Positions 1-64,000 of a stretch of 64,000 bases of DNA are shown here, piece by piece. Numbering within the stretch: position 1 is the first letter of the stretch; each line of letters opens with the position of its first letter. A program made the position numbers and the translations under genes. Source of the stretch: Subtercola boreus (GTDB taxonomy: Bacteria > Actinomycetota > Actinomycetes > Actinomycetales > Microbacteriaceae); assembly GCF_003399635.1 (NCBI RefSeq), contig NZ_NBXB01000028.1, positions 62,001-126,000 of the forward strand. The letters are read 5' to 3'. The notes under the pieces are model-generated. The model was not told the origin of the DNA and searched no databases. It saw only the letters and a program-made list of their open reading frames with translations.

Positions 1-1333
1 GCCCCTCCCCCTCCGCGGGGATCGGAAGGGCATCCGTCGACGGACCGGTGAGCACACCCGCCCACCCCTTCAGCGCCCACCAGCCCGTGGCAACGTTCGC
101 CCCGAGCCCCGAAGCCATCGCGGCCGGCAGCGTGGCCCGGTGGTGCAGTGTCTTCGCCCATGACGGCGAGTCGCTCGAAAGGTCGCTGACCAGCGTGAGC
201 GCGGCCTGCACGGCGTTGGTCATCCCCCACTTGTCATAGCCGCTCGCGAAGTAGATGCGCCCCCGGCCCCGCGGCAGATACCCCACAAACGGAACCCGGT
301 GCGGCGTCTCGTAGTCCTGGGCGCTCCACGAGTGCGTGGGAACGGCACCCGGGAAGTGCCGCGCGGTCCAATCGTGCAGGTCGTCGACCAGTCGCTGGGT
401 GTCGCCGGCGCGGCCGACCGGATGCCCGTTCCCGCCGACGATCAGCGTCGCGGGACCCTTACTGCCGTCGCCCGTCGGCCGCCCAGGCGCGGTGCGGATC
501 GACCGGCTCGGCGCATCCACCGACAGGTACATGCTCTGGGGCAGCTCGCCACCACCCATCGGCACCTCGTACGAACCCGCGTACGACCGCAGCGCCCTCA
601 GCTTCGCGAAGTACAGACCGCGGTCGAGGATCGGCACCCCCGTGGTGAGGTGCACGTGCGCACCGAAGACCGTTCCACGTGAGGTGCGCACCTCAGCCGG
701 ATCGGATGCCCGCACCCCCGTCACGCGGGTGTTCTCGACGATGACGCCGCCGAGCGACCGCACATCCGCGGCCAGGGCGGCGAGAACGTCGAGCGGGTCG
801 AACTGCGCCTGGTCCGGCAGCACGACGGCGCCGAACGTCTCAAAGGGCAGGTCGGTGCGGTCGACGAGCCGCACGTCGAGCCCGGCAGCTCGGGCGAGCC
901 GGAACTCCCGCCCGACCGTCTCGACCCCCTCGGCAGTTCCCGCATAGCTGACCGCGTCGCGCCGCTGCACGGCAACACCCCGCGATGAGGCGTACTCGAG
1001 CATCCACTCCTGGCCTGCGCGGTTGGCGTCGACATACGCCTGCACGATCGACTGGTACGTGTGCGCCTTGATCTTCTGCAGTTGACTTCCCTGCAGCAGC
1101 GACAGTTTGGCCGTCGAACGGCCGGTCGCGACCGCACCGATCGAGCGCGACTCCAGTACGGCGACCCGCTTGCCCGCTCTCGCGAACAGCAGCGCGGTGA
1201 CGAGACCCGTCAACCCCGCCCCCACCACGACCTCGTCGTAGCGGGCATCCGGTTCGAACGGGTCTGTCGCACTCTCAGCCGTGCGGGAGTCCGCTCCGGT
1301 TTCCGTGCGGGAGGCGAGCCACAGTGACGTCAT
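1..1333 (-). CDS. FAD-dependent oxidoreductase (DAO family), 3' end cut by window edge
   Basis: About 444 residues are visible and the C-terminus lies outside the window. The protein has an N-terminal dinucleotide-binding motif VVVGAGLTGL near residue 40, followed by ALLFARAGKRVAVLE, which is the beta-alpha-beta FAD fold of the glycine oxidase/D-amino-acid oxidase family. Later segments include TTGVPILDRGLYFAKL and SAQDYETPHRVPFVGYLPRG, the latter close to the FAD-contacting C-terminal part of this fold. Relatives often carry a C-terminal Rieske 2Fe-2S domain, but that region cannot be seen here. The ATG sits directly against a GAGGAG, so spacing is poor and an in-frame CTG three codons later would be better spaced. 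An in-frame TAG lies just upstream. corA lies upstream on the same strand, across a tandem repeat. Substrate unknown. Confidence 0.85.
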   Translation of the reverse strand, partial: MTSLWLASRTETGADSRTAESATDPFEPDARYDEVVVGAGLTGLVTALLFARAGKRVAVLESRSIGAVATGRSTAKLSLLQGSQLQKIKAHTYQSIVQAYVDANRAGQEWMLEYASSRGVAVQRRDAVSYAGTAEGVETVGREFRLARAAGLDVRLVDRTDLPFETFGAVVLPDQAQFDPLDVLAALAADVRSLGGVIVENTRVTGVRASDPAEVRTSRGTVFGAHVHLTTGVPILDRGLYFAKLRALRSYAGSYEVPMGGGELPQSMYLSVDAPSRSIRTAPGRPTGDGSKGPATLIVGGNGHPVGRAGDTQRLVDDLHDWTARHFPGAVPTHSWSAQDYETPHRVPFVGYLPRGRGRIYFASGYDKWGMTNAVQAALTLVSDLSSDSPSWAKTLHHRATLPAAMASGLGANVATGWWALKGWAGVLTGPSTDALPIPAEGEG

Positions 1334-1376
1334 CTCCTCAGGCTACGCCGCACCCACGATCTCGTCGGCCCCTTGC

Positions 1377-1484
1377 GCTCAGAGCCAGCCGAACACTCAG
1401 AGCCAGCCGAACACTCAGAGCCATCCGAACGCTCAGAGCCAGCCGAACGCTCAGAGCCAGCCGAACGCTCAGAGCCAGCCGCGC
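1377..1484. repeat. 18-bp tandem repeat, six copies, overlapping the corA stop
   Basis: Six consecutive 18-bp units with the pattern GCTCAGAGCCAGCCGAAC. The units differ only by A/G at the first base, one AGCCATCC variant, and a diverged last unit. The first copy in the corA reading direction includes the terminal Gly-Trp-Leu codons and the TGA. Every further unit therefore repeats a stop codon in the same frame. The unit is six codons long. It fills most of the gap between corA and the downstream oxidoreductase. Confidence 0.95.
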
Positions 1485-2593
1485 TTCTTGAACGAGGCGT
1501 AGAGTCCCACGCTGAGCCCCACCATCAGCCCGAGAGCCGCCGGATAGCTCCATGCGAAGTGCAGTTCGGGCATGTAGTCGAAATTCATGCCGTAGATGCC
1601 CGTCACCACGGTCGGTGCGAAGAAGATGGCCGCCCAGGCGGAGATCTTCTTGACCTCGTCGTTCTGGTGGTTACTTGTCTCTGCGAGTTTCTTCATGTCC
1701 TCGTTCTGGCGCTGCGCGACGAGGGTCGCGTTCACTGTCAGGATCTCCCTGAGCGTCTGCCGGAATCCATCCACCCGCTCATTCACCACGGCGACGTGGT
1801 CGGCGACATCCCGGAACGCCCGCTTCAGTTCGAGGTTGCCCTCCCCCTTGCCGTAGGTCTCCCGGAGGGTCTGCAGCATTGCGGTGAGCGGCAGGGTCGC
1901 GCGCTGGAAGTCGAGCACTTCCTGAGAGAGCTCATAGATACGTCTGGACACCGACGGGTCCCCCTCGAACACCTGCGCCTCGATCTCGTCGATGTCCGTC
2001 TCGAGCCCGGCGACGACGGGGGCGTACTGGTCGACGACCGCGTCCATGATGCCGTAGAGCGCGGCGATGGGCCCGAGTGCGAGCAGCCTCGGGTCGCCCT
2101 CCATCCGCCGGCGGACCACCGACAGATCGGGCTTGGCGCTGTGCCGCACCGAGACCACGAAGTTCGGCCCGACGAACAGGTGGAGCTCGCCGAATTCGAC
2201 CTCCTCCCGTTCATCCACATAGAAGGCCGCCCGCAGTACGACGAACAGAACGTCGCCGTAGCGTTCGAGTTTCGGCCGCTGGTGGGCCCCGACCGCATCC
2301 TCGATCGCGAGCGGGTGCAGGTCGAACTCGGTCTGCAGGTCGGCCAGGGCCGCGGCGTTCGGCCTGAAGAGTCCTATCCAGGCGAGGGCGTCCGGGATGC
2401 TCGCCAGAGCCTCGATCGTCTGCTGGGGTGTGGCGGGAGAGAGAACGCGCATGCCGTGGGAGTAGATCGCGTTGTCGATGACACCGCCGCCACCATCCAC
2501 ATCGACCGGATCGGTGACCACATCGTGCGTTTCGGAGCCGTCTGTGGAGGGTCTACGGGTGACCGCACCTCTGATGACCTGTGAGAATTTCAT
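1469..2593 (-). CDS. corA: CorA-type Mg2+/Co2+ transport protein
   Basis: A 374-residue CorA family divalent cation channel, normally a homopentamer in the cytoplasmic membrane. The signature GMN motif appears as YGMNFDYMPEL between the two C-terminal membrane helices (WAAIFFAPTVVTGIYGMNF and FAWSYPAALGLMVGLSVGL). The protein ends in the basic FKKRGWL. The long N-terminal cytoplasmic domain includes FVVSVRHSAKPDLS and VVDQYAPVVAGLETDIDEIE, typical of the funnel. The ATG is preceded by AGAGGTG at good spacing. The gene is divergent from the phosphoesterase gene. Its last codons and stop are part of an 18-bp tandem repeat. Confidence 0.95.
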   Translation of the reverse strand: MKFSQVIRGAVTRRPSTDGSETHDVVTDPVDVDGGGGVIDNAIYSHGMRVLSPATPQQTIEALASIPDALAWIGLFRPNAAALADLQTEFDLHPLAIEDAVGAHQRPKLERYGDVLFVVLRAAFYVDEREEVEFGELHLFVGPNFVVSVRHSAKPDLSVVRRRMEGDPRLLALGPIAALYGIMDAVVDQYAPVVAGLETDIDEIEAQVFEGDPSVSRRIYELSQEVLDFQRATLPLTAMLQTLRETYGKGEGNLELKRAFRDVADHVAVVNERVDGFRQTLREILTVNATLVAQRQNEDMKKLAETSNHQNDEVKKISAWAAIFFAPTVVTGIYGMNFDYMPELHFAWSYPAALGLMVGLSVGLYASFKKRGWL

Positions 2594-2726
2594 GGGAATT
2601 CACCTCTCCGGGCGCGCTGACTGGGGGAAAAGGTCGCCACGCCGACCTCAGAATGACATACTTCTTCAGGCACAAAATCATCGAACCTCTTGTTTCTGCA
2701 TAATCCGCGTGGCGTTAACCTCGCGT

Positions 2727-2740
2727 CCAGATATGTCTGG
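2727..2740. promoter_or_regulatory. Perfect inverted repeat in the corA/phosphoesterase divergent region
   Basis: CCAGA-TATG-TCTGG is a perfect 5-bp inverted repeat with a 4-nt centre. It lies about 73 bp before the phosphoesterase start and 133 bp before the corA start. The layout fits a dimeric repressor site, but the binding protein is unknown. CATAAT at 2699-2704 is a weak -10 candidate on the plus strand with no clear -35. Confidence 0.35.
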
Positions 2741-2812
2741 TTGGCTTTGTCTCGCACCACCCGTCGTGCGCCCACCACAGCGGGAAGTCAACACGAAACG
2801 GCTCACGTCACA

Positions 2813-3757
2813 ATGACCACCCTCGCGCAGTACCCGCGTCCGGACCACTTCGTACTCCATTTCAGCGACACGCACTTCGTCGGCGGTGACGACCTGCTGT
2901 ACGGCAAGGTCGACAGCGAAGGCCATCTCACGAGGATCCTCGGGGAGCTGCTCGAGTCGGGTGCCCGCCCCGAGGCCATCATCTTCACCGGCGACCTCGC
3001 CGACAAGGGCGACCCGAAGGCCTACGAGAAGCTCCGGGCGATCGTCGAGCCGGCCGCCGCGAAGCTGGGTGCAGTCGTGATCTGGGTGATGGGCAACCAC
3101 GACAACCGTGCAGCGTTCCGCGCCGGTCTCCTCGACCAGCAGCCATCGATGAAGCCGATCGACCGGGTGCACGACATCAACGGCCTCCGCATCATCACCC
3201 TCGACTCGACCGTTCCCGGCTCGCACTACGGTGAGGTCACCCCCGACCAACTGGACTGGCTCGCCGAAGAGCTCTCGAGCCCCGCGCCGCACGGCACGAT
3301 CCTCGCCATGCACCACCCGCCCGTGCCTAGTGTGCTCGACCTCGCCGTGATGGTGGAGCTCCGCGACCAGGCGTCACTCGCCGAGGTCTTGCAGGGCAGC
3401 GACGTGCGCTCGATCATCGCCGGCCACCTTCACTACTCCAGCACCGCGATGTTCGCGGGCATCCCGGTCAGTGTCGCGTCGGCCACCTGCTACACCCAGG
3501 ACCTGAACGTACCCATCGGCGGCACCCTCGCCCGCGACGGCGCCCAGGCCTTCAACCTGATCCACGTCTACGAGAACACCGTGCTGCACTCGGTCGTGCC
3601 GATCGGGCACTACGCACGGGTGTCGTACACCAGCGCCTCAGAGACGGCGGCCATCCTCGACAAGGCCAGCGTCGCCTTCGCCCCGCCCGCCGCCGCACCG
3701 GTCACGCCCGAGGAGCCCCTCGTCGTGCCGGCACTGGCGGCCGCGCGGCTCAGCTAG
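2813..3757 (+). CDS. Metallophosphoesterase, cyclic-nucleotide phosphodiesterase (CpdA-like)
   Basis: A 314-residue calcineurin-like phosphoesterase with all the metal-binding blocks in order: SDTHF (about residues 18-22), TGDLADKG (about 59-66), GNHDN (about 94-98), and AGHLHYSS (about 203-210). This arrangement is that of class III cyclic nucleotide phosphodiesterases such as CpdA and Rv0805, which hydrolyse 2',3'- or 3',5'-cyclic nucleotides. The exact substrate cannot be read from sequence. An in-frame ATG at 2690 would add 41 residues without family similarity, so the ATG at 2813 is preferred. Its stop overlaps the stop of the convergent Stealth gene within CTAG at 3754-3757. Confidence 0.88.
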
Positions 3758-5424
3758 CTCGCAAGCTCCCGGGCGACAGCGCGCTCCGACTCCCAGGGGG
3801 CCGGGAACGGGAAGTACTGCTCGAGGAACTCCTGCACCACGAGGGTGCGCTCCGCGGCATCCACTTCGGGGTAGCTGCCGTCGTTCAGGCAGAAGAAGTC
3901 GAATGAGCGCTTCCGGAGGATGTCCGGCAGGAGCCCGAGCCCGGAACGCATCGTGGTGTCGACGTATGACACTCGCGCCGCCTCCTGCACCACCGCCTGC
4001 CCGGTCATCAGGGCGTAGTAGTGGTAGAACGAGTTGGTCACCGAGATGTCGGTGCTCGACCGGAAGCGACTGGCCGCCGTGCGGCGGAAGTCCTCGGGGA
4101 ATTCGTTCTCGAGCTCCTGCATGACGCTCTTCCGAAGCGGCGCGGCAGCGTGCTCGAGGTGACGGGTGATGATCCGCCCGAACTTCTCCCAGAGCAGCCG
4201 GCGGTTGACCCGCGCGGCGTTCTCGAAGCCGCTTCGGCCGAGGTCGTTCTCGCCGAGGCCGATGCGGGTCTGGGCTTCGATGAACTTCGTGACGCCACCG
4301 GGCGAGAAGAACATGCTCGGCTGCACGGGGCGGCCGAAGAACATGTCGTCGTTCGAGTACAGGAAGTATTCGCTGATGCCCGGGATGCGGTGCAGCTGGC
4401 TCTCGACGGCCTGCGAGTTGTGGGTCGGCAGCACACTGGTGTCCTCGAAGAACTCCTCGCTCGGCACAAAGGTGACCCGTGGATGCTCGGCGAGCCACGC
4501 GGGCTTCGGAGAGTCCGTGGCGATGAAGATACGCCGAACCCAGGGCGCGAAGAGGTACACCGAGCGGAGGGCGTACTTCAGCTCGTCGATCTGGCGGAAC
4601 CGGGCATCCGAATCGTCGCCGTCGCCCGCGATGTAACCGGTGCCCTGTGCGCGCCTGCGACGCTGGTACTCGATGTCGTTGCCGTCGACCCAGGAGAAGA
4701 CCATGTCGATGTCGAAGACCACGTCGGTCGCCTGCACGTCGAACATGCCGCGGAGCGTTCGCCACGTCTCGCCGTAGAGCTCCACCGTCGAGGGGATCGC
4801 CTCGGTGCGGGGCAGGATGCGTCTCGTCAGAGAGTTCTCGACGGGGCAGATGATGTTCTCGTCGTCGAAGCTCCAGAACTGCAACTCGATGCCGATCGAC
4901 GACCCGTAGGTGAGACCGCCGACGGGTTCGACGCGCGGCCGGTACAGGCGGAAGATGCGGGCCTTGCGGCTCTCCGACAGCGTTCCGGTGCTCACCAGCA
5001 TCGGCGGACGCTTCTTGCCCGTGACGGTCTTGGAGTACATCGGTTCGTTCTGGCAGGCGAGCGCGAGGGCGCGCTCGAGCTTGCGACGGGCGGCCGCGTC
5101 GACGACCACCACGGGACGTTCGTCGTTGCCGCGGATGAGAAAGAACTCGATGCCCGCACCGAGCAGGGCGCTCCGCACGAACAGGAGGTCTTCGACCATC
5201 GCCTCGTGCGGGGTCAGCGTCGTGTTGACCAGGGCGAGCATGCCCTTTCGAACGATGACATCGGGCCGGCCGTGGCTCTTCGGCCAGGAGCGCGGTGCGC
5301 CGAGGTGACCGGATGCCCGATTGAAGAGTTCTTCGGGCGCCTCGGGCTCGAGGCTGTTCTCCAGGGCGACGTTGTGGGTCGCCGCACTGCCCGTCGAAAT
5401 GCCGGCGGAGGTGCTGCCGATCAT
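3754..5424 (-). CDS. Stealth family phosphotransferase (sugar-1-phosphate transfer)
   Basis: A 556-residue protein carrying Stealth conserved regions. These are [14 protein letters not shown] (about residue 238; CR1-like), [19 protein letters not shown] followed by IATDS (about 278-302; CR2) and [20 protein letters not shown] followed by YSNDDMFFG (about 333-366; CR3). Stealth proteins transfer hexose-1-phosphate to build capsule-type polysaccharides and are related to the GlcNAc-1-phosphotransferase. The first roughly 230 residues are a separate N-terminal region with [20 protein letters not shown]. The ATG overlaps the helicase stop as ATGA, so translation is probably coupled. No other capsule genes are visible nearby, so the acceptor is unknown. 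Confidence 0.85.
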
Positions 5425-7559
5425 GAGAGGGCCGCCTCGAGCAGGCTGACCAGAGCTTCGAGTTGCACGCTGTCGCCCGACGAGATCTCGACATCCGAGC
5501 CGTCGAGCGCCCGGGCCGCGAGGCCCTGTTTGCTGTCGATGAGTTCGGCGATCTTGGAGTCGATCGTCTGGGCCGCGATGATGCGCCACGCCGTCACCGG
5601 CTCGGCCTGGCCGATGCGGTGCACGCGGTCGATGGCCTGAGTCTGCTCGGCGGCCGTCCACGACAGTTCGGCGAGCACCACGTTCGACGCTGCCTGTAGG
5701 TTCAACCCGACACCGGCGGCGGTGAGCGAACAGACGGCGACCGACACGGACGCATCGTTGTTGAACGCGTCGATCTGGGACTGCCGGAACGACGCGGTCT
5801 GGTCGCCCCGGATCGAGATCGTGCGGAGGCCTGCCTTCGCCAACGCCTCCTCGGCCTGGTCCATCACGTCGATGTGCTTGGCGAAGAAGACCACCTTGCC
5901 GACGGAACGCGCGAGCTGGGCGGCGTAGTCGGCGGCGAGGCCGGCCTTGGCCTGGCCGATCTTCCGCACCATCGTGAAGACGTTCTCGCCGGTCGAGGAC
6001 GACTTCGACTCCTCGAGCTCGGCCTTCGCGACGAGACGCATCAACTCCTGGTTCGGGCCGTCGGAGGTGTCGTACCCACTGCCCATCGCACCGGCGGCTG
6101 CCCGGCGGTACTTCGTGACGAGACGTTTGCCGAGTTCGGCTTCGGCCTGGCGGATGGACCGCCCGAGGTCGTCGTCGAGTTCGACCGGGAGGTCGACGAC
6201 GCGTTTCGCCGGGAGGTCGGCCGCGACATCCACCTTCTTGCGGCGGACGATGCCCATGTCGATGACGGCCGAGCGGGCCTCTGCGAAGAAGCCGAAGTCT
6301 GCGGGGGTAAGCCCGGTCTCCTCGAGCTTGCCCATGAGTTCGGGCGTGGGTTTGTCGCCGTCGATCCAGCCGAGGAGCTGCCAGATGGCACGGAAGTCGT
6401 CGACGTCGTTGATGAGCGGGGTTCCGGTGAGCGCCATCATCAGCGGGTCGCCACCGGGAGCGAACTTGCGGATGCGCTCAGCGAGGGCGAGCACGTTCTT
6501 CGAGCGCTGCGACTGCATGTTCTTGATGAAGTGCGCCTCGTCGACGACCATGCCCTTGAACCCGAGAGTGCCGAGCCAGGCGAGGTGCCGGTCGAGCACG
6601 TCGTAGTTCACGATGACGACGTCGGCGAAGGCGTCGAGGTTGGCCCCGTCGCCCTGGATGACCGTGGCGCGCCTGTGTGGTGTCCAGATCTCGACCTCAC
6701 GGGCCCAGTTCATCTTCACGACACTCGGCACGACGGCGAGCAGCGGGTAGGAGTCGGAGACCGAGGCTGCCAGCAGCGACTGCGCCGTCTTGCCGAGACC
6801 GGGCTCATCGGCGAGCAGGAACGAACGGTGACCGGCGGCGACGGCGGCGATGAAACGCGCCTGGTGGTGCATCAGTTCGTGGCCGGGAGGCGAGATGCGG
6901 TCGATCTTCGGCGCTTCGGGGAGGTCCATGCTGGCGACGGTGCCGCCGGAGCCGTACTCAAACGCTCGGTAGAGCGGGCTCAGGAGCTCCCAGCTCGAGA
7001 GGCGCCCGCGCGAGACAGGCCGGTTGGCCGTGGCCGCACTGAAGTCGGGGGCGAGGAACGGGTTGGCGAGCTGGCGTGCTTTGACGGACTGCGGCATGAC
7101 CTGCTTCTCGGCGGCGCCGGGCGAGAAGGTGAAGGCGGTGGCGAAGGGCGAGGCGGGCGGCGGGGCCGGAACCTCTTCTTCGGCCTCGACCTCGATACCG
7201 GCATCCATCAGGTATTCACGGCGCATGCGCTGGGCCACCGGCGAGACAGCAACGTCGCTCTCGAGCAGGGTGATCAGCGAGGTGTCACGGGCGGCCGTCT
7301 GGGCGAGGATGCCCGCGATGCCGTCGAGTCGCTTCAGCTGCTCGGCCCGTTCGCCGTCGCTCAACTCGGAGTCGCCCTTGATACGGGCGCGTTCCTCGCG
7401 CATGAGGAGGGCGACCACGAGGAACTTGGTGCGGTTCGAGGGAACGACCTTGCCCCTTTGTGCGGCAGCCTCGACCTCGCGCACCTTGCGGGCGAGGATC
7501 GGGATGAGGCCGGTGTTGTCGACCGTTCGGGTGGACCGGCGAACGCCTGATCGTGACAT
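5421..7559 (-). CDS. SNF2-type DEAD/DEAH-box helicase
   Basis: A 712-residue SWI2/SNF2 ATPase. Visible motifs are the P-loop LLADEPGLGKTAQS (about residue 246), motif II VVDEAHFIKN (about 340), motif III ALTGTPLIND, and motif VI AIDRVHRIGQ (about 646). The ADEPGLGKT and HRIGQ signatures place it near SMARCAL1/RapA-like remodellers that act on DNA or nucleoprotein rather than classical unwinding helicases. The first 180 residues are not conserved in an obvious way and contain a proline/alanine-rich stretch. A strong AGGAGGAG precedes the ATG. It is the first gene of a two-gene operon with the Stealth gene, with which it shares an ATGA overlap. Role in this operon unknown. Confidence 0.9.
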   Translation of the reverse strand: MSRSGVRRSTRTVDNTGLIPILARKVREVEAAAQRGKVVPSNRTKFLVVALLMREERARIKGDSELSDGERAEQLKRLDGIAGILAQTAARDTSLITLLESDVAVSPVAQRMRREYLMDAGIEVEAEEEVPAPPPASPFATAFTFSPGAAEKQVMPQSVKARQLANPFLAPDFSAATANRPVSRGRLSSWELLSPLYRAFEYGSGGTVASMDLPEAPKIDRISPPGHELMHHQARFIAAVAAGHRSFLLADEPGLGKTAQSLLAASVSDSYPLLAVVPSVVKMNWAREVEIWTPHRRATVIQGDGANLDAFADVVIVNYDVLDRHLAWLGTLGFKGMVVDEAHFIKNMQSQRSKNVLALAERIRKFAPGGDPLMMALTGTPLINDVDDFRAIWQLLGWIDGDKPTPELMGKLEETGLTPADFGFFAEARSAVIDMGIVRRKKVDVAADLPAKRVVDLPVELDDDLGRSIRQAEAELGKRLVTKYRRAAAGAMGSGYDTSDGPNQELMRLVAKAELEESKSSSTGENVFTMVRKIGQAKAGLAADYAAQLARSVGKVVFFAKHIDVMDQAEEALAKAGLRTISIRGDQTASFRQSQIDAFNNDASVSVAVCSLTAAGVGLNLQAASNVVLAELSWTAAEQTQAIDRVHRIGQAEPVTAWRIIAAQTIDSKIAELIDSKQGLAARALDGSDVEISSGDSVQLEALVSLLEAALS

Positions 7560-7783
7560 GCTCCTCCTGTGGAGTGGGGCGGCGCCGACATCCAGACCCA
7601 GCTGGAGCTTTCGAAACCGCGAACCTGCACCGGATCTTCGACCACGACCAGCTGTGTTTTCAGAAACAACTGCGGGTTTCCCGGCGCTGACACCATTCTA
7701 CTGCATCACCGGGGCCGATTCTGCTACCGGCGCTCCGACACGAGGAAATCTCCGCTAGTAGTCCTTGGGCCGCTGCGCGGCCA

Positions 7784-8224
7784 CTATCTGTCCTTCGACA
7801 CCGGGATCTTGATCAGGAGTCCCGCCGCGACGAAGACGACCGCGGCAGCCAGGTGCAGCGCATACCAGACCGGTGGGATGAAATCGAGCGGCAGGATCGG
7901 GTTCCACACCACCGCGATCGGCACCAGCCCGGCGATCCACCACCACTGCTTCGCCTGGTACGCGAACACGCAGACGATCAGGGCGAGGATCGCGATCGCG
8001 TAGCGGAAGAGAGTGAACCAGCCCGAGTCGATCACCGCGACGGCGGCGAGCAGGATGACCGCGGCGAGCAGCCCCGGAGCGAGCGCCGTGCGCGTGAACG
8101 TCGGATAGCGCGACTGCACATTTTTGCCCCTGACCTGCGGAGCGGGGCGCGCCGGCTGACTCCGCAGCTGCTCGTTGCGAAGCCGCTGCTCGCGCAGCTG
8201 GTCGTCACGTTCTTTCTTCGTCAC
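7784..8224 (-). CDS. Small membrane protein, DUF6804-like
   Basis: A 146-residue protein with a charged, glutamine-rich N-terminus (KKERDDQLREQRLRNEQ) followed by about four hydrophobic segments. They include ALAPGLLAAVILLAAVAVI, YAIAILALIVCVFAYQA and ALHLAAAVVFVAAGLLI, with KQWWWIAGLVPIAVVWNPIL between them. The AKQWWW...VWNP pattern matches a family I recall as DUF6804; function unknown. I chose the GTG at 8224 because it overlaps the upstream stop as GTGA and has AGGG six bases before it. An ATG at 8242 would add six residues. Confidence 0.7.
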   Translation of the reverse strand: MTKKERDDQLREQRLRNEQLRSQPARPAPQVRGKNVQSRYPTFTRTALAPGLLAAVILLAAVAVIDSGWFTLFRYAIAILALIVCVFAYQAKQWWWIAGLVPIAVVWNPILPLDFIPPVWYALHLAAAVVFVAAGLLIKIPVSKDR

Positions 8225-8712
8225 TGCTCGCCCTGCAGCCATTCCAACGCGCCGAGCACCAGTTCGTGGTCGTCCTTCTGGGCCAGCCCGGAGACTCCCA
8301 CTGCGCCTATCAGCGAGCCGCGCACGAAGATCGGCACGGCCCCGCCGTGGGCGGCGAAGAGTGCGGGGTCGAGCCTCGAAGACAGCTCGAACGTGGTGCC
8401 GCGCGAGCGGAACAGGGTGCCGACGACCAGCGACGACTCACCGTAGCGACGCACCACGCGGAACTTGCGCTCCAGCCAGTCGTCGTTGTCGCTCGACGCC
8501 CCGGGCAGCCCCGCGTGGAAGACGCGCTGGTCGCCGAAGACAACAGAGATCGCGATCGGGAGGTCACCCTCGAGCGCCCTGTCACGCAGGTGCGAGCCCA
8601 CAGAGAACGCGTCGTCGTGGTCGAACGACTCGAACTGCAGGGCACGCTCGCGGGAGCGGAGCTGCTCCAGACGTTCGGCTTCTTCGAGGATGGCAGAATC
8701 ACTGGTAGGCAT
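8221..8712 (-). CDS. HbpS-like (UPF0303 / haem-degrading domain) protein
   Basis: A 163-residue single-domain protein of the HbpS/GlcG-like superfamily. Typical features are the central SFDHDDAFSVGSHLRDRA and the C-terminal LFAAHGGAVPIFVRGSLIGA followed by VGVSGLAQKDDHELVLGAL, which form the alpha/beta fold. Such proteins are often called haem-degrading or haem-binding domain proteins, but biochemical evidence exists for few of them. The gene is divergent from psuG, with only 42 bp between the two start codons, and it overlaps the DUF6804-like gene. Confidence 0.8.
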   Translation of the reverse strand: MPTSDSAILEEAERLEQLRSRERALQFESFDHDDAFSVGSHLRDRALEGDLPIAISVVFGDQRVFHAGLPGASSDNDDWLERKFRVVRRYGESSLVVGTLFRSRGTTFELSSRLDPALFAAHGGAVPIFVRGSLIGAVGVSGLAQKDDHELVLGALEWLQGEQ

Positions 8713-8754
8713 AGCCCCCAGCCTAGAACTTCGAGCGAACAGAAAGATCCACGG

Positions 8755-9672
8755 ATGCCCCAGCCCTTCCTCGTCTCCGACGCCGTTGCGGATGCCCTGC
8801 AGCACGGTCGCCCCGTCGTCGCCCTCGAATCGACGATCATCTCGCACGGGCTCCCCCGCCCCCGCAACCTCGAGGCCGCGAAGGAGTTCGAGCAGATCCT
8901 GCGCGACACCGGCGTCACTCCGGCGACCATCGCGGTGCTCGACGGCATCCCCCGCATCGGGCTCGATGCCGACGGCGTGGCCCGCATCGCCAACGAGGAC
9001 ATGGTCAAGGCGAGCGTGCGCGATCTGCCGATCCTTGCTGCCAAGGGCATCAGCGGGGCGACGACGGTTGCCGCTACCGCGTACCTCGCGGGGAAGGCCG
9101 GAGTGCGCGTCTTCGCCACCGGCGGGCTCGGCGGTGTGCACCGGGGCGCCAACGCGACCTTCGACGAGTCGGCCGACCTCAGCTCGCTCGCCCTCGCCGG
9201 CGTCACCGTGGTCGCGGCGGGCGTCAAGAGCGTGCTCGACATCGCGGGCACCCTCGAACGGCTCGAGACCCTCAGCGTGCCGGTCGTCGGCTATCGCACC
9301 ACGAACTTCCCGAGCTTCTGGCTCACCGAGTCCGGCGAGCAGATCGACTGGTCTGTCGAGTCGCCCGCGGAGATCGCCCGGGTCATGCGGAGCCAGGACG
9401 CACTCGGCCACGGCCAGGGCATCATCGTGGCGAATCCCTTGCCGAGCGATCTGCAATGGGAGCCGGAGGAGCACGACCGGGTCCTGCTTGAAGCGCTGGC
9501 CGAAGCCGATGCGCAGGGCATCAGGGGCAAGGCCGTGACACCGTTCCTGCTGTCATACATCGTGGGAGCATCCGGTGGCCGGAGCCTCGAGGTCAACCTC
9601 GACATCGCGCGCAACAACGTGCGGCTCGCCGGCGAGATCGCGGGTGCGTGGAGCGCCCTCGCGCGTGAGTGA
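8755..9672 (+). CDS. psuG: Pseudouridine-5'-phosphate glycosidase
   Basis: A 305-residue PsuG/IndA family enzyme that reversibly cleaves pseudouridine 5'-phosphate to uracil and ribose 5-phosphate. Diagnostic blocks are VALESTIISHGLPRP (early), GISGATTVAATAYLAGKAG, RVFATGGLGGVHRGA, VVAAGVKSVLDI and the late TPFLLSYIVGASGG. The length is normal for the family. The next gene, a PfkB kinase, overlaps by 8 bp and supplies the preceding step (pseudouridine phosphorylation). The two therefore form a pseudouridine salvage or catabolism operon. The ATG at 8755 starts the conserved domain. The Shine-Dalgarno is weak (AGAAAGAT). Confidence 0.95.
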   Translation: MPQPFLVSDAVADALQHGRPVVALESTIISHGLPRPRNLEAAKEFEQILRDTGVTPATIAVLDGIPRIGLDADGVARIANEDMVKASVRDLPILAAKGISGATTVAATAYLAGKAGVRVFATGGLGGVHRGANATFDESADLSSLALAGVTVVAAGVKSVLDIAGTLERLETLSVPVVGYRTTNFPSFWLTESGEQIDWSVESPAEIARVMRSQDALGHGQGIIVANPLPSDLQWEPEEHDRVLLEALAEADAQGIRGKAVTPFLLSYIVGASGGRSLEVNLDIARNNVRLAGEIAGAWSALARE

Positions 9673-10648
9673 TGTGAATCCGCACGTGCGGGTCGTGATC
9701 GTCGGCGACGTGTTCGACGACATCATCGTGCGTCCCACCTCGGGCATCCGCACCGACACCGACACCCTCGCCAGCATCGAGCGCCGGGCGGGCGGTTCTG
9801 CCGCGAACACCGCCGCCTGGCTCGGCTCGCTCGGCACCCTCGTGGACTTCGTCGGTCGCACCAATGTCTCCGACACCGTTCGCCACGAGAACCTGCTGCG
9901 GGATTCCGGGGTGACGCCTCACCTCGCGGGCGAACTCGTGCTGCCGACCGGCACCATCGTGGTGATCGTCGAGGCGAACGACACCCGCACCATGCTCACG
10001 GAGAAAGGCGCGAACGTCGACACGTCGCCCTCTGACGTGACTGACAGGATGCTCGCCGCAGCAACCCATCTGCACTTCACGGGCTACACGTTGTTCAGCG
10101 GCCAGCCGGTCGACGGCTTCACCGACCTGGTGCGGCGCGCGAAAGCGCAGGGGGTCACCGTCTCGGTCGACCCGGGATCATCGGGCTTCATCGTCGACCA
10201 CGGCGTGACGGGTTTCCTACGGGCGGTGGAGGGTGTCGACATCCTGTTCCCGAACCTCGACGAGGGGCGCGAGCTCACCGGTCGGACGGATGCTGCGGGG
10301 ATCGTGGATGCCCTGGCCGAACACTTTCCCTTCGTCGCCCTGACACTCGGGCGCAGAGGCGCGCTGGTCGGGGCCGGAACCGGAGTCGACGCCCTGCGCA
10401 TCCCGATCTCGTGCGTGCCCGCAGAACCGCGGGACACCACGGGTGCCGGCGATGCCTTCGACGCGGGATTCCTTGCTGGGCTGTTCGACGGTCTCACTGC
10501 GTCGGACCGGCCGCTCGCGGCACGCGGCGAGACGTTGCGCGGGCAGCTCGAGCGGGCCGGCACGTCCGGTGTCGCTGCGGCTACACGTGCAATCGGGATC
10601 GTCGGGGCGCGGCCCGGCGGAGTGGTGCCGCACAACGCTCTCGGGTGA
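9665..10648 (+). CDS. PfkB family kinase, probable pseudouridine kinase
   Basis: A 327-residue ribokinase-fold protein. The N-terminal VVIVGDVFDDIIVRP and RAGGSAANTAAWLGSLG are PfkB signature 1. The C-terminal DTTGAGDAFDAGFLAGLF is signature 2, with the anion hole and catalytic Asp. The GTG start lies inside the last codons of psuG (8-bp overlap). An ATG further upstream at 9575 would read through psuG out of frame and is not credible. Substrate assignment to pseudouridine is an inference from coupling with psuG. Another ribose or sugar substrate is possible. Confidence 0.88.
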   Translation: MSDVNPHVRVVIVGDVFDDIIVRPTSGIRTDTDTLASIERRAGGSAANTAAWLGSLGTLVDFVGRTNVSDTVRHENLLRDSGVTPHLAGELVLPTGTIVVIVEANDTRTMLTEKGANVDTSPSDVTDRMLAAATHLHFTGYTLFSGQPVDGFTDLVRRAKAQGVTVSVDPGSSGFIVDHGVTGFLRAVEGVDILFPNLDEGRELTGRTDAAGIVDALAEHFPFVALTLGRRGALVGAGTGVDALRIPISCVPAEPRDTTGAGDAFDAGFLAGLFDGLTASDRPLAARGETLRGQLERAGTSGVAAATRAIGIVGARPGGVVPHNALG

Positions 10649-10668
10649 ACCGCCGGGCGTCAGCTCTG

Positions 10669-11247
10669 TCAGAAACCGCGGCGGAGCTCCGGCAGCCGGA
10701 TCGGTCGGCTCTTCGGCGGGAGCCCGTGCACCCGTTCGAGAGCCGGTTCGAGCTCGGAGAGCCACGCCTCGTAGCCGTCGGAGTTCAGATGCAGCCGGTC
10801 TGTCGTGTAGGCGGGGTTCAGCTCCCCGTCATCGAGCGCCAGAGCTGGCCAGAGGTCGAGATAGTGGGTGCGCACCGATGAGGCGAACTGCCAGATGTGC
10901 CGGTTGATGTCGCGGATCTGGGCCGCATATTCGTGGCCTCGCGGCATCACCGACTGCAGCAGGATTTCAGCGTCGGGCAACTCGTTCCGGAGCATGACCA
11001 GGATCGTCTCGATGTTCTGCACCACATGCTCGACGGAACGCCTCTTCGCCAGGTCGTTCGCTCCGATCAGCAACACGACGGTGCCGGGATTCACCGCGAC
11101 GACCTCGGCCAGTCTCTCCTTGACGCCGTCGGTCGTGTCGCCCGGAACACCCATGTTGTGCACGGTGTAGTCGCCGAAGTACTTCTGCCAGTCTGCGCCC
11201 GCCGTGAGACTATCGCCCAGAAAGACGATCGAGGGATTTTCGATCAT
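10669..11247 (-). CDS. SGNH/GDSL-type esterase or lipase
   Basis: A 192-residue SGNH hydrolase. Block I FLGDSLTAGADW contains the catalytic Ser, block III LLIGANDLAKR the Asn, and block V TTDRLHLNSDGYEAW the Asp-x-x-His pair. There is no signal peptide, so it acts in the cytoplasm. Its small size resembles TesA/acyl-esterase relatives, but the substrate is not predictable. GGAGG precedes the ATG at good spacing. It lies 22 bp after the SDR/DUF2867 gene on the same strand and is convergent with the PfkB kinase gene (20 bp apart). Confidence 0.88.
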   Translation of the reverse strand: MIENPSIVFLGDSLTAGADWQKYFGDYTVHNMGVPGDTTDGVKERLAEVVAVNPGTVVLLIGANDLAKRRSVEHVVQNIETILVMLRNELPDAEILLQSVMPRGHEYAAQIRDINRHIWQFASSVRTHYLDLWPALALDDGELNPAYTTDRLHLNSDGYEAWLSELEPALERVHGLPPKSRPIRLPELRRGF

Positions 11248-11269
11248 GTCCGCCTCCGTTGCCCGTTCG

Positions 11270-12898
11270 TCATAGTGTGTCAGCTGAGTCGGCCCTGTCG
11301 GCGGAATCGGCGGAATCAGCGGAATCGACAGAATCGGTCACGCCCGCACCCGCGGCGTCGGCCAGATCGGCCTTTTTCGTGGAAACCTTCTTCGTCGGCC
11401 CCGGATGCTCGTTCCTCCGCTCGGCCTCCCTCACCGCTGTCTCGGTGATGTGATTCGCCATCCCTGGGAAGATGAACCCGTGGAACGGCAGGATCGAGTA
11501 CCAGTACAACCTGCCGCCGAGCCCTCGGGGGAAGAACACCGCACGCTGGGTGTAACGCGAACCACCGCCCGCGCGCGGGGCGACGGTCAGCTCCAACCAG
11601 GCCCGACCCGGCACCTTCATCTCGGCGCGCAGGCGGAGGAAGCTGCCCCGCCTGATCCGCTCGACCCGCCAGAAATCGAGCGCGTCACCGGTGTGCAGGT
11701 GATCGGGGTTGCGGCGGCCGCGGCGGAGCCCGACTCCCCCGACGAGCTTGTCCATCCAGCCCCGCACCCCCCACGCAAGCGGGAACGAATACCAGCCGTT
11801 GTCGCCGCCGATACCCTCGATCACACGCCAGAGGTCGCCCGGACGGGCATCCGTCTCCCGCACCTGCACGTCGGTGTAGACGGTGTGACCCGCCCAGTCC
11901 GGGTCACTCGGCAGGTTGTCGCTCGGCGCGCCCTGCACGACGCTGTCCTGCCAGCTCGTCTCCACCTGCCCATCACGCATCTTGCCGAGGGCGAGTCGCA
12001 CAGCGCGGCGATAGCCGGTGAGCCCACCCTCCGGGTCGGGAATGTAGGCCTTGATGTCCTGTTCCTGGGCGACGCACTCGAACTGCAGCGACTCGATGAT
12101 CGGTACAGCGAGATTGCGCGGAATCGGCGAGACCAGGTTCACCCACTGTGACGCGAGCCACGGGGTGAGCACCGGCAGGGGCGCGATCGGACGCTGGTTG
12201 AGGCCCGCCTCCACCGCGTATCCGTTCATCATCTGCCCGTAGCGGAGGACATCGGGCCCGCCGATGTCGAATGTGCGGTTGAGGGTGTCGGAGACCCCTG
12301 CGGCGCCCAGAAGGTAGTGCAGCACGTCCCGAACTGCGATCGGCTGGATGAAGTTGCGCACCCACTTCGGCGCCGGCATGTACGGAAGAACCTCGGTGAG
12401 GTGACGGATCATCTCGAAGCTCGTCGACCCGGATCCGATCACGACGCCGGCCTGCAACGCGATCGTCGGAACGCCCGACTGGAGCAGGATGCTGCCCACC
12501 GCCGCACGCGAACGGAGATGCTGCGACAGTCTCTGGCCTTTCGGGTGCAGCCCGCCCAGGTAGACAATTCGCTTGACGTCGGCTTTCAGGGCGAGTTCTG
12601 CGACGTTGCGGGCCGAACTGAGCTCGGTACCGTCGAAGCTGCCCTTGCCGCCCATCGAGTGCACGAGGTAGTAGAGCACATCGACACCGTCGAACACACC
12701 CTGGTTCTCGAGCGACTCACGGTCGCTGAGGTCGCCCTGCACGATCTCGACCCTCGGGCCCCACGGCACGTCAGCCAGCTTCTGAGGTGAACGCACCAGA
12801 ACGCGCACTTTCCAGCCTGCTTCGAGCAGCCGCGGCACAAGTCGACCACCGATGTACCCCGTGGCGCCGGTCACGAGAGCGGTTCTGTCAGTAGTCAC
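11270..12898 (-). CDS. NAD(P)-binding SDR protein with DUF2867 C-terminal domain
   Basis: A 542-residue two-domain protein. Residues 1-300 form an atypical short-chain dehydrogenase with ALVTGATGYIGGRLVPRLLE at the N-terminus and YYLVHSMGG in the active-site region. Residues roughly 330-500 match the DUF2867 pattern (GDLWRVIEGIGGDNGWYSFP, RYTQRAVFFPRGLGGRLYWY), a START/SRPBCC-like ligand pocket. The function of this fusion is not established. It may act on a lipid or quinone-like molecule. The last about 20 residues are a low-complexity (S/R)AD repeat encoded by a 9-bp tandem repeat. GTG start. A probable operon with the downstream GDSL hydrolase. Confidence 0.85.
   Translation of the reverse strand: MTTDRTALVTGATGYIGGRLVPRLLEAGWKVRVLVRSPQKLADVPWGPRVEIVQGDLSDRESLENQGVFDGVDVLYYLVHSMGGKGSFDGTELSSARNVAELALKADVKRIVYLGGLHPKGQRLSQHLRSRAAVGSILLQSGVPTIALQAGVVIGSGSTSFEMIRHLTEVLPYMPAPKWVRNFIQPIAVRDVLHYLLGAAGVSDTLNRTFDIGGPDVLRYGQMMNGYAVEAGLNQRPIAPLPVLTPWLASQWVNLVSPIPRNLAVPIIESLQFECVAQEQDIKAYIPDPEGGLTGYRRAVRLALGKMRDGQVETSWQDSVVQGAPSDNLPSDPDWAGHTVYTDVQVRETDARPGDLWRVIEGIGGDNGWYSFPLAWGVRGWMDKLVGGVGLRRGRRNPDHLHTGDALDFWRVERIRRGSFLRLRAEMKVPGRAWLELTVAPRAGGGSRYTQRAVFFPRGLGGRLYWYSILPFHGFIFPGMANHITETAVREAERRNEHPGPTKKVSTKKADLADAAGAGVTDSVDSADSADSADRADSADTL
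11288..11338. repeat. 9-bp tandem repeat in the 3' end of the SDR/DUF2867 gene
   Basis: About five or six degenerate units of the type ATCGGCGGA encode the alternating Ser-Ala-Asp tail of the upstream-starting minus-strand protein. The period is a multiple of three, so copy-number changes would keep the frame and only alter tail length. Confidence 0.85.
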
Positions 12899-12954
12899 CC
12901 GTTCAGGGTACGCCGCTCGGCTGGGCGTTGGGAGAACCGGTGTGCCGATTCTGT

Positions 12955-12976
12955 GCGTGAGCGCCGGCGCGCACGC
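12955..12976. other. 22-bp near-perfect palindrome in the SDR gene upstream region
   Basis: GCGTGAGCGCC followed by GGCGCGCACGC is a palindrome with one mismatched pair. It lies about 57 bp upstream of the GTG start of the SDR/DUF2867 gene within the 224-bp spacer 12899-13122. It could be an operator or a stem-loop. I see no clear promoter hexamers next to it. Confidence 0.35.
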
Positions 12977-13122
12977 TGCCGCAGCTACTGCTGCCGCGCC
13001 CTGCGGGCTTGCCGTCGGATTGTTCGGTTCTGGATGCGCGTGGCTGGATCGGTGGTGCGGCCAGCCGAGGCGAGGCTCGGAATGCAGATAATTGGCTGAG
13101 GTGGCCGGGTGAGGGCATCGTT

Positions 13123-14634
13123 CTACCCGGTGTCGCTGTGATGATCATTTTGCAGACCCTCGCCTGATGAGTGGCCCATTGGCTTGTTGCCGGGTTTCAT
13201 CTGTCTGGCCCTGTTTTGTTGGCAGGGTCGGGGGGTTTGGTTCCAGTCGAGGGATTGGGGTGGGATGACGTGGGGGGTGCCGTTTCGGATGGTCAGTTTC
13301 CAGCGTGCTTTGTGCACGTTTGAGTGGTGGAAGTGGCAGAGCAGGGCCCCGTTGTCGAGATCGGTCAGCCCGCCGGTGTGGGTTGGGGATCGCCACCCGT
13401 CGACGTGGTGCGATTCGCACCAGGAGGGGGGTGCGTTGCAGCCTGGCCAGACACACCCGCCGTCCCGGGCGGCCAGGGCCCGGTTCTGTGCTGCGGTGAA
13501 CAGGCGTCGGGTCTTCCCGTGTTGGAGGACCTGCCCGTGCTCACCGAACAGGGTCGTGATGACATCCGCATGGCACAGCAGCGTCTCGACGGTGGTGTAG
13601 GGGACGGGTTCGGTGAGCCCGTCGATCCAGCCCACACCACGCCCGGAGGTGACGTCGTCGAGGGTGGCGTGCAGGTTCACAGTCGGTGCCGCACCGTTCA
13701 GTCGGGGCACCGTTGGGTCCTTCGCCCCCAGCTCGATCAGTTGCACAAGACCGTCGGCGCGCTTTTGCCCTGCAGTCCGGGTCTCTGCCGTTACAGCGTC
13801 ACCCAGCTCACCGGCGGCGTCTTCGCCGGTGGTGGCCGGGTCTGGTTGGAACGAGACGATCCGCGGGCTTGTGAACGGTTCGAGGGCGGCGCCGATGATC
13901 CCGGCCATCGGGGCGGACAACATCCCCGTGATGCGGGTCATCCCGGAACAGTGGGGTGTCAACGTCAAATACCGGCGTTCGTGCAGTTCTGCGTCGCGTG
14001 GTTCTGCGCCGTCGGGGTCGAGGTGCTCCTTGTACCGGATCGCGAGATCATCGACCTCACGCACCGAGTACCCGAACCCCGCGACGCGATCCTGCGCATA
14101 CGACACCAGCCCACCCTCAGCCTCCTCGACCTCCTCGGTGAACCCGACACGGGAAGCCACGTCGGTGAGGCGGCGGGTGATCATCTCCGCAACATCCACC
14201 CCAATATCGCCCCGCGCCAACGCCTCGGCGACGCGGGGGAACTGCGGCGGATTCGGCAGACCGACCACAGACATCGTCATGTGGGTGCGGGTTGCGAGCC
14301 GAAGGCGATCCTGAACCGTCCGCTTCGACGCCTGCGTCACCGTCTCCAGAAACAACTGCACAGACCGGAACCCCTGAGCCTTAGCCAACGCATCGTCGCC
14401 GTGCTCGACAGCAGACAAAGCCGCCACCTCCCCAGCCATCCGCACACGCAACCCATCAATGATCCGGCCCAACGACTCGACCTCCGCGGTAGCAGCCATC
14501 ACATCCTCGTCGGCAAGCCCGCAGGGCGCGGCAGCCCCACCACCAGACGGCGGCAGCACGCCCAACCCCTGGAGGGCATCCACCATTCCGTGCATCACCG
14601 AAGCAATGTCGAAGGAGGCGGCTGGCTGGTTCAT
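13123..14634 (-). CDS. DUF222 and HNH endonuclease domain protein (13E12 repeat family)
   Basis: A 503-residue protein of the actinobacterial DUF222-HNH family. The N-terminal two thirds is the helical DUF222 region (VESLGRIIDGLRVRMAGEVA, RRLTDVASRVGF). The C-terminus has an HNH nuclease motif, with CVWPGCNAPPSWCESHHVDG and then GGLTDLDNGALLCHFHHSNVH near residues 385-440. Both zinc Cys pairs and the HH/N/H residues are present. Members are multicopy in actinobacterial genomes and related to the mycobacterial REP13E12 elements; their role is unproven. The DNA is less GC-rich than its neighbours at its 3' end. The ATG at 14634 is preferred over an in-frame TTG at 14646. Confidence 0.9.
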   Translation of the reverse strand: MNQPAASFDIASVMHGMVDALQGLGVLPPSGGGAAAPCGLADEDVMAATAEVESLGRIIDGLRVRMAGEVAALSAVEHGDDALAKAQGFRSVQLFLETVTQASKRTVQDRLRLATRTHMTMSVVGLPNPPQFPRVAEALARGDIGVDVAEMITRRLTDVASRVGFTEEVEEAEGGLVSYAQDRVAGFGYSVREVDDLAIRYKEHLDPDGAEPRDAELHERRYLTLTPHCSGMTRITGMLSAPMAGIIGAALEPFTSPRIVSFQPDPATTGEDAAGELGDAVTAETRTAGQKRADGLVQLIELGAKDPTVPRLNGAAPTVNLHATLDDVTSGRGVGWIDGLTEPVPYTTVETLLCHADVITTLFGEHGQVLQHGKTRRLFTAAQNRALAARDGGCVWPGCNAPPSWCESHHVDGWRSPTHTGGLTDLDNGALLCHFHHSNVHKARWKLTIRNGTPHVIPPQSLDWNQTPRPCQQNRARQMKPGNKPMGHSSGEGLQNDHHSDTG

Positions 14635-14753
14635 GCTCCAAGTCAAACACCAACCACTGACATTCCCTCAGTAAATCAGGGGCCTGGCAGGTCGAAATTC
14701 AAAACTCTCAGAAAGGAATTTCCCGCCCTGTCGCACGAGAGGATTGGAGCATG
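14632..14753. promoter_or_regulatory. Divergent spacer with mirrored start sites and an internal inverted repeat
   Basis: The HNH and GNAT genes diverge here. Both begin with the identical ten bases TTGGAGCATG, giving a perfect inverted repeat (14632-14641 and 14744-14753) that covers ribosome-binding bases and start codon of each gene. Inside the spacer, GAAATTC (14694-14700) and GAATTTC (14716-14722) form a second perfect inverted repeat with a 15-nt AT-rich centre, placed as an operator would be. Confidence 0.5.
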
Positions 14754-15278
14754 CTGCCCCATGATCTCGGCGATGGATTCGATCTCGTGCCGCGTGACCT
14801 TTCGACCGTCGACGAGATGCTCGCGCTGACCTTCGCCAACCTGGTACGGCTGCGCGAATGGGAACAGTGGGCTCAGGGCGAGCAGACCCGCGAGGGTCTC
14901 GTGCGCTACACCGAGGCGCTCATGGCCGACGCAGTGGCTGGCCGACACATCCCGACGGTTCTGCGATTCAACGGCAGGCCCATCGGGTCTGTGACGTGCC
15001 GCATCGACCGGCAGCAGAGCGTTGCCGAACTGGGCTACTGGATCGACGCAGCGTTCGAAGGCCGTGGTGTCGTCACCCGGGCCTGCCGGGCGATCCTCGA
15101 AGAGCTCGAAGTGCAGGGCGTCGCCCGGGCGGAGATCCACGCGGCAACCGGCAACGATCGCAGCCGGCATGTCGCAGAGCGGCTCGGCTTCACACTCGAG
15201 AGAGTGCGCCCGAAGTCGTTCCCGGTCGCCGGGGCGCGGCACGACCTGGCGATCTACGTTCTGGAACTGCCCGGCTGA
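14751..15278 (+). CDS. GNAT family N-acetyltransferase (RimJ/RimL type)
   Basis: A 175-residue acetyltransferase. The core RQQSVAELGYWIDAAFEGRG is the strand beta-4/acetyl-CoA loop region of RimL-like enzymes. It is followed by VVTRACRAILEEL and by ATGNDRSRHVAERLGFTLER, the typical N-x-x-S-x-x-V-x-E-x-L-GF motif. Acceptor unknown; family members modify ribosomal protein N-termini, small molecules or antibiotics. GAGAGG eight bases before the ATG supports the start. It is divergent from the DUF222-HNH gene and convergent with the degenerate aldehyde dehydrogenase gene (4 bp apart). Confidence 0.88.
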   Translation: MLPHDLGDGFDLVPRDLSTVDEMLALTFANLVRLREWEQWAQGEQTREGLVRYTEALMADAVAGRHIPTVLRFNGRPIGSVTCRIDRQQSVAELGYWIDAAFEGRGVVTRACRAILEELEVQGVARAEIHAATGNDRSRHVAERLGFTLERVRPKSFPVAGARHDLAIYVLELPG

Positions 15279-15282
15279 CCGC

Positions 15283-16143
15283 TCAGATCAACGACTTCGT
15301 GTGCCACACCGTCTTCGTCTCGGTGAATCCGACGATGCGGGCAAGCGACGGCGCAGCCGCATCCGAACCCTGCTCGGGCGGGAACACGCGCTTGAGGGTC
15401 TCGGCTGCGTCGATCTGCAGTTGCACCCAGTCCAGCGCACCAGCGCCGACGAGGTCCAGCGCGTTCACGTCGGCGTGCGAGGCGAGCCACGGCGCAATCT
15501 CGGCGGGTGAGCCGGTCAGGATGTTCACTACACCGCCGGGAACATCGCTCGTTGCCAGCACCTCAGCCAGGCTGATCGCGGAGAGCGGCAGCCGTTCGGC
15601 CGCGATGACGACGACGGTGTTTCCGGCGACGAGGGCCGGTGCTACGGCGCTGATGAACCCAACCAGTGACGAATCCTGGGGGGCGACGATCGCCACGACA
15701 CCGGTCGGTTCCGGCACCGAGATGTTGAAGTAGGGGCCCGAGACCGCATTAGCGTTGCCCGCGACCTGAACGTACTTGTCGGCCCATCCGGCGTACCAGA
15801 TCCAGCGGTCGATGGCTTCGTCGACCTGGGCCGTCGCAGCCGCAGCCGACACGCCTTCGGAGCGCACGATCTCATCGACGAACTGGGCCCGGCGGCCTTC
15901 GAGCAGTTCGGCGATCCGGTAGAGCACCTGTCCGCGGTTGTAGCCGGTGGCCTTTGACCAGCCGGAGACGGCAGCGCGCGCGGCGACCACCGCATCACGG
16001 GCATCCTTGCGGGATGCGTGCGCGGCATTCGCGAGGAACTCCCCCGAGGCGTCCACGATCTCGTACACGCGCCCGGATTCGCTCCGCGGGAACTTGCCGC
16101 CGATGTAGAGCTTGTAGGTCTTCGGCACGGCGAGGTGGCTCAT
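15283..16143 (-). CDS. Truncated, non-catalytic aldehyde dehydrogenase paralogue
   Basis: A 286-residue protein with only the NAD-binding half of an aldehyde dehydrogenase. Recognisable parts are YKLYIGGKFPRSESGRVYEI, the EAIDRWIWYAGWADKYVQVA region, and PALVAGNTVVVIAAERLPLS. The usual protein is about 480-500 residues. Here the catalytic Cys domain and the Glu of the LELGG motif are absent, and the position of LELGG is replaced by ALDLVGAGALDWVQ. It starts inside the stop of the full-length enzyme (ATGA), so it is co-translated with it and may be a partner or regulatory subunit. The reading frame is clean, arguing against simple decay. Confidence 0.85.
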   Translation of the reverse strand: MSHLAVPKTYKLYIGGKFPRSESGRVYEIVDASGEFLANAAHASRKDARDAVVAARAAVSGWSKATGYNRGQVLYRIAELLEGRRAQFVDEIVRSEGVSAAAATAQVDEAIDRWIWYAGWADKYVQVAGNANAVSGPYFNISVPEPTGVVAIVAPQDSSLVGFISAVAPALVAGNTVVVIAAERLPLSAISLAEVLATSDVPGGVVNILTGSPAEIAPWLASHADVNALDLVGAGALDWVQLQIDAAETLKRVFPPEQGSDAAAPSLARIVGFTETKTVWHTKSLI

Positions 16144-17681
16144 TTGCTTGATCCTTCGTTCGTGATGGGAAGAGCTAGCGACTCGACGTTTCCGCTGTCG
16201 ATCTCAGCGGCACCGGATGCCCGCTCAACCGCCCCACGCGACGAAGCGGCAGGCGCGAGGTACGCCGCCAGGCCCTGCTTGCCGCCCTCGCGGCCGTAGC
16301 CCGACTCCTTGTAACCGCCGAACGGCGACGACGGATCGAACTGGTTGAAGGTGTTCGCCCAGACGACACCGGCACGCAGCTTGTCGGCAACCGCCAGCAC
16401 TCGCGAACCGTTGCTGCTCCAGATGCCAGCCGAAAGTCCGTAGGGCGTGTTGTTCGCCTTCGCGATCGCCTCGGCGGGCGTGCGGAACGACAAGATCGAC
16501 AGCACCGGCCCGAAGATCTCGTCACGCGCGATCCGCGACGCGGTCGACACGTTGGTGAAGATCGTCGGCGCGAACCAGAAACCGTCGGCGGGCAGGTCGC
16601 ACGCCGGGCTCCACCGCGAAGCACCCTCCGCCTCGCCGATGTCGGACAGCTCGCGGATGCGCGCCAGCTGCTCGGCCGAGTTGATCGCCCCCACATCGGT
16701 GTTCTTGTCGAGCGGGTCGCCGACACGAAGCGTCGACAGGCGGGCCTTCAGACGATCGACGACCTCGTCGTGGATGTTCTCCTGCACGAGCAGGCGCGAT
16801 CCGGCACAGCAGACGTGTCCCTGGTTGAAGAAGATGCCGCGCACGATGCCTTCGACAGCCTCGTCGATGGGCGCGTCGTCGAAGACGATGTTCGCGCCCT
16901 TGCCGCCGAGTTCGAGGGTGAGCTTCTTCGAGGTTCCGGCGAGCGATCGGGCGATCTCGCGACCCACGGACGTCGAGCCGGTGAAGGCGACCTTGTTGAC
17001 GTCTGGATGGTTCACCAGGTCACGACCGGTGGATCCGGCCCCCGTGATGATGTTCACCACGCCGTCGGGAAGCCCGGCCTGCTGCACGATCTCGGCGAAC
17101 AGCAGTGCGGTGAGCGGGGTCGTCTCGGCGGGCTTCAATACGACGGTGTTGCCTGCGGCGAGGGCCGGCGCGATCTTCCACGCGAGCATCAGCAGCGGGA
17201 AGTTCCACGGGATCACCTGGGCGGCGACACCCAGCGCTCGCGGGTCGGCGCCGAGGCCGGCGTGGTCGAGCTTGTCGGCCCATCCCGCGTAGTAGAAGAA
17301 CCAGGCGGCGACGAGGGGAACGTCGACGTCGCGGCTCTCCTTGATGGGCTTGCCGTTGTCGAGGCTCTCGGCCACGGCCAGTTCTCGGGCGCGTTCCTGC
17401 ACGAGCCGTGCGATGCGGAACAGGTACTTTCCGCGATCACGGCCGGAGAGGCGCGACCATGTCGAGTCGTAGGCGCGGCGCGCGGCAGCAACCGCGGCAT
17501 CCACATCGGCGGAGGAGGCCGACGCGATGGTGGCGATGTGCTTCTCTGTCGCCGGGGAGATGGTCGAGAACGTCGGGTTCGAACCGGCCCGGAACGAACC
17601 GTCGATGAACAGGCCGTACTCGGACTGCAGGCTCAGCAGGGCAGTCGACTCGGGTGCGGGGGCATATTCCAGAAATGACAT
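16140..17681 (-). CDS. Aldehyde dehydrogenase (NAD-dependent)
   Basis: A 513-residue class-3-fold aldehyde dehydrogenase that oxidises an aldehyde to a carboxylic acid. It has the complete set of motifs: VIPWNFPLLMLAWKIAPALA, the coenzyme loop FTGSTSVGREIA, the general-base LELGGKGANIVF (about residue 256), the nucleophile FFNQGHVCCAG (about 290), and EIFGPVLSILSF. It lies 11 bp after deoC and overlaps the degenerate paralogue. Acetaldehyde released by DeoC is a plausible substrate, so the operon could turn deoxyribose phosphate into acetate or acetyl-CoA precursors and glyceraldehyde 3-phosphate. That pathway is an inference. Confidence 0.92.
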   Translation of the reverse strand: MSFLEYAPAPESTALLSLQSEYGLFIDGSFRAGSNPTFSTISPATEKHIATIASASSADVDAAVAAARRAYDSTWSRLSGRDRGKYLFRIARLVQERARELAVAESLDNGKPIKESRDVDVPLVAAWFFYYAGWADKLDHAGLGADPRALGVAAQVIPWNFPLLMLAWKIAPALAAGNTVVLKPAETTPLTALLFAEIVQQAGLPDGVVNIITGAGSTGRDLVNHPDVNKVAFTGSTSVGREIARSLAGTSKKLTLELGGKGANIVFDDAPIDEAVEGIVRGIFFNQGHVCCAGSRLLVQENIHDEVVDRLKARLSTLRVGDPLDKNTDVGAINSAEQLARIRELSDIGEAEGASRWSPACDLPADGFWFAPTIFTNVSTASRIARDEIFGPVLSILSFRTPAEAIAKANNTPYGLSAGIWSSNGSRVLAVADKLRAGVVWANTFNQFDPSSPFGGYKESGYGREGGKQGLAAYLAPAASSRGAVERASGAAEIDSGNVESLALPITNEGSSK

Positions 17682-17692
17682 GTAGTGGATCC

Positions 17693-18703
17693 TCAGTCGA
17701 TGGTGACGTAGTCGGCGCCGGAATAGTGACCCGAGGCGAGCTTCTGGCGCTGCATCAGCACGTCGTTCAGAAGGCTCGACGCCCCGAAGCGGAACAGGTG
17801 CGGCTGAAGCCACTCCTCGCCCGCCGTCTCGGCCACGGCCACCAGGTACTTGATCGCGTCTTTGGACGTGCGGATGCCGCCGGCCGGCTTCACACCGATC
17901 TTCTCGCCGGTGAGGCGGTGCCAGTCCCTCACGACTTCGAGCATGAGGAGGGTGACGGGAAGCGTGGCGGCCGGAGCCACCTTGCCGGTGGACGTCTTGA
18001 TGAAGTCGCCGCCCGCGAGGATCGAGAGCCAGGATGCGCGGCGCACGTTGTCGTAGGTGTTCAGTTCGCCGGTCTCGAGGATCACCTTGAGGTGCGCGAA
18101 GCTTCCGTCCGACCGACGGCAGGCCTCCTTCACGGCGACGATCTCGTCGAACACCTGGCCGTAGCGGCCGGAGAGGAAGGCACCGCGATCGATGACCATG
18201 TCGATCTCGTCTGCGCCGGCAGCGACAGCGTCTGCCGTGTCGGCGAGCTTGACGGCCAGCGAGGCGCGCCCGCTCGGGAAAGCCGTCGCGACGGCGGCCA
18301 CGTTGATTCCGCCCGGAGCCTCGTCGAGCCCGTGCGAGGCACCGAGCGCCTCCACGGCGGCCGGCACCATGTCGCCGTACACGCAGACGGCGGCCACTCG
18401 CGGGCAGGCGGGATCTGCGGCATCCGGAGTCAGACCCTTGGCCACGAGCGAGCGCACCTTGCCGGGAGTGTCTGCGCCTTCGAGCGTCGTGAGGTCGATC
18501 AGGGAGATGATGCGATCGAGCGCCCACGCTTTGGAGGTCGTCTTGATCGACCGGCTGCCGAGATCGGCCGCGCGCGACTCGAGACCGACGGCGTCGACGC
18601 CGGAGATGCCGTTCAGGTAGCTCTTCAGGCTCGACTCGGTGAGCTCTCCCCCGAGCACCTCGGTAGCCCGGGAGGCCGGACTCACCAGTCTGTCAATCGT
18701 CAC
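17693..18703 (-). CDS. deoC: Deoxyribose-phosphate aldolase
   Basis: A 336-residue DeoC of the longer actinobacterial/eukaryote-like type. It cleaves 2-deoxyribose 5-phosphate to acetaldehyde and glyceraldehyde 3-phosphate. The Schiff-base lysine lies in FIKTSTGKVAP (about residue 234). The second essential lysine lies in IGVKPAGGIRTSKDA (about 270), and DEIDMVIDRGAFL contains the proton-relay Asp. The start is GTG at 18703 with AGGTG six bases upstream; another in-frame GTG lies two codons earlier. It is the first gene of the deoC - aldehyde dehydrogenase - paralogue operon. Confidence 0.93.
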   Translation of the reverse strand: MTIDRLVSPASRATEVLGGELTESSLKSYLNGISGVDAVGLESRAADLGSRSIKTTSKAWALDRIISLIDLTTLEGADTPGKVRSLVAKGLTPDAADPACPRVAAVCVYGDMVPAAVEALGASHGLDEAPGGINVAAVATAFPSGRASLAVKLADTADAVAAGADEIDMVIDRGAFLSGRYGQVFDEIVAVKEACRRSDGSFAHLKVILETGELNTYDNVRRASWLSILAGGDFIKTSTGKVAPAATLPVTLLMLEVVRDWHRLTGEKIGVKPAGGIRTSKDAIKYLVAVAETAGEEWLQPHLFRFGASSLLNDVLMQRQKLASGHYSGADYVTID

Positions 18704-18783
18704 AAGCACACCTGTCGTCGAAAGGAACACCCCCTCGTCGAACGAGAAGAAGGGATCGGAGGAAGCACCATCAAGTGTAGACG

Positions 18784-20028
18784 TCAGACGCTGCGGGGCG
18801 ATCTGTGCCAGTCGTCTTCGATGAACCGGGGGCGGGAGACGACCCGGACGACGAGCAGCACGGACGCCGTGCTGGCCAGCAGCAGGATGAGCGGTGCCGT
18901 CCATTCGCCTGTCATCTGGTGGAGCACACCGACCAGCAACGGACCAAGGGCGCCGATCAGGTATCCGAGGCCCTGCACGAACCCGCTGAGAGCCACGGCG
19001 CCGCGCTGGGTGCGGCTTCGCTTGTTGATCAGCAGCAGTGCGAGTGGGAAGAGGAGCGGGCCGACTCCGATGAGGGCGACCCACAGCCAGAGCGCCGTCG
19101 TGGGCAGCAGCAGCAGGCCGAGGTACCCGACGATGAACGCTGAGACGCCGAAGACGATGATGCCGCCGACGTTCCTGACGCGAACGGCGATCACCGGGAT
19201 CAGAAGCGATGCCGGGATACCCATACCCGTGTAGAGCGACAGCAGGGCGCCGGCATCGCCTTGGTCGAGCCCCGCGATGTCGCCGAGGATCTGCGGCAGC
19301 CAGGCAAAACACGCGTAGGTGTTGAATGCTGTGACGCCGAACATGAGGCCGAGCGACCATGCGAGGGGAGCATGCCGGGCGCGCCCGAGCAGCGCGCTGT
19401 CGGCCTCTGGCAGAACACCTTCAACCGTGACCGGGTCGGGCGTGCTGCGGCGGTCGGCAGCGACCAACCGGATCCATGGCACAATCGCCAGCACGGCGAG
19501 CACGCCCCACATTCCGACCGAGAACCGCCAGCCCGAATTCTCGCTCACCTGGACGGCGACCAGGGGCGGGAGAAGAGCGAACAGCGCCATCACGGTGGCG
19601 TAGACAGCCGTCAACGGACCGATGCGCCCGGGGAAGTACTTCTTCACCAGCGGCGGCAGCAGCACATTGCCGATCCCCATACCGGCGAAGGTCAGCGCGC
19701 TGGCCAGCACAAGCATCGGGTACGAAGCAGAGAGCGCCCGGAGCGCATCCCCGACTACCATGGCGGCGAGGGCGATCACCATCAGCGACTCGACACGCAA
19801 CCGTCGCTGGAAGATGGGCGCCAGGAGCCCGAACAGCGCAAAGCAGAGCGGCGGGAGGGTACCGATGATGCCGACATCGAGGCTCGAGAGCGGGATGTCC
19901 GCACTGATGTCCCCGTAGATCGGCGACAGCGCCGCCACCGCGGTGCGGAGGTTCGCCGCGACCAGCACGATGCCGACGAGCGCCAGCACACCCCCGGCCC
20001 GCGGGAGCGTCGGCCCGGCAGCGGTCAC
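18784..20028 (-). CDS. MFS transporter, CynX/NimT family
   Basis: A 414-residue major facilitator with about twelve hydrophobic segments. It begins GGVLALVGIVLVAANLRTAV, the NLR motif typical of the cyanate/nitroimidazole transporter CynX/NimT group. It continues with FAGMGIGNVLLPPLVKKYFP and the C-terminal FVQGLGYLIGALGPLLVG. Substrate unknown; NimT confers 2-nitroimidazole export. The GTG start overlaps the ribF stop as GTGA, so it is translated with ribF although no functional link is evident. Confidence 0.85.
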   Translation of the reverse strand: MTAAGPTLPRAGGVLALVGIVLVAANLRTAVAALSPIYGDISADIPLSSLDVGIIGTLPPLCFALFGLLAPIFQRRLRVESLMVIALAAMVVGDALRALSASYPMLVLASALTFAGMGIGNVLLPPLVKKYFPGRIGPLTAVYATVMALFALLPPLVAVQVSENSGWRFSVGMWGVLAVLAIVPWIRLVAADRRSTPDPVTVEGVLPEADSALLGRARHAPLAWSLGLMFGVTAFNTYACFAWLPQILGDIAGLDQGDAGALLSLYTGMGIPASLLIPVIAVRVRNVGGIIVFGVSAFIVGYLGLLLLPTTALWLWVALIGVGPLLFPLALLLINKRSRTQRGAVALSGFVQGLGYLIGALGPLLVGVLHQMTGEWTAPLILLLASTASVLLVVRVVSRPRFIEDDWHRSPRSV

Positions 20029-20954
20029 GCCAGGCGCTCTCTGACCTGTTCGACGTCGTCGTTCATCTGCTCGATCAGCGGGCCGATGCCGGTGAACTTC
20101 ACCATTCCGCGGATGCGGTCGGCGAAGGCGATCAGCACGACATGCCCGTAGAGGTCGATGGTCTCATCGAGCACGAACGCCTCGACCTGCTTCGGCGGCA
20201 CCCCGTCGAACGTCGGATTGCTGCCGACCGAGATCGCAGCCGGGTAGCGCGCATCGCCGTCGGTGAGCCAGCCGGCGTACACGCCGTCGGCCGGGATGAG
20301 TCCCTCGGAGCTCGGCGACAGGTTCGCAGTCGGGAAGCCGAGTTCACGCCCGCGCTTCGCTCCGTGCACGACCTCGCCCTGCACCGCGGGTGCATGGCCG
20401 AGCAGAGCGGCGGCCGTCTTCACGTCTCCGACGGCCAGCAGTTCCCTGATCCAGGTCGAGGAGACCCGGCGCCCGCCGGAGGGCATGACGTCGTCGATGA
20501 TGCGCACCGTGAAATCGTGCTGGTGACCCAGTTCGGTGAGCATCGCCACGTCACCCTCGCCACGGACGCCGAACCGGAAGTCGCGCCCCACGAGCACGAC
20601 CTTCGCGTGCAGGCCGTTCACGAGGATGCTCTCCACGAAGTCGACCGGAGTGAGGAAGGCGAGGGCGGCGTCGAAGGTCAGGATCAGGGTGGCATCGAGC
20701 CCCGCTCCGGCGAGGAGGTCGAGCTTCTGATCGTTGCCGACGAGGGACACCGGCGCCCGCTCGGGTGCGAGGAACGCCGAGGGGTGACGGTCGAACGTCA
20801 CTGCCGTGGCGACGAGGTTCTCGTTAGCGGCGACGCCGAGCAGCTCGCGGATGACCGCGCGATGGCCCTCGTGTACGCCGTCGAACTTGCCGACCGTGAT
20901 GGCTGAGGGACCGAAGTCCGCCGGGATCTCGGCGACCGACCGGAAGACCTTCAC
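20025..20954 (-). CDS. ribF: Bifunctional riboflavin kinase / FAD synthetase
   Basis: A 309-residue RibF that converts riboflavin to FMN and FAD. The N-terminal adenylyltransferase has ITVGKFDGVHEGHRAVI and VGRDFRFGVRGEGD, plus RRVSSTWIREL. The C-terminal kinase has GRELGFPTANL (the essential PTAN) and AAISVGSNPTF, ending with RIRGMVKFTGIGPLIEQM. Length is normal. GTG start overlaps the upstream membrane-protein stop (GTGA). The order truB - two membrane genes - ribF follows the conserved actinobacterial truB-ribF neighbourhood. I see no FMN riboswitch. Confidence 0.95.
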   Translation of the reverse strand: MKVFRSVAEIPADFGPSAITVGKFDGVHEGHRAVIRELLGVAANENLVATAVTFDRHPSAFLAPERAPVSLVGNDQKLDLLAGAGLDATLILTFDAALAFLTPVDFVESILVNGLHAKVVLVGRDFRFGVRGEGDVAMLTELGHQHDFTVRIIDDVMPSGGRRVSSTWIRELLAVGDVKTAAALLGHAPAVQGEVVHGAKRGRELGFPTANLSPSSEGLIPADGVYAGWLTDGDARYPAAISVGSNPTFDGVPPKQVEAFVLDETIDLYGHVVLIAFADRIRGMVKFTGIGPLIEQMNDDVEQVRERLA

Positions 20955-21469
20955 TGGGCGTTGTCCGGGGTCGTGGTGGGGGGTGTTCCAGAGGCCGTGC
21001 CAGCTGGTGAGCCATCTGTGTCCGCGACGATCTCGCCCCTGACCGGCCTGTTCTTCGACAGCCAGATCATGCCGAGCACCGGGAGCACCAACGGGATGAA
21101 CAGGTAGCCGACCCCGTAGTACGACCAGACCGAGGCATGGGCGAACAGCTCGGGTGCGACAACACTCAGCGTGCCCACCACCAGTACGCCCACCATCTCG
21201 AACGAGATCGTAATCCAGGCGACGCGGTACCACACGGCGCCCCGCGCGACCAGGGCGACGGTGGCGACGATGTACACGAAGGCCGACACGGCAGAGAGCG
21301 TGTAGGCCAGCGGTGCCTGGTCGAACTGCTGGATGATCTGCACGAGCGATCGACCGAAGGCACCGAGCGCGAGGATGGCGTAGATCACGACGAGCACCCG
21401 GCCGACACCGGCGATTCGAGGGCGTCGGGCCGGTGAAGTCACGGGCACAGGCAGGGATTCTGTTGGCAT
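20951..21469 (-). CDS. Four-helix membrane protein, function unknown
   Basis: A 172-residue protein with a short cytoplasmic N-terminus and four hydrophobic segments (RVLVVIYAILALGAFG, YTLSAVSAFVYIVATVALVA, ISFEMVGVLVVGTLSVV, VGYLFIPLVLPVLGMIWL). A hydrophilic Thr/Pro-rich tail ends TTTPDNAQ. I do not recognise a characterised family, although similar genes occur beside ribF/truB in actinobacteria. Its stop overlaps the ribF start (GTGA). Confidence 0.75.
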   Translation of the reverse strand: MPTESLPVPVTSPARRPRIAGVGRVLVVIYAILALGAFGRSLVQIIQQFDQAPLAYTLSAVSAFVYIVATVALVARGAVWYRVAWITISFEMVGVLVVGTLSVVAPELFAHASVWSYYGVGYLFIPLVLPVLGMIWLSKNRPVRGEIVADTDGSPAGTASGTPPTTTPDNAQ

Positions 21470-21482
21470 GTCGGTATCAAGT

Positions 21483-21851
21483 TTAGACGTTCTGAACGAG
21501 CCAGATTTCGTTCATGCGGAACACCATCACCGCAATCGCGAGACAGGCCACGCCGAGGATGACGGTGCTCCACTTCGTTCGGTCGATCAGCGCCCAGAAC
21601 ACCGCAGCCGCGGGCAGCAGCAGGGCAGAGACGGCGTAGACGTAGAACTCCAGCACATCCCCGCGGGCGTCGTTGCCAAAGGCCGGTGCGAGGAGCGCAA
21701 CGACGAACTGGATGACCAGCAGCACTTCGATAAGGGCCGTCGCCCCGAGCGTGTAGTCGTTCGGGATCCGGCCGCTGAATCCGACCACGAGGCAGAACAC
21801 ACCGGCCAGCACCGCGACCGCGATCTGCGCGTAGGAGAACCACTCGATCAT
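21483..21851 (-). CDS. Small membrane protein, function unknown
   Basis: A 122-residue protein with four predicted membrane helices: YAQIAVAVLAGVFCLVVGF, TALIEVLLVIQFVVALLAP, VYAVSALLLPAAAVFWALI and VILGVACLAIAVMVFRM. The loop GNDARGDVLEFYVYAVSALL is distinctive. Its ATG overlaps the truB stop as ATGA, and the next membrane-protein gene follows 13 bp later, so it belongs to the truB-ribF transcription unit. No known function. Confidence 0.75.
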   Translation of the reverse strand: MIEWFSYAQIAVAVLAGVFCLVVGFSGRIPNDYTLGATALIEVLLVIQFVVALLAPAFGNDARGDVLEFYVYAVSALLLPAAAVFWALIDRTKWSTVILGVACLAIAVMVFRMNEIWLVQNV

Positions 21852-22792
21852 GCTGCGGGCCCGTCTGTCGGGAAGTTCACGAGCACCCGGGCGGTGCCAC
21901 CGCGGATCTCGAAGAGACCGATCAGCAGCCCGGCGGGGTCGATCGCTGCAAGCGGAGCCGGTTCACTCCGCGCGGCATCATCGAGGTCGACCCGCTTGCC
22001 GTTCCGGAGGTCGGCCGCCTGCGCTTCGTCGAACGCGACTGTCGGAAAGAGCCGGGCAGCGACCGCTGCGGGGGCCAGGAGATCGCGGTCGGCGTCGATC
22101 GTCTCGAGGGTGTAAGCCTCCGCGACCCCGAACGGCCCGATCCGGGTTCGCCGGAGCTCTGTGAGGTGCCCGCCGACCCCCAGCGCGTCGCCCAGGTCTC
22201 GCGCAATGGCGCGGATGTAGGTTCCGGACGAGCAGACGACCCGCACACTGACATCCCAGAAGACGGCGACGCTGCCGGACGCATCCGCCGCGGCCACCGG
22301 CCCGCCGCCCAGCACGTCGATCGACGAGATCGTCACGGCACGGGCATCCAGAACCACCGTTTCGCCGCCCCGCACCCGGGCGTACGCCCGCTTGCCGTCG
22401 ACCTTGATCGCGCTCACCGAACTCGGGCGCTGCAGCACCTCGCCGGTGAGCGCGGCGAGGCCGTCGACGATGCGCTGGTCGGTGAGAGCGCCGATGGATC
22501 CGGCAGGTGCGACCTCGAGAACGTCCCCTTCGGAATCGTCGGTCGTCGTCGAGGCACCGAGCCGGATGACCGCTTCATACTCCTTGTCGAGCCCGACCAC
22601 GTAGGTCAGGAGCCGCGTGGAGCTGTTGACGCCCAGCACCAACAGCCCGGTCGCCAGCGGGTCGAGGGTGCCGGCGTGCCCCACCTTGCGGGTTCCCGCG
22701 AGTCGGCGGGTGCGGGCCACGACGTCGTGGCTGGTGTTCCCCGGCGGTTTGTCGACGAGGAGGATGCCGCTGCGGTTGCTTCCGGGATTCAC
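21848..22792 (-). CDS. truB: tRNA pseudouridine-55 synthase
   Basis: A 314-residue TruB that isomerises U55 in the T-loop of tRNAs. The N-terminal GILLVDKPPGNTSHDVV and GHAGTLDPLATGLLVLG hold the catalytic Asp (D44 in GTLDP). The family motif GKRAYARVRGGE and the C-terminal SSGTYIRAIARDLGDALG are also present. GTG start; weak ribosome binding site. It is followed by two membrane genes and ribF, and lies downstream of rbfA in the conserved locus but is separated from it by mutY, a PanE-like gene and a kinase-like gene. Confidence 0.95.
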   Translation of the reverse strand: MNPGSNRSGILLVDKPPGNTSHDVVARTRRLAGTRKVGHAGTLDPLATGLLVLGVNSSTRLLTYVVGLDKEYEAVIRLGASTTTDDSEGDVLEVAPAGSIGALTDQRIVDGLAALTGEVLQRPSSVSAIKVDGKRAYARVRGGETVVLDARAVTISSIDVLGGGPVAAADASGSVAVFWDVSVRVVCSSGTYIRAIARDLGDALGVGGHLTELRRTRIGPFGVAEAYTLETIDADRDLLAPAAVAARLFPTVAFDEAQAADLRNGKRVDLDDAARSEPAPLAAIDPAGLLIGLFEIRGGTARVLVNFPTDGPAA

Positions 22793-22832
22793 TCTGCCAA
22801 GGGTACAAGCTCTGCGCCGCGCGGGAGCACCG

Positions 22833-23447
22833 TCAGCAGCGGTCGGCGAACACTCTGCGCGGGTCGTTCTCGTCGAACGCCGAAACGATGGCGTCGCTGG
22901 CGGTTCGGGGCTGCACGGCTCCGACGTAGAGCTCGTCTGCCCCGTCGATCCGCGGGTCGAGCTTCGAGGCGTCGGGCTCCAGGTAGACCACGAAGTTCCA
23001 GATGCCGCGGAGCTCAGGGCGCTGCAGGAAGGGCCCGTCGACCAGCAGGATCGCGTCGGCCGGGGCGGTCAGCCACCGCGGTGCGAGCGGCACATCCCGC
23101 GAGGCGTCGAAGCTCGCCGCGACGAACCCGGCGCTGCCGCCGAGCTTGAACGGCTGCACCAGCACGCGGAGGAACGTCGAGTAGTCGTACCGGTCGCCGT
23201 AGTAGCCCGCGGCGGAATCCGCGCCCTGCTGCTCACGGGCCGCCCGCGGCTGCAGGAAGTCGTCGAGGGAAGCCCGCGCGACCGCGTGACCGGCCTCCCT
23301 GAGCGCCACGCCGAGCGCGTCGGCGAACAGCTTCGTTCCCCCGGCCCCGTCGACCGCGACCAGGCGTCGCCCGCGAGCGTAATTGTGCACGATCTCCGCC
23401 GCCAGGGCGTCCGAGAGCACTTCGCGAGGGGAGGGAGGAAAGGACAT
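22833..23447 (-). CDS. Uridine-kinase-like P-loop protein with altered Walker A
   Basis: A 204-residue protein similar to actinobacterial proteins annotated as uridine kinase. Downstream motifs fit (ARASLDDFLQPRAAREQQG, YYGDRYDYSTFLRVLVQPF, DAILLVDGPFLQRPELRGIW). The nucleotide-binding loop, however, reads AVDGAGGTKLFADAL, lacking the GK(S/T) of a functional Walker A. It may therefore bind nucleotide weakly or act on another substrate. The ATG has no Shine-Dalgarno but a TAGACT hexamer sits six bases upstream, as in leaderless transcripts. It is divergent from mutY. Confidence 0.75.
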   Translation of the reverse strand: MSFPPSPREVLSDALAAEIVHNYARGRRLVAVDGAGGTKLFADALGVALREAGHAVARASLDDFLQPRAAREQQGADSAAGYYGDRYDYSTFLRVLVQPFKLGGSAGFVAASFDASRDVPLAPRWLTAPADAILLVDGPFLQRPELRGIWNFVVYLEPDASKLDPRIDGADELYVGAVQPRTASDAIVSAFDENDPRRVFADRC

Positions 23448-23453
23448 GGATGC

Positions 23454-23472
23454 AGTCTACGTTCGGTAGATT
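23454..23472. promoter_or_regulatory. Back-to-back -10 elements for divergent leaderless genes
   Basis: On the minus strand TAGACT (23459-23454) lies six bases before the kinase-like ATG. On the plus strand TAGATT (23467-23472) lies seven bases before the mutY ATG at 23480. That spacing would place each transcription start at or next to its start codon. Neither gene has a good ribosome binding site at these starts. No strong -35 hexamers are visible, and each promoter would overlap the other gene's promoter. Confidence 0.5.
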
Positions 23473-23479
23473 GAAGCGG

Positions 23480-24355
23480 ATGTCCCAGGCCACCGTGATC
23501 ACAGAGACCCTCAACGCGTGGTTCGCTGAGAATGCGCGCGATCTGCCCTGGCGGCGGCCCGGCTTCAGTGCCTGGGGCACGTTGGTGAGCGAATTCATGC
23601 TGCAGCAGACACCCGTGGTGCGCGTCGTCCCGAGGCTCGAGGAGTGGCTGGCGCGCTGGCCCACCCCTGCGGCGCTGGCGGCGGAACCCGCGGGCGAAGC
23701 CGTTCGGGCCTGGCAGTCGCTCGGCTACCCCAGAAGAGCGCTCTGGCTGCACGCGTCGGCCGTCGCGATCGTCGAGCGGCACGGCGGCGTCGTTCCCCGG
23801 GCGGTGGATGACCTGCTCGCCCTGCCCGGAGTCGGCGACTACACCGCGCGGGCTGTCGCCGCTTTCGCGTTCGGGGACAGGCATCCCGTGGTCGACACGA
23901 ACATCCGCCGGGTCATCGCCCGCGCTGTGGACGGGCACGCGGAGCCGGGACCGCCGAACGCGCGGCTCGACCTGGTCGCCATGGAGGCGCTCCTCCCCCA
24001 CGACCCTGTCGCCGCACGGGCGTTCAACGGAGCGATCATGGAGCTGGGCGCCGTCGTCTGCACTGCCCGGTCACCGCGCTGCGATGCCTGCCCGATCGCG
24101 CACTCCTGCCTCTGGCGCACCGCGGGCTATCCGGGCTATGACGGCAAGCGCAAGGCCGTGCAGAAGAAGTACGAGGGATCGGACCGGCAGGTGCGCGGGC
24201 TCGTGCTCGGCACCCTCCGCGCGCATGACGGAGCAGTACCCCCGGCCACGATAACGGCGCTCTGGGCCGACGACACGCAGCGCGAGCGCGCTGTGGCAGG
24301 CTTGGTGAAAGACGGCCTGCTCGTCGAGACACCAGCGGGGTACACCCTGCCCTGA
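23480..24355 (+). CDS. mutY: A/G-specific adenine DNA glycosylase
   Basis: A 291-residue MutY that removes adenine paired with 8-oxoguanine. The catalytic Glu38 is in LVSEFMLQQTPV and the catalytic Asp139 in HPVVDTNIRRVI, after the helix-hairpin-helix LLALPGVGDYTARAVAAFAF. The iron-sulphur cluster ligands are spaced C-x6-C-x2-C-x5-C (C194, C201, C204, C210; last part CDACPIAHSC). The C-terminal region is short, so the NUDIX-like 8-oxoG reader domain is reduced or missing. The ATG at 23480 follows a TAGATT by seven bases. An ATG at 23450 would add ten residues and also has an AGGA. Confidence 0.93.
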   Translation: MSQATVITETLNAWFAENARDLPWRRPGFSAWGTLVSEFMLQQTPVVRVVPRLEEWLARWPTPAALAAEPAGEAVRAWQSLGYPRRALWLHASAVAIVERHGGVVPRAVDDLLALPGVGDYTARAVAAFAFGDRHPVVDTNIRRVIARAVDGHAEPGPPNARLDLVAMEALLPHDPVAARAFNGAIMELGAVVCTARSPRCDACPIAHSCLWRTAGYPGYDGKRKAVQKKYEGSDRQVRGLVLGTLRAHDGAVPPATITALWADDTQRERAVAGLVKDGLLVETPAGYTLP

Positions 24356-24429
24356 GCCCCGTGCCTGTCGCGGCGGAACCCTCGCCAGCCCCAGGCCCGC
24401 CGTCCCGTTCATGTGAAAGGTCGCACCGG

Positions 24430-25428
24430 ATGCAGATCGCCGTCGTCGGAGGTGGCGCCATCGGCGGCACCATCGCCGCCCTCCTCGACCGGGCCGGGCA
24501 CAGCGTCGAACTGACAGCGCGCGGCGAGCACCTCGCGGCCATCCGGGAGTCGGGCATCCGGCTCACCGGCGGCTGGGGCGCACACGTCGCACCGGTGCAG
24601 GCGAACGAACGCCTCATGGTGGCCCCCGAGCTGGCGTTCGTCTGCACGAAGGCGCAGGATGCCCGGTCGGCCATCCTCGCGAACGCCGACCTTCTGCGCG
24701 GCCGGTCTGTGGTCATCGTGCAGAACGGTCTCGAGGCGCTCGACACCGCCCGGTCAGCGCTGCCGGATGCGGAGTGGACCGGCGCTCTCGCTCTCTACGC
24801 GGCGAGCTACCTCGCGGCTGGCGAGATCTCCGTGACGACGACGGGCGTCACCTACCTCGGCTCGGGTGACGGCGAGCCCTCCCCCGCCGCGCTCGCGGCC
24901 ACGGCCACTCTCTTGGCCGTGATGCCGGCCGAGGCGACCGCGAACTTCACCGGCGCCCAGTGGTCGAAGCTGATCGTGAACCAGGTGAACGCGATGCCCG
25001 CAATCACGGGGCTCAGCGTGCAGGAGACCATCGAGCATCCGGAGCTCCGCCGCATCATCACGCGCAGCATGCAGGAGGCGGTGCGCACCGGATTTGCGCG
25101 CGGCACCCACTACGGCAGGGTGCAGGGGCTCAGCCAGGTGTTGCTCCGGGCCTTCGCACTCGCCCCGGTGCGGCTCGCCGAACGGCTGCCGCTCCGGATG
25201 AGGGCGCGCATGGGTTCGACGCCGAACCCCGGTTCGACGCTGCAGAGCGTCCGCCGCGGCCAGCCGACGGAGATCGACTACCTGAACGGTGCCGTCGTGG
25301 CTGAGGCGACCTCAGCCGGACGCACGGCACCCGTCAACGCGGCCCTCGTCGACCTCGTGCACGAGGTCGAGCGCACCGGCCACTTCCTGACGCCCGCCGC
25401 CGTCACCCGCGCCGTCCCCGTCCCCTGA
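24430..25428 (+). CDS. Ketopantoate reductase family protein (PanE/ApbA)
   Basis: A 332-residue NADP-dependent reductase with MQIAVVGGGAIGGTIAALLD at the N-terminus, the substrate-loop Lys region FVCTKAQDARSAI, VIVQNGLEAL, and the family Lys/Asn motif WSKLIVNQVNAMPAITGL. The C-terminal domain has RRGQPTEIDYLNGAVVAEA and APVNAALVDLVHEVE, as in PanE. It may make pantoate for CoA synthesis, but the family includes other reductases and no panB/panC is visible. GAAAGG is nine bases before the ATG. It is convergent with rbfA across a palindrome. Confidence 0.88.
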   Translation: MQIAVVGGGAIGGTIAALLDRAGHSVELTARGEHLAAIRESGIRLTGGWGAHVAPVQANERLMVAPELAFVCTKAQDARSAILANADLLRGRSVVIVQNGLEALDTARSALPDAEWTGALALYAASYLAAGEISVTTTGVTYLGSGDGEPSPAALAATATLLAVMPAEATANFTGAQWSKLIVNQVNAMPAITGLSVQETIEHPELRRIITRSMQEAVRTGFARGTHYGRVQGLSQVLLRAFALAPVRLAERLPLRMRARMGSTPNPGSTLQSVRRGQPTEIDYLNGAVVAEATSAGRTAPVNAALVDLVHEVERTGHFLTPAAVTRAVPVP

Positions 25429-25455
25429 CCGGCCGACGGCCGACGCCCACCAGCT

Positions 25456-25524
25456 GCCGATCGACTGGGGAGTTCTGGTCGCTTCCGGGCGCGAATACCG
25501 ACTGAAACTCCCCAGCCGATCGGC
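25456..25524. repeat. Conserved-loop palindrome A, convergent junction PanE-like/rbfA
   Basis: Arms of 26 nt (25456-25481 and 25499-25524) pair with four mismatches around a 17-nt loop (25482-25498, CTTCCGGGCGCGAATAC). The arm core is CGATCG-x-CTGGGGAGTT. The right arm ends on the rbfA stop codon. Loop length and loop sequence match elements at 55762 and 60494, although the arms differ. It may act as a bidirectional terminator, but no T-run follows. Confidence 0.8.
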
Positions 25525-25985
25525 TACTCGGGCGGGGCGTCGTCGAAGTCGTCGTCGTCCGCGATGACGCGGGGCTTGACGTAGGGGTCGGCGTCGCCGG
25601 CGTACTGGCCCTGGCGAGCCAGGGTCTCCACCTCGGCATCGCGGGTGCGGGCCTCAGTGAGCAGGCTGTCGATGAGCTTGGCGTTCTCGGGGATGCCGTC
25701 GGCGATGAACTCGAGCGACGGCGTGAGCCGCGACGTGATGTTCTTGCCGACCTCCGTGCGGAGCATCCCGGTCGCCGACTTCAACGCGGCCGCGCTGTCG
25801 GCGCGCTCCTCATCGGTGCCGTACACCGTATAGAAGATCGAGGCATGCTGCAGGTCGCCCGTGACGCGGACGTCGGTGATGGTCACGAAACCCATCCGCG
25901 GGTCTTTGATTCCGCGTTCGAGCTTCTTGGCCACGATGACCTTGATGCGGTCGGCCAATTTGCGTGCTCTGGCTTCGTCAACCAT
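25524..25985 (-). CDS. rbfA: Ribosome-binding factor A
   Basis: A 153-residue RbfA, a KH-fold factor that binds the 30S subunit during late 16S rRNA maturation and cold adaptation. Motifs are ARKLADRIKVIVAKKLERGI, KDPRMGFVTITDVRVTGDLQ, and MLRTEVGKNITSRLTPSLEF. The last about 30 residues are acidic (ADDDDFDDAPPE), a common actinobacterial tail. AAAGGA is six bases before the chosen ATG; an ATG 12 codons upstream lacks conservation. It follows infB in the conserved nusA-rnpM-infB-rbfA operon, with a strong hairpin in the spacer. Confidence 0.95.
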   Translation of the reverse strand: MVDEARARKLADRIKVIVAKKLERGIKDPRMGFVTITDVRVTGDLQHASIFYTVYGTDEERADSAAALKSATGMLRTEVGKNITSRLTPSLEFIADGIPENAKLIDSLLTEARTRDAEVETLARQGQYAGDADPYVKPRVIADDDDFDDAPPE

Positions 25986-26011
25986 GACGCGTCCTTTCGT
26001 CAAAGAGTGAG

Positions 26012-26051
26012 GGCGGGGCATCCGGAACCTGAAGGAACCGGATGCCCCGCC
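26012..26051 (-). terminator. Strong hairpin between infB and rbfA
   Basis: GGCGGGGCATCCGG and its exact complement form a perfect 14-bp GC-rich stem around a 12-nt loop. It starts 17 bases after the infB stop and ends 26 bases before the rbfA start. No U-tract follows. It may be a partial terminator, an mRNA processing site or a stabiliser that sets rbfA level relative to infB. Confidence 0.6.
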
Positions 26052-26068
26052 GGGGGTACTGCGCTCCG

Positions 26069-29047
26069 CTAGGTGCGCGGCTTCTCTTTCATCTCGATCG
26101 TCTCGATCTCGTCGCCGATCTGGATGTCGTTGAACTTGCCGAGACCGATACCGGCCTCGAAGTCCGTACGCACCTCGGTGACGTCATCCTTGAACCGGCG
26201 GAGCGATTCGATGGCGAGGCTGTCGCCCACCACGACGCCATCGCGGATGACCCGCGCCTTGGCGTTTCTCGTGATGGTGCCTGAGCGCACGATGACACCC
26301 GCGATGTTTCCGAACTTGGAGGAACGGAAGATCTCGCGGATCTCGGCCACACCCGACTGCACCTCTTCGAACTCGGGCTTGAGCATGCCCTTGAGCGAGT
26401 TCTCGATGTCCTCGAGCGCGTTGTAGATGACCGAGTAGAACCGCACGTCCACACCCTCGCGGGCCGCACGTTCGCGGGCCTTCGGGTCGGGGCGCACGTT
26501 GAACCCGATGATGATCGCGTTGTCGATCGTCGCCAGGTCGACATCTGATGCCGTGACAGCACCGACACCGCGGTGGATGATCCGCAGCTGGACGCTGTCG
26601 TCGACCTCGATCTTGAGCAGCGACTCCTCGAGTGCTTCGACAGCACCGGAGACGTCACCCTTGATGATGAGGTTGAGCGACTCGACCTTGCCCTCTTCGA
26701 GAGCCTTGGTGAAGTCCTCGAGCGAGATGCGCTTGCGGGCACGGGCCAGCAGGGCGTTGCGCTCCACGGCTTCGCGCTTTTCAGCGATCTGGCGGGCGGT
26801 GCGGTCCTCCTCGATGACGAGGAAGGTGTCACCGGCGCGGGGCACCGACGACAGACCCTGCACCTGCACGGGACGGGAGGGCGTTGCCGCGAGGACCGCG
26901 ACACCGTTCTCGTCGTGCATGGCACGCACGCGGCCGTAGGCGGTACCGGCGACGATCGCGTCTCCGACCTCGAGCGTTCCCGACTGGATGAGCACGGTTG
27001 CAACCGCGCCGCGACCCTTGTCGAGCTTGGCCTCGATGGCAACCCCTCGGGCATCCTTGTTCGGGTTGGCCCGCAGGTCGAGACCAGCGTCTGCGGTGAG
27101 CAGAACGGCGTCGAGCAGCTTGTCGATGTTGACGTTGTTGCGCGCCGAGACATCCACGAACATGACGTCTCCGCCGTACTCCTCGGCGACCAGGCCGAAC
27201 TCGGTGAGCTGCTGGCGCACCTTGGCCGGGTTGGCTCCGGGAACGTCGATCTTGTTCACCGCGACCACGATCGGCACGTTGGCCGCCTGGGCGTGGTTCA
27301 GAGCCTCGATCGTCTGGGGCATGATGCCGTCGTCTGCCGCCACCACGAGAACCGCGATGTCGGTGACCTGCGCACCACGGGCACGCATGGCGGTGAACGC
27401 CTCGTGACCGGGTGTGTCGATGAAGGTGATGGCGCGTTCGATGCCCTCGTGCTCGGCGACGACCTGGTAGGCACCGATGTGCTGGGTGATGCCACCCGCC
27501 TCACCGGCCACCACGTTGGCGTTCCGGATCGCGTCGAGCAGGCGCGTCTTACCGTGGTCGACGTGACCCATGACGGTGACGACCGGCGGGCGAATCTCGA
27601 GTTCTTCGTCGGTCTCTTCGGCGAGTTCCTCGTCGAGGTCGATGTCGAAGCCGAGCAGGAGCTCGCGGTCCTCGTCTTCGGGCGAGACCATCTGGATCTT
27701 GTAACCGAGCTCTTCGCCGAGCACACCGAAGGTGGCCTCGTCGAGGGACTCCGTCGCCGTCGCCATCTCACCGAGGTGGAACAGCACGGTGACCAGGTTG
27801 CCCGGGCTCGCGTCGATCTTGTCGGCGAAGTCGGTGATGGATGCTCCACGGCGCAGGCGCACCACGGTCGATCCGTCGCCACGGGGAACACTCACGCCGC
27901 CAAGCGAGGGTGCTTCCCTGAGCTCGAACTCTGCTCTCTTCGTGCGCTTCGACTTACGTGCCTTGGCACGACCGCCGCCACGACCGAAGGCACCAGCGGT
28001 GCCACCACCGGGGCCACGGCCGCGGCCGCCGGCACCCGCTGCGGGGCGGGGAGGGCCGAAGGTGTTGCCGGGCGCTCCACCGGGAGCGCCACCGGGACGG
28101 AACCCACCGGCACCGGCCGGACGAGCACCACCGGCACCGCCGGGACGGAAGCCGCCGGCGCCGGCCGGGCGAGCACCGAAGCCACCGGGGCGGTTGCCCT
28201 GGCCTGCTCCACCGGGGCGCGGGGCGCCGGGGCGGGGCGCGCCGGGGCGCGGGGCGACGGGACGGGGGATGTTGTTGGGCGTGGCGCTGCCACCGCCGGG
28301 AGCGCCGGGACGAGCACCCGCGGCCGGGGCGGAACCCATGCCCTGGGAGCTCGCGAACGGGTTGTTGCCGGGCCGGGGGGCGCCGGGGCGCTGCATTCCC
28401 TGCGACGACGCGAACGGGTTGTTGCCCGGTCGCGGTCCGCCGGGGCGTGCGCTGCTGCCGGGGCGCGGAGCCGAGCCGTCGCCGGAAGCGCTGCCCGCTG
28501 CGGGAGCGTCAGCGGATGCCGCGCTGGTCGACGGGGCTTCGGTCGCAGAGACGCTCGGAGTGGCGGCGGGAGCCTCCGCTGACGGAGCAGGGGCGGGCGA
28601 CGGGATGGCCGTGCGGGACGACTGGCTGGTCGGCGGAACCATTGCACCGGAACGACCCGGGCTGGCCGGGGTGCGCGGCGCCGTGGCACTCGAGGCGGGT
28701 GCGGTCGATACGGGAGCGGACGGTGCCGACGGGCCGGCCGTCGGCGCAGCGGGAGCCGGAGGAGCCGGCGCCTTGGGCGCGGCGGGACCGGGACGGCCTC
28801 CGCCCGGGCGCACAGCAGTGGCCGTCGACGTGGTCGACGGTCCTCCGCTGGTCGCGGTGGTGGTGCCACCGGCGGACGCCTTGGCACTCTCGGCCTGCAG
28901 CGCCTCTTTCAGGCGCCGGGCGACCGGTGGTTCGATGCTGGATGACGGTCCCTTGACGAATTGGCCCATTTCCTTGAGCTTCGCCATGGCGACCTTGCTG
29001 TCGACGCCGAGTTCGCTTGCGATCTCGTGTACGCGTGGTTTTGCCAC
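26069..29047 (-). CDS. infB: Translation initiation factor IF-2
   Basis: A 992-residue IF-2, the GTPase that brings initiator tRNA to the ribosome. The N-terminus ([20 protein letters not shown]) is the IF2-N fold. Residues about 60-370 are a long low-complexity Pro/Ala/Gly/Arg region with repeats such as [18 protein letters not shown], typical of actinobacteria. The GTPase domain has G1 [14 protein letters not shown] (about residue 496), [19 protein letters not shown] and the switch SAR-type motif. C-terminal beta-barrels and the initiator-tRNA-binding domain follow. GTG start with AAGGAG upstream. Part of the nusA operon. Confidence 0.97.
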
Positions 29048-29135
29048 AATTCTCCTTGTTCGGGCCGTGACCCCGAACAGGGACGGCCTCAGTTACGTGC
29101 GGAACTCATTTCGAGCCGCTCATTAGTTGGCGTTG

Positions 29136-29411
29136 CTAATCATTAGCTCGCTCAGGGTTGTTCACAGTGGCGTTCAGCCTTGTCTCTAGTTCGGAAATGT
29201 CGAGCTGCCCCTCAGAACGCAACGCCCGGCCGAAGGCCCGTCGTTTCACGGCATTCTGAAGACAGTGGATGGTTGCGTGGAGATACGCGCCTCGCCCGGG
29301 CAACACAGCGCCGTCATCGACGACAAGCTGGGAATTCTGGGCCACGACCCTGAGAAGGGAGGATTTCTCGGCACGCGCTCGGCAACCGACGCACGTTCTT
29401 ACAGGTTTCAT
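29136..29411 (-). CDS. rnpM: YlxR/RnpM family RNase P modulator
   Basis: A 91-residue YlxR (DUF448) protein. The family signature is present as PVRTCVGCRARAEKSSLLRV followed by PGRGAYLHATIHCLQNAVKR, which includes the conserved C-x-x-C and G-R-G-A-Y. Recent work on relatives names it RnpM, a protein that binds the RNase P RNA and lowers its activity. It lies between nusA and infB, its conserved position in Gram-positive bacteria. A spacer of 66 nt with a small hairpin separates it from nusA. Confidence 0.92.
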   Translation of the reverse strand: MKPVRTCVGCRARAEKSSLLRVVAQNSQLVVDDGAVLPGRGAYLHATIHCLQNAVKRRAFGRALRSEGQLDISELETRLNATVNNPERAND

Positions 29412-29430
29412 TCTAGCACCGCCCTGATTC

Positions 29431-29458
29431 GCCCGGACGGTATCGACACCGCTCGGGC
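29431..29458 (-). other. Interrupted hairpin between nusA and rnpM
   Basis: GCCCG-GAC-GGT-ATCGAC-ACC-GCT-CGGGC pairs 5 plus 3 bp around a six-base loop, with a symmetric internal loop. It sits 19 nt after the nusA stop. There is no T-run, so attenuation or RNA processing is only a possibility. Confidence 0.35.
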
Positions 29459-29477
29459 TGTCGAATGGATGCCCGGG

Positions 29478-30479
29478 CTAGTCGTCTTCGAGGATCGAAT
29501 CGGGCTGGATGTCAATTTTTGCACCCGTGAGCTTCGCCGCGAGGCGAGCGTTCTGCCCCTCCTTGCCGATCGCCAGGCTCAGCTGGTAGTCGGGAACGAG
29601 CGCACGAACGGCCTTGAGCGACGCGTCGATGACGAACGAGCTCGTCACCTTCGCTGGCGACAGCGCGTTGGCGACGAAGGTGGGCAGGTCATCCGAATAG
29701 TCGACGATGTCGATCTTCTCGTTGCCGAGCTCGTTCGTCACGGCGCGCACACGCTGGCCGAGCTCACCGATGCAGGCACCCTTGGCGTTGATGCCGGGCT
29801 CCGTCGCGCGAACGGCGATCTTGGTGCGGTGGCCGGCCTCGCGGGCCAGCGACACGATCTCGACGACGCCACTTGCGATCTCGGGGACCTCGAGTGCGAA
29901 GAGCTTGCGCACAAGCGAGGGGTGCGTGCGCGAGACGGTGATCTGCGGGCCCTTCAGCCCCCGCCCGACGGCGGTGACATAGACGCGGATCCGGTTGCCG
30001 TGCGTATACGTCTCGCCGGCGACCTGCTCCTCGGGAGGCATGATCGCCTCGACCGTGCCGAGGTCGACGTGGATCATCCGCGGGTTCGGACCCTGCTGGA
30101 TGACCCCGGCGACGATGTCGCCCTCCCGGCCCTTGAACTCGCCGAGCACGGCGTCGTCGGCGATGTCGCGGAGGCGCTGGTTGATGACCTGCTTCGCCGC
30201 GAAGGCGGCAATGCGGCCGAAGTCACTCGGCTCGTCGATGCTCTCGCCGACGACGATTCCCTCGTCGTCGAGCTCCGGCACGAAGATGCTGACGTGGCCG
30301 GTCTTCCTGTCGAGGTGCACGCGGGCCTTCGGCGCTTCGCCGGCCGGCGCATGGTCGGCCTGGTCGGTGTGCTTCAGGTAGGCGGTCAGAATCGCCTGCT
30401 CGATGATCTGCACAAGCTCGTCGAAGGGAATTTCGCGTTCGCGTTCCATGAGCTTGAGCACGCTGAGGTCGATATCCAC
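29478..30479 (-). CDS. nusA: Transcription termination/antitermination factor NusA
   Basis: A 333-residue NusA that binds RNA polymerase and nascent RNA. Domains in order: N-terminal RNAP-binding domain ([20 protein letters not shown]), S1 domain (around residues 115-195, [20 protein letters not shown]), and two KH domains ([11 protein letters not shown] at the end; [20 protein letters not shown] with the GACIGE loop). No C-terminal acidic repeats, as usual in actinobacteria. GTG start with a strong AAAAGGAGG. The gene normally upstream, rimP, is not present here; oleD lies there instead. Confidence 0.95.
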
Positions 30480-30510
30480 GGCCGGCCTCCTTTTCTTACG
30501 TATTCAGTTT

Positions 30511-30525
30511 CGTCTGTCTCAGACG
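30511..30525 (-). other. Small perfect stem-loop in the oleD-nusA spacer
   Basis: CGTCTG-TCT-CAGACG is a perfect six-base stem with a three-base loop in the 68-bp spacer between the oleD stop and the nusA start. It is 22 nt after the oleD stop and could be a weak attenuator or termination point at the boundary of the ole genes and the nusA operon. Confidence 0.4.
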
Positions 30526-30547
30526 GGCGGTGGCCCGGTCCAGCTCT

Positions 30548-31537
30548 CTAGGATAGCCGATCCCCCGGCGCCGTGGCGTACCACTCGGCCAACCGTTGCA
30601 GCCCCTTGTCGAGCGATACCGTGGGCAGCCAATCGAGCGCCTGGCGTGTGCGGCGCTGGTCGTACCAGTGCGAGGTCGACAGCTGCTCGGCGAGGAACCG
30701 GGTCATCGGCGGCTCATCCTGTCCGGGTCGCACGGCCCAGAAACGCTCGATCAGGCCCCCTACCTCCCTGGCCACTGCGGCCGGCACGCTCCAGGCCGGC
30801 GCCGGGACTCCGGCCGCCCCGCAGATTCCCGCGAGCAGTTCGGCGACCGTGCGAGGCTCGCCGTTCGACACTACGAACGCCCTGCCATGCACCCGGTCTG
30901 CGCGCTCGAGCGCGGCCACGAGGGCGGAGGCTGCGTTGTCGACGTAGGTCGTGTCGATCAGGGCCAGTCCGCCGCCGAGCAGGGGCAGCCGCCGCCGTCT
31001 GGCCCGGTCGACCACCCGTTCGATGAGCTGGGTGTCGCCCGGGCCCCACACGATGTGCGGGCGAACAGCGACGACGGCGAAACCCGGCTGGTCCGCATCC
31101 AGCGCCAGCAGCTCGGCTGCAGCCTTGGTGCGCGCATACTCCCCCCGCGCGCGAAGCGGATCGGCCGGCAGTGCGTCGTCGCCGACGATCGAGAGCCCGG
31201 CGTGCGCCACAGACGGCGAGGACACCATCACGAACCGGGTCGCCCCCGCGTCCCGGGCTGCCGAGAGGAGCGAGCGGGTGCCTTCGACGTTGACCGCGCG
31301 AAAGTCCTCCGGCGCCCCCGCGAACGAGACCTTCGCCGCGAGATGGACGACCGCATCGACGCCATCGGTGGCCGCAGCGACGGCTCCGGTGTCGGTGATG
31401 CTGCCCCGGGCATCCATCGCACCGGTGACCCCCGATGCTCCGCGCTGGAACGTGCGCACATCGTGCCCCGCCGCGAGTACACCGCGCGCCACAGCCCTGC
31501 CGAGCATCCCGCTCGCTCCGGTGACCAGCACCTTCAC
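30548..31537 (-). CDS. oleD: OleD, NAD(P)H-dependent 2-alkyl-3-ketoalkanoate reductase
   Basis: A 329-residue extended SDR. The N-terminus is MKVLVTGASGMLGRAVARGV (nucleotide binding), VVHLAAKVSFAG follows, and the active-site pair is in GEYARTKAAAE (Tyr about residue 133, Lys four later). OleD reduces the beta-keto acid made by OleA to a beta-hydroxy acid, the third protein of long-chain olefin synthesis. Assignment rests on the strict oleA-oleBC-oleD order and coupling. Alone it would only be called a 3-beta-HSD-like epimerase/dehydrogenase. GTG start overlaps the oleBC stop (GTGA). Confidence 0.85.
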   Translation of the reverse strand: MKVLVTGASGMLGRAVARGVLAAGHDVRTFQRGASGVTGAMDARGSITDTGAVAAATDGVDAVVHLAAKVSFAGAPEDFRAVNVEGTRSLLSAARDAGATRFVMVSSPSVAHAGLSIVGDDALPADPLRARGEYARTKAAAELLALDADQPGFAVVAVRPHIVWGPGDTQLIERVVDRARRRRLPLLGGGLALIDTTYVDNAASALVAALERADRVHGRAFVVSNGEPRTVAELLAGICGAAGVPAPAWSVPAAVAREVGGLIERFWAVRPGQDEPPMTRFLAEQLSTSHWYDQRRTRQALDWLPTVSLDKGLQRLAEWYATAPGDRLS

Positions 31538-34497
31538 GGTTTCGACCGCCGCCCGCCGCCCAGCACTCCGGCGGCCCAGGAACCGAGGCCGAGGCGGTCG
31601 ATCTTGGAGTTGTGGCGGATGTCCGTCGGCAGTTCGCCGACCACCAGCACGGCCGCGATGTCGACTCCGGATGCGCGCCTGACCGCCTCCGCCACGGACG
31701 GTTCAGCGAGCGTGACCCGGCCTCGTCGGGTGCTCGATGTCGTGGTCTCGATCACAGCGACAACCTGCTGGGTGCCCCGCGGGCCGATGCCGACGAAGGC
31801 AGCGCGGCGCACCACGGGCAGCGCCTCGACCGCCTGCTCGGGGCCGACCGGTGTCAGGATGCCCGTCGGCGTCGTGATGACGTGCGGCAGGCGACCCTCG
31901 ATCCAGAGCCTTCCCTCCGTGTCGAAATGACCCACGTCGCCGGTGCGGTGCCAGCGGTCGGTGGGTGCCACGGCGTCGGATGCGGGGCCCGCCAGCCAGG
32001 CGGCTTCCGACGGCGTTCCCGAGGTGGCCGCACGATCGGTGAGCCAGAGCTGGTCGTAGTGGTCCTTCAGGTGGGGGGCCGAGACGACGATCTCGCCGGT
32101 CACCCCGGGTTCGGCGCTGAGGGGGCCGGTGGCAGCGCCCCGCTCATCCAGAGCGCTCAGCAGCACATGCACGCCGGCGACGGGCATGCCGACGCAGACA
32201 CCGCCCGGCTGACGGGTGCCTGCCTGACCGGGCTGCGACTTCGCCTGCTCCGCTGCGCGGACGATCTCGTCGAGGGTGATGTCCGTCAGCAGCAGGCCCT
32301 CGGTCATGCCGTACGGAGTGTGGATGCTCGCGGCAGGCATCAGCAGCGCGACCTCCTCGAGCAGCGGAATGGGCAGCGGTGCGCCCGCGGAGAGCAGGGT
32401 CTGGACGCGGGCGAGGGCGTTCCGTTCGACGACGGTCAGGGCATCCGCTTTCGCTGCTGCAGTCGCTGTTGCGCACACGTTCACCAGGGCCGCGGGCGAG
32501 GCGAACACGACAGTGGCGTCGACGGCCGCCGCGGCCTGCGCGATGGCGCGGGCGGTGAGGGTCTTGGGTGCGGTGACGTCCATGTCGGGGGTGACCGAGG
32601 TGGCGCCGAGCGCCGGGCCGAGCAGGGCGAACGGCGCGAATCCTGCAACGAGGCCTGTTCCGGCGGCGATTCCGAACCGATCGCGCAGCAGGGTGACGAG
32701 GGCTGCGAGCTGTCTGTGGGTGTAGACGACCCCCTTGGCCGGTCCCGTGGAGCCGGAGGTGAAGAGGATGGCGGCGGTGGCATCGGGGTCGGGGGCGGTG
32801 GGCCCGGCAGCTCGGTGCCTTTCCCCGTCCGCGATCGCGGCGCGACCGAGCCGGGCGACCCCCGTGAGCGAGTGGCTCACCCCGAGGGCAGCGGCGAGCG
32901 GTGCGGCGAGCGTGCGGGCCGAGATGCGCTGTCCGGGCCAGCCGAGCACGCGGGCCGCGGCCAGGGCCGTCTCGATGCCGATGACGTGGTCGGGGCGGGC
33001 TCCGCGCACTGCGCGGCTCAGGCCCGCGATGCCGAGTCCTGCGTCGGCGACGACGACGATCGCGCCGATCCGGAGGCACGCGTAGAGCACCGCTGTGAGG
33101 TCGGCGCCGGGAGGCACGAGCAGCGACACCCGATCACCACGCTCCACTCCGACGGCTGAGAGCCCGGCGGCCAGTTCATCCACCCGCCGTTTCAGCAGGC
33201 TCCAGCTGACGGTGCGGATGCCGCTCCCCCGCCGTGCGCCACGCGGGGCCATCTCGACGACGGCGGCCGCGGGGTCAGCGGCGCGCTCGTCGAGGGTGGC
33301 CCAGAGCAGCCGGAACTCCGGGGCCGGGGCGGACTCCGACTCGGCCGCAGCTTCGACCACCACGGCATCCGCCATCACGGAATCCGCAACCGCCTCGGAC
33401 TGCACGCCCGCGGTTGCTGCGGGCGTCACCTCCGAAGGGCGGTCTGCTCCCACCTGTCTCCCGGTTCCGGCGCCACCCGCGCTTTCGAATCGGGCGGCCA
33501 GCCAAGCGAGGATCATCGGGGCAACCGCGACATCCTCACCAACCAGGTGCCCCGCGTTCTCGAACCGGGTGACGTCGGCGTGGGGCAGGCGCCCGATCAG
33601 GTCGCCGAGGTAACGGTCGCTGAAGACGGGGTCGCGGGGCCCCCAGAGCATCAGGGCGGGAACGTCGAGCCGGGCGACCGCAGATGAGACGCGCGTGAGT
33701 TCGGCGAAGCTCGGATGTGAGGCGTCGACGGGAATGTCCGCCACGAACGCGCCGATCCCCTCGCGCCGCCGGGCCGAGCGGTACGGCGCCCGGAAGGCAC
33801 GACGCACCTGAGGCGCGAGAGCCGGGTGCGCGATGGCAAGGGTCGTGTCGAGAAAGGCGGTCGTGCGAACGGTGCTGGCAACGAGGAGCGAGCGTTTGAG
33901 TACGAGCCGGAGCGCAGCCGGGAGCGGTTCGTGCTCGGGCTGGTGCACCGCCGTGTTGAGCATCATGACCCCGGCGAGGAGCTCCGGATGATCGACTGCC
34001 CAGCCGAGCGAGACGACGCCGCCCCAGTCGTGGCCGAGCGTGACGACCGGGCCGGCGAGGCCGAGCGCGTCAGTGAGGGCGCCCAGATCGGCGATGCGCT
34101 CCGGCAGGCCGCGGTCGTGCCCGGAACGCTCGGAGAATCCCATCTCGAGCTGGTCGACGGCGATGACCCGCCAGATCGCTGCCGACGAAGGCTCTGCGGC
34201 ACCGGCCAGCGCAGCGTCCGTCGCCGCAGCGACGACGCTCCGCCAGAGGTACGACCAGGTCGGGTTGCCGTGCACGCAGAGGATGGTGCCGGTGGGCTCG
34301 AGGCCCCCCTCCGTGAGGAGTGACAGGTTGTCGAGCAGATGCCAGGTGTGCGGAGTTCCGCTGTGGTCAGGGGCCGTGAGGAGTCTGGACCAGCGGGCAT
34401 CCAGACCCGGGAAGTCGTCGGCACGCGAGCCGGTCGACCGGGCCGTCGGGTGCACCCCGGGCAGCGACGCCGGCTCACGCCAGCGCTGGCGGCCCAC
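31534..34497 (-). CDS. OleBC fusion: alpha/beta hydrolase plus AMP-dependent beta-lactone synthetase
   Basis: A 987-residue fusion. Residues about 40-340 are an alpha/beta hydrolase of the haloalkane-dehalogenase-like OleB group: oxyanion VHGNPTWSYLW, nucleophile Asp157 in TLGHDWGGVVSLG, acid LMLWGPRDPVFSD, and His in ENAGHLVGED. After an Ala-rich linker, residues about 385-987 form an ANL-superfamily OleC with AILFTSGSTGPAKGVVYTHR (about 570) and HTPYGMTEGLL, then WHRTGDVGHFDTEGRLWIEG. OleC closes a beta-lactone from the beta-hydroxy acid and OleB decarboxylates it to a cis-olefin. OleBC fusions are known in actinobacteria such as Micrococcus. GTG start touches the oleA stop (TAGTG). Confidence 0.9.
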   Translation of the reverse strand: MGRQRWREPASLPGVHPTARSTGSRADDFPGLDARWSRLLTAPDHSGTPHTWHLLDNLSLLTEGGLEPTGTILCVHGNPTWSYLWRSVVAAATDAALAGAAEPSSAAIWRVIAVDQLEMGFSERSGHDRGLPERIADLGALTDALGLAGPVVTLGHDWGGVVSLGWAVDHPELLAGVMMLNTAVHQPEHEPLPAALRLVLKRSLLVASTVRTTAFLDTTLAIAHPALAPQVRRAFRAPYRSARRREGIGAFVADIPVDASHPSFAELTRVSSAVARLDVPALMLWGPRDPVFSDRYLGDLIGRLPHADVTRFENAGHLVGEDVAVAPMILAWLAARFESAGGAGTGRQVGADRPSEVTPAATAGVQSEAVADSVMADAVVVEAAAESESAPAPEFRLLWATLDERAADPAAAVVEMAPRGARRGSGIRTVSWSLLKRRVDELAAGLSAVGVERGDRVSLLVPPGADLTAVLYACLRIGAIVVVADAGLGIAGLSRAVRGARPDHVIGIETALAAARVLGWPGQRISARTLAAPLAAALGVSHSLTGVARLGRAAIADGERHRAAGPTAPDPDATAAILFTSGSTGPAKGVVYTHRQLAALVTLLRDRFGIAAGTGLVAGFAPFALLGPALGATSVTPDMDVTAPKTLTARAIAQAAAAVDATVVFASPAALVNVCATATAAAKADALTVVERNALARVQTLLSAGAPLPIPLLEEVALLMPAASIHTPYGMTEGLLLTDITLDEIVRAAEQAKSQPGQAGTRQPGGVCVGMPVAGVHVLLSALDERGAATGPLSAEPGVTGEIVVSAPHLKDHYDQLWLTDRAATSGTPSEAAWLAGPASDAVAPTDRWHRTGDVGHFDTEGRLWIEGRLPHVITTPTGILTPVGPEQAVEALPVVRRAAFVGIGPRGTQQVVAVIETTTSSTRRGRVTLAEPSVAEAVRRASGVDIAAVLVVGELPTDIRHNSKIDRLGLGSWAAGVLGGGRRSKP

Positions 34498-35522
34498 TAC
34501 CAGACGATCTCGGTCATGGCGGTGTTGATGCCCGAACCGACTCCCATGCAGAGAACCCGGTTGCCCTTGACCAACTTCGACGATTCGAGAGCAAGCGTCA
34601 TCGGCAGCGACGCGGGGCCGACATTGCCGAGTTCCGGGTAGGTGAGCGGGATCCTCCTGCGGTCGAGCTTCGCCGCCTTCACGATGGAATCGGTGTGCAC
34701 GTCACTCACCTGGTGCAGGATGTAGCGGTCCATCTTCTGCCAGTCCCAGGAGCCCTTGGCCTCTTTCCACGCCTCGACGACCAGCGCCATGCCGCCCGCG
34801 AGCAGCTCCTTGGTATGGGTGAACATGCCGTCTTTGTCGCCGACGCAGAGCAGGTGGTGCTCGGTGCCGGCCCGTGAGATGCCGCCCATGATGCGGTGGC
34901 CCTCCGGGTGGGCGTCGGCCGGGCCCAGCACTGCGGCGGCGGCACCGGATCCGAGGGTGAGGGAGGCGAACTCGTTCACGAAGTCCTTGCGGGAGATGCC
35001 CGGCTGCGAGAGGCGGTTGATCGTGTTCGCCTGAATCTCGTTCGAATCCTCGCCGTCGACGATCACCGCGTACTTGATCTGGCCCGAGTCGATCATCTGC
35101 GAGGCGAGCGTCATACCGTTCACGAAGCCGAGGCACGCGTTCGTGATGTCGAAGTTCATCGCCGAGGAGGGCAGACCCAGGGCGTGGTGGATGCCCACCG
35201 CGACGCTCGGTTCGAGGTGCTTGCGCGTGACAGAGGTGTTGATCAGCAGGCCGACGTCTTTCGGGTCGACCTTCGCCTCTTCGAGCGCTTCGGCGGCGGC
35301 TCCCGCTGCGGCCTCGTCGAAGGTGCCGTTGTCGTCCCAGTTGCGGCGGGAGATCACGCCGGCGACCCGCTCGAGCAGACCCGTGGGCAGACGAAGGCGG
35401 GTGAGAGCCTCGGCGAGCCGCACGTCGATCTCCTCCGATGTCACCACGAGCGGCGCCAGACGCGCCTTCACCGCAAGCAGCGCTGAGTTCTGATGCCGGA
35501 AAGTGGCATTCAAATTAGTCAA
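34497..35522 (-). CDS. oleA: OleA, head-to-head fatty acyl-CoA condensing thiolase
   Basis: A 341-residue thiolase-fold enzyme resembling ketoacyl-ACP synthase III. The nucleophile is Cys130 in FDITNACLGFVNGMTLA. The His is in RYILHQVSDVHTDSIV and the Asn region is ELGNVGPASLPMTLAL. OleA joins two fatty acyl-CoA molecules head to head to a 2-alkyl-3-ketoalkanoate. The start is probably TTG at 35522 with AAGGA about six bases upstream, giving MTNLNATFRHQN. A second TTG three codons later is possible. No ATG fits without a large unlike extension. First gene of the oleA-oleBC-oleD operon, 202 bp downstream of proS. Confidence 0.9.
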   Translation of the reverse strand: MTNLNATFRHQNSALLAVKARLAPLVVTSEEIDVRLAEALTRLRLPTGLLERVAGVISRRNWDDNGTFDEAAAGAAAEALEEAKVDPKDVGLLINTSVTRKHLEPSVAVGIHHALGLPSSAMNFDITNACLGFVNGMTLASQMIDSGQIKYAVIVDGEDSNEIQANTINRLSQPGISRKDFVNEFASLTLGSGAAAAVLGPADAHPEGHRIMGGISRAGTEHHLLCVGDKDGMFTHTKELLAGGMALVVEAWKEAKGSWDWQKMDRYILHQVSDVHTDSIVKAAKLDRRRIPLTYPELGNVGPASLPMTLALESSKLVKGNRVLCMGVGSGINTAMTEIVW

Positions 35523-35597
35523 TGGAGTCCTTCTGCGCCTGATGCGGTTGCGCCTGTGCGATGACACGGTGATGCAGCCAATCCATGACTGCGCATC

Positions 35598-35603
35598 TGT
35601 CAA
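35598..35603 (-). promoter_or_regulatory. TTGACA hexamer upstream of oleA
   Basis: A perfect -35 hexamer TTGACA on the minus strand, 76 bp before the oleA start. No good -10 lies 16-18 bp downstream (TGGCTG), so promoter status is uncertain. The proS-oleA spacer (202 bp) would need a promoter if the proS hairpin ends transcription. Confidence 0.3.
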
Positions 35604-35675
35604 GTCTAGGTTGAGCTTGGTGTGAGTTCGCCCATCGGCGCTACCGCCTCGTTTCGGACGGGCGGCAGTGCTATG

Positions 35676-35719
35676 GGAGGCCTCCCAGCGCCCGGCTGGA
35701 CCGTGCGCTGGAAGCCTCC
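35676..35719 (-). terminator. Hairpin just after proS
   Basis: GGAGGCCTCCCAGCGC and GCGCTGGAAGCCTCC pair as an imperfect 15-bp stem with a 13-nt loop. In the proS reading direction it begins six bases after the stop codon. No U-tract follows, which is common for actinobacterial terminators. Confidence 0.6.
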
Positions 35720-35724
35720 TGAAA

Positions 35725-37509
35725 TCAGAGTGCCGGAACGACCCCGTCGAGCCCGACCTCGGTGCGTTCGCCGGTGGCGCGGTTCCAGAGTTCGACCGTT
35801 CCGTCGGCCACGCCGCGGCCCACGATGACGATCGTCGGCACACCGATCAACTCGGCGTCGCCGAACTTCACGCCGGGCGAGACCTTGGGCCGGTCGTCGA
35901 AGAGAACCTCTCGACCGGACGCCTCGATGTCGGCGACGATGCGCTCGGCGGCCTCATAGACGGCCGCGTCGCGACCGGTGGCGACCACGTAGACGTCGAA
36001 GGGCGCCACCGCCGGAGGCCAGATCAGGCCCTTCTCGTCGTTGTTCAGTTCGGCGATGATCGCGAGGATGCGCGTCACGCCGATCCCGTACGAGCCCATG
36101 GTGACCGTGACGAGCTTGCCGTTCTCGTCGAGCACCTTGAGGCCGAGGGCCTCGGCGTACTTGCGGCCGAGCTGGAAGACGTGGCCGATCTCCATCCCGC
36201 GGGCCGTCTCGATCGGGCCTGAGCCGTCGGGAGCCGGGTCACCGTCCCGTACGTCTGCGACCTCGACGAAGCCGTCGCCGACGAAGTCACGCCCGGCGAC
36301 AAGGCCGAAGACGTGCCTATCGTGCTCGTTCGCGCCAGTGATCCACTGCGTGCCGGTGACCATGCGGGGGTCGAGCAGGTAGCGGATGCCGGTGCTCGAC
36401 TTCTCGCCGAGAACCGCGGTGCCCGTGGTGTCCTCACCGGGCCGGGCGGCAGCCCACGGGCCGATGTAGCCCTTCACCAGACCCGGGTGCTTTCTGAAGT
36501 CGTCTTCGTTCGCGGCCTCGACCTCAGCAGGTTGGAAGGCGACCTCGGCGCGCTTCAGATCCGCATCGCGGTCTCCGGGGATACCCACGACGACGATCTC
36601 GCGGCTGCCGTCGAGCTGGGTGATGGCGAGCACGACGTTCTTCAGGGTGTCGGCCGCGGTCCACTCCCGACCGTCGGTGCGGGGCTGCTCGGCATTCGCC
36701 AGGGCGACGAGGCTCTGGATGGTCGGGGTGTCCGGTGAGTCGAACACCGTCGGTGCGGCCAGGCCCTCGACCGGCCGCGCCTCGGGCACGAGGGTGGTGA
36801 AGGCTTCGACGTTGGCGGCGTAGCCGCCCGCGGAGCGAACGAAGGTGTCTTCGCCCACGGGGGTCGGGTGCAGGAACTCCTCGCTCTTCGAGCCGCCCAT
36901 CGCGCCGGCATCAGCCTTGACGATCACGTATTCGAGGCCCAGTCGCGTGAAGATGCGCTCGTAGGCATCGCGCTGCGCCTGGTACGACACGTCGAGCCCG
37001 GCATCGGTGTAGTCGAAGGAGTAGGCATCCTTCATGGTGAACTCGCGGCCCCGCAGCAGGCCCGCACGCGGGCGTGCCTCGTCGCGGTACTTGTCCTGGA
37101 TCTGGTAGATCGACAGCGGAAGGTCCTTGTAACTGCTGAACAGGTCTTTCACCAGCAGGGTGAACACTTCTTCGTGGGTCGGCGCGAGCACGTAGCCCAC
37201 TCCGCGGCGGTCTTCGAGGCGGAACATGCCGTCGCCGTAGTCGACATAGCGGCCGGTCGCCTCGTAGGGCTCCTTCGGCAGCAGTGCCGGGAAGTGCACC
37301 TCGTGCGCGCCGGCGTTCGACATCTCCTCGCGGACCACCTTCTCGATCTTCGCCTTGACGCGGAGCCCGAGCGGGAGCCAGGCGAAGATACCCGGTGCCT
37401 GCCGTCGGATGTACCCCGCCCGCACGAGGAGCCGGTGGCTGGTCACCTCCGCGTCGGAGGGGTCTTCACGGAGGGTCTTCAGAAAGTAATTGGTGAGGCG
37501 AGTAGGCAC
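35725..37509 (-). CDS. proS: Prolyl-tRNA synthetase (bacterial type with editing domain)
   Basis: A 594-residue class II ProRS that charges tRNA-Pro. The N-terminal [20 protein letters not shown] and [20 protein letters not shown] are family start and motif 1. Motif 2 is [20 protein letters not shown] followed by KDAYSFD. An insertion of about 180 residues (INS editing domain, including [15 protein letters not shown]) precedes motif 3 [13 protein letters not shown], and the anticodon-binding domain follows. GTG start. Length normal. It sits between the trypsin-like gene and the ole operon in the conserved ispG-proS-nusA region. Confidence 0.96.
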
Positions 37510-37549
37510 CGGAACAGTCTATTGCGGCGCGCTACGGCGCCTGGACGGG

Positions 37550-39286
37550 CTACCCGCAGGCGGTGCAGAACCGCTGGCCGGCCGCGGTCTCCGCGCCGCA
37601 CGACCCGCAGTGGGCAGCCCGGGCAGCGGTTGCTGGTGCCGGAGGTACGTCGGGTGCGGGCGGTGCGGCGGGTGACGGCGATGTGGCCGTGATGGACGCA
37701 GCGGCCACCGGCGCCACGAAGACGGCGTCGTGGGGCGCCGAAGAGACCGGTGCCGGTTCCGGCGCGGCGGCGACCGCCGCGGGTTCGGGCGCCGTGGGTT
37801 CGGGCGCCGTGGGTTCGGGCGCCGGGCCCACCGGTGTCGGCTCCAGAGCCGGCGGGGTGACCGCTACCCCGACGACCGGAGCGGCAGCGGCAGGCGCCAC
37901 CAAGGCGGGGGCGGCGGGAGCAGCGGGTGCGGCGGGGGCAGGAGCAGGAGCAGGAGCAGGAGCAGGGGCAGCAGCTTGCGGCACCGGCACTGTCCCGCCG
38001 TCAGGCAACGTCGAGAAGGGAGCCTCGGGGCGGGGCGCCGCCGCACGGCGCTTTCGCCGGCCGCGAAGGACGAGGAGGAGCACGAGGCCGATCACGAGCA
38101 GCAGGAATACTGCTCCCCCGATAACGACCCAGAGGATCCAGCCGGTGGTGTTCTCGCGGGGGAAGGCCTCTGTCGCCTTGGCCTGGTACTGCTGGGCGAT
38201 GGCATTCTGCGGGTTGGCGGCAACCGCCTTGCCGAGGTCGTCGGCTGCGGCGTGGTACTTGCCGTCGAAGTACTCGGTGAGGCCGGCGCGGAAGTGCGAG
38301 TCGGCATCGCCGAGTTCGTTCTTGACGCCGTTCCGGGCGAGGAGTGCCGAGATCGTCTCGGGTGCCGCCGCGAAGTTCAGCTGCTGGGTGTCACCGGAGG
38401 GGCCGAAGCTGATCGTTCCGACGACGTCGCCCGATCCGTTGATGACGGGACCGCCGCTCATGCCGGGGCTCATCGTGACGCCGATCTGGGTGAACGGCCC
38501 GCCATCGGTCTGCTGCCGGCCGCTCACCTGGCCCTGGGCGAAGGTGGGCTGCGGATTGCCGCTCACGAGATCGGTCACATTGCCGGGATAGCCGATCGCG
38601 TCGACCTTCTGGCCCGTGGCGGGTTGCTCGCCGGAGACGACGAGCACGGGAAGCGGCGAAGGCGCGTCGATCTTGAAGAGGGCGACGTCGCCCTGGCTGA
38701 TCGGCCGGTCGTCCTGCAGCACAGCCGTGAAGCCCGACGCGCTGTCTGCGGAGATCGAGATGGCCGGGTAGACCTTCATGGCCAGCACCGGCGCCTCCCC
38801 CGTCTTCTGCCCCTCCACCGGCCAGGCACCCTCGGCCCCGGCTGCGATATAGGCCTGCGCTTCAGCCTCGGTGATGTCGCCGTTCGTTACCTCATTCGAG
38901 AGGAACTGGTCGACCAGCGCGGTCTTGCCCTCGGCCACGTCGGCGCAGTGGCCGGCCGTCACCACGTAGCCGTCGGAGCTCGCGACGAAGCCACTGCAGC
39001 TGAACGACGCATCGATCTGATCGGACCAGGCTGTCGTGCCGTCGGGAAGCGGAAAGTTCACAAAACCCGACCAGGTGCCGCTGAGGTAGACCGTTCCAGC
39101 CTCGCCGATCGCGGCCAGGTGCTCCTGCGAGAGGTCGTTCACAGGCTCGGCCATCGCGACGGAGGCGCGGGCTGGCAGGGCTGCACCCACCAGCACCAGG
39201 CCGGCCACGAGGGCGCCACACACCAGTACGGCGCCGAGCGCGCCCTGTTTCAGGCGTTCGTGGGGGGTTTGGTTGACGGCATTCAC
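37550..39286 (-). CDS. Membrane trypsin-like serine protease with cytoplasmic zinc ribbon
   Basis: A 578-residue protein. Parts in order: an N-terminal membrane or signal segment (LGAVLVCGALVAGLVLVGAA), then an S1 protease with His in VTAGHCADVA (about residue 114), Asp in SQGDVALFKID (about 198) and Ser in SPGMSGGPV (about 275). A tetratricopeptide-like stretch (FDGKYHAAADDLGKAVAANP) follows, then a second membrane helix (about 382-408). A 140-residue Pro/Ala/Glu-rich linker leads to a final two-Cys-pair zinc ribbon (CGSCGAETAAGQRFCTACG). The layout puts the protease outside and the ribbon inside the cell, suggesting signalling across the membrane. Targets unknown. Confidence 0.85.
   Translation of the reverse strand: MNAVNQTPHERLKQGALGAVLVCGALVAGLVLVGAALPARASVAMAEPVNDLSQEHLAAIGEAGTVYLSGTWSGFVNFPLPDGTTAWSDQIDASFSCSGFVASSDGYVVTAGHCADVAEGKTALVDQFLSNEVTNGDITEAEAQAYIAAGAEGAWPVEGQKTGEAPVLAMKVYPAISISADSASGFTAVLQDDRPISQGDVALFKIDAPSPLPVLVVSGEQPATGQKVDAIGYPGNVTDLVSGNPQPTFAQGQVSGRQQTDGGPFTQIGVTMSPGMSGGPVINGSGDVVGTISFGPSGDTQQLNFAAAPETISALLARNGVKNELGDADSHFRAGLTEYFDGKYHAAADDLGKAVAANPQNAIAQQYQAKATEAFPRENTTGWILWVVIGGAVFLLLVIGLVLLLVLRGRRKRRAAAPRPEAPFSTLPDGGTVPVPQAAAPAPAPAPAPAPAAPAAPAAPALVAPAAAAPVVGVAVTPPALEPTPVGPAPEPTAPEPTAPEPAAVAAAPEPAPVSSAPHDAVFVAPVAAASITATSPSPAAPPAPDVPPAPATAARAAHCGSCGAETAAGQRFCTACG
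37786..37980. repeat. Short in-frame repeats encoding the Pro/Ala linker
   Basis: The linker of the trypsin-like protein is built of short tandem units. At 37786-37820 a 15-bp unit GTGGGTTCGGGCGCC occurs twice and encodes APEPT-type repeats. Near 37938-37966 six-base GCAGGA-type units encode an alternating Ala-Pro run. Both periods keep the frame. Confidence 0.75.
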
Positions 39287-39331
39287 GCTGCATCGGCCTC
39301 TCGTTCGGTACTTGCTCCGAAAGAGACATTA

Positions 39332-40651
39332 TCAAGTTTTGCTCACTAATGAGTAATCGTCGGGAGAGACGGGCGTCTCGAGCACGTCGAGGGAGCGGGT
39401 GTCCCCATCGTGCGACACGATGAAGTGGGGTGAGCCGTGCACGTGCACCGTGAGTCGCAGATGCTGGTGCCTGATCATCCAGAGCAGACCGATGATCGCA
39501 GCGGCGAACCCGGCGACCGCCGCCACGCCGATCGCCCACCGCGGCCCGAGGGTGTTCGCGACCAGTCCGACAATCGGTGCTCCGATCGGCGTGCCGCCCA
39601 TGAAGATAGCCATGTAGAGCGCCATCACGCGCCCCCGGAATTCGGGCGCGGTCGTCATCTGCACGGCGCCGTTCGCCGTCGTCATCAGAGTCTGGGCCGC
39701 GAACCCGAGAAGCACCAGGCAGAGCGCGAAGGTGAGGTAGGTGGGCGATACCGCCGCCAGCAGGCAGCTCGACCCGAACAGGGCGGATGACGCGAAGACG
39801 AGCCGAAGGCGCGGTCTCTCCCGGCGCGCCGAGAGGAGCGCGCCGGCCACCGAACCCACCGCCAGAACAGACGACAGCAGCCCGAAGGCCGTCGAATCCA
39901 GATGGAAGGTGCCGGTCGTCATTGTTGAGGTGAAGATCTGGAAGTTGAGCCCGAAGGTCCCGATGATCGCGATAACGACCAACACGATGACGATGTCCGG
40001 CCGTTTCGACACGTACCGGAATCCGTCGAGCAGCTGGCCCGGCCCGGCCTTCGAACGTCTGGGAACCCGGAGATTCTCCTTGCGCATGCGAGTGAGCGAG
40101 ACGAGGACAGCCGCGAAACTGACGGCGTTGATCAGGAACACCCAGCCGGATCCGACGACCGCGATCAGCACCCCGGCGACGGCCGGGCCGATCATCCGGG
40201 CCGCGTTGAACGACGCCGAGTTGAGGGCGACCGCGTTCGAGAGGTTGCTGTCGGAGACGAGATTCGACACGAACGACTGCCGGGCCGGCGCATCGAACGC
40301 GCTGGTGATGCCGAGCAGCAGGGCGAACACGTACACCTGCCAGAGTTGGGCGCCTCCCGAGAGCACGATCAACCCGAGCGCGAGACCGAGGATGCCCATA
40401 ACCCCCTGTGTCGCCATCAGGAGCTTTCGGCGGTCGACCCGGTCGGCGACGAGCCCCGTCCACGGAACGAGCAGCAGCTGCGGGCCCAGCTGCAGCGCCA
40501 TCACGACTCCGACCGCCACGGCGTCGTTGTGAGTCAGCTGGGTGAGCACGATCCAGTCCTGTGCCGTGCGCTGCATCCAGGTTCCGACGTTCGAGACAAT
40601 GGCCCCGCCGAACCAGACGCGATAGTTGTAATCGCTGAGCGACCGGAACAT
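39332..40651 (-). CDS. MFS exporter (EntS/TetV-like)
   Basis: A 439-residue major facilitator (MFS-3 type). The opening MFRSLSDYNYRVWFGGAIVS followed by NVGTWMQRTAQDWIV is typical of the enterobactin/macrolide exporter-like group. It continues with LVADRVDRRKLLMATQ (loop 2-3 motif) and FDAPARQSFVSNLV. About twelve helices and a hydrophilic C-terminus (VSPDDYSLVSKT). It sits five bases after the MarR gene and is probably controlled by it, as a drug or metabolite exporter. The ATG at 40651 is used; a TTG at 40660 would overlap the marR stop as TTGA. Confidence 0.88.
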   Translation of the reverse strand: MFRSLSDYNYRVWFGGAIVSNVGTWMQRTAQDWIVLTQLTHNDAVAVGVVMALQLGPQLLLVPWTGLVADRVDRRKLLMATQGVMGILGLALGLIVLSGGAQLWQVYVFALLLGITSAFDAPARQSFVSNLVSDSNLSNAVALNSASFNAARMIGPAVAGVLIAVVGSGWVFLINAVSFAAVLVSLTRMRKENLRVPRRSKAGPGQLLDGFRYVSKRPDIVIVLVVIAIIGTFGLNFQIFTSTMTTGTFHLDSTAFGLLSSVLAVGSVAGALLSARRERPRLRLVFASSALFGSSCLLAAVSPTYLTFALCLVLLGFAAQTLMTTANGAVQMTTAPEFRGRVMALYMAIFMGGTPIGAPIVGLVANTLGPRWAIGVAAVAGFAAAIIGLLWMIRHQHLRLTVHVHGSPHFIVSHDGDTRSLDVLETPVSPDDYSLVSKT

Positions 40652-40656
40652 CGCGC

Positions 40657-41130
40657 TCAACTGTCGGCGAGCTCTCTGAGCACCGTCGCCGCCCGCGCGA
40701 GAGCGGAACGATCATCCGGAGACAACTCGGCAAGCCGCAGGGTCAGCCAGGCATCGCGACGTCGACGGGTCTCCCTCACCAGCGCCTCCCCCTGGTCGGT
40801 GAGGGAGACCATGACTTTGCGGCCGTCGTGGGCCGATGGAGTCCGCTCGGCATAACCGGCGCCGACGACGGCATTGATGGTGCGGTTCATGGATGGCGGC
40901 GTGACCCGCTCGAAGGCGGCGAGGGCGCCGGGCGTGCTCGGCCCGTTCTTCCACAGGTAGCCGAGGATCGCGGACTGGGAATCGCTCAGCTCGTTGTCAG
41001 CCTTCTCGGCCCGGAGCCGCCGCGAGACCCGCAGAAGGGCAGGGCGCAGCTGCGCGGCGAGATCGTCGGCTGCCGAAACAGGATCGACGGAGGCGGAGTT
41101 TGTCGATGGCACCTCATTAGCATAGGTCAT
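40657..41130 (-). CDS. MarR family transcriptional regulator
   Basis: A 157-residue winged-helix regulator. LRPALLRVSRRLRAEKADNE is the dimer helix. SDSQSAILGYLWKNGPSTPG and LAAFERVTPPSMNRTINAVV form the helix-turn-helix, and ERTPSAHDGRKVMVSLTDQG is the wing. It is followed by an MFS exporter and likely represses the pair until a ligand binds. The ATG has no ribosome binding site; TAGTCT five bases upstream and ATGACT 17 bases further fit a leaderless promoter. A direct repeat covers the start. Confidence 0.9.
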   Translation of the reverse strand: MTYANEVPSTNSASVDPVSAADDLAAQLRPALLRVSRRLRAEKADNELSDSQSAILGYLWKNGPSTPGALAAFERVTPPSMNRTINAVVGAGYAERTPSAHDGRKVMVSLTDQGEALVRETRRRRDAWLTLRLAELSPDDRSALARAATVLRELADS

Positions 41131-41134
41131 TAGC
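41114..41134 (-). promoter_or_regulatory. Direct repeat over the marR start, with leaderless promoter
   Basis: TCATTAGC-ATAGG-TCATTAGC places two identical 8-mers 13 bp apart. On the minus strand the upstream copy contains the start ATG. A -10 (TAGTCT, 41141-41136) and -35 (ATGACT) lie just upstream, so a protein bound here would sit at the transcription start. Autorepression by the MarR protein is a reasonable guess, although MarR sites are usually inverted repeats. Confidence 0.45.
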
Positions 41135-41189
41135 GAGACTAAACGACCCGTCGTCGGCAGTCATCACCGTGTTCGTGGGGCTGTAGTGC

Positions 41190-41729
41190 TCACACCTCGG
41201 CCCTCGAGCGGAAGCCGAACACGGCAACGCGCGCACCCGAGGGAGCATCCACCTCGTCGAGAACCACCATGCCGAGCTTCTGGGCGACGGCGACGGAGGC
41301 GCGGTTCTGAACATCGATCATCGCAATCGGGTCGTGGATGCCCGAGGCAGCCGCCCGCGCCAGGCACTCCCGGGCGGCGGCAGTTGCCAGCCCCGCTCCC
41401 TGGTGCGCGAGGCCGAGACGCCAGCCCATCTCGATCCGTCCCGTCGGACCCCACTGCTGAGTCCACGGTTGAAGGCCCACGAAACCGGCCACCATGTCGT
41501 GGTTCGGCCCGCGCCGCACCAGCGCGAACAGGCAGAGGCCCGTCTCCGCCTCGAGCACCCGCTGACGCGCCGCGAAGGCCTGGTACCACTCGCGCGGCTG
41601 AACCCGGCCGTCCCCGATGTATCGCATGATGTCGGGATCGTCGAAGAGTTCGAACCACGCCTCGGCATCGGCCGGAGACGGGATCCGCAGCTCGTAGCTC
41701 GGAGCGTCCCCGAGGCCGTTCGGTGTCAC
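41190..41729 (-). CDS. GNAT family N-acetyltransferase
   Basis: A 179-residue RimJ/RimL-like acetyltransferase. It has ELRIPSPADAEAWFELFDDP followed by DIMRYIG near the start, EMGWRLGLAHQGAGLATAAA in the acetyl-CoA binding region, and MIDVQNRASVAVAQKLGMVV as the C-terminal motif. Acceptor unknown. It starts 26 bp after ispG on the same strand. The GTG at 41729 is the first start in frame after the ispG stop; it has no good ribosome binding site, so the exact start is uncertain. Confidence 0.83.
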   Translation of the reverse strand: MTPNGLGDAPSYELRIPSPADAEAWFELFDDPDIMRYIGDGRVQPREWYQAFAARQRVLEAETGLCLFALVRRGPNHDMVAGFVGLQPWTQQWGPTGRIEMGWRLGLAHQGAGLATAAARECLARAAASGIHDPIAMIDVQNRASVAVAQKLGMVVLDEVDAPSGARVAVFGFRSRAEV

Positions 41730-41755
41730 CGAAGCGGGTGGTGCGCCTGAGCCGC

Positions 41756-42904
41756 TCAGACTGTTACGACCAACGGCGGACCGGTCTCGCCGGCCGGCAT
41801 CTCGGCAGCGAGGCGGTTGGCCTCCTGGATGAGCGTAGCCACGATCTCGGACTCGGGAACGGTCTTGATGACCTCTCCGCGCACGAAGATCTGTCCCTTG
41901 CCATTGCCCGAAGCGACGCCGAGGTCGGCCTCGCGAGCCTCGCCGGGACCGTTCACGACACAGCCCATGACAGCGACGCGGAGCGGAACGGTCATCCCCT
42001 CGAGCCCGTCGGTGACATCGTTCGCGAGCTTGTACACGTCGACCTGGGCGCGGCCGCACGAGGGGCAGGACACGATCTCGAGCTTGCGTTCGCGGAGGTT
42101 CAGCGACTGCAGGATCTGCAGGCCCACTTTGACCTCCTGCGCGGGCGGGGCAGAGAGGGAGACGCGGATGGTGTCGCCGATGCCCTCCCCGAGAAGGATT
42201 CCGAATGCCGTGGCCGACTTGATCGTGCCCTGGAACTCGGGGCCTGCCTCGGTCACGCCGAGGTGCAAAGGCCAGTCTCCGCGCTCGGCAAGCAGCCGGT
42301 AGGCCTTGACCATGATGACGGGATCGTTGTGCTTGACCGAGATCTTGAAGTCGTGGAAGTCGTGCTCCTCGAAGAGGCTCGCCTCCCAGACGGCGCTCTC
42401 GACGAGGGCCTCCGGCGTGGCCTTGCCGTACTTCTGCATGATGCTCGGCTCGAGCGATCCGGCGTTGACGCCGATGCGGATGCTCACCCCGGCCGCCTTC
42501 GCAGCGGCCGCGATCTTGCCGACCTGGTCGTCGAACTTGCGGATGTTGCCCGGGTTCACCCGAACCGCCGCACACCCCGCATCGATCGCCTGGAACACGT
42601 AGTTCGGCTGGAAGTGGATGTCGGCGATCACCGGGATCTGGCTCTTCTTCGCGATGATCGGAAGAGCCTCGGCGTCGTCACGGCTCGGCACGGCGACGCG
42701 CACGATGTCGCACCCGCTGGCCGTGAGTTCGGCGATCTGCTGGAGGGTCGCGTTGATGTTCGTCGTCGGCGTCGTGCACATCGACTGCACACTCACCGGG
42801 GCGTCGCCTCCGACGAGGACCTTGCCGACCTTGATTTGACGGGACTTGCGACGGGGGGCCAGAGTCTCGACGACTTTGGGCATTCCCAAGTTGATTGCTG
42901 CCAC
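41756..42904 (-). CDS. ispG: 4-hydroxy-3-methylbut-2-en-1-yl diphosphate synthase
   Basis: A 382-residue IspG/GcpE of the MEP isoprenoid pathway, converting MEcPP to HMBPP with a 4Fe-4S cluster. The N-terminal TIM barrel contains [20 protein letters not shown] and [16 protein letters not shown]. The cluster ligands are the two Cys of [11 protein letters not shown] (about residues 280-283), the Cys of [12 protein letters not shown] (about 313), and a downstream Glu. GTG start. dxr, of the same pathway, lies 5 kb upstream on the same strand with rip1 between them, as in other actinobacteria. Confidence 0.96.
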
Positions 42905-43253
42905 GCATTCAGCTTACCCCCGGCCACCGGTGGAGGCTCCTCACGCCCCGAACGGTCGGCTGGCGTTCAGCCGGGCGGCCCCGTCCCTGCCGCGAGAACG
43001 GCTGTTGCCGCCGAGATCGCCGGGTGGGGGTGCGGTCTCGGGGGTGGGTGGCGAGCTCGCCGGGAGGGTGAGGATCTCGCCGGGAGGGTGAGGGACCCGA
43101 ATCGCGGCTAGTGCGTGCCGTTGGCGCGATTCGGGTCCCTTCGGTTGCCAGCAGGGACGGGGCGGGGCGGGTGAGGGGCCCGAATCGCGGCTAGTGCGTG
43201 CGGTTGGCGCGAAATGGGTCCCTTCGGTTGGCAGCAGGGGCGGGGCGGGCGGA
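42905..43253. other. Non-coding region upstream of ispG
   Basis: These 349 bp contain no credible gene. They hold a short tandem of TCGCCGGGAGGGTGAGG (43058-43091) and two copies of an approximately 83-bp unit with palindromes D1 and D2. The ispG promoter should lie in its left part; I cannot place it with confidence. Confidence 0.6.
43092..43222. repeat. Duplicated palindrome D1/D2 upstream of ispG
   Basis: D1 (43092-43139) has perfect 15-bp arms GGGACCCGAATCGCG around an 18-nt loop GCTAGTGCGTGCCGTTGG. D2 (43175-43222) has the same left arm and loop with one change each. Its right arm, CGCGAAATGGGTCCC, has three changes and pairs less well. The copies are 83 bp apart in a direct repeat that includes the flanking TTCGGTTG-CAGCAGGG. 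The reverse-complemented loop matches the 17-nt loop at 55780-55796 at about nine positions. Confidence 0.85.
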
Positions 43254-43700
43254 TCAGGACTTCGTCGGGGGGACGGGGCCCGCCGACGGTGCCGGGCGGC
43301 CAGACTGCAGCACCTCGAGCCGGGCGCGGTACTCGACCTCGTCGATGTCGCCGCGGGCGAAGCGTTCGGCGAGCGTCTTCTCGGCGTCGGATGTGGTGCC
43401 CGCGGCTCCCGCACCCGCCCAGCCCGGTCCCCAGCCGTGTCCACCCCGGCCGCCGCCACCGGCGCCCCAGCCCGGCGCGCCGCCGTTCGCCGCCCAGAAG
43501 CGCCGCCGGCGCCGGGCCGCGAGAGTGAAGATCAGCACGAAGAGCCCGATCCAGAACAGCGGGATGAGCAGGAAAAGCCAGCCGAATCCGCCGCCGGGGC
43601 CGGGGCCGCCCCACGGCCCCCAATGTGTGAGTGAGGTGCCGGCCGGGCCGGCGAGGGCGGCTGAGACGATCGGCGACGAGAGAAGAACGGAGGTGAGCAC
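43254..43700 (-). CDS. SHOCT domain membrane protein
   Basis: A 148-residue protein with an N-terminal hydrophobic stretch (LTSVLLSSPIVSAALAG), one clear membrane helix (GFGWLFLLIPLFWIGLFVLI), a basic RRRRRF stop-transfer, a Gly/Trp-rich linker, and a C-terminal SHOCT motif (SDAEKTLAERFARGDIDEVE then YRARLEVLQ). SHOCT domains are short C-terminal oligomerisation modules; the exact role is unknown. The GTG at 43700 has AAAGGA six bases upstream. It lies after a two-component system whose possible binding motif occurs in its leader. Confidence 0.83.
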   Translation of the reverse strand: MLTSVLLSSPIVSAALAGPAGTSLTHWGPWGGPGPGGGFGWLFLLIPLFWIGLFVLIFTLAARRRRRFWAANGGAPGWGAGGGGRGGHGWGPGWAGAGAAGTTSDAEKTLAERFARGDIDEVEYRARLEVLQSGRPAPSAGPVPPTKS

Positions 43701-43780
43701 GGTGTGTCCTTTCGATGGCGGCCCCGTGTGGGGCCCTGTGTCCACCCTCGTCGCGGCCGCGCCTTTACACATCGGCCGCC

Positions 43781-43801
43781 GGGAGTGATCGTGGTACTCC
43801 C
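43781..43801. promoter_or_regulatory. GGGAGT-N9-ACTCCC inverted repeat, candidate response-regulator site
   Basis: The half-sites match those of the perfect palindrome TACTCCC-GT-GGGAGTA upstream of the sensor kinase (46420-46435), although the spacing differs. GTGGTACTCCC is also repeated as GGTGGTACCCC at 43835-43845. The site is 80-100 bp before the SHOCT start, consistent with activation by the neighbouring regulator. Confidence 0.45.
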
Positions 43802-43929
43802 CCGGTCGCATCCCTGGCACCTGGGGCATCCGCGGGTGGTACCCCGGTACAGGTGCGCCGCCGCGCGCCTGCCCCCGTCGACCGCCGCCACTGCCCAGCC
43901 AGCCACCCAGCCACCCAGCCAGCCACCAC

Positions 43930-43990
43930 AATTCAGGCAGGAGGGGCTGCCGGCGCGGATACCGCCTCGGCGCCGCCATATGCCTGAATT
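43930..43990. other. Long two-tier hairpin in the SHOCT leader
   Basis: Outer arms AATTCAGGCA (43930-43939) and TGCCTGAATT (43981-43990) pair perfectly. Within the 41-nt interior, CGGCGC and GCGCCG pair again. The AT-rich outer arms stand out in GC-rich DNA. It may mark the end of the response-regulator transcript or be an RNA switch before the SHOCT gene. Confidence 0.5.
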
Positions 43991-44061
43991 ACGGTGCGGG
44001 GCGGGCGCGGCGGGGCGCCGGTGGAGGGGGCGGCGAGGCGCCCGGCACGAGTGTAGGCGGC

Positions 44062-44859
44062 TCAGCGCCAGCCGGGCCGCACGAGGCCTGCCTCGTACGC
44101 GACCACCACGAGCTGCGCCCGGTCGCGGGCCGCGAGCTTCGTCATGGTGCGCGACACGTGCGTCTTGACGGTGAGCGGGCTGAGGAATAGCTGCAGCGCA
44201 ATCTCGCCGTTCGTGAGCCCGGCGCCGACGAGAGCCAGTACTTCCCGCTCCCGATCGGTCAGGGCATCGAGCTCCGGCGCGCGCGACCCGTCGGCCAACC
44301 CCGCCGCGACCCGTTCGAGCAGTCGCTTCGTCACTCGTGGCGACAGCAGAGCCTCCCCGGCCGCGACGACGCGCACCGCGCGGATGAGTTCGACGGGCTC
44401 GGTGTCCTTCACGAGGAATCCGCTCGCCCCGGCCCGGATCGCCCGTCCCACATACTCGTCGAGCTCGAAGGTCGTGACGATGACGATGTGCACCCCAGCG
44501 AGAGAGGGGTCGGCCACGATCTGCTCTGTAGCCCAGAGGCCGTCGCCGTCGGGCATCCGGATGTCCATCAGCACCACATCGGGACGGAGACGGCGCACGA
44601 CCTCCACCGCCTCCGCACCCGTGCCCGCCTCGCCCACCACGTCGATGTCGGGCTCGTTGGCGAGCAGGGCGCTGAAGCCCGCACGGATCAGGTTCTGGTC
44701 ATCGGCGACTACCACCGTGATGTGTGCCCGGCCGAGGCCCGCTCCGGTCGGATCCGGGGCAGGCGTGTCGCTCCCCTGCGGGACCGGCCGGCCTGCGCCG
44801 GGCGCAGCAGGGGCGGCCGCATCGTGCCGCAGCGGGACCGGTCGGCCCGCCTCGCTCAC
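44062..44859 (-). CDS. Two-component response regulator, NarL/LuxR type
   Basis: A 265-residue regulator. An unusual Pro/Ala-rich N-terminal extension of about 45 residues (with repeated GRPVP) precedes the receiver domain. The receiver has HITVVVADDQNLIRAGFSAL, the phospho-acceptor Asp in VVLMDIRMPDGDG (about residue 96), and Lys in GFLVKDTEP. The C-terminal LuxR helix-turn-helix is LTDREREVLALVGAGLTNGE then IALQLFLSPLTVKTHVSRTM. The GTG start overlaps the kinase stop (GTGA). Signal unknown; the linked SHOCT gene is the likeliest target besides its own operon. Confidence 0.93.
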   Translation of the reverse strand: MSEAGRPVPLRHDAAAPAAPGAGRPVPQGSDTPAPDPTGAGLGRAHITVVVADDQNLIRAGFSALLANEPDIDVVGEAGTGAEAVEVVRRLRPDVVLMDIRMPDGDGLWATEQIVADPSLAGVHIVIVTTFELDEYVGRAIRAGASGFLVKDTEPVELIRAVRVVAAGEALLSPRVTKRLLERVAAGLADGSRAPELDALTDREREVLALVGAGLTNGEIALQLFLSPLTVKTHVSRTMTKLAARDRAQLVVVAYEAGLVRPGWR

Positions 44860-46361
44860 GACCCTGACCGGCGCGGCACCCGGGGAACCCGGGCCACCAC
44901 AGCGAACCCGCCTGAACTCAGGGGGCCGGCCTCGAGATTGCCGCCCAGGAGTTCGGCCCGTTCTTTCATGCCGAGCAGGCCCCGGCCGCCGGCCTTCCGC
45001 GAAGAGGGCTGGCGGCCCGCCACAGCTGAACGCCCGTTGTCGCTGACACGGAGCAGGTAGTCGTCGCCCTGCTGTTCGAGCACGACGCGGGCCTCACTCG
45101 CTCCGGCGTGCCGGGTCACGTTCGTGAGGCTCTCCTGCGCGATGCGGAACAGCGCGAGCTGCACGCCCGGCGGCGGGGTATCGCTCAGCCGGTTGTCGAG
45201 CTCCACGTGGAAGTCGGTGGTGGAGATGGACGAGACAAGGGCGGGCAGACGGGACAGGTCGGCCTGGGGGGCGAGCGGCGCTCCGGATCTCGCGCCGGGG
45301 AACAGCGCGCGGGATTCCCGCACCGGCGGCGCTTCCCCGGCCCCGGCCCCGCCCCCGGCGTACCCCGCCTCGCCCGGGATCGTCGAGTAGTCGAAGAGGG
45401 TGGGAGCGTCATCCAGAACCGTCGCGCCGGCCGCAGCACCCTCCGAGCGAAGGAAACCGAGCACCCCGCGCACCTCGTCGAGCGCCGTCTTGCTGGTCGT
45501 CTTGATGTTGCCGAGCGCCTCGCGGGCCTTTTCGGGATGCGCGTCGATGAGGTGGAGGCCCATCGCGGCCTGCACATTGATCTGCGAGAGCGAATGGGCC
45601 AGCACGTCGTGGAGTTCCCGGGCGATGCGCTCCCGCTCGGCCTGGGCCGCCTCTTCACGCCGACGCCGCACAGCCGCCTGGAACTGGGCGACCCGGTGCG
45701 TGCGGGTGCGGATCGCCTCACCGATCAGCACCACGATGAGGATGCCGAGCGAGGTCGCGATGATGCGGAACGGATGCCAGTCGATGCCGAGCAGGATCGC
45801 CCCGGCGAGCGTCAGGAGCCAGCCCGCGGCGACGGAGGCGAGGGCCCACGTGCGGGCGCTCCGCACCATCGCGGACACGATCGCGAAGGCCAACGCGAGG
45901 TACGGCGCCCCGGAACCCGGGGTGAACAGCAGGTCGGCCGCCGCGGCTGCCGTGGCGATCACCACAACGGGGCCGGGGAACCTCCGCGCAGCGATGAGGG
46001 CAAGCGGGCCGACGAGGGCGAGCAGCACGACGAGGAGGCCGGGGCCGGTGCGTCCGTCGCGGGCGAACGCCATCAGAGCCGGCACACCCTGCACCAGCAA
46101 GGAGACCACGACCGGCACCCACAGCGTCACAGCCCGGGGTGGGCCCCAGCGCCTCGGCACCTCTGCCTCGGAGGGACGGATGCTGCGCACCCACGGCGCC
46201 GAGCCGGGCTGCCAGGCGGGGCCGGCCCCGACGTGGCGGTCGGGCTCGGGTGGAGGAGAGAACGGCCAGCGGTGCTCGCTCCGGCTGCGGCGGACATCGC
46301 GTCGCCTTCTCCACTCCGCCGCCGTGAACCGCCGGCGTTGCGGGCGGTCAGCGTAAGGCAT
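44856..46361 (-). CDS. Sensor histidine kinase, HisKA_3 (NarL-partner) type
   Basis: A 501-residue kinase. The first 80 residues are basic and cytoplasmic. Residues about 85-210 hold several membrane helices with little extracellular loop (LWVPVVVSLLVQGVPALMAF, LLVVLLALVGPLALIAA), suggesting intramembrane sensing. HisKA_3 has the phosphorylated His in RIARELHDVLAHSLSQINVQ (about residue 248). The ATPase has SLTNVTRHAGASEARVVLE, LLRVSDNGR and GGRGLLGMKERAELLGG. The ATG has no ribosome binding site, but TACGAT lies seven bases upstream, fitting a leaderless transcript. A palindrome lies about 60 bp upstream. Confidence 0.92.
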   Translation of the reverse strand: MPYADRPQRRRFTAAEWRRRRDVRRSRSEHRWPFSPPPEPDRHVGAGPAWQPGSAPWVRSIRPSEAEVPRRWGPPRAVTLWVPVVVSLLVQGVPALMAFARDGRTGPGLLVVLLALVGPLALIAARRFPGPVVVIATAAAAADLLFTPGSGAPYLALAFAIVSAMVRSARTWALASVAAGWLLTLAGAILLGIDWHPFRIIATSLGILIVVLIGEAIRTRTHRVAQFQAAVRRRREEAAQAERERIARELHDVLAHSLSQINVQAAMGLHLIDAHPEKAREALGNIKTTSKTALDEVRGVLGFLRSEGAAAGATVLDDAPTLFDYSTIPGEAGYAGGGAGAGEAPPVRESRALFPGARSGAPLAPQADLSRLPALVSSISTTDFHVELDNRLSDTPPPGVQLALFRIAQESLTNVTRHAGASEARVVLEQQGDDYLLRVSDNGRSAVAGRQPSSRKAGGRGLLGMKERAELLGGNLEAGPLSSGGFAVVARVPRVPRRSGS

Positions 46362-46368
46362 GACACTG

Positions 46369-46435
46369 ATCGTAGCGAGAGCGCGGGCCCCGGGCATCCT
46401 GCAGCAGGCGGGTTCCGCCTACTCCCGTGGGAGTA
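46369..46435 (-). promoter_or_regulatory. Kinase operon promoter with perfect upstream palindrome
   Basis: TACTCCC-GT-GGGAGTA (46420-46435) is a perfect palindrome with seven-base arms. Downstream on the minus strand, the -10 candidate TACGAT (46374-46369) ends seven bases before the kinase ATG. The palindrome is centred about 54 bp before the expected transcription start, a position typical for an activator. Binding by the cognate regulator is inferred. Confidence 0.55.
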
Positions 46436-46471
46436 CGTGGAGCGGCGCCGCTGGCCATCCGCCGCGCCACG

Positions 46472-46521
46472 CGCACCCCGTCGGCCGCCCGCACCCCGTC
46501 GGCCGCCCGCACCCCGAGCGC
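46472..46521. repeat. 18-bp tandem repeat after the rip1 gene
   Basis: CGCACCCCGTCGGCCGCC is repeated exactly at 46472-46489 and 46490-46507, followed by a partial third copy. It begins 13 nt beyond the stop codon of the M50 protease gene in its reading direction. Confidence 0.85.
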
Positions 46522-46534
46522 CACCCGCCGCGCC

Positions 46535-47875
46535 TCAACCAAAGAGGTTGACCGGGTTCACGATGTCGGCGTACACCAGCAGCGCCGACAGCGCGCCGAA
46601 GAAGATCACGACCACGAAGGTCAGCGGCATCAGTTTCGCCGTGTCGACCGGCCCGGGATTGGGCCGCTTGAACAGCTTCGCGAGCTGCCGGCGGAGACCT
46701 TCCCAGAGCGCACCGATGATGTGCCCGCCATCCAGCGGCAGAAGAGGCACGAGGTTGATCACGAAGAGGCCGATGTTCACCGAACCGAGCAGCCCGACGA
46801 GTGTCGCGACCTTGCTCGCGAGCGGGATGTCGATGGTGGCGATCTCACCGGCCACGCGCCCGACGCCGACCACGCTGATGGGCCCGTTCACGTCACGGGT
46901 GCCGCCGCCGAACGCGGCATTCGCTACCCCGACGATGCGGGCGGGCAGGTTGATGATCGTGTTCGCGACTCCGGCCACGTTCTCACCGACGAACGGGAGA
47001 ACCGCGGTGACGGGCTGCGGCTGGAGTTGAGTGGCATAGCCGATGCCGACGAAACCGACATCCTCGGTGACGGTGGCCCCGCTCGCATCGGTCTTGACGA
47101 CCGTCTGTCCGTTCACGACCTCGGTCACCGCGCGTTCGGTCAGCAGCGGCGTCATGATGAGCGTCTGGTCGGATCCGTTCCGCGACACCACGATCGAGAG
47201 CGCGGTTCCGGGCGACTGGCGGATGATCGCGGTGGCCTGGTCCCAGGTGTCGATCGTGGTGCCGTCGACCGACACGATTCGGTCACCCGGCAGGATGCCC
47301 GCGGCGCTGCCGGGCGAGACGGGGTCATCTGCTGCACAGGTCGTGCTCGTGCTGCCGGCCGGCTGCACGCAGGAGCTGACGCTGCCGATGGTGGTGGAGG
47401 GCGCGGCGATGCCGAAACCGCAGAGCACGATGCCGAAGAACAGGATTCCGAGTACGAGGTTCATGGCGGGGCCGGAGATCATGATGATGACCCGCTTGTA
47501 GACCGGCAGCCGGTAGAACGAGCGTTCGTCGTCATCGCCGACGGTCTCGGCACTGGCCTTCCGCGCATCCTGAATCAGCGTCTGGAAGAACCCGGTCGTC
47601 GCGCGACGGGCCTTACCGCCCTCCTTCTGCGGGGGAAACATGCCGATCATCGAGATGTAGCCGCCGAACGGGATCAGCTTGACGCCGTACTCCGTCTCAC
47701 CGCGCAGGCGGGAGAATACGGTGAGGCCGAAACCGACCATGTATTGGGTGACCTTGACGCCGAACAGCTTCGCGGGAACGAGGTGCCCGACTTCGTGCAG
47801 GGCGATCGAGATCGCGAGGCCGAGCGCGACGATGACCACACCGACGACATAGAGGAGCACTGTATCCACCAGCAC
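46535..47875 (-). CDS. rip1: M50 site-2 protease (RseP/Rip1 type)
   Basis: A 446-residue intramembrane zinc metalloprotease. The zinc motif HEVGH is in the first helix (AISIALHEVGHLVPAKLFG). A PDZ domain includes GSAAGILPGDRIVSVDGTTI. The third zinc ligand is in LVPLLPLDGGHIIGALWEGL near residue 392. Family members cut anti-sigma factors and other membrane substrates. The order dxr - rip1 - ispG is conserved in actinobacteria, here interrupted by the two-component genes. GTG start. The regulated sigma pathway is not visible in this window. Confidence 0.94.
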   Translation of the reverse strand: MLVDTVLLYVVGVVIVALGLAISIALHEVGHLVPAKLFGVKVTQYMVGFGLTVFSRLRGETEYGVKLIPFGGYISMIGMFPPQKEGGKARRATTGFFQTLIQDARKASAETVGDDDERSFYRLPVYKRVIIMISGPAMNLVLGILFFGIVLCGFGIAAPSTTIGSVSSCVQPAGSTSTTCAADDPVSPGSAAGILPGDRIVSVDGTTIDTWDQATAIIRQSPGTALSIVVSRNGSDQTLIMTPLLTERAVTEVVNGQTVVKTDASGATVTEDVGFVGIGYATQLQPQPVTAVLPFVGENVAGVANTIINLPARIVGVANAAFGGGTRDVNGPISVVGVGRVAGEIATIDIPLASKVATLVGLLGSVNIGLFVINLVPLLPLDGGHIIGALWEGLRRQLAKLFKRPNPGPVDTAKLMPLTFVVVIFFGALSALLVYADIVNPVNLFG

Positions 47876-47935
47876 ACGATAGCCGCCCGGGTGGGTGCGG
47901 CGCTGGGCGAGGGCTGAATGCCGCTTGTGAATAGA

Positions 47936-47996
47936 CCCGCGGGCTCCGGATGCCGGGGGTCAGACGACCCGCAAGCTCCGGATGCCCGGGGCTCAG
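47936..47996. repeat. Duplicated 3' end of dxr
   Basis: Two direct repeats of about 28-29 bp (47936-47963 and 47968-47996), sharing CTCCGGATGCC-GGGG-TCAG with few changes, 32 bp apart. In the dxr direction each copy opens with a TGA, and the first is the real stop codon of dxr. Confidence 0.8.
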
Positions 47997-49078
47997 CCCT
48001 TGGCGATCAGCCGGTCCGCCTCGCGCCTGGCCCAGAGCTCTGCGTCGAAGAGTGCCTCTCGGGTGAGGGCACCCTCGGCGGGCTCGTGCCGCTGCAGCAC
48101 CTGCTCGATCGTCTCGACGATCCGGAGGAACCCGATCCGTCCGGCGTGGAACGCGGCCACGGCCTGCTCGTTCGCCGCGTTGAACACCGCAGGAGCCGTG
48201 CCACCCGCGCGCCCGACCTGCTTCGCGAGCTCGACCGCCGGGAAGGCGTCGGTGTCGAGCGGCTCGAACGTCCACGAGTGGGCGGTCGACCAGTCCAGCG
48301 GCGCGCCGACCCCCGCGACACGGTGCGGCCAGTCGAGCCCGAGCGAGATGGGCAGGCGCATGTCGGGCGGTGAGGCCTGCGCGAGGGTCGACCCGTCGAT
48401 GAACTCGACCATCGAGTGGATGACGGACTGCGGATGGACGGTCACGTCGATCTTCGAGTACGGAACGTCGAACAGCAGGTGCGCCTCGATCACCTCGAGG
48501 CCCTTGTTCACGAGGGTCGCCGAGTTGGTCGTGACGACGAGGCCCATGTCCCAGGTCGGATGCGCGAGGGCCTCGCGCGGGGTCACATTCTCCAGCGACG
48601 CCCGCGACCGCCCGCGGAACGGGCCACCCGACGCGGTGAGCACCAGCCGGTCGACCTCGTCGGCCGTGCCCGAGCGGAGCGCCTGAGCGATGGCCGAGTG
48701 CTCGGAGTCGACGGGCACCAGCTGGCCGGGCCGGGCGATACCCTTCACGAGTTCGCCGCCGACGATCAGGCTCTCCTTGTTCGCCAGGGCCAGGGTGCGG
48801 CCCTCCTCCAGCGCGGCGAGGGTCGGACCGAGCCCGACAGACCCAGTGATTCCGTTCAGCACCACGTCTGCGTCGACGCTCCGAACGAGCTGCTCGGCCT
48901 CGTCGGCCCCGAGGGCGGTGTCACTGACGCCGAATTCGGTGGCCTGGGCATCCATCGCCGCCGTGTTCGTGCCGGCGGCGAGACCGACCACCTCGAACCG
49001 CTCCGGATTGGCCCGGATGACGTCGAGGGCCTGGATGCCGATAGAACCGGTGGAGCCGAGAAGGATGACGCGTCGCAT
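47993..49078 (-). CDS. dxr: 1-deoxy-D-xylulose 5-phosphate reductoisomerase
   Basis: A 361-residue Dxr, the second MEP pathway enzyme, reducing DXP to MEP with NADPH and a divalent metal. The N-terminus is [20 protein letters not shown] (NADPH binding). [16 protein letters not shown] and [14 protein letters not shown] hold the metal-binding Asp and Glu. [10 protein letters not shown] and the loop HPTWDMG followed by the helix [19 protein letters not shown] bind substrate. The ATG at 49078 matches family starts; two ATGs four and five codons earlier are possible. The stop codon belongs to a direct repeat. Confidence 0.95.
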
Positions 49079-49167
49079 GCCTGCCATCATCGCAGGTGCG
49101 CTGCGGATGCGCAGGGGGATCGCCCGGTCGCCGAGGGCGGGCGCGGGTCGGCCGTGCCTGCGGAGCG

Positions 49168-49749
49168 CTACTCGGCCGGCGTCGGCGTCGCGGACGGGTC
49201 GGGCGCCGGCCCCACCTCGGTGACGTCGACGACGAACACGAGGACGTCGGCTGGGGCCACGCCGAGCGCGGGATTGCCCTCGGAGCCGTAGGCGTCGCCC
49301 GGGGGCACGACCGCGACAACGCGCGAGCCGACCGCCGCGCAGGCGACGGCCTTCACCAGGCCGGGGAGGAACTGCGACTCGTCTACGATGATCGGCAGCG
49401 GCTGGCCGCCCGCGTCGAGGGTGCTGAACAGTTGGGCACCCGTGTTCGCGTTGTAGAGGGTGAAGTCGACGCTCGCCTGGGAGCCGGATGTCGCGACCGT
49501 GCCTGTTCCGCTGATGACGACCGATCGCTCGGTGATGTCACTGGTGACAGGGGGAATGAACGTCGTCGTCGGGGCCTTGTCGAAGTCGCCGCTCACCGAG
49601 ACGGAGTCGGACGCGGTTCCCGGGGCCGTGAACATACAGTCCGGGCTCGCACTCGGGGTCGGACCGGCCGTGCCCGTGCATCCGGCGAGCGCAAGCACCA
49701 GCGCGAGGGCGGCCGCGGTGGCGGCGGTCAGAACGGCAGGAGTGCGCAT
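49168..49749 (-). CDS. FKBP-type peptidyl-prolyl isomerase lipoprotein
   Basis: A 193-residue secreted protein. A lipoprotein signal (LVLALAGC, Cys24) anchors it outside the membrane. The second half is one FKBP domain ([59 protein letters not shown] then VLVFVVDV). FKBPs speed proline isomerisation during folding of exported proteins. Located between dxr and the divergent Pls-type gene. A Thr/Pro-rich tail follows the domain. Confidence 0.88.
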
Positions 49750-49908
49750 CCCACAGTTTTACATGATCGGGCCCGCCGCACCTGACAGGCCGGTGGGTGC
49801 CGCGGCGGTTCACCTCCAGTTAACCCGCGGCCCCTAAACTGGGCTCCCCACCCGACCCCCACGGGGAATCGCCAGAGTGCGTCAGACCAGACAGCGACAG
49901 AGCAGAGG

Positions 49909-52900
49909 ATGCCCGGCATGACCTCCGCTTCGAACACCCCTGCCCCGTCAGACATCGCGAGCGGGGTCGCGGGCACGCCGGGCGCGGGCACGCCGGGCGC
50001 AGGCGACGCGAGCACCGGCACGGCGAGCGTGAGCGTGAGCGGTGCAGTCACGGCGAGCGCGAACAGCGCGGGCATCGCTGGCGCAGACACAGGCAGCGCG
50101 AACAGCGCGAGCGCCGGCATCCTCAGCGCCGGGCCGACTCCCGAGCCGCGCACGCTGGTCGACATCCTGCGGGAGAGTGCCGCCGCGAACCCGCAGGCCT
50201 CCGCCCTCGCTGACGCGGCGGGCACCCTGAGCTACCGCGAGCTGCTGCGTGAGGTGAACCGCACCGCGGCCCGGCTCGCGGAGGCCGGTGTGCGCCGCGG
50301 CGACCGGGTGGGGATCCGCATCCCGTCGGGCACCCGCACGCTCTACATCTCGATCCTCGGGGTGCTCGTCGCCGGCGCGGCCTACGTTCCGGTCGACGCC
50401 GACGACCCCGAGGAGCGCGCGACGCTCGTCTTCGGCGAGGCCGGAGTGGTCGGCGTGATCGGTGCCGACGGCGAGCTGGTGCGGAGCGGGCATCCGGATG
50501 GCGTAGGAGCGCCCGGCGACGAGACCGACCGCCCCGGGCATCCGTCCACCGCGAGCATCCCGACCGCAGGCTCCCCCACCGGCACCCTCCCCGTGGTCGG
50601 CGGCCCGACACCCGACCTGGACGCGTGGATCATCTTCACCTCCGGCTCGACCGGCACGCCCAAGGGTGTCGCCGTGAGCCACCGTTCGGCTGCGGCGTTC
50701 GTCGACGCCGAGGCGCGGATGTTCCTTCAGGACGAGCCGATCGGCCCCGGCGACCGCGTGCTAGCCGGCCTCTCCGTCGCCTTCGACGCCTCCTGCGAGG
50801 AGATGTGGCTCGCGTGGCGACACGGCGCCTGCCTCGTTCCGGCCCCGCGTTCGCTGGTGCGTTCGGGAGTGGACCTCGGCCCGTGGCTGATCTCGCACAG
50901 CATCACCATCGTCTCGACCGTGCCGACGCTCGCGGCGCTCTGGCCCCTCGAGTCGCTGGAGCTGGTGCGGCTGCTCATCTTCGGCGGCGAGGCCTGCCCA
51001 CCCGAGCTCGTCGCGCGTCTCGCCGTCGACGGCCGCGAGGTCTGGAACACCTACGGACCCACCGAGGCCACGGTGGTCGCCTGCGGATCCCTGCTCGACG
51101 GAGTCGGACCCGTGCGCATCGGACTGGCGCTCGACGGCTGGCTACTGGCCGTGGTCGACGGCGACGGGCATCCGGTCGCCGAGGGCGAGACGGGCGAACT
51201 CATCATCGGCGGGGTCGGGCTGGCGCGCTACCTCGACCCGGCCAAGGACGCCGAGAAGTACGCCCCGATGCCGACCCTCCGCTGGGATCGCGCCTACCGC
51301 AGCGGCGACCTCGTGGTGTTCGACCGTGCCGGGCTGCTGTTCCAGGGCCGCGCCGACGACCAGGTGAAGCTCGGCGGTCGGCGGATCGAGCTGGGCGAGG
51401 TCGAGGCGGCGATCCAGGCCCTGCCCGGGGTCGCGGGTGCGGCTGCCGTGGTACGGCGCACCGCCGCGGGCAACCAGGTGCTCGTGGGATACCTGGTCGC
51501 CGGCGACACGAGCACCCCGTTCGACACGGTCGCCGCGACGGCGGCGCTTCGCGAATCGCTCCCGGCCGCCCTCATCCCCCTGCTCGCGGTCGTCGACGGC
51601 CTGCCGACCCGCACCTCGGGCAAGGTCGACAAGGCGGCGCTCCCGTGGCCGCTGCCCAGTGCGCGGGGCTCAGGGGCCCGAAACGGGGCCGGGGCCGGGG
51701 CCGGTGGCGACGCCGCATCCAGAGCCGGCGGCGGCAACGGCAGCGGCGGGGGAAGCGGCACCGCCACGCGCCTCAAGAAGGGTGCAGGCCCCGACCCCAC
51801 CCTCAGCGAGACGGCCCTCTGGATCGCCGAACACTTCACCGCCATCCTCGGGGCCCCGGTCACCGGCCCCGACGACGACTTCTTCGCGTTCGGCGGCGGG
51901 AGTCTGTCTGCCGCGCAACTCGTGTCGGTCATCCGCACCCGGTTCCCGGAGACCACCGTCGCCGACATCTACGACCACCCGCGGATCGGCGCCCTGGCCG
52001 CGGAACTGGATGCCCGCTCCCCCGTGACCGCGGCGAAGCGCGCACCCGTGCGACCGACCCCGCCGGGCACCCAGCTCGCCCAGACCCTGCTCGGCATCCC
52101 GCTCTATGTGCTCGTCGGTCTGCGCTGGCTCACCTACGTGCTCGCCGTGAACAACGTGCTGCAGCTGTTCGGCGTCTTCACCTGGGCGCCCACCATCTCG
52201 TGGTGGTACATCCTCGTGGGGTTTATCGTTCTGATCACGCCCTTCGGGCGCATGGCGATCTCGGTGCTCGCGGCCCGCACGTTGCTGGCCGGCGTCGAAC
52301 CGGGCGATCACCCGCGGGGTGGGACCGTGCATGTGCGCCTCTGGCTCGCCGAGCAGATCGCCCAGCTGGTCGGTGCGACCAACCTCGCGGGCGCACCCTG
52401 GATCATCACCTACGCCCGGGCCCTCGGGGCGAAGATCGCCCCCGGCGTCGACCTGCACACCCTCCCGCCCATCACCGGCATGCTGAAGATCGGCGCCCGG
52501 GCATCCGTCGAACCCGAGGTGGACCTCTCGGGCTACTGGATCGATGGCGACATCCTGCGGCTCGGCAGCATCCAGATCGGAGCGGATGCGGCCATCGGTG
52601 CGCGGAGCACCCTCCTGCCGGGTACGCGGATCGGCCGGCGAGCGGAGATCGCCCCGGGTTCCGCCGTGTCGGGACGGGTGCCCGCGGGCCAGCTCTGGGC
52701 CGGATCCCCCGCCGAACGACGCGGCAAGGCCCACCCCGACTGGCCGAGCGGCAGGCCGCCCCGGAACGCCCGCTGGTTGGTCGCGTTCGCTGCGGGTTCC
52801 GTCGCGCTCTCGCTGCTGCCCGTGCTGGCTGTGCTCGCCGGGGCGGCCGTCGCGGGCTGGTTCCTCGGGCTGAGCCTTGACCCCGGCGCCCTCGGCGGCC

Positions 52901-54375
52901 TCGGGAGCACCAGCGGCGGTTCGGCCCAGACGCCCCTGTTCGAGTCGGTCACGACGTCGGTCGCGAGCACCGCGGGCACGGCGACCGGATCCGGTTTCAC
53001 GCCCCTGCCGAGCCTCGGCGACGCCGCCCTCCGCCTGCTGGCGGCCATCCCGCTCGCCACGATCGCGGCCGGCATCGTCTACGCGGGCCTCACCGTGATA
53101 GCGGCGCGCCTGCTCGGCATCGGCCTCCGCCCCGGCAGCTACCCCGTGCGGAGCCGAATCGGATGGCAGGTCTGGGCGACCGAACGCCTGCTGGATGCCG
53201 CTCGTACCGTGCTGTTCCCGTTCTACGCGAGCCTCTTCACGCCCGTCTGGCTCCGGATGCTCGGGGCCACCGTCGGCCGGGACGTCGAAGCCTCGACGGT
53301 ACTCCTGTTGCCGAAGATGACCACGATCGCCGACCAGGCCTTCCTCGCCGACGACACCATGGTCGCCTCCTACGAGCTCGGCGGGGGCTGGCTCCGCATC
53401 GACGAGGCGAAGGTCGGCAAGCGCGCGTTCCTCGGCAACAGCGGGATGACCGGCCCCGGCCGCACCGTGCCGCGGAATGGTCTCGTGGCTGTTCTCAGCG
53501 CGACCCCCCGCAAGGCCAAGAGCGGGTCGTCGTGGCTCGGCAACCCGCCCGTGCGGCTCCGCCGGCAGGTCACCGAGTTCGACGAGGGCCGCACCTTCCA
53601 CCCCTCGGGGCGGCTGAAGGTCGCCCGCGCGCTCTGGGAACTGGGCCGCCTCATACCCGTGATGGTCAGCGTCGCGATCGGCCTCGGAATCGCCGTCCTG
53701 CTCGAACTCCTCCTCGGCACGCTCGGACTCGGCTGGGCGATCGTGCTCTCCGGCGCGGTGATGCTTGCCGGTGGTGGCATCGCGGCGGTCATCACGACGG
53801 CGGCGAAGTGGGCTCTCGTCGGGCGGATCCGGCTGGGTGAACATCCACTCTGGTCGTCGTTCGTCTGGCGGAACGAAGTGTCGGATACCTTTGTGGAGAT
53901 GGTTGCCGCTCCCTGGTTCGCGAACGCCGCCTCCGGGACGCCCGCTCTGGCGTGGTGGCTGCGGTCGATCGGCGCGCGCATCGGCCGAGGCGCGTGGATC
54001 GAGACGTACTGGCTCCCCGAGGCCGACCTGATCTCCCTCGGGGCGGGATCCACAGTCAATCGGGGTGTCGTTGTGCAGACGCACCTCTTCCACGACCGCG
54101 TGATGAGCCTCGACAGTGTGGCGCTCGACGACGGAGCGACGATCGGGCCGCACGGAGTCATCCTTCCTGCCGCGTCGATCGGCAGCGACGCGACCGTCGG
54201 GCCGGCCTCGCTGGTGATGCGGGGCGAGCACGTTCCGTCGGGGTCGCGTTGGGCGGGCAACCCGATCGCGCCGTGGGCCGACCAGCCGCCTGCTCCGGAT
54301 GTCGCGGGCCAGGGTTCCTCCGCGCTCCGCCTCGAGACCGCGGCCGAAGCCGGCCTGTCGCCGGCGGGTGGCTGA
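49909..54375 (+). CDS. Pls/PosA-type single-module nonribosomal peptide synthetase
   Basis: A protein of about 1487 residues with the layout of epsilon-poly-lysine synthetase. Residues 14-70 are a Gly/Ala/Ser/Thr-rich extension. The adenylation domain (about 80-580) has IIFTSGSTGTPKGVAVSH, NTYGPTEATV, YRSGDLV and LGGRRIELGEVE. After an Ala/Gly linker the carrier protein has FFAFGGGSLSAAQL (Ser about residue 662). Membrane pairs (about 722-790, 953-1070, 1243-1307) alternate with three hexapeptide-repeat condensation-like domains (C1 about 797-943, C2 about 1080-1220, C3 about 1307-1460). In the family, C1-C3 join amino acids repeatedly. The pocket stretch FDASCEEMW has Glu at the site equivalent to GrsA 239, compatible with a basic substrate. 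An ATG at 49918 is the better-spaced start. Confidence 0.92.
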   Translation: MPGMTSASNTPAPSDIASGVAGTPGAGTPGAGDASTGTASVSVSGAVTASANSAGIAGADTGSANSASAGILSAGPTPEPRTLVDILRESAAANPQASALADAAGTLSYRELLREVNRTAARLAEAGVRRGDRVGIRIPSGTRTLYISILGVLVAGAAYVPVDADDPEERATLVFGEAGVVGVIGADGELVRSGHPDGVGAPGDETDRPGHPSTASIPTAGSPTGTLPVVGGPTPDLDAWIIFTSGSTGTPKGVAVSHRSAAAFVDAEARMFLQDEPIGPGDRVLAGLSVAFDASCEEMWLAWRHGACLVPAPRSLVRSGVDLGPWLISHSITIVSTVPTLAALWPLESLELVRLLIFGGEACPPELVARLAVDGREVWNTYGPTEATVVACGSLLDGVGPVRIGLALDGWLLAVVDGDGHPVAEGETGELIIGGVGLARYLDPAKDAEKYAPMPTLRWDRAYRSGDLVVFDRAGLLFQGRADDQVKLGGRRIELGEVEAAIQALPGVAGAAAVVRRTAAGNQVLVGYLVAGDTSTPFDTVAATAALRESLPAALIPLLAVVDGLPTRTSGKVDKAALPWPLPSARGSGARNGAGAGAGGDAASRAGGGNGSGGGSGTATRLKKGAGPDPTLSETALWIAEHFTAILGAPVTGPDDDFFAFGGGSLSAAQLVSVIRTRFPETTVADIYDHPRIGALAAELDARSPVTAAKRAPVRPTPPGTQLAQTLLGIPLYVLVGLRWLTYVLAVNNVLQLFGVFTWAPTISWWYILVGFIVLITPFGRMAISVLAARTLLAGVEPGDHPRGGTVHVRLWLAEQIAQLVGATNLAGAPWIITYARALGAKIAPGVDLHTLPPITGMLKIGARASVEPEVDLSGYWIDGDILRLGSIQIGADAAIGARSTLLPGTRIGRRAEIAPGSAVSGRVPAGQLWAGSPAERRGKAHPDWPSGRPPRNARWLVAFAAGSVALSLLPVLAVLAGAAVAGWFLGLSLDPGALGGLGSTSGGSAQTPLFESVTTSVASTAGTATGSGFTPLPSLGDAALRLLAAIPLATIAAGIVYAGLTVIAARLLGIGLRPGSYPVRSRIGWQVWATERLLDAARTVLFPFYASLFTPVWLRMLGATVGRDVEASTVLLLPKMTTIADQAFLADDTMVASYELGGGWLRIDEAKVGKRAFLGNSGMTGPGRTVPRNGLVAVLSATPRKAKSGSSWLGNPPVRLRRQVTEFDEGRTFHPSGRLKVARALWELGRLIPVMVSVAIGLGIAVLLELLLGTLGLGWAIVLSGAVMLAGGGIAAVITTAAKWALVGRIRLGEHPLWSSFVWRNEVSDTFVEMVAAPWFANAASGTPALAWWLRSIGARIGRGAWIETYWLPEADLISLGAGSTVNRGVVVQTHLFHDRVMSLDSVALDDGATIGPHGVILPAASIGSDATVGPASLVMRGEHVPSGSRWAGNPIAPWADQPPAPDVAGQGSSALRLETAAEAGLSPAGG

Positions 54376-55727
54376 TGGCGCGCCCCACCTCCACGGCACT
54401 GGCGGCTGCGGGAGCCCGCTCCCTCGGCGACCCATACCTGCCGACCAGCGGCAACGGCGGCTACACCGTGCTGCACTACGACATCGACTGCGACTACCGC
54501 GTCTCCTCAAACCGGCTGAGTGCCACGGCCACCATCACCGCCGTGGCGACGCAACGCCTCTCGAGCTTCAGCCTCGACTTCGCCGGGCTCGTCGCGAGCA
54601 AGGTGAGCGTCGACGGGCACCGCTCGGCGCACCTCACGCAGACGGCCCGGAAGCTCGTCGTCACCCCTCTCACACCGCTCAACAAGGGAGTGGAGTTCAC
54701 GGTGGTCGTCAAGTACAGCGGACAGCCGAAGCCGGTGCGGAGCCAGTGGGGCGAGGTCGGCTGGGAGGAACTCACCGACGGCGTGATCGTGGCCGGGCAG
54801 CCGAGCGGGGCGCCGTCGTGGTTCCCCTGCAACGATCATCCGTCGAACAAGGCGACCTACACGATCGCGTTCGCCGCCGAATCGGCCTACCGCGTGCTGT
54901 GCAACGGCGAACTCATGAAGAAGACGCAACGCGCCTCCCGCACGCGCTGGGAGTTCCGTTCGGCAGAACCTCTCGCCACCTACCTGGCGACCGTGCAGAT
55001 CGGGCTCTACGAGACCATGCATGTGTCCCAGGATGGCGTTCCGCAGTTCGTGCTGCTGCCCGACGACCTGCGGCCCAACGCTCTCGCCGACTTCGAGGCG
55101 CAGGGGCGCATGATGGCCCTGTTCGAGCGACTGTTCGGGGAGTATCCGTTCGACGACTACACGGTCGTCGTCACCGATGACGAGCTCGAGATCCCGCTCG
55201 AAGCCCAGGGCCTCGCGATCTTCGGCCGCAACCACATCGACGGGGTCGGCGGCTCGGAACGCCTCATCGCCCACGAGCTCTCGCACCAGTGGTTCGGCAA
55301 CTCGCTGACCGCTTCCCGCTGGAAGGACATCTGGCTGCACGAAGGCTTCGCCTGCTACGCCGAGTGGCTCTGGTCGGAGGAATCCGGATCGCTCTCGGCC
55401 GACGACTGCGCGACAACCGCGTGGACGCGCCTCAACCGCCTGCCGAAAGACCTGATGATCGGGGACCCGGGTGCCGCGCGGATGTTCGACGACCGGCTCT
55501 ACAAGCGCGGCGCGCTCACACTGCATGCGATTCGCCGCACGCTTGGCGACGACATCTTCTTCCGGGTGCTGCGGGAGTGGGTGGCGACAAACCGCCACGG
55601 TTCGGTCTCGACGCCGGAGTTCGTCGCCCTCGTACAGGCGCACTCGCCGGCCCCCGTCGGCGGCCTCTTCGCCGCCTGGCTCGACCAGCACGCCCTCCCG
55701 AAGCTCCCGCGCCGCGCCACCCGCTGA
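54375..55727 (+). CDS. M1 family zinc metallopeptidase
   Basis: A 450-residue aminopeptidase-N-like protein. The zinc site is HELSHQWFGN (H300, E301, H304) with the third ligand E323 in WLHEGFACYAEWLW, the exact H-E-x2-H-x18-E spacing. The exopeptidase GAMEN motif is replaced by EIPLEAQGLAIFG. The N-terminal beta-saddle (GYTVLHYDIDCDYRVSSNRL) is present but the C-terminal helical domain is short. No signal peptide. It overlaps the synthetase stop by one base (TGATG). In poly-lysine producers an M1-like peptidase beside the synthetase degrades the polymer; a protective or recycling role here is inferred. Confidence 0.9.
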   Translation: MARPTSTALAAAGARSLGDPYLPTSGNGGYTVLHYDIDCDYRVSSNRLSATATITAVATQRLSSFSLDFAGLVASKVSVDGHRSAHLTQTARKLVVTPLTPLNKGVEFTVVVKYSGQPKPVRSQWGEVGWEELTDGVIVAGQPSGAPSWFPCNDHPSNKATYTIAFAAESAYRVLCNGELMKKTQRASRTRWEFRSAEPLATYLATVQIGLYETMHVSQDGVPQFVLLPDDLRPNALADFEAQGRMMALFERLFGEYPFDDYTVVVTDDELEIPLEAQGLAIFGRNHIDGVGGSERLIAHELSHQWFGNSLTASRWKDIWLHEGFACYAEWLWSEESGSLSADDCATTAWTRLNRLPKDLMIGDPGAARMFDDRLYKRGALTLHAIRRTLGDDIFFRVLREWVATNRHGSVSTPEFVALVQAHSPAPVGGLFAAWLDQHALPKLPRRATR

Positions 55728-55761
55728 CCCGCCCCCCACTCCCTCCCCGCCAGCGGCGTCG

Positions 55762-55814
55762 ATCCACCGAAATTTGTCGGTAAGTGACGCTCGAAGCGAC
55801 AAATTTCGGTGGAT
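55762..55814. repeat. Conserved-loop palindrome C, convergent junction M1 peptidase/MFS
   Basis: Perfect 18-bp arms ATCCACCGAAATTTGTCG and complement enclose a 17-nt loop (55780-55796). The arm contains AAATTT, unusually AT-rich for this genome. The reverse complement of the loop, CTTCGAGCGTCACTTAC, shares its frame (C-TT-C at the start, TAC at the end) and the flanking GTCG/CGAC with palindromes A and B. Confidence 0.9.
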
Positions 55815-55842
55815 GGATAGGTGGGTGGGGGGCGTGGCCCCG

Positions 55843-57201
55843 TCAGACCTTGGCGGGCCGGCGGGCGTTCTGGATGCCGATGGCCGACACGATGCCGCCC
55901 ACCACGAGCAGCGCCGCCGTCGTGAGCACGCCGCGCGAGAATCCGTCGACCGTGAGCGCCTCCCCCACGATCAGCGCCGCCGCCGCAGTCGCGATCAGCC
56001 CTGCGACGCGCGCGACGGCGTTGTTCACGGCCGAAGCGATGCCGGCACGCTCGGGGTCGATCGCCCCGAGAATGGCGGCGGTGAGCGGTGCGACGGTCAC
56101 GGTCATCCCGAGCGCGAAGACCACCGTGCCCGGGAACACCTGCGTCAGGTAGTCGGCCGACGCCGTGACCTGCGACAGCAGCACCCAGCCGACCGCCGCG
56201 ATCACCGGCCCGACCGCCATGAAGAGCCGCGACCCGTACTTGCCCGCCAGCGTGCCGAACAGCGATGACAGCGCGATGCTGATGATCGTCGACGGCAGCG
56301 AAGCGAGCCCCGCCTGCGTCGCGGTGTACCCCGCGACCTGCTGCAGGAACAGCGTCAGCAGGAACGACCCGAGCGAGATCGCCGCATAGACGAACGTCGT
56401 CGCGAGGTTGCCGACCCAGAAGTTCCGCACCCGGAACAGGCTGAGCGGCAGCATCGGCTGTGGCACCCGCCGCTCGTTCGCGATGAACAGCACGAACGCC
56501 ACGACCCCCACCACCAGCGCACCCCACACCACGGGGTTCGCCCAGCCGAGCCGGCCCTGCTCGATCAGGGCGAACACCGGGAGCCCGATGCCGAGGATCC
56601 CGAGCACGGCCCCGCGGTAGTCGATGACCGGCTTGACCGGTCGAGGCGGCTCGACGTGGATTTTTCGCAGCATCACGAGCGTGATCGCGATCGGGATCAC
56701 GTTGATCGCGAACACCAGCCGCCACGACAGCAGGTCGACGAGCACACCGCCGAGGAGCGGGCCGGCGAGGAAGGCCGTGCTCGTCCACGCCGTCCACTGC
56801 CCGATCGCCTTCGCCCGCTTCGGTCCGTCGAAATTCGCGATGATGATCGCCAGCGAGCTCGGCACCAGCAACGCTCCCGCGATGCCCTGGATGCCGCGGC
56901 TCACGATCAGGAACTCATCCGTCGGCGAGACCGCACACAGAATGGATGCCGCCCCGAACCCGAGCAGCCCCCAAAAGATGACGCGGCGGCGCCCGAATGC
57001 GTCACTCAGCGAACCGGCGAGCAGAATGACGGCTGTGAGCGAGATGAGGTAGGCGTCGACGACCCACTGCTGCCCCGCGAGGCCCCCGCCGAGTTCCCGG
57101 GTGATCGCGGGCAGGGCGACGTTGATGACGGTGCCGTCGAGGAACGAGATGAACGACGAGAGAATCGCCACCACGAGAACGACACGCTGGTAGCGCGTCA
57201 T
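55843..57201 (-). CDS. MFS drug exporter, DHA2 (EmrB/QacA) family
   Basis: A 452-residue transporter with about fourteen helices. The first helix holds FLDGTVINVALPAI, the classic DHA2 motif D1-like sequence. AGSLSDAFGRRRVIFWGLLG is motif A, FLAGPLLGGVLVDLLSWRLV is motif C, and GIASAVNNAVARVAGLI lies late. Members export drugs, dyes or natural products using the proton gradient. It is convergent with the M1 peptidase gene. A role in releasing the polymer of the neighbouring synthetase is only a possibility. Confidence 0.88.
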   Translation of the reverse strand: MTRYQRVVLVVAILSSFISFLDGTVINVALPAITRELGGGLAGQQWVVDAYLISLTAVILLAGSLSDAFGRRRVIFWGLLGFGAASILCAVSPTDEFLIVSRGIQGIAGALLVPSSLAIIIANFDGPKRAKAIGQWTAWTSTAFLAGPLLGGVLVDLLSWRLVFAINVIPIAITLVMLRKIHVEPPRPVKPVIDYRGAVLGILGIGLPVFALIEQGRLGWANPVVWGALVVGVVAFVLFIANERRVPQPMLPLSLFRVRNFWVGNLATTFVYAAISLGSFLLTLFLQQVAGYTATQAGLASLPSTIISIALSSLFGTLAGKYGSRLFMAVGPVIAAVGWVLLSQVTASADYLTQVFPGTVVFALGMTVTVAPLTAAILGAIDPERAGIASAVNNAVARVAGLIATAAAALIVGEALTVDGFSRGVLTTAALLVVGGIVSAIGIQNARRPAKV

Positions 57202-57259
57202 GAGTTGTCGCCGCAGGTCGGTCGGGCGGGCATCCGGATGCTGCTACCAGCCTCGCGCG

Positions 57260-57718
57260 TCATTGGGCCCGCGGCTCATGCAGCACAGGGAAGTTCACTG
57301 ACTGGGCGATGAAACAGTACCCGCTCGCCTCGCCGTGGAGGCTGTTCGCCAGCTCCACCTGGGCGGGGTCGGCGAGGGTGACCTCCGGATGGAGCGTCGC
57401 CGACGTGAAGTGGCCGCCCTGGCCTTCCTGAACCATCGTCCCCGTCGCGGCGTCTTCGTAGCCGGTCACGACCACCCCGTGCGTCACCGCCACGTGCAGA
57501 TACGACAGCATGTGGCACTCCGCGAGCGCCGCGAGCAACAGTTCCTCGGGGTTCCAGCGGTCGCGGTCGCCGTGGAACGTGCGGTCGGCCGAGGACGGCA
57601 ACTCCACCTTTCCGGCGGCGCGGATCACGCCCGCCCGAGAGTAGTCGCGGTAGCTGCTCGTGCCGGTTCCGCGATTGCCCAGCCATTCGACATTCACTGT
57701 GTAGCGATGCTCAGTCAC
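57260..57718 (-). CDS. OsmC family peroxiredoxin-like protein
   Basis: A 152-residue OsmC/Ohr fold protein. The first redox Cys is in LLLAALAECHMLSYLHVAV and the second in ASGYCFIAQSVNFPVLHEP. The family Arg lies in YSRAGVIRAAGKVELPSSAD. Such proteins reduce organic hydroperoxides and help in oxidative stress. GTG start. It is divergent from gabT, and a perfect 14-bp palindrome lies between the two starts. Confidence 0.88.
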   Translation of the reverse strand: MTEHRYTVNVEWLGNRGTGTSSYRDYSRAGVIRAAGKVELPSSADRTFHGDRDRWNPEELLLAALAECHMLSYLHVAVTHGVVVTGYEDAATGTMVQEGQGGHFTSATLHPEVTLADPAQVELANSLHGEASGYCFIAQSVNFPVLHEPRAQ

Positions 57719-57738
57719 AACTCAACCCTATGCCTCCA

Positions 57739-57752
57739 CCGAACGCGTTCGG
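57739..57752. promoter_or_regulatory. Perfect 14-bp palindrome between osmC-like gene and gabT
   Basis: CCGAACGCGTTCGG is fully self-complementary and lies 20 bp from each start codon in the 53-bp divergent spacer. This is a natural operator position for a regulator of both genes. The regulator is unknown. Confidence 0.5.
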
Positions 57753-57771
57753 CCCGGTATTCTTGAGGACT

Positions 57772-59145
57772 ATGACTGACACTCTCGGCACCTCCGCGTT
57801 CACCATCCCTCAGGAGCGGAAGATCGTCACCGCGATCCCCGGCCCCGCGTCGAACGCCCTGCACGAGCGACGCCTCGCCGTGGTTCCGGTGGGAGTGTCA
57901 TCCGTTCTGCCCGTGTACATCGCGAAGGCGAACGGCGCGATCCTGGTGGATGTCGACGGCAACCAGTTCATCGACCTCGGCGCCGGCATCGGCGTGACGA
58001 CAGTCGGCCACACCCAGGGCGGCGTCGTCGCAGCAGCGACCGAGCAGCTGAACGATGTCACCCACACGCTCTTCACCGTCACGCCCTACGAGGAGTACGT
58101 GCGGGTCGCCGAGCTCCTCGCCGAGCACACACCCGGCGACTTCCCGAAGAAGACCATGCTCGCGAACTCGGGCGCCGAGGCCGTCGAGAACGCAGTGAAG
58201 ATCGCCCGCAAGTACACCCGCCGCGTCGGCGTCGCCGTGCTCGAGCACGCGTACCACGGCCGCACGAACCTCACGATGGCCATGAACTTCAAGGCCTCCC
58301 CGTACTCCACCGGGTTCGGGCCGTTCGCCGGCGACGTCTACCGCGCCCCGAACTCCTACCCGTACCACGACGGCCTCACGGGTGCCGAGGCTGCGGCCCG
58401 CACCATCGCCTACCTCGAGAAGACGGTCGGCGCGTACGACCTCGCCTGCCTCGTCGTGGAGCCGATCCAGGGCGAGGGCGGCTTCGTGCTGCCCGCCGAG
58501 GGATTCCTGCCGGCGCTCCAGCAGTGGTGCACCGAGAACGGCATCGTCTTCGTCGCAGATGAGATCCAGAGCGGCATGGCCCGCACCGGCAAGTACTTCG
58601 CAAGCGAGCACTTCGGCCTCACCCCCGACCTCATCACTTCGGCCAAAGGCATCGCGGGCGGCCTCCCGCTCGCGGCCGTCACCGGGCGAGCCGAGATCAT
58701 GGATGCCGCCCTGCCGGGCGGTCTCGGCGGAACCTTCGGCGGCAACCCCGTCGCGGCAGCCGCGGCGGTTGCGGTGTTCGGCGAGATCGAACGCCTCGGC
58801 CTGCTCGCCGAAGCGACCCGCGTGGAGCAGACGCTCTCCAACGGCCTGCTCGACCTGCAGAAGAAGTACGACATCATCGGCGACGTGCGCGGCGTCGGCG
58901 CGATGATCGCGATCGAGCTCGTGCAGCCCGGCACGGGCGCCACCACGAAGGAGCCGAACGGAGCCGCCGTCACCGCCCTTGCGGCGTACGCGGCCTCGCA
59001 GGGAGTGATCATCCTCACCGCAGGAACGTACGGCAACGTGCTGCGCTTCCTGCCCAGCCTGACGATCAGCGATGCCCTACTCGAAGACGCCCTCAGCGTG
59101 CTCGACGACGGCTTCGCCGCGCTGGCCGCGGGGCAGCTCGCGTGA
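57772..59145 (+). CDS. gabT: 4-aminobutyrate aminotransferase
   Basis: A 457-residue class III PLP aminotransferase, converting GABA and 2-oxoglutarate to succinic semialdehyde and glutamate. The cofactor Lys292 is in LITSAKGIAGGLPLAAVTGR. The PLP Asp is in GIVFVADEIQSGMARTGKYF. ANSGAEAVENAVKIARKYT and VVEPIQGEGGF are typical of GabT/PuuE. GAGG precedes the ATG by five bases. It is followed by an asparaginase-like gene and is convergent with a polyamine importer, so it could drain putrescine-derived GABA. Confidence 0.93.
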   Translation: MTDTLGTSAFTIPQERKIVTAIPGPASNALHERRLAVVPVGVSSVLPVYIAKANGAILVDVDGNQFIDLGAGIGVTTVGHTQGGVVAAATEQLNDVTHTLFTVTPYEEYVRVAELLAEHTPGDFPKKTMLANSGAEAVENAVKIARKYTRRVGVAVLEHAYHGRTNLTMAMNFKASPYSTGFGPFAGDVYRAPNSYPYHDGLTGAEAAARTIAYLEKTVGAYDLACLVVEPIQGEGGFVLPAEGFLPALQQWCTENGIVFVADEIQSGMARTGKYFASEHFGLTPDLITSAKGIAGGLPLAAVTGRAEIMDAALPGGLGGTFGGNPVAAAAAVAVFGEIERLGLLAEATRVEQTLSNGLLDLQKKYDIIGDVRGVGAMIAIELVQPGTGATTKEPNGAAVTALAAYAASQGVIILTAGTYGNVLRFLPSLTISDALLEDALSVLDDGFAALAAGQLA

Positions 59146-60467
59146 GCGCTGCCGTGGGCAGCCCCGCCCCGCGCGAACCTGCCCACGGCGCGCCTGCGAC
59201 CGGTGCGCACGCGACCCCCGGCACCCCTGCCGCCGGCACCTTCGCAGCATCCGCGGGGGTCGAGCTCGCGGTCGTGGAGCGGAGCGGCTTCGTCGAATCA
59301 CGCCATGTCGGCTCCGCGGTCGTCCTCTCGCCCGCAGGCGACATCCTCAGCACTCTCGGAGATCCGTCGGCCCCGATCATCCCGCGCTCCTGCCTGAAGC
59401 CGTTCCAGGCGCTGGCGGTGCTCCGCGGGCTGGATGGTTCGGGTGTGTCACTGGATGCCGTGCAGACGGTGCTCGCGACGGCCAGCCACGCAGGCACCCC
59501 TGAGCACGTGGCCGTTGTTCAGAGCATCCTGCAGCTCGCCGGTCTGGCTCCGGATGCCCTGCAGTGCCCGCACGACTGGCCAGGATCCTCGGGGGCACGC
59601 GACGCCCTCGTGCGAGCGGGTCTCGACCGGTCGCCGCTCTACATGAACTGCTCGGGCAAGCACGCAGCCATGCTGCTCGCGTGCGTCGTCAACGACTGGC
59701 CTCTGGACACGTACCTCGAACCGTCGCACCCGCTGCAGCAGCGCATCCTCGCCACCATCGAGGAACTGACCGGCGAGTCCGTCGCGGCCTCCGCCGTCGA
59801 CGGCTGCGGCGCGCCCGTCCACGCTGTGTCGCTCGTGGGGCTGGCCCGAGGTATCGGGCGCATCACCTCCGCACTTACCCTCGCCCCGCTGCTCAGCCCG
59901 GTCGACGCGGCCGATGCTCCGGTCGACGTCTTCGCGCCGGCTGTCTCGGAGCACGCTGCCTCCGGCGGCGACGACGGCGCGAGCGATCACACCGCCGCCC
60001 TCGGTTTCGACCGTCTCGTCTCGGCAGAAGCGGCCACGCTCACAGCCTCCGTGCTCGCGAACGGCTGGGCGATCGATGGCCCCGGCCGCGCGAACACCCT
60101 CTGCATCGACGAGCTCGCCGTCTTCTCGAAGCTCGGCGCCGAGGGCGTGATGGTGATGTCGACCACCGCAGCCTCGGCCGCTCCCAGTGCCGCCGAGGCG
60201 TCAGGCCACTCCGAGCCGCTCGCCACCGGCGACGCAGCCGCACCCGCCGCTGCCACCGGCACCGCGGGCACCACCGTCGCGCTCAAGATGCTCGACGGCA
60301 ACCTCCGCGCCGCCACCCTCGTCGGCCTCACCCTCCTCGTGCGCGCCGGCGCCCTCTCGCAAGCCTCCGTCGACGCTGTCCTCCCTCGCCTCGACCTCAC
60401 CGTCTACGGCGGCACCGCCCCCGTCGGCGCCATCCGTCTGGGCGAAGCCCTCCTCCCCGCCCACTGA
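59142..60467 (+). CDS. Asparaginase II-type (Rhizobium-like) amidohydrolase
   Basis: A 441-residue protein of the thermolabile rhizobial asparaginase family (AnsA/pfam06089 type), not the E. coli type. Family motifs: ELAVVERSGFVESRHVGSAV, RSCLKPFQALAVLRG, ASHAGTPEHVAVVQSIL, YMNCSGKHAAMLLACV and VDGCGAPVHAVSLVGLARGI. Such enzymes hydrolyse L-asparagine to aspartate and ammonia. Two low-complexity insertions (Ala/Ser/Thr-rich, about residues 260-290 and 345-375) are longer than usual. GTG start overlaps the gabT stop (GTGA), so the two are co-translated. Confidence 0.9.
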   Translation: MSAAVGSPAPREPAHGAPATGAHATPGTPAAGTFAASAGVELAVVERSGFVESRHVGSAVVLSPAGDILSTLGDPSAPIIPRSCLKPFQALAVLRGLDGSGVSLDAVQTVLATASHAGTPEHVAVVQSILQLAGLAPDALQCPHDWPGSSGARDALVRAGLDRSPLYMNCSGKHAAMLLACVVNDWPLDTYLEPSHPLQQRILATIEELTGESVAASAVDGCGAPVHAVSLVGLARGIGRITSALTLAPLLSPVDAADAPVDVFAPAVSEHAASGGDDGASDHTAALGFDRLVSAEAATLTASVLANGWAIDGPGRANTLCIDELAVFSKLGAEGVMVMSTTAASAAPSAAEASGHSEPLATGDAAAPAAATGTAGTTVALKMLDGNLRAATLVGLTLLVRAGALSQASVDAVLPRLDLTVYGGTAPVGAIRLGEALLPAH

Positions 60468-60493
60468 CCTCCCCGCCCTCTGACCTCCTCGAG

Positions 60494-60542
60494 ACACCGA
60501 AAACTGACGTTCCGAACGCTGGATACCGACAGTTTTCGGTGT
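60494..60542. repeat. Conserved-loop palindrome B, convergent junction asparaginase/potC
   Basis: Arms ACACCGAAAACTGACG and CGACAGTTTTCGGTGT pair with one mismatch around a 17-nt loop (60510-60526, TTCCGAACGCTGGATAC). The loop closely follows that of palindrome A at 25482-25498, ending in ATAC and followed by CGAC. The arms share only ACCGAAA with palindrome C and nothing with A. Confidence 0.85.
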
Positions 60543-60582
60543 TTCGATTGCGGCGGAGGGCGGCCGAGCGGGCGGAGCGGGG

Positions 60583-61623
60583 TCAGCCGCGGAGGCGGGC
60601 GAGGCGCGCAGCGCGCGCGGCCCGCGTCACCTGCGCGACCACGACGATCACGATCGCCAGGATGAAGACGGCCGACGCCACCACGTTCGCCTCCGCCGGG
60701 ATGCCGCGCGCAGCCGCGATGTAGATGAACTTCGGGAAGGTGTCCACGGCCCCCGAGTTGAAGTTGGTGATGATGAAGTCGTCGAAGCTGAGCGCGAACG
60801 AGAGCAGGGCTGCCGCCGCGATCCCGGGCAGCAGCAGGGGGAACGTGATGCGCCAGAATACCGCCACGGGCGATCCGTAGAGGTCACGCCCGGCCTCCTC
60901 GAGCGCCGGGTCGAGGGACGCCACCCGCGCCTTCACCGTGACCACCACGAAGCTGATGCAGAACATCGTGTGCGCGATGATGATCGTCGCGAGCCCCTTA
61001 TTGACCCCCAGCGACAGGAACTGCGCCGCGAGCCCCGCCCCCAGCACCACTTCGGGCGTCGCCATCGGCAGGAACAACAGAAGCGAGATCGCCGACCGCG
61101 CCCGGAACCGGTAACGCACCAGCGCGATTGCGATCGCGGTCCCGAGGGCGGTAGCCAGCACCGTCGCGACCACTCCGACCAGGATGCTGTTGGCGAACGC
61201 CTCGCAGACACCCTGCGCCGCGCAGACGTTCGTCCACTTGTCGAGGGTGAAACCCTGCCACGCGATGTTCAGCTTGCCCGAATTGTTGAACGAGAACACG
61301 AAGGTGTACGCGATCGGGATCAGCAGGAACAGCAGCGCCAGCGCCGTGTAGACCGGCAGCCCGAGCCCCCGGAACCGGATGCCGCGGCGGCGCCCCGGCG
61401 CAGCCGCACCGCGCCCACCGCCCGCACCCGGACCCGCCACCGGAGCCTCGAGCTCCCGCGCGATGCCGCCGGGCGACGCCGTCGCCAGCCGCGATGCTCC
61501 GTGAGCCGATTCTGCGGACAGCGACCAGGTGACGTCGGCCCCTGTCGCAGACGCACCGCCAGACACCCCCCGCGCCCGCGGCTTCGTCCACGACGGTGCG
61601 CCCGACACCGACTCCGCACTCAT
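60583..61623 (-). CDS. potC: Polyamine ABC transporter permease, PotC type
   Basis: A 346-residue permease with an unusually long N-terminal cytoplasmic part of about 80 residues rich in Ser/Gly/Ala/Arg. About six membrane helices follow (VYTALALLFLLIPIAYTFVF; ANSILVGVVATVLATALGTA). The EAA loop is LEEAGRDLYGSPVAVFWRIT. FSFNNSGKLNIAWQGFTLDK is typical of spermidine/putrescine PotC. The ATG overlaps the potB stop (ATGA). Last gene of the potDABC-like operon. It is convergent with the asparaginase gene. Confidence 0.9.
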   Translation of the reverse strand: MSAESVSGAPSWTKPRARGVSGGASATGADVTWSLSAESAHGASRLATASPGGIARELEAPVAGPGAGGGRGAAAPGRRRGIRFRGLGLPVYTALALLFLLIPIAYTFVFSFNNSGKLNIAWQGFTLDKWTNVCAAQGVCEAFANSILVGVVATVLATALGTAIAIALVRYRFRARSAISLLLFLPMATPEVVLGAGLAAQFLSLGVNKGLATIIIAHTMFCISFVVVTVKARVASLDPALEEAGRDLYGSPVAVFWRITFPLLLPGIAAAALLSFALSFDDFIITNFNSGAVDTFPKFIYIAAARGIPAEANVVASAVFILAIVIVVVAQVTRAARAARLARLRG

Positions 61624-62534
61624 ATCAGGTCCTCCGTTCCGGCCCGCCGCACATAGAAGCCCACGATGATCAGGATGACCGCCATCAGCACGATCGACAG
61701 CGCTGCGGCCACCGGATAGTTCTGCGTCACGAGAAAGTTCGACTCGATCGCATTTCCCACCATCGACGTCTGCGCCGATCCGAGGAAGTCTCCTGACGCG
61801 TTGATGTAGTCGCCGGCGGCCGGGATGAACGTCAGCAGTGTTCCCGACACGATCCCAGGCAGCGACAGCGGAACCGTGATCTTCCGGAAGGTCGTGAACG
61901 GCGACGCGTAGAGGTCGTTGCCCGCCTCGATGAAGCGCACATCCAACCGTTCGAGCGTCGCGTACAGCGGCAGCGTCATGAACGGTATGAAGTTGTACGT
62001 CAGCCCGAAGATCACGGCGAAGGGCGTGCCCGTGATGTGCCCGTCCGACGGGAAGATCGAGAGCGCCTTTAGACCCACCACAATCGGTCCCTCGTCGCTC
62101 ATGATCTGCTTCCAGGCGAGCGTCCGCAGCAGGAAACTGATGAAGAACGGCGCGATCACGAGTGTCAGCAGCAGGCTCTGCACGAGCGGGAAGCCGCGCA
62201 CCTTCACCCCGATGAAGTACGCCAGCGGGTAGCTGATCACCAGTGCGAGCAGTGTCGCCAGCAGCGCGTATCCGAACGCCCGCAGGATGAGCGGCAGGTA
62301 CTGAACCACACTGTCGGTGTAGTTCGACCACTGAAATCCTGCACTGTACTGCCCGATGTCCCCGTTGATCACCGGTTGCTGGAACGACGTGAACACCAGC
62401 GAGATCAGCGGCGTGATGAAGAACAGCAGCAGGTACAGGATGCCCGGAAGCAGCAGCACGAGGGCGATCCAGCTGCGGCGGCGAACGACCGGCCCTGCCG
62501 CAGCCGGTGTGGACGCGAACGCCGAGAACGCCAC
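61620..62534 (-). CDS. potB: Polyamine ABC transporter permease, PotB type
   Basis: A 304-residue permease. The first helix is ALVLLLPGILYLLLFFITPL. Helices continue to AALSIVLMAVILIIVGFYVR. The EAA loop is FIEAGNDLYASPFTTFRKIT, where the ATPase docks. TLAWKQIMSDEGPIV matches the PotB/spermidine permease family. GTG start three bases after the potA stop. Works with PotC, PotA and PotD to import putrescine or spermidine; the exact ligand is not decided by sequence. Confidence 0.92.
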   Translation of the reverse strand: MAFSAFASTPAAAGPVVRRRSWIALVLLLPGILYLLLFFITPLISLVFTSFQQPVINGDIGQYSAGFQWSNYTDSVVQYLPLILRAFGYALLATLLALVISYPLAYFIGVKVRGFPLVQSLLLTLVIAPFFISFLLRTLAWKQIMSDEGPIVVGLKALSIFPSDGHITGTPFAVIFGLTYNFIPFMTLPLYATLERLDVRFIEAGNDLYASPFTTFRKITVPLSLPGIVSGTLLTFIPAAGDYINASGDFLGSAQTSMVGNAIESNFLVTQNYPVAAALSIVLMAVILIIVGFYVRRAGTEDLI

Positions 62535-62537
62535 GCC

Positions 62538-63740
62538 TCAGGCCTTCACCGTCGTCAGAGCGGACGTGGCGACGTCGCCATCGGCACCCGCGGCGGACGC
62601 GGCATCCGCGACACCCGCAGCCGCCTCGGCGGGAGAGTCTTCGAGGCCGAAGCCGTGCTCGACGTTCCAGCTCACCCACACCTCGGCGCCGACGTGCACC
62701 ACCGGCCCGAACACCATGTTCTGCGCGAACACGATCACGTCCCCGATCCCCGGCACGGCGATCGTGTACTGCGTGCTCACCCCGCTGAACGACACGTCGA
62801 TGACGCGCCCCGGCCCGAGCACGTTGACGCCGGATGACGGCGCGGCAGGAGGAGCCGTCAGCAGCAGCAGCTTCTCCGGCCGCACACCGACGGTGACCGT
62901 CCCTGAGCGGCGCGGGGCGCGGGCGGAAGGGATGACCAGCTGCTGCCCGGCGCTGGCAACAGTGAGAGCATCCGGAGTCGACGAGACGACCTCGCCCGTG
63001 AACAGGTTCGACTGCCCGAGGAAGTTCGCAACGAAAGCCGTGCGAGGCAGCTCGTAGAGCTCCTCGGGCGCGCCCATCTGCTCGATCTCGCCCCGGTTCA
63101 TCACCGCGATCGTGTCGGCCATGGTCATGGCCTCCTCCTGGTCGTGGGTGACGTGCAGGAACGTCAGCCCCACCTCGGTCTGGATGTCCTTCAGCTCGAG
63201 CTGCATCTGCCGGCGGAGCTTCAGGTCGAGCGCGCCGAGCGGTTCGTCGAGCAGCAGCAGCGCCGGCCGATTGACCACGGCACGGGCGAGCGCCACGCGC
63301 TGCTGCTGCCCGCCCGAGAGCTGGGCCGGCCGACGCGCGGCGAGGTGATCGAGTTCGACCAGCCGGAGCGCCTCGTGCGCCTTCTCGAGCGGGGACGCGA
63401 TCCCCCGCCGACGGAGCCCGAACGCGACGTTCTCGAGCACACTCATGTGCGGGAACAGCGCATAGGACTGGAACACTGTGTTCACCGGCCGCTGGAACGA
63501 CTTCGTCGACGTCACATCCTTGCCGCCGATGACGATGCGCCCGGCCGTGGGCTCCTCGAGCCCCGCCACCAGCCGGAGAGTGGTCGTCTTGCCGCAGCCC
63601 GAGGGCCCGAGAAGGGCGAAGAACGACCCCGCAGGGATGAACAGATCCAGTGACCGGATCGCGGTGAAGCCCGGAAACGTCTTGGTGATGCCGACGAGTT
63701 CGAGGTCGGCGCCCTTCTCGGCAAAAGTCCCTGCGGCCAT
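62538..63740 (-). CDS. potA: Polyamine ABC transporter ATP-binding protein, PotA type
   Basis: A 400-residue ATPase. Walker A is LLGPSGCGKTTTLRLVAGLE, the signature LSGGQQQRVALARAVV, Walker B LLLLDEPLGALD, and the switch His THDQEEAMTMAD. The TOBE domain follows (VTVGVRPEKLLLLTAP, RVIDVSFSGVSTQYTI). The last about 25 residues form an Ala-rich tail. Starts one base inside the potD stop (TGATG). Confidence 0.93.
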   Translation of the reverse strand: MAAGTFAEKGADLELVGITKTFPGFTAIRSLDLFIPAGSFFALLGPSGCGKTTTLRLVAGLEEPTAGRIVIGGKDVTSTKSFQRPVNTVFQSYALFPHMSVLENVAFGLRRRGIASPLEKAHEALRLVELDHLAARRPAQLSGGQQQRVALARAVVNRPALLLLDEPLGALDLKLRRQMQLELKDIQTEVGLTFLHVTHDQEEAMTMADTIAVMNRGEIEQMGAPEELYELPRTAFVANFLGQSNLFTGEVVSSTPDALTVASAGQQLVIPSARAPRRSGTVTVGVRPEKLLLLTAPPAAPSSGVNVLGPGRVIDVSFSGVSTQYTIAVPGIGDVIVFAQNMVFGPVVHVGAEVWVSWNVEHGFGLEDSPAEAAAGVADAASAAGADGDVATSALTTVKA

Positions 63741-64000
63741 CAGCTGCCCAGCAGCACTTTCTGGAACTGCGCCCCGAAGTCGTTCTCCTCCTGCGCGGAA
63801 AGCGTGCGGAAGACGTGCACGCTCGACAGGGTGTCGGCATCCGGGAAGATCAACTGGTTCGTCGCGAGCTCGGGGTCGATGGCATCCATCGCCTCCTTCG
63901 CTCCGTCGACCGGGCTGATGTAGTTCACCCAGGCGGCCAGGGTCGCGGCGACCTCGGGCTCGTAGTAGTAGTTCATGACCGACTCGGCATTCGCCTTGTG
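63740..64000 (-). CDS. potD: Polyamine ABC transporter substrate-binding protein, C-terminal part
   Basis: Only the last 86 residues are in the window. The segment NAESVMNYYYEPEVAATLAA and YISPVDGAKEAM, with the terminal VFRTLSAQEENDFGAQFQKV, match the C-terminal lobe of PotD-like spermidine/putrescine-binding proteins (N-Y-I-x-P-V-x-G-A). The start and any lipoprotein signal lie beyond the edge. First gene of the pot operon as far as visible. Confidence 0.85.
   Translation of the reverse strand, partial: HKANAESVMNYYYEPEVAATLAAWVNYISPVDGAKEAMDAIDPELATNQLIFPDADTLSSVHVFRTLSAQEENDFGAQFQKVLLGS

Follow-up and report, generated by a model that had tools for sequence, protein, structure and literature searches.

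The window, that is, the whole stretch of 64,000 nucleotides of Subtercola boreus DNA analyzed here, carries three 61-bp palindromes, each of which lies in the gap between two convergent genes. Element 1 is flanked by ApbA/PanE-like and RbfA genes, element 2 by M1 peptidase and MFS transporter genes, and element 3 by asparaginase-II and transporter genes, all of them genes of ordinary function. The elements and their loops are positioned as follows:

25460..25520, no strand assigned: element 1, 61-bp palindrome of arm class B, ATCGACTGGGGAGTTCTGGTCG / loop CTTCCGGGCGCGAATAC / CGACTGAAACTCCCCAGCCGAT
25482..25498, no strand assigned: loop of element 1, 17 nt
55758..55818, no strand assigned: element 2, 61-bp palindrome of arm class A, GTCGATCCACCGAAATTTGTCG / loop GTAAGTGACGCTCGAAG / CGACAAATTTCGGTGGATGGAT
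55780..55796, no strand assigned: loop of element 2, 17 nt
60488..60548, no strand assigned: element 3, 61-bp palindrome of arm class A, CTCGAGACACCGAAAACTGACG / loop TTCCGAACGCTGGATAC / CGACAGTTTTCGGTGTTTCGAT
60510..60526, no strand assigned: loop of element 3, 17 nt

Trimmed to its natural ends, each element is made up of two 22-nt arms around a 17-nt loop and terminates in ATCGA/TCGAT-type ends. The original prediction had described three palindromes in convergent gaps, each with a loop of exactly 17 nt between GTCG/GACG and CGAC, and both statements are borne out for all three elements. It had also proposed that the arms differ from element to element. This applies to element 1 (GGGGAGTT-GGTCG) relative to the other two, but elements 2 and 3 belong to a single arm class (CCGAAA-CTGTCG); the arms seemed peculiar to each element because of the small sample, as the window contains two members of class A and one of class B. 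The RNA folds of the three elements are strong on both strands (-29 to -39 kcal/mol; z-scores of -4.6 to -7.4), and a comparison of the window with Rfam gave no matches.

The whole-genome search and copy count that had been suggested were carried out with pattern searches and a covariance model, and yielded about 36 copies in the same genome, all 61 bp long and always with a 17-nt loop. More specifically, the covariance model R1, built from 29 own-genome copies, places about 37 distinct sites at E<=2e-4, and a strict scan finds 36. Pattern matches for the two arm classes amount to 89+89 and 12+12, against 34+34 and 0+0 for the reversed patterns, the counts being paired because each palindrome is scored on both strands; the matches thus lie far above this chance control. 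The two main arm classes read ATCGA-NNNN-CCGAAAACTGTCG (class A) and ATCGACTGGGGAGTTTCGGTCG (class B), and have the outer TCGA and the inner GTCG in common. Within one genome, the arms are the conserved part, each class being shared by many copies, and in the R1 alignment of own-genome copies the variable arm positions stay paired.

The three elements are members of a superfamily of short palindromic repeats of Subtercola's order. Its unit measures 59-62 bp and consists of two inverted arms of ~22 nt ending in TCGA, separated by a spacer of 15-18 nt. Among 110 TCGA-ended palindromes of 52-71 bp in the scanned sequence, 79 are 61 bp long and 12 are 60 bp long. A second covariance model, R2, based on 34 diverse members, has matches in 66 of 150 Microbacteriaceae genomes and in 50 of 85 genera, as well as in other families of the order; these superfamily counts depend on models and scans in which pairing is rewarded, a condition of which the shared arms, the exact length and the reversed-pattern controls are independent. 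Covariation was checked against shuffle and slide controls; in R2, 19 of the 22 pairs proved to have changed on both sides, and no shuffle reached the observed score. The compensation between arms that had been predicted therefore holds between subfamilies and species. Since the arm sequences differ, part of the within-genus patchiness seen under R1 is an artefact; in genome G003, for example, 10 matches with R1 became 31 with R2.

Both the length and the arms of the unit are specific to the genome. Elements are always 60 bp long in G021, always 59 bp in G252 and 60 bp in G254, and the arms, shared within each genome, are wholly different between genomes and yet self-complementary. In G254, 57 forward and 55 reverse arm matches were found, almost all of them paired at a distance of exactly 39 nt, with none in the control; pairing and covariation there extend to the inner 16 nt, which results in a nearly perfect 60-bp palindrome. 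Such lineage-specific arm "dialects", present as inverted pairs at gene ends, recall DNA-uptake signals of the type known from Neisseria, which accumulate at terminators in inverted pairs. Uptake sequences, however, also occur singly and within genes in great number, whereas the arms here, as counted in G254, are almost exclusively paired, with a single exact spacing and a copy number in the tens, so that we regard this explanation as hardly credible.

The loops behave differently from the arms. Nearest paralogs within the genome are 90% identical in their arms and 45% identical in their loops. The loop retains its exact length and has S at its edges, and ~87% of copies carry a T at position 2 and an A at position 16. 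A few pairs of paralogous loops exceed a position-weight null, the largest agreement being 16 of 17 positions, a value reached by 0.7% of null sets. If anything, the own-genome loops avoid self-pairing, as an equal or greater degree of pairing is seen in 492 of 500 shuffles. One odd pair is left over, L114 and L120 (near positions 3019 and 3055), in which the loops are identical at 16 of 17 positions and the arms belong to unrelated classes. The original prediction had regarded the loop sequence as the conserved, recognized core, which does not agree with paralogous loops that are nearly random next to arms at 90% identity. The loop length is constant at 17 nt, but the sequence is near-random except for a few edge bases.

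To place the elements in their genomic context, gene calls were made with a codon-usage script written for this analysis. Among 36 copies, 22 lie between convergent genes, 11 between tandem genes, 1 between divergent genes and 2 inside predicted genes. Convergent gaps thus hold 22 of the 34 intergenic copies, compared with 19% expected from the proportion of intergenic bases that convergent gaps contribute in 744 kb sampled from the genome (p=5e-9), and on the same expectation the single divergent copy among the 34 represents a deficit (p=2e-4). The anticipated placement between convergent genes is supported as a preference among the copies of this genome. At convergent sites, the median distance from stop codon to element is 37 nt, and some elements fill the entire gap; the elements of G254 are often located under 20 nt from a stop codon. 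On the sense strand, the 3' flanks of the 22 convergent copies have a C content of 0.515 and a G content of 0.249, compared with 0.363 and 0.323 in convergent gaps lacking a hairpin. A C-rich, G-poor composition is known from Rho-loading regions.

Their position behind stop codons, the preference for convergent gaps, the strong folds on both strands and the C-rich, G-poor 3' flanks are all consistent with ordinary bidirectional intrinsic terminators that resemble each other only in being hairpins. However, no run of T follows the hairpins in the sequence of the three window elements, and a terminator scan of 55600-60700 omits them, with a loop limit of 8 that is stricter than the elements allow. 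Moreover, neither a common 22-nt arm sequence nor a length of exactly 60 or 61 bp at tens of loci is a feature of ordinary terminators. Because the arms are shared and the length is exact, this reading is largely refuted as a full account, and we consider it quite unlikely in that form, but it survives as a function of the repeated element. Taken together, position, symmetry and predicted fold make a role as a bidirectional 3'-end hairpin likely but unproven.

Comparison with close relatives reveals turnover of complete elements, with gain, loss and exchange at one and the same set of junctions. A single concatenated query served to locate the orthologs of 21 junctions in five congeners. In the congener G010, whose flanking genes are 79-98% identical to those of our genome and mostly above 90%, 9 junctions (counted by reading) carry an element of the same class, 7 one of a different class, and 5 are without a recognizable element. 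At the junctions of the elements at 55758 and 60488, G010 carries a third type, GTGGGCAGTT...GGGCCC, with a 16-nt spacer, in place of class A. Loops of class-swapped orthologs are identical at a mean of 6.2 of 17 positions, versus 6.6 of 17 in non-orthologs. As these loops are no more alike than at unrelated sites, entire elements must have been replaced, and a change of the arms in place around a retained loop is rejected for the orthologs. Together with the near-random paralogous loops, the unrelated loops at class-swapped orthologs also lead us to reject the loop as a conserved core.

The loops of elements L106 and L116, both of which are absent from G010, match those of elements that the two species have in common at 15 of 17 positions, an indication that the unit is copied as a whole. 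Among the 21 junctions compared, no clean single-base empty site was found; the intergenic regions around lost copies are rearranged, and an exact empty site is for this reason not demonstrable. Likewise, direct repeats of 2-10 nt, which would indicate a target-site duplication, are not enriched at the ends of 79 elements.

Arms that are kept while loops drift, a symmetric architecture and a fixed spacing would also be expected of sites for a DNA-binding protein, such as a nucleoid- or chromosome-organizing factor, with the arms under selection and without any mobility; the sequence variation between species could then reflect a co-evolving specificity. Yet a double-stranded binding site need not keep its variable positions paired, and here the pairing is kept. 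Class swaps and absences at orthologous junctions additionally require insertion or replacement, and the copies are found close to gene ends and very rarely in divergent gaps. We therefore judge this possibility to be unlikely.

The search extended to candidate partners and carriers. RAYT-type Y1 transposases (Y1_Tnp, PF01797) are absent from all 12 Subtercola genomes, with positive controls in E. coli and others, which extends the earlier remark that no RAYT is visible in the window and leads us to reject RAYT as the partner in this genus. The elements had no match on phage, plasmid or viral contigs, and carriage by any of these was likewise rejected. Inverted arms with different centers, multiple copies and turnover would also be expected of MITEs derived from an insertion sequence, with the arms as its terminal inverted repeats. 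This is decidedly improbable in view of the missing target-site duplication, a spacer of merely 15-18 nt and the practical absence of single arms. Furthermore, neither a longer or gene-bearing element with these ends nor long-range inverted arms around genes were seen in 864 kb of G000 or among the G254 arm matches listed, and the reading of the arms as IS ends was discarded.

Several other palindromes of fixed length were noticed along the way. A second family, AATTCAGG-N45-CCTGAATT, is always 61 bp long and was seen in ~20 copies (window 43930-43990; C11/C29 stretches L149-L182); in G008 it occupies a junction at which other species have 61-bp TCGA elements. At 43091-43140 and 43174-43223, 83 bp apart, the window contains near-copies of AGGGACCCGAATCGCG[18]CGCGATTCGGGTCCCT, a 50-bp family that is also represented in C11 and C29 and in some cases has TCGA-type flanks. 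The genome holds a veritable "zoo" of further families (L149-L188; e.g. C11:290771, C29:177109, C11:177086), including the doubly nested GTGAGAC...GTCTCAC (62 bp), TTTGTCGCTTCCGC...GCGGAAGCGACAAA (44 bp), GAGGACGCAAA (50 bp) and ACGGACACG...CGTGTCCGT (61 bp). Draft contigs repeatedly end less than ~100 bases from such a palindrome or at an orthologous junction (G011 C157/C144, C165, C159; G003 C43, C35; G117 C51, C14), which suggests that the hairpins break short-read assembly.

Of the options originally named for the elements (a mobile element, a protein or RNA target, or a bidirectional terminator), the best fit is a mobile element that also has a role as a 3'-end hairpin; the loop sequence as the recognized core is not supported. 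We therefore favor, as moderately probable, an interpretation in which the elements are REPIN-like, non-autonomous mobile palindromes at gene ends that also act as bidirectional 3'-end hairpins or terminators. In such a scheme, the whole unit would fold into a hairpin in single-stranded DNA and be copied through it; the enzyme responsible may recognize the arms and the length and would not be a RAYT. Insertion at gene 3' ends would be tolerated or directed, and the hairpin, once transcribed at a gene end, could serve as a bidirectional terminator or 3'-end stabilizer, being active from both sides because it is symmetric. Evidence against whole-unit copying comes from the paralogs: plain copying without selection on the arms does not predict near-random loops next to arms at 90% identity.

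A wider and more tentative proposal, possible rather than probable, is that the elements represent an undescribed, order-wide class of miniature mobile DNA. Here, a host enzyme, probably single-copy and not of the HUH/Y1 type, would copy hairpins of exactly 59-62 bp into gene ends, the arms and the specificity of the enzyme would co-evolve in each lineage, and the elements would supply bidirectional 3'-end hairpins at the junctions they occupy. Among the open-licence papers searchable, no description of this palindrome family was found. Should the reading of the elements as REPIN-like be right, such populations occur in the absence of their supposedly defining enzyme, and either a second kind of mobilizer for tiny palindromes awaits discovery or host processes alone maintain and spread such repeats. 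Transcript ending in GC-rich actinobacteria is poorly understood, and the superfamily would offer gene-end hairpins that are readily searched for across a whole order of this group. The elements may then also account for part of the assembly breaks in its draft genomes.

In terms of known systems, the elements share with bidirectional intrinsic terminators a symmetric, strong hairpin closely behind stop codons, but differ in lacking a T-tract and in having an arm sequence and an exact length common to many loci. Like MITEs, they are non-autonomous, multi-copy and built from inverted repeats, but target-site duplications and a parent element were not found. GTAG-/CGTC-tagged palindromic repeats are also short palindromes that fall into many families by stem and loop sequence; they measure 20-40 bp, with mostly very short loops and an unpaired end tag, and the word actinobacteria is absent from the text describing them (PMC3733652). 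The elements, in contrast, have 59-62 bp, spacers of 15-18 nt and no tag. A published REP finder, with default limits of <= 11 nt for loops and <= 32 nt for palindromes (PMC12306157), would miss them because these limits are too small.

The closest likeness is to REPINs, which consist of two conserved sequences in inverted orientation with a short spacer of diverse sequence between them, form hairpins of fixed unit length, are extragenic and make up long-persisting, genome-specific families (PMC3116915, PMC8049555). Inverted conserved arms, a short diverse spacer, a hairpin, extragenic location, multiple copies and a fixed unit length are all found in the elements, with copies here only in the tens, not hundreds. 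They differ from REPIN and REP systems in their strong bias to convergent gene ends, in having a paired ATCGA/TCGAT foot (three alignments) in place of an unpaired GTAG/CGTC tag, and in the absence of a cognate RAYT from the 12 Subtercola genomes. Because of the missing RAYT and tag we do not call the elements a REPIN population, but they work like one.
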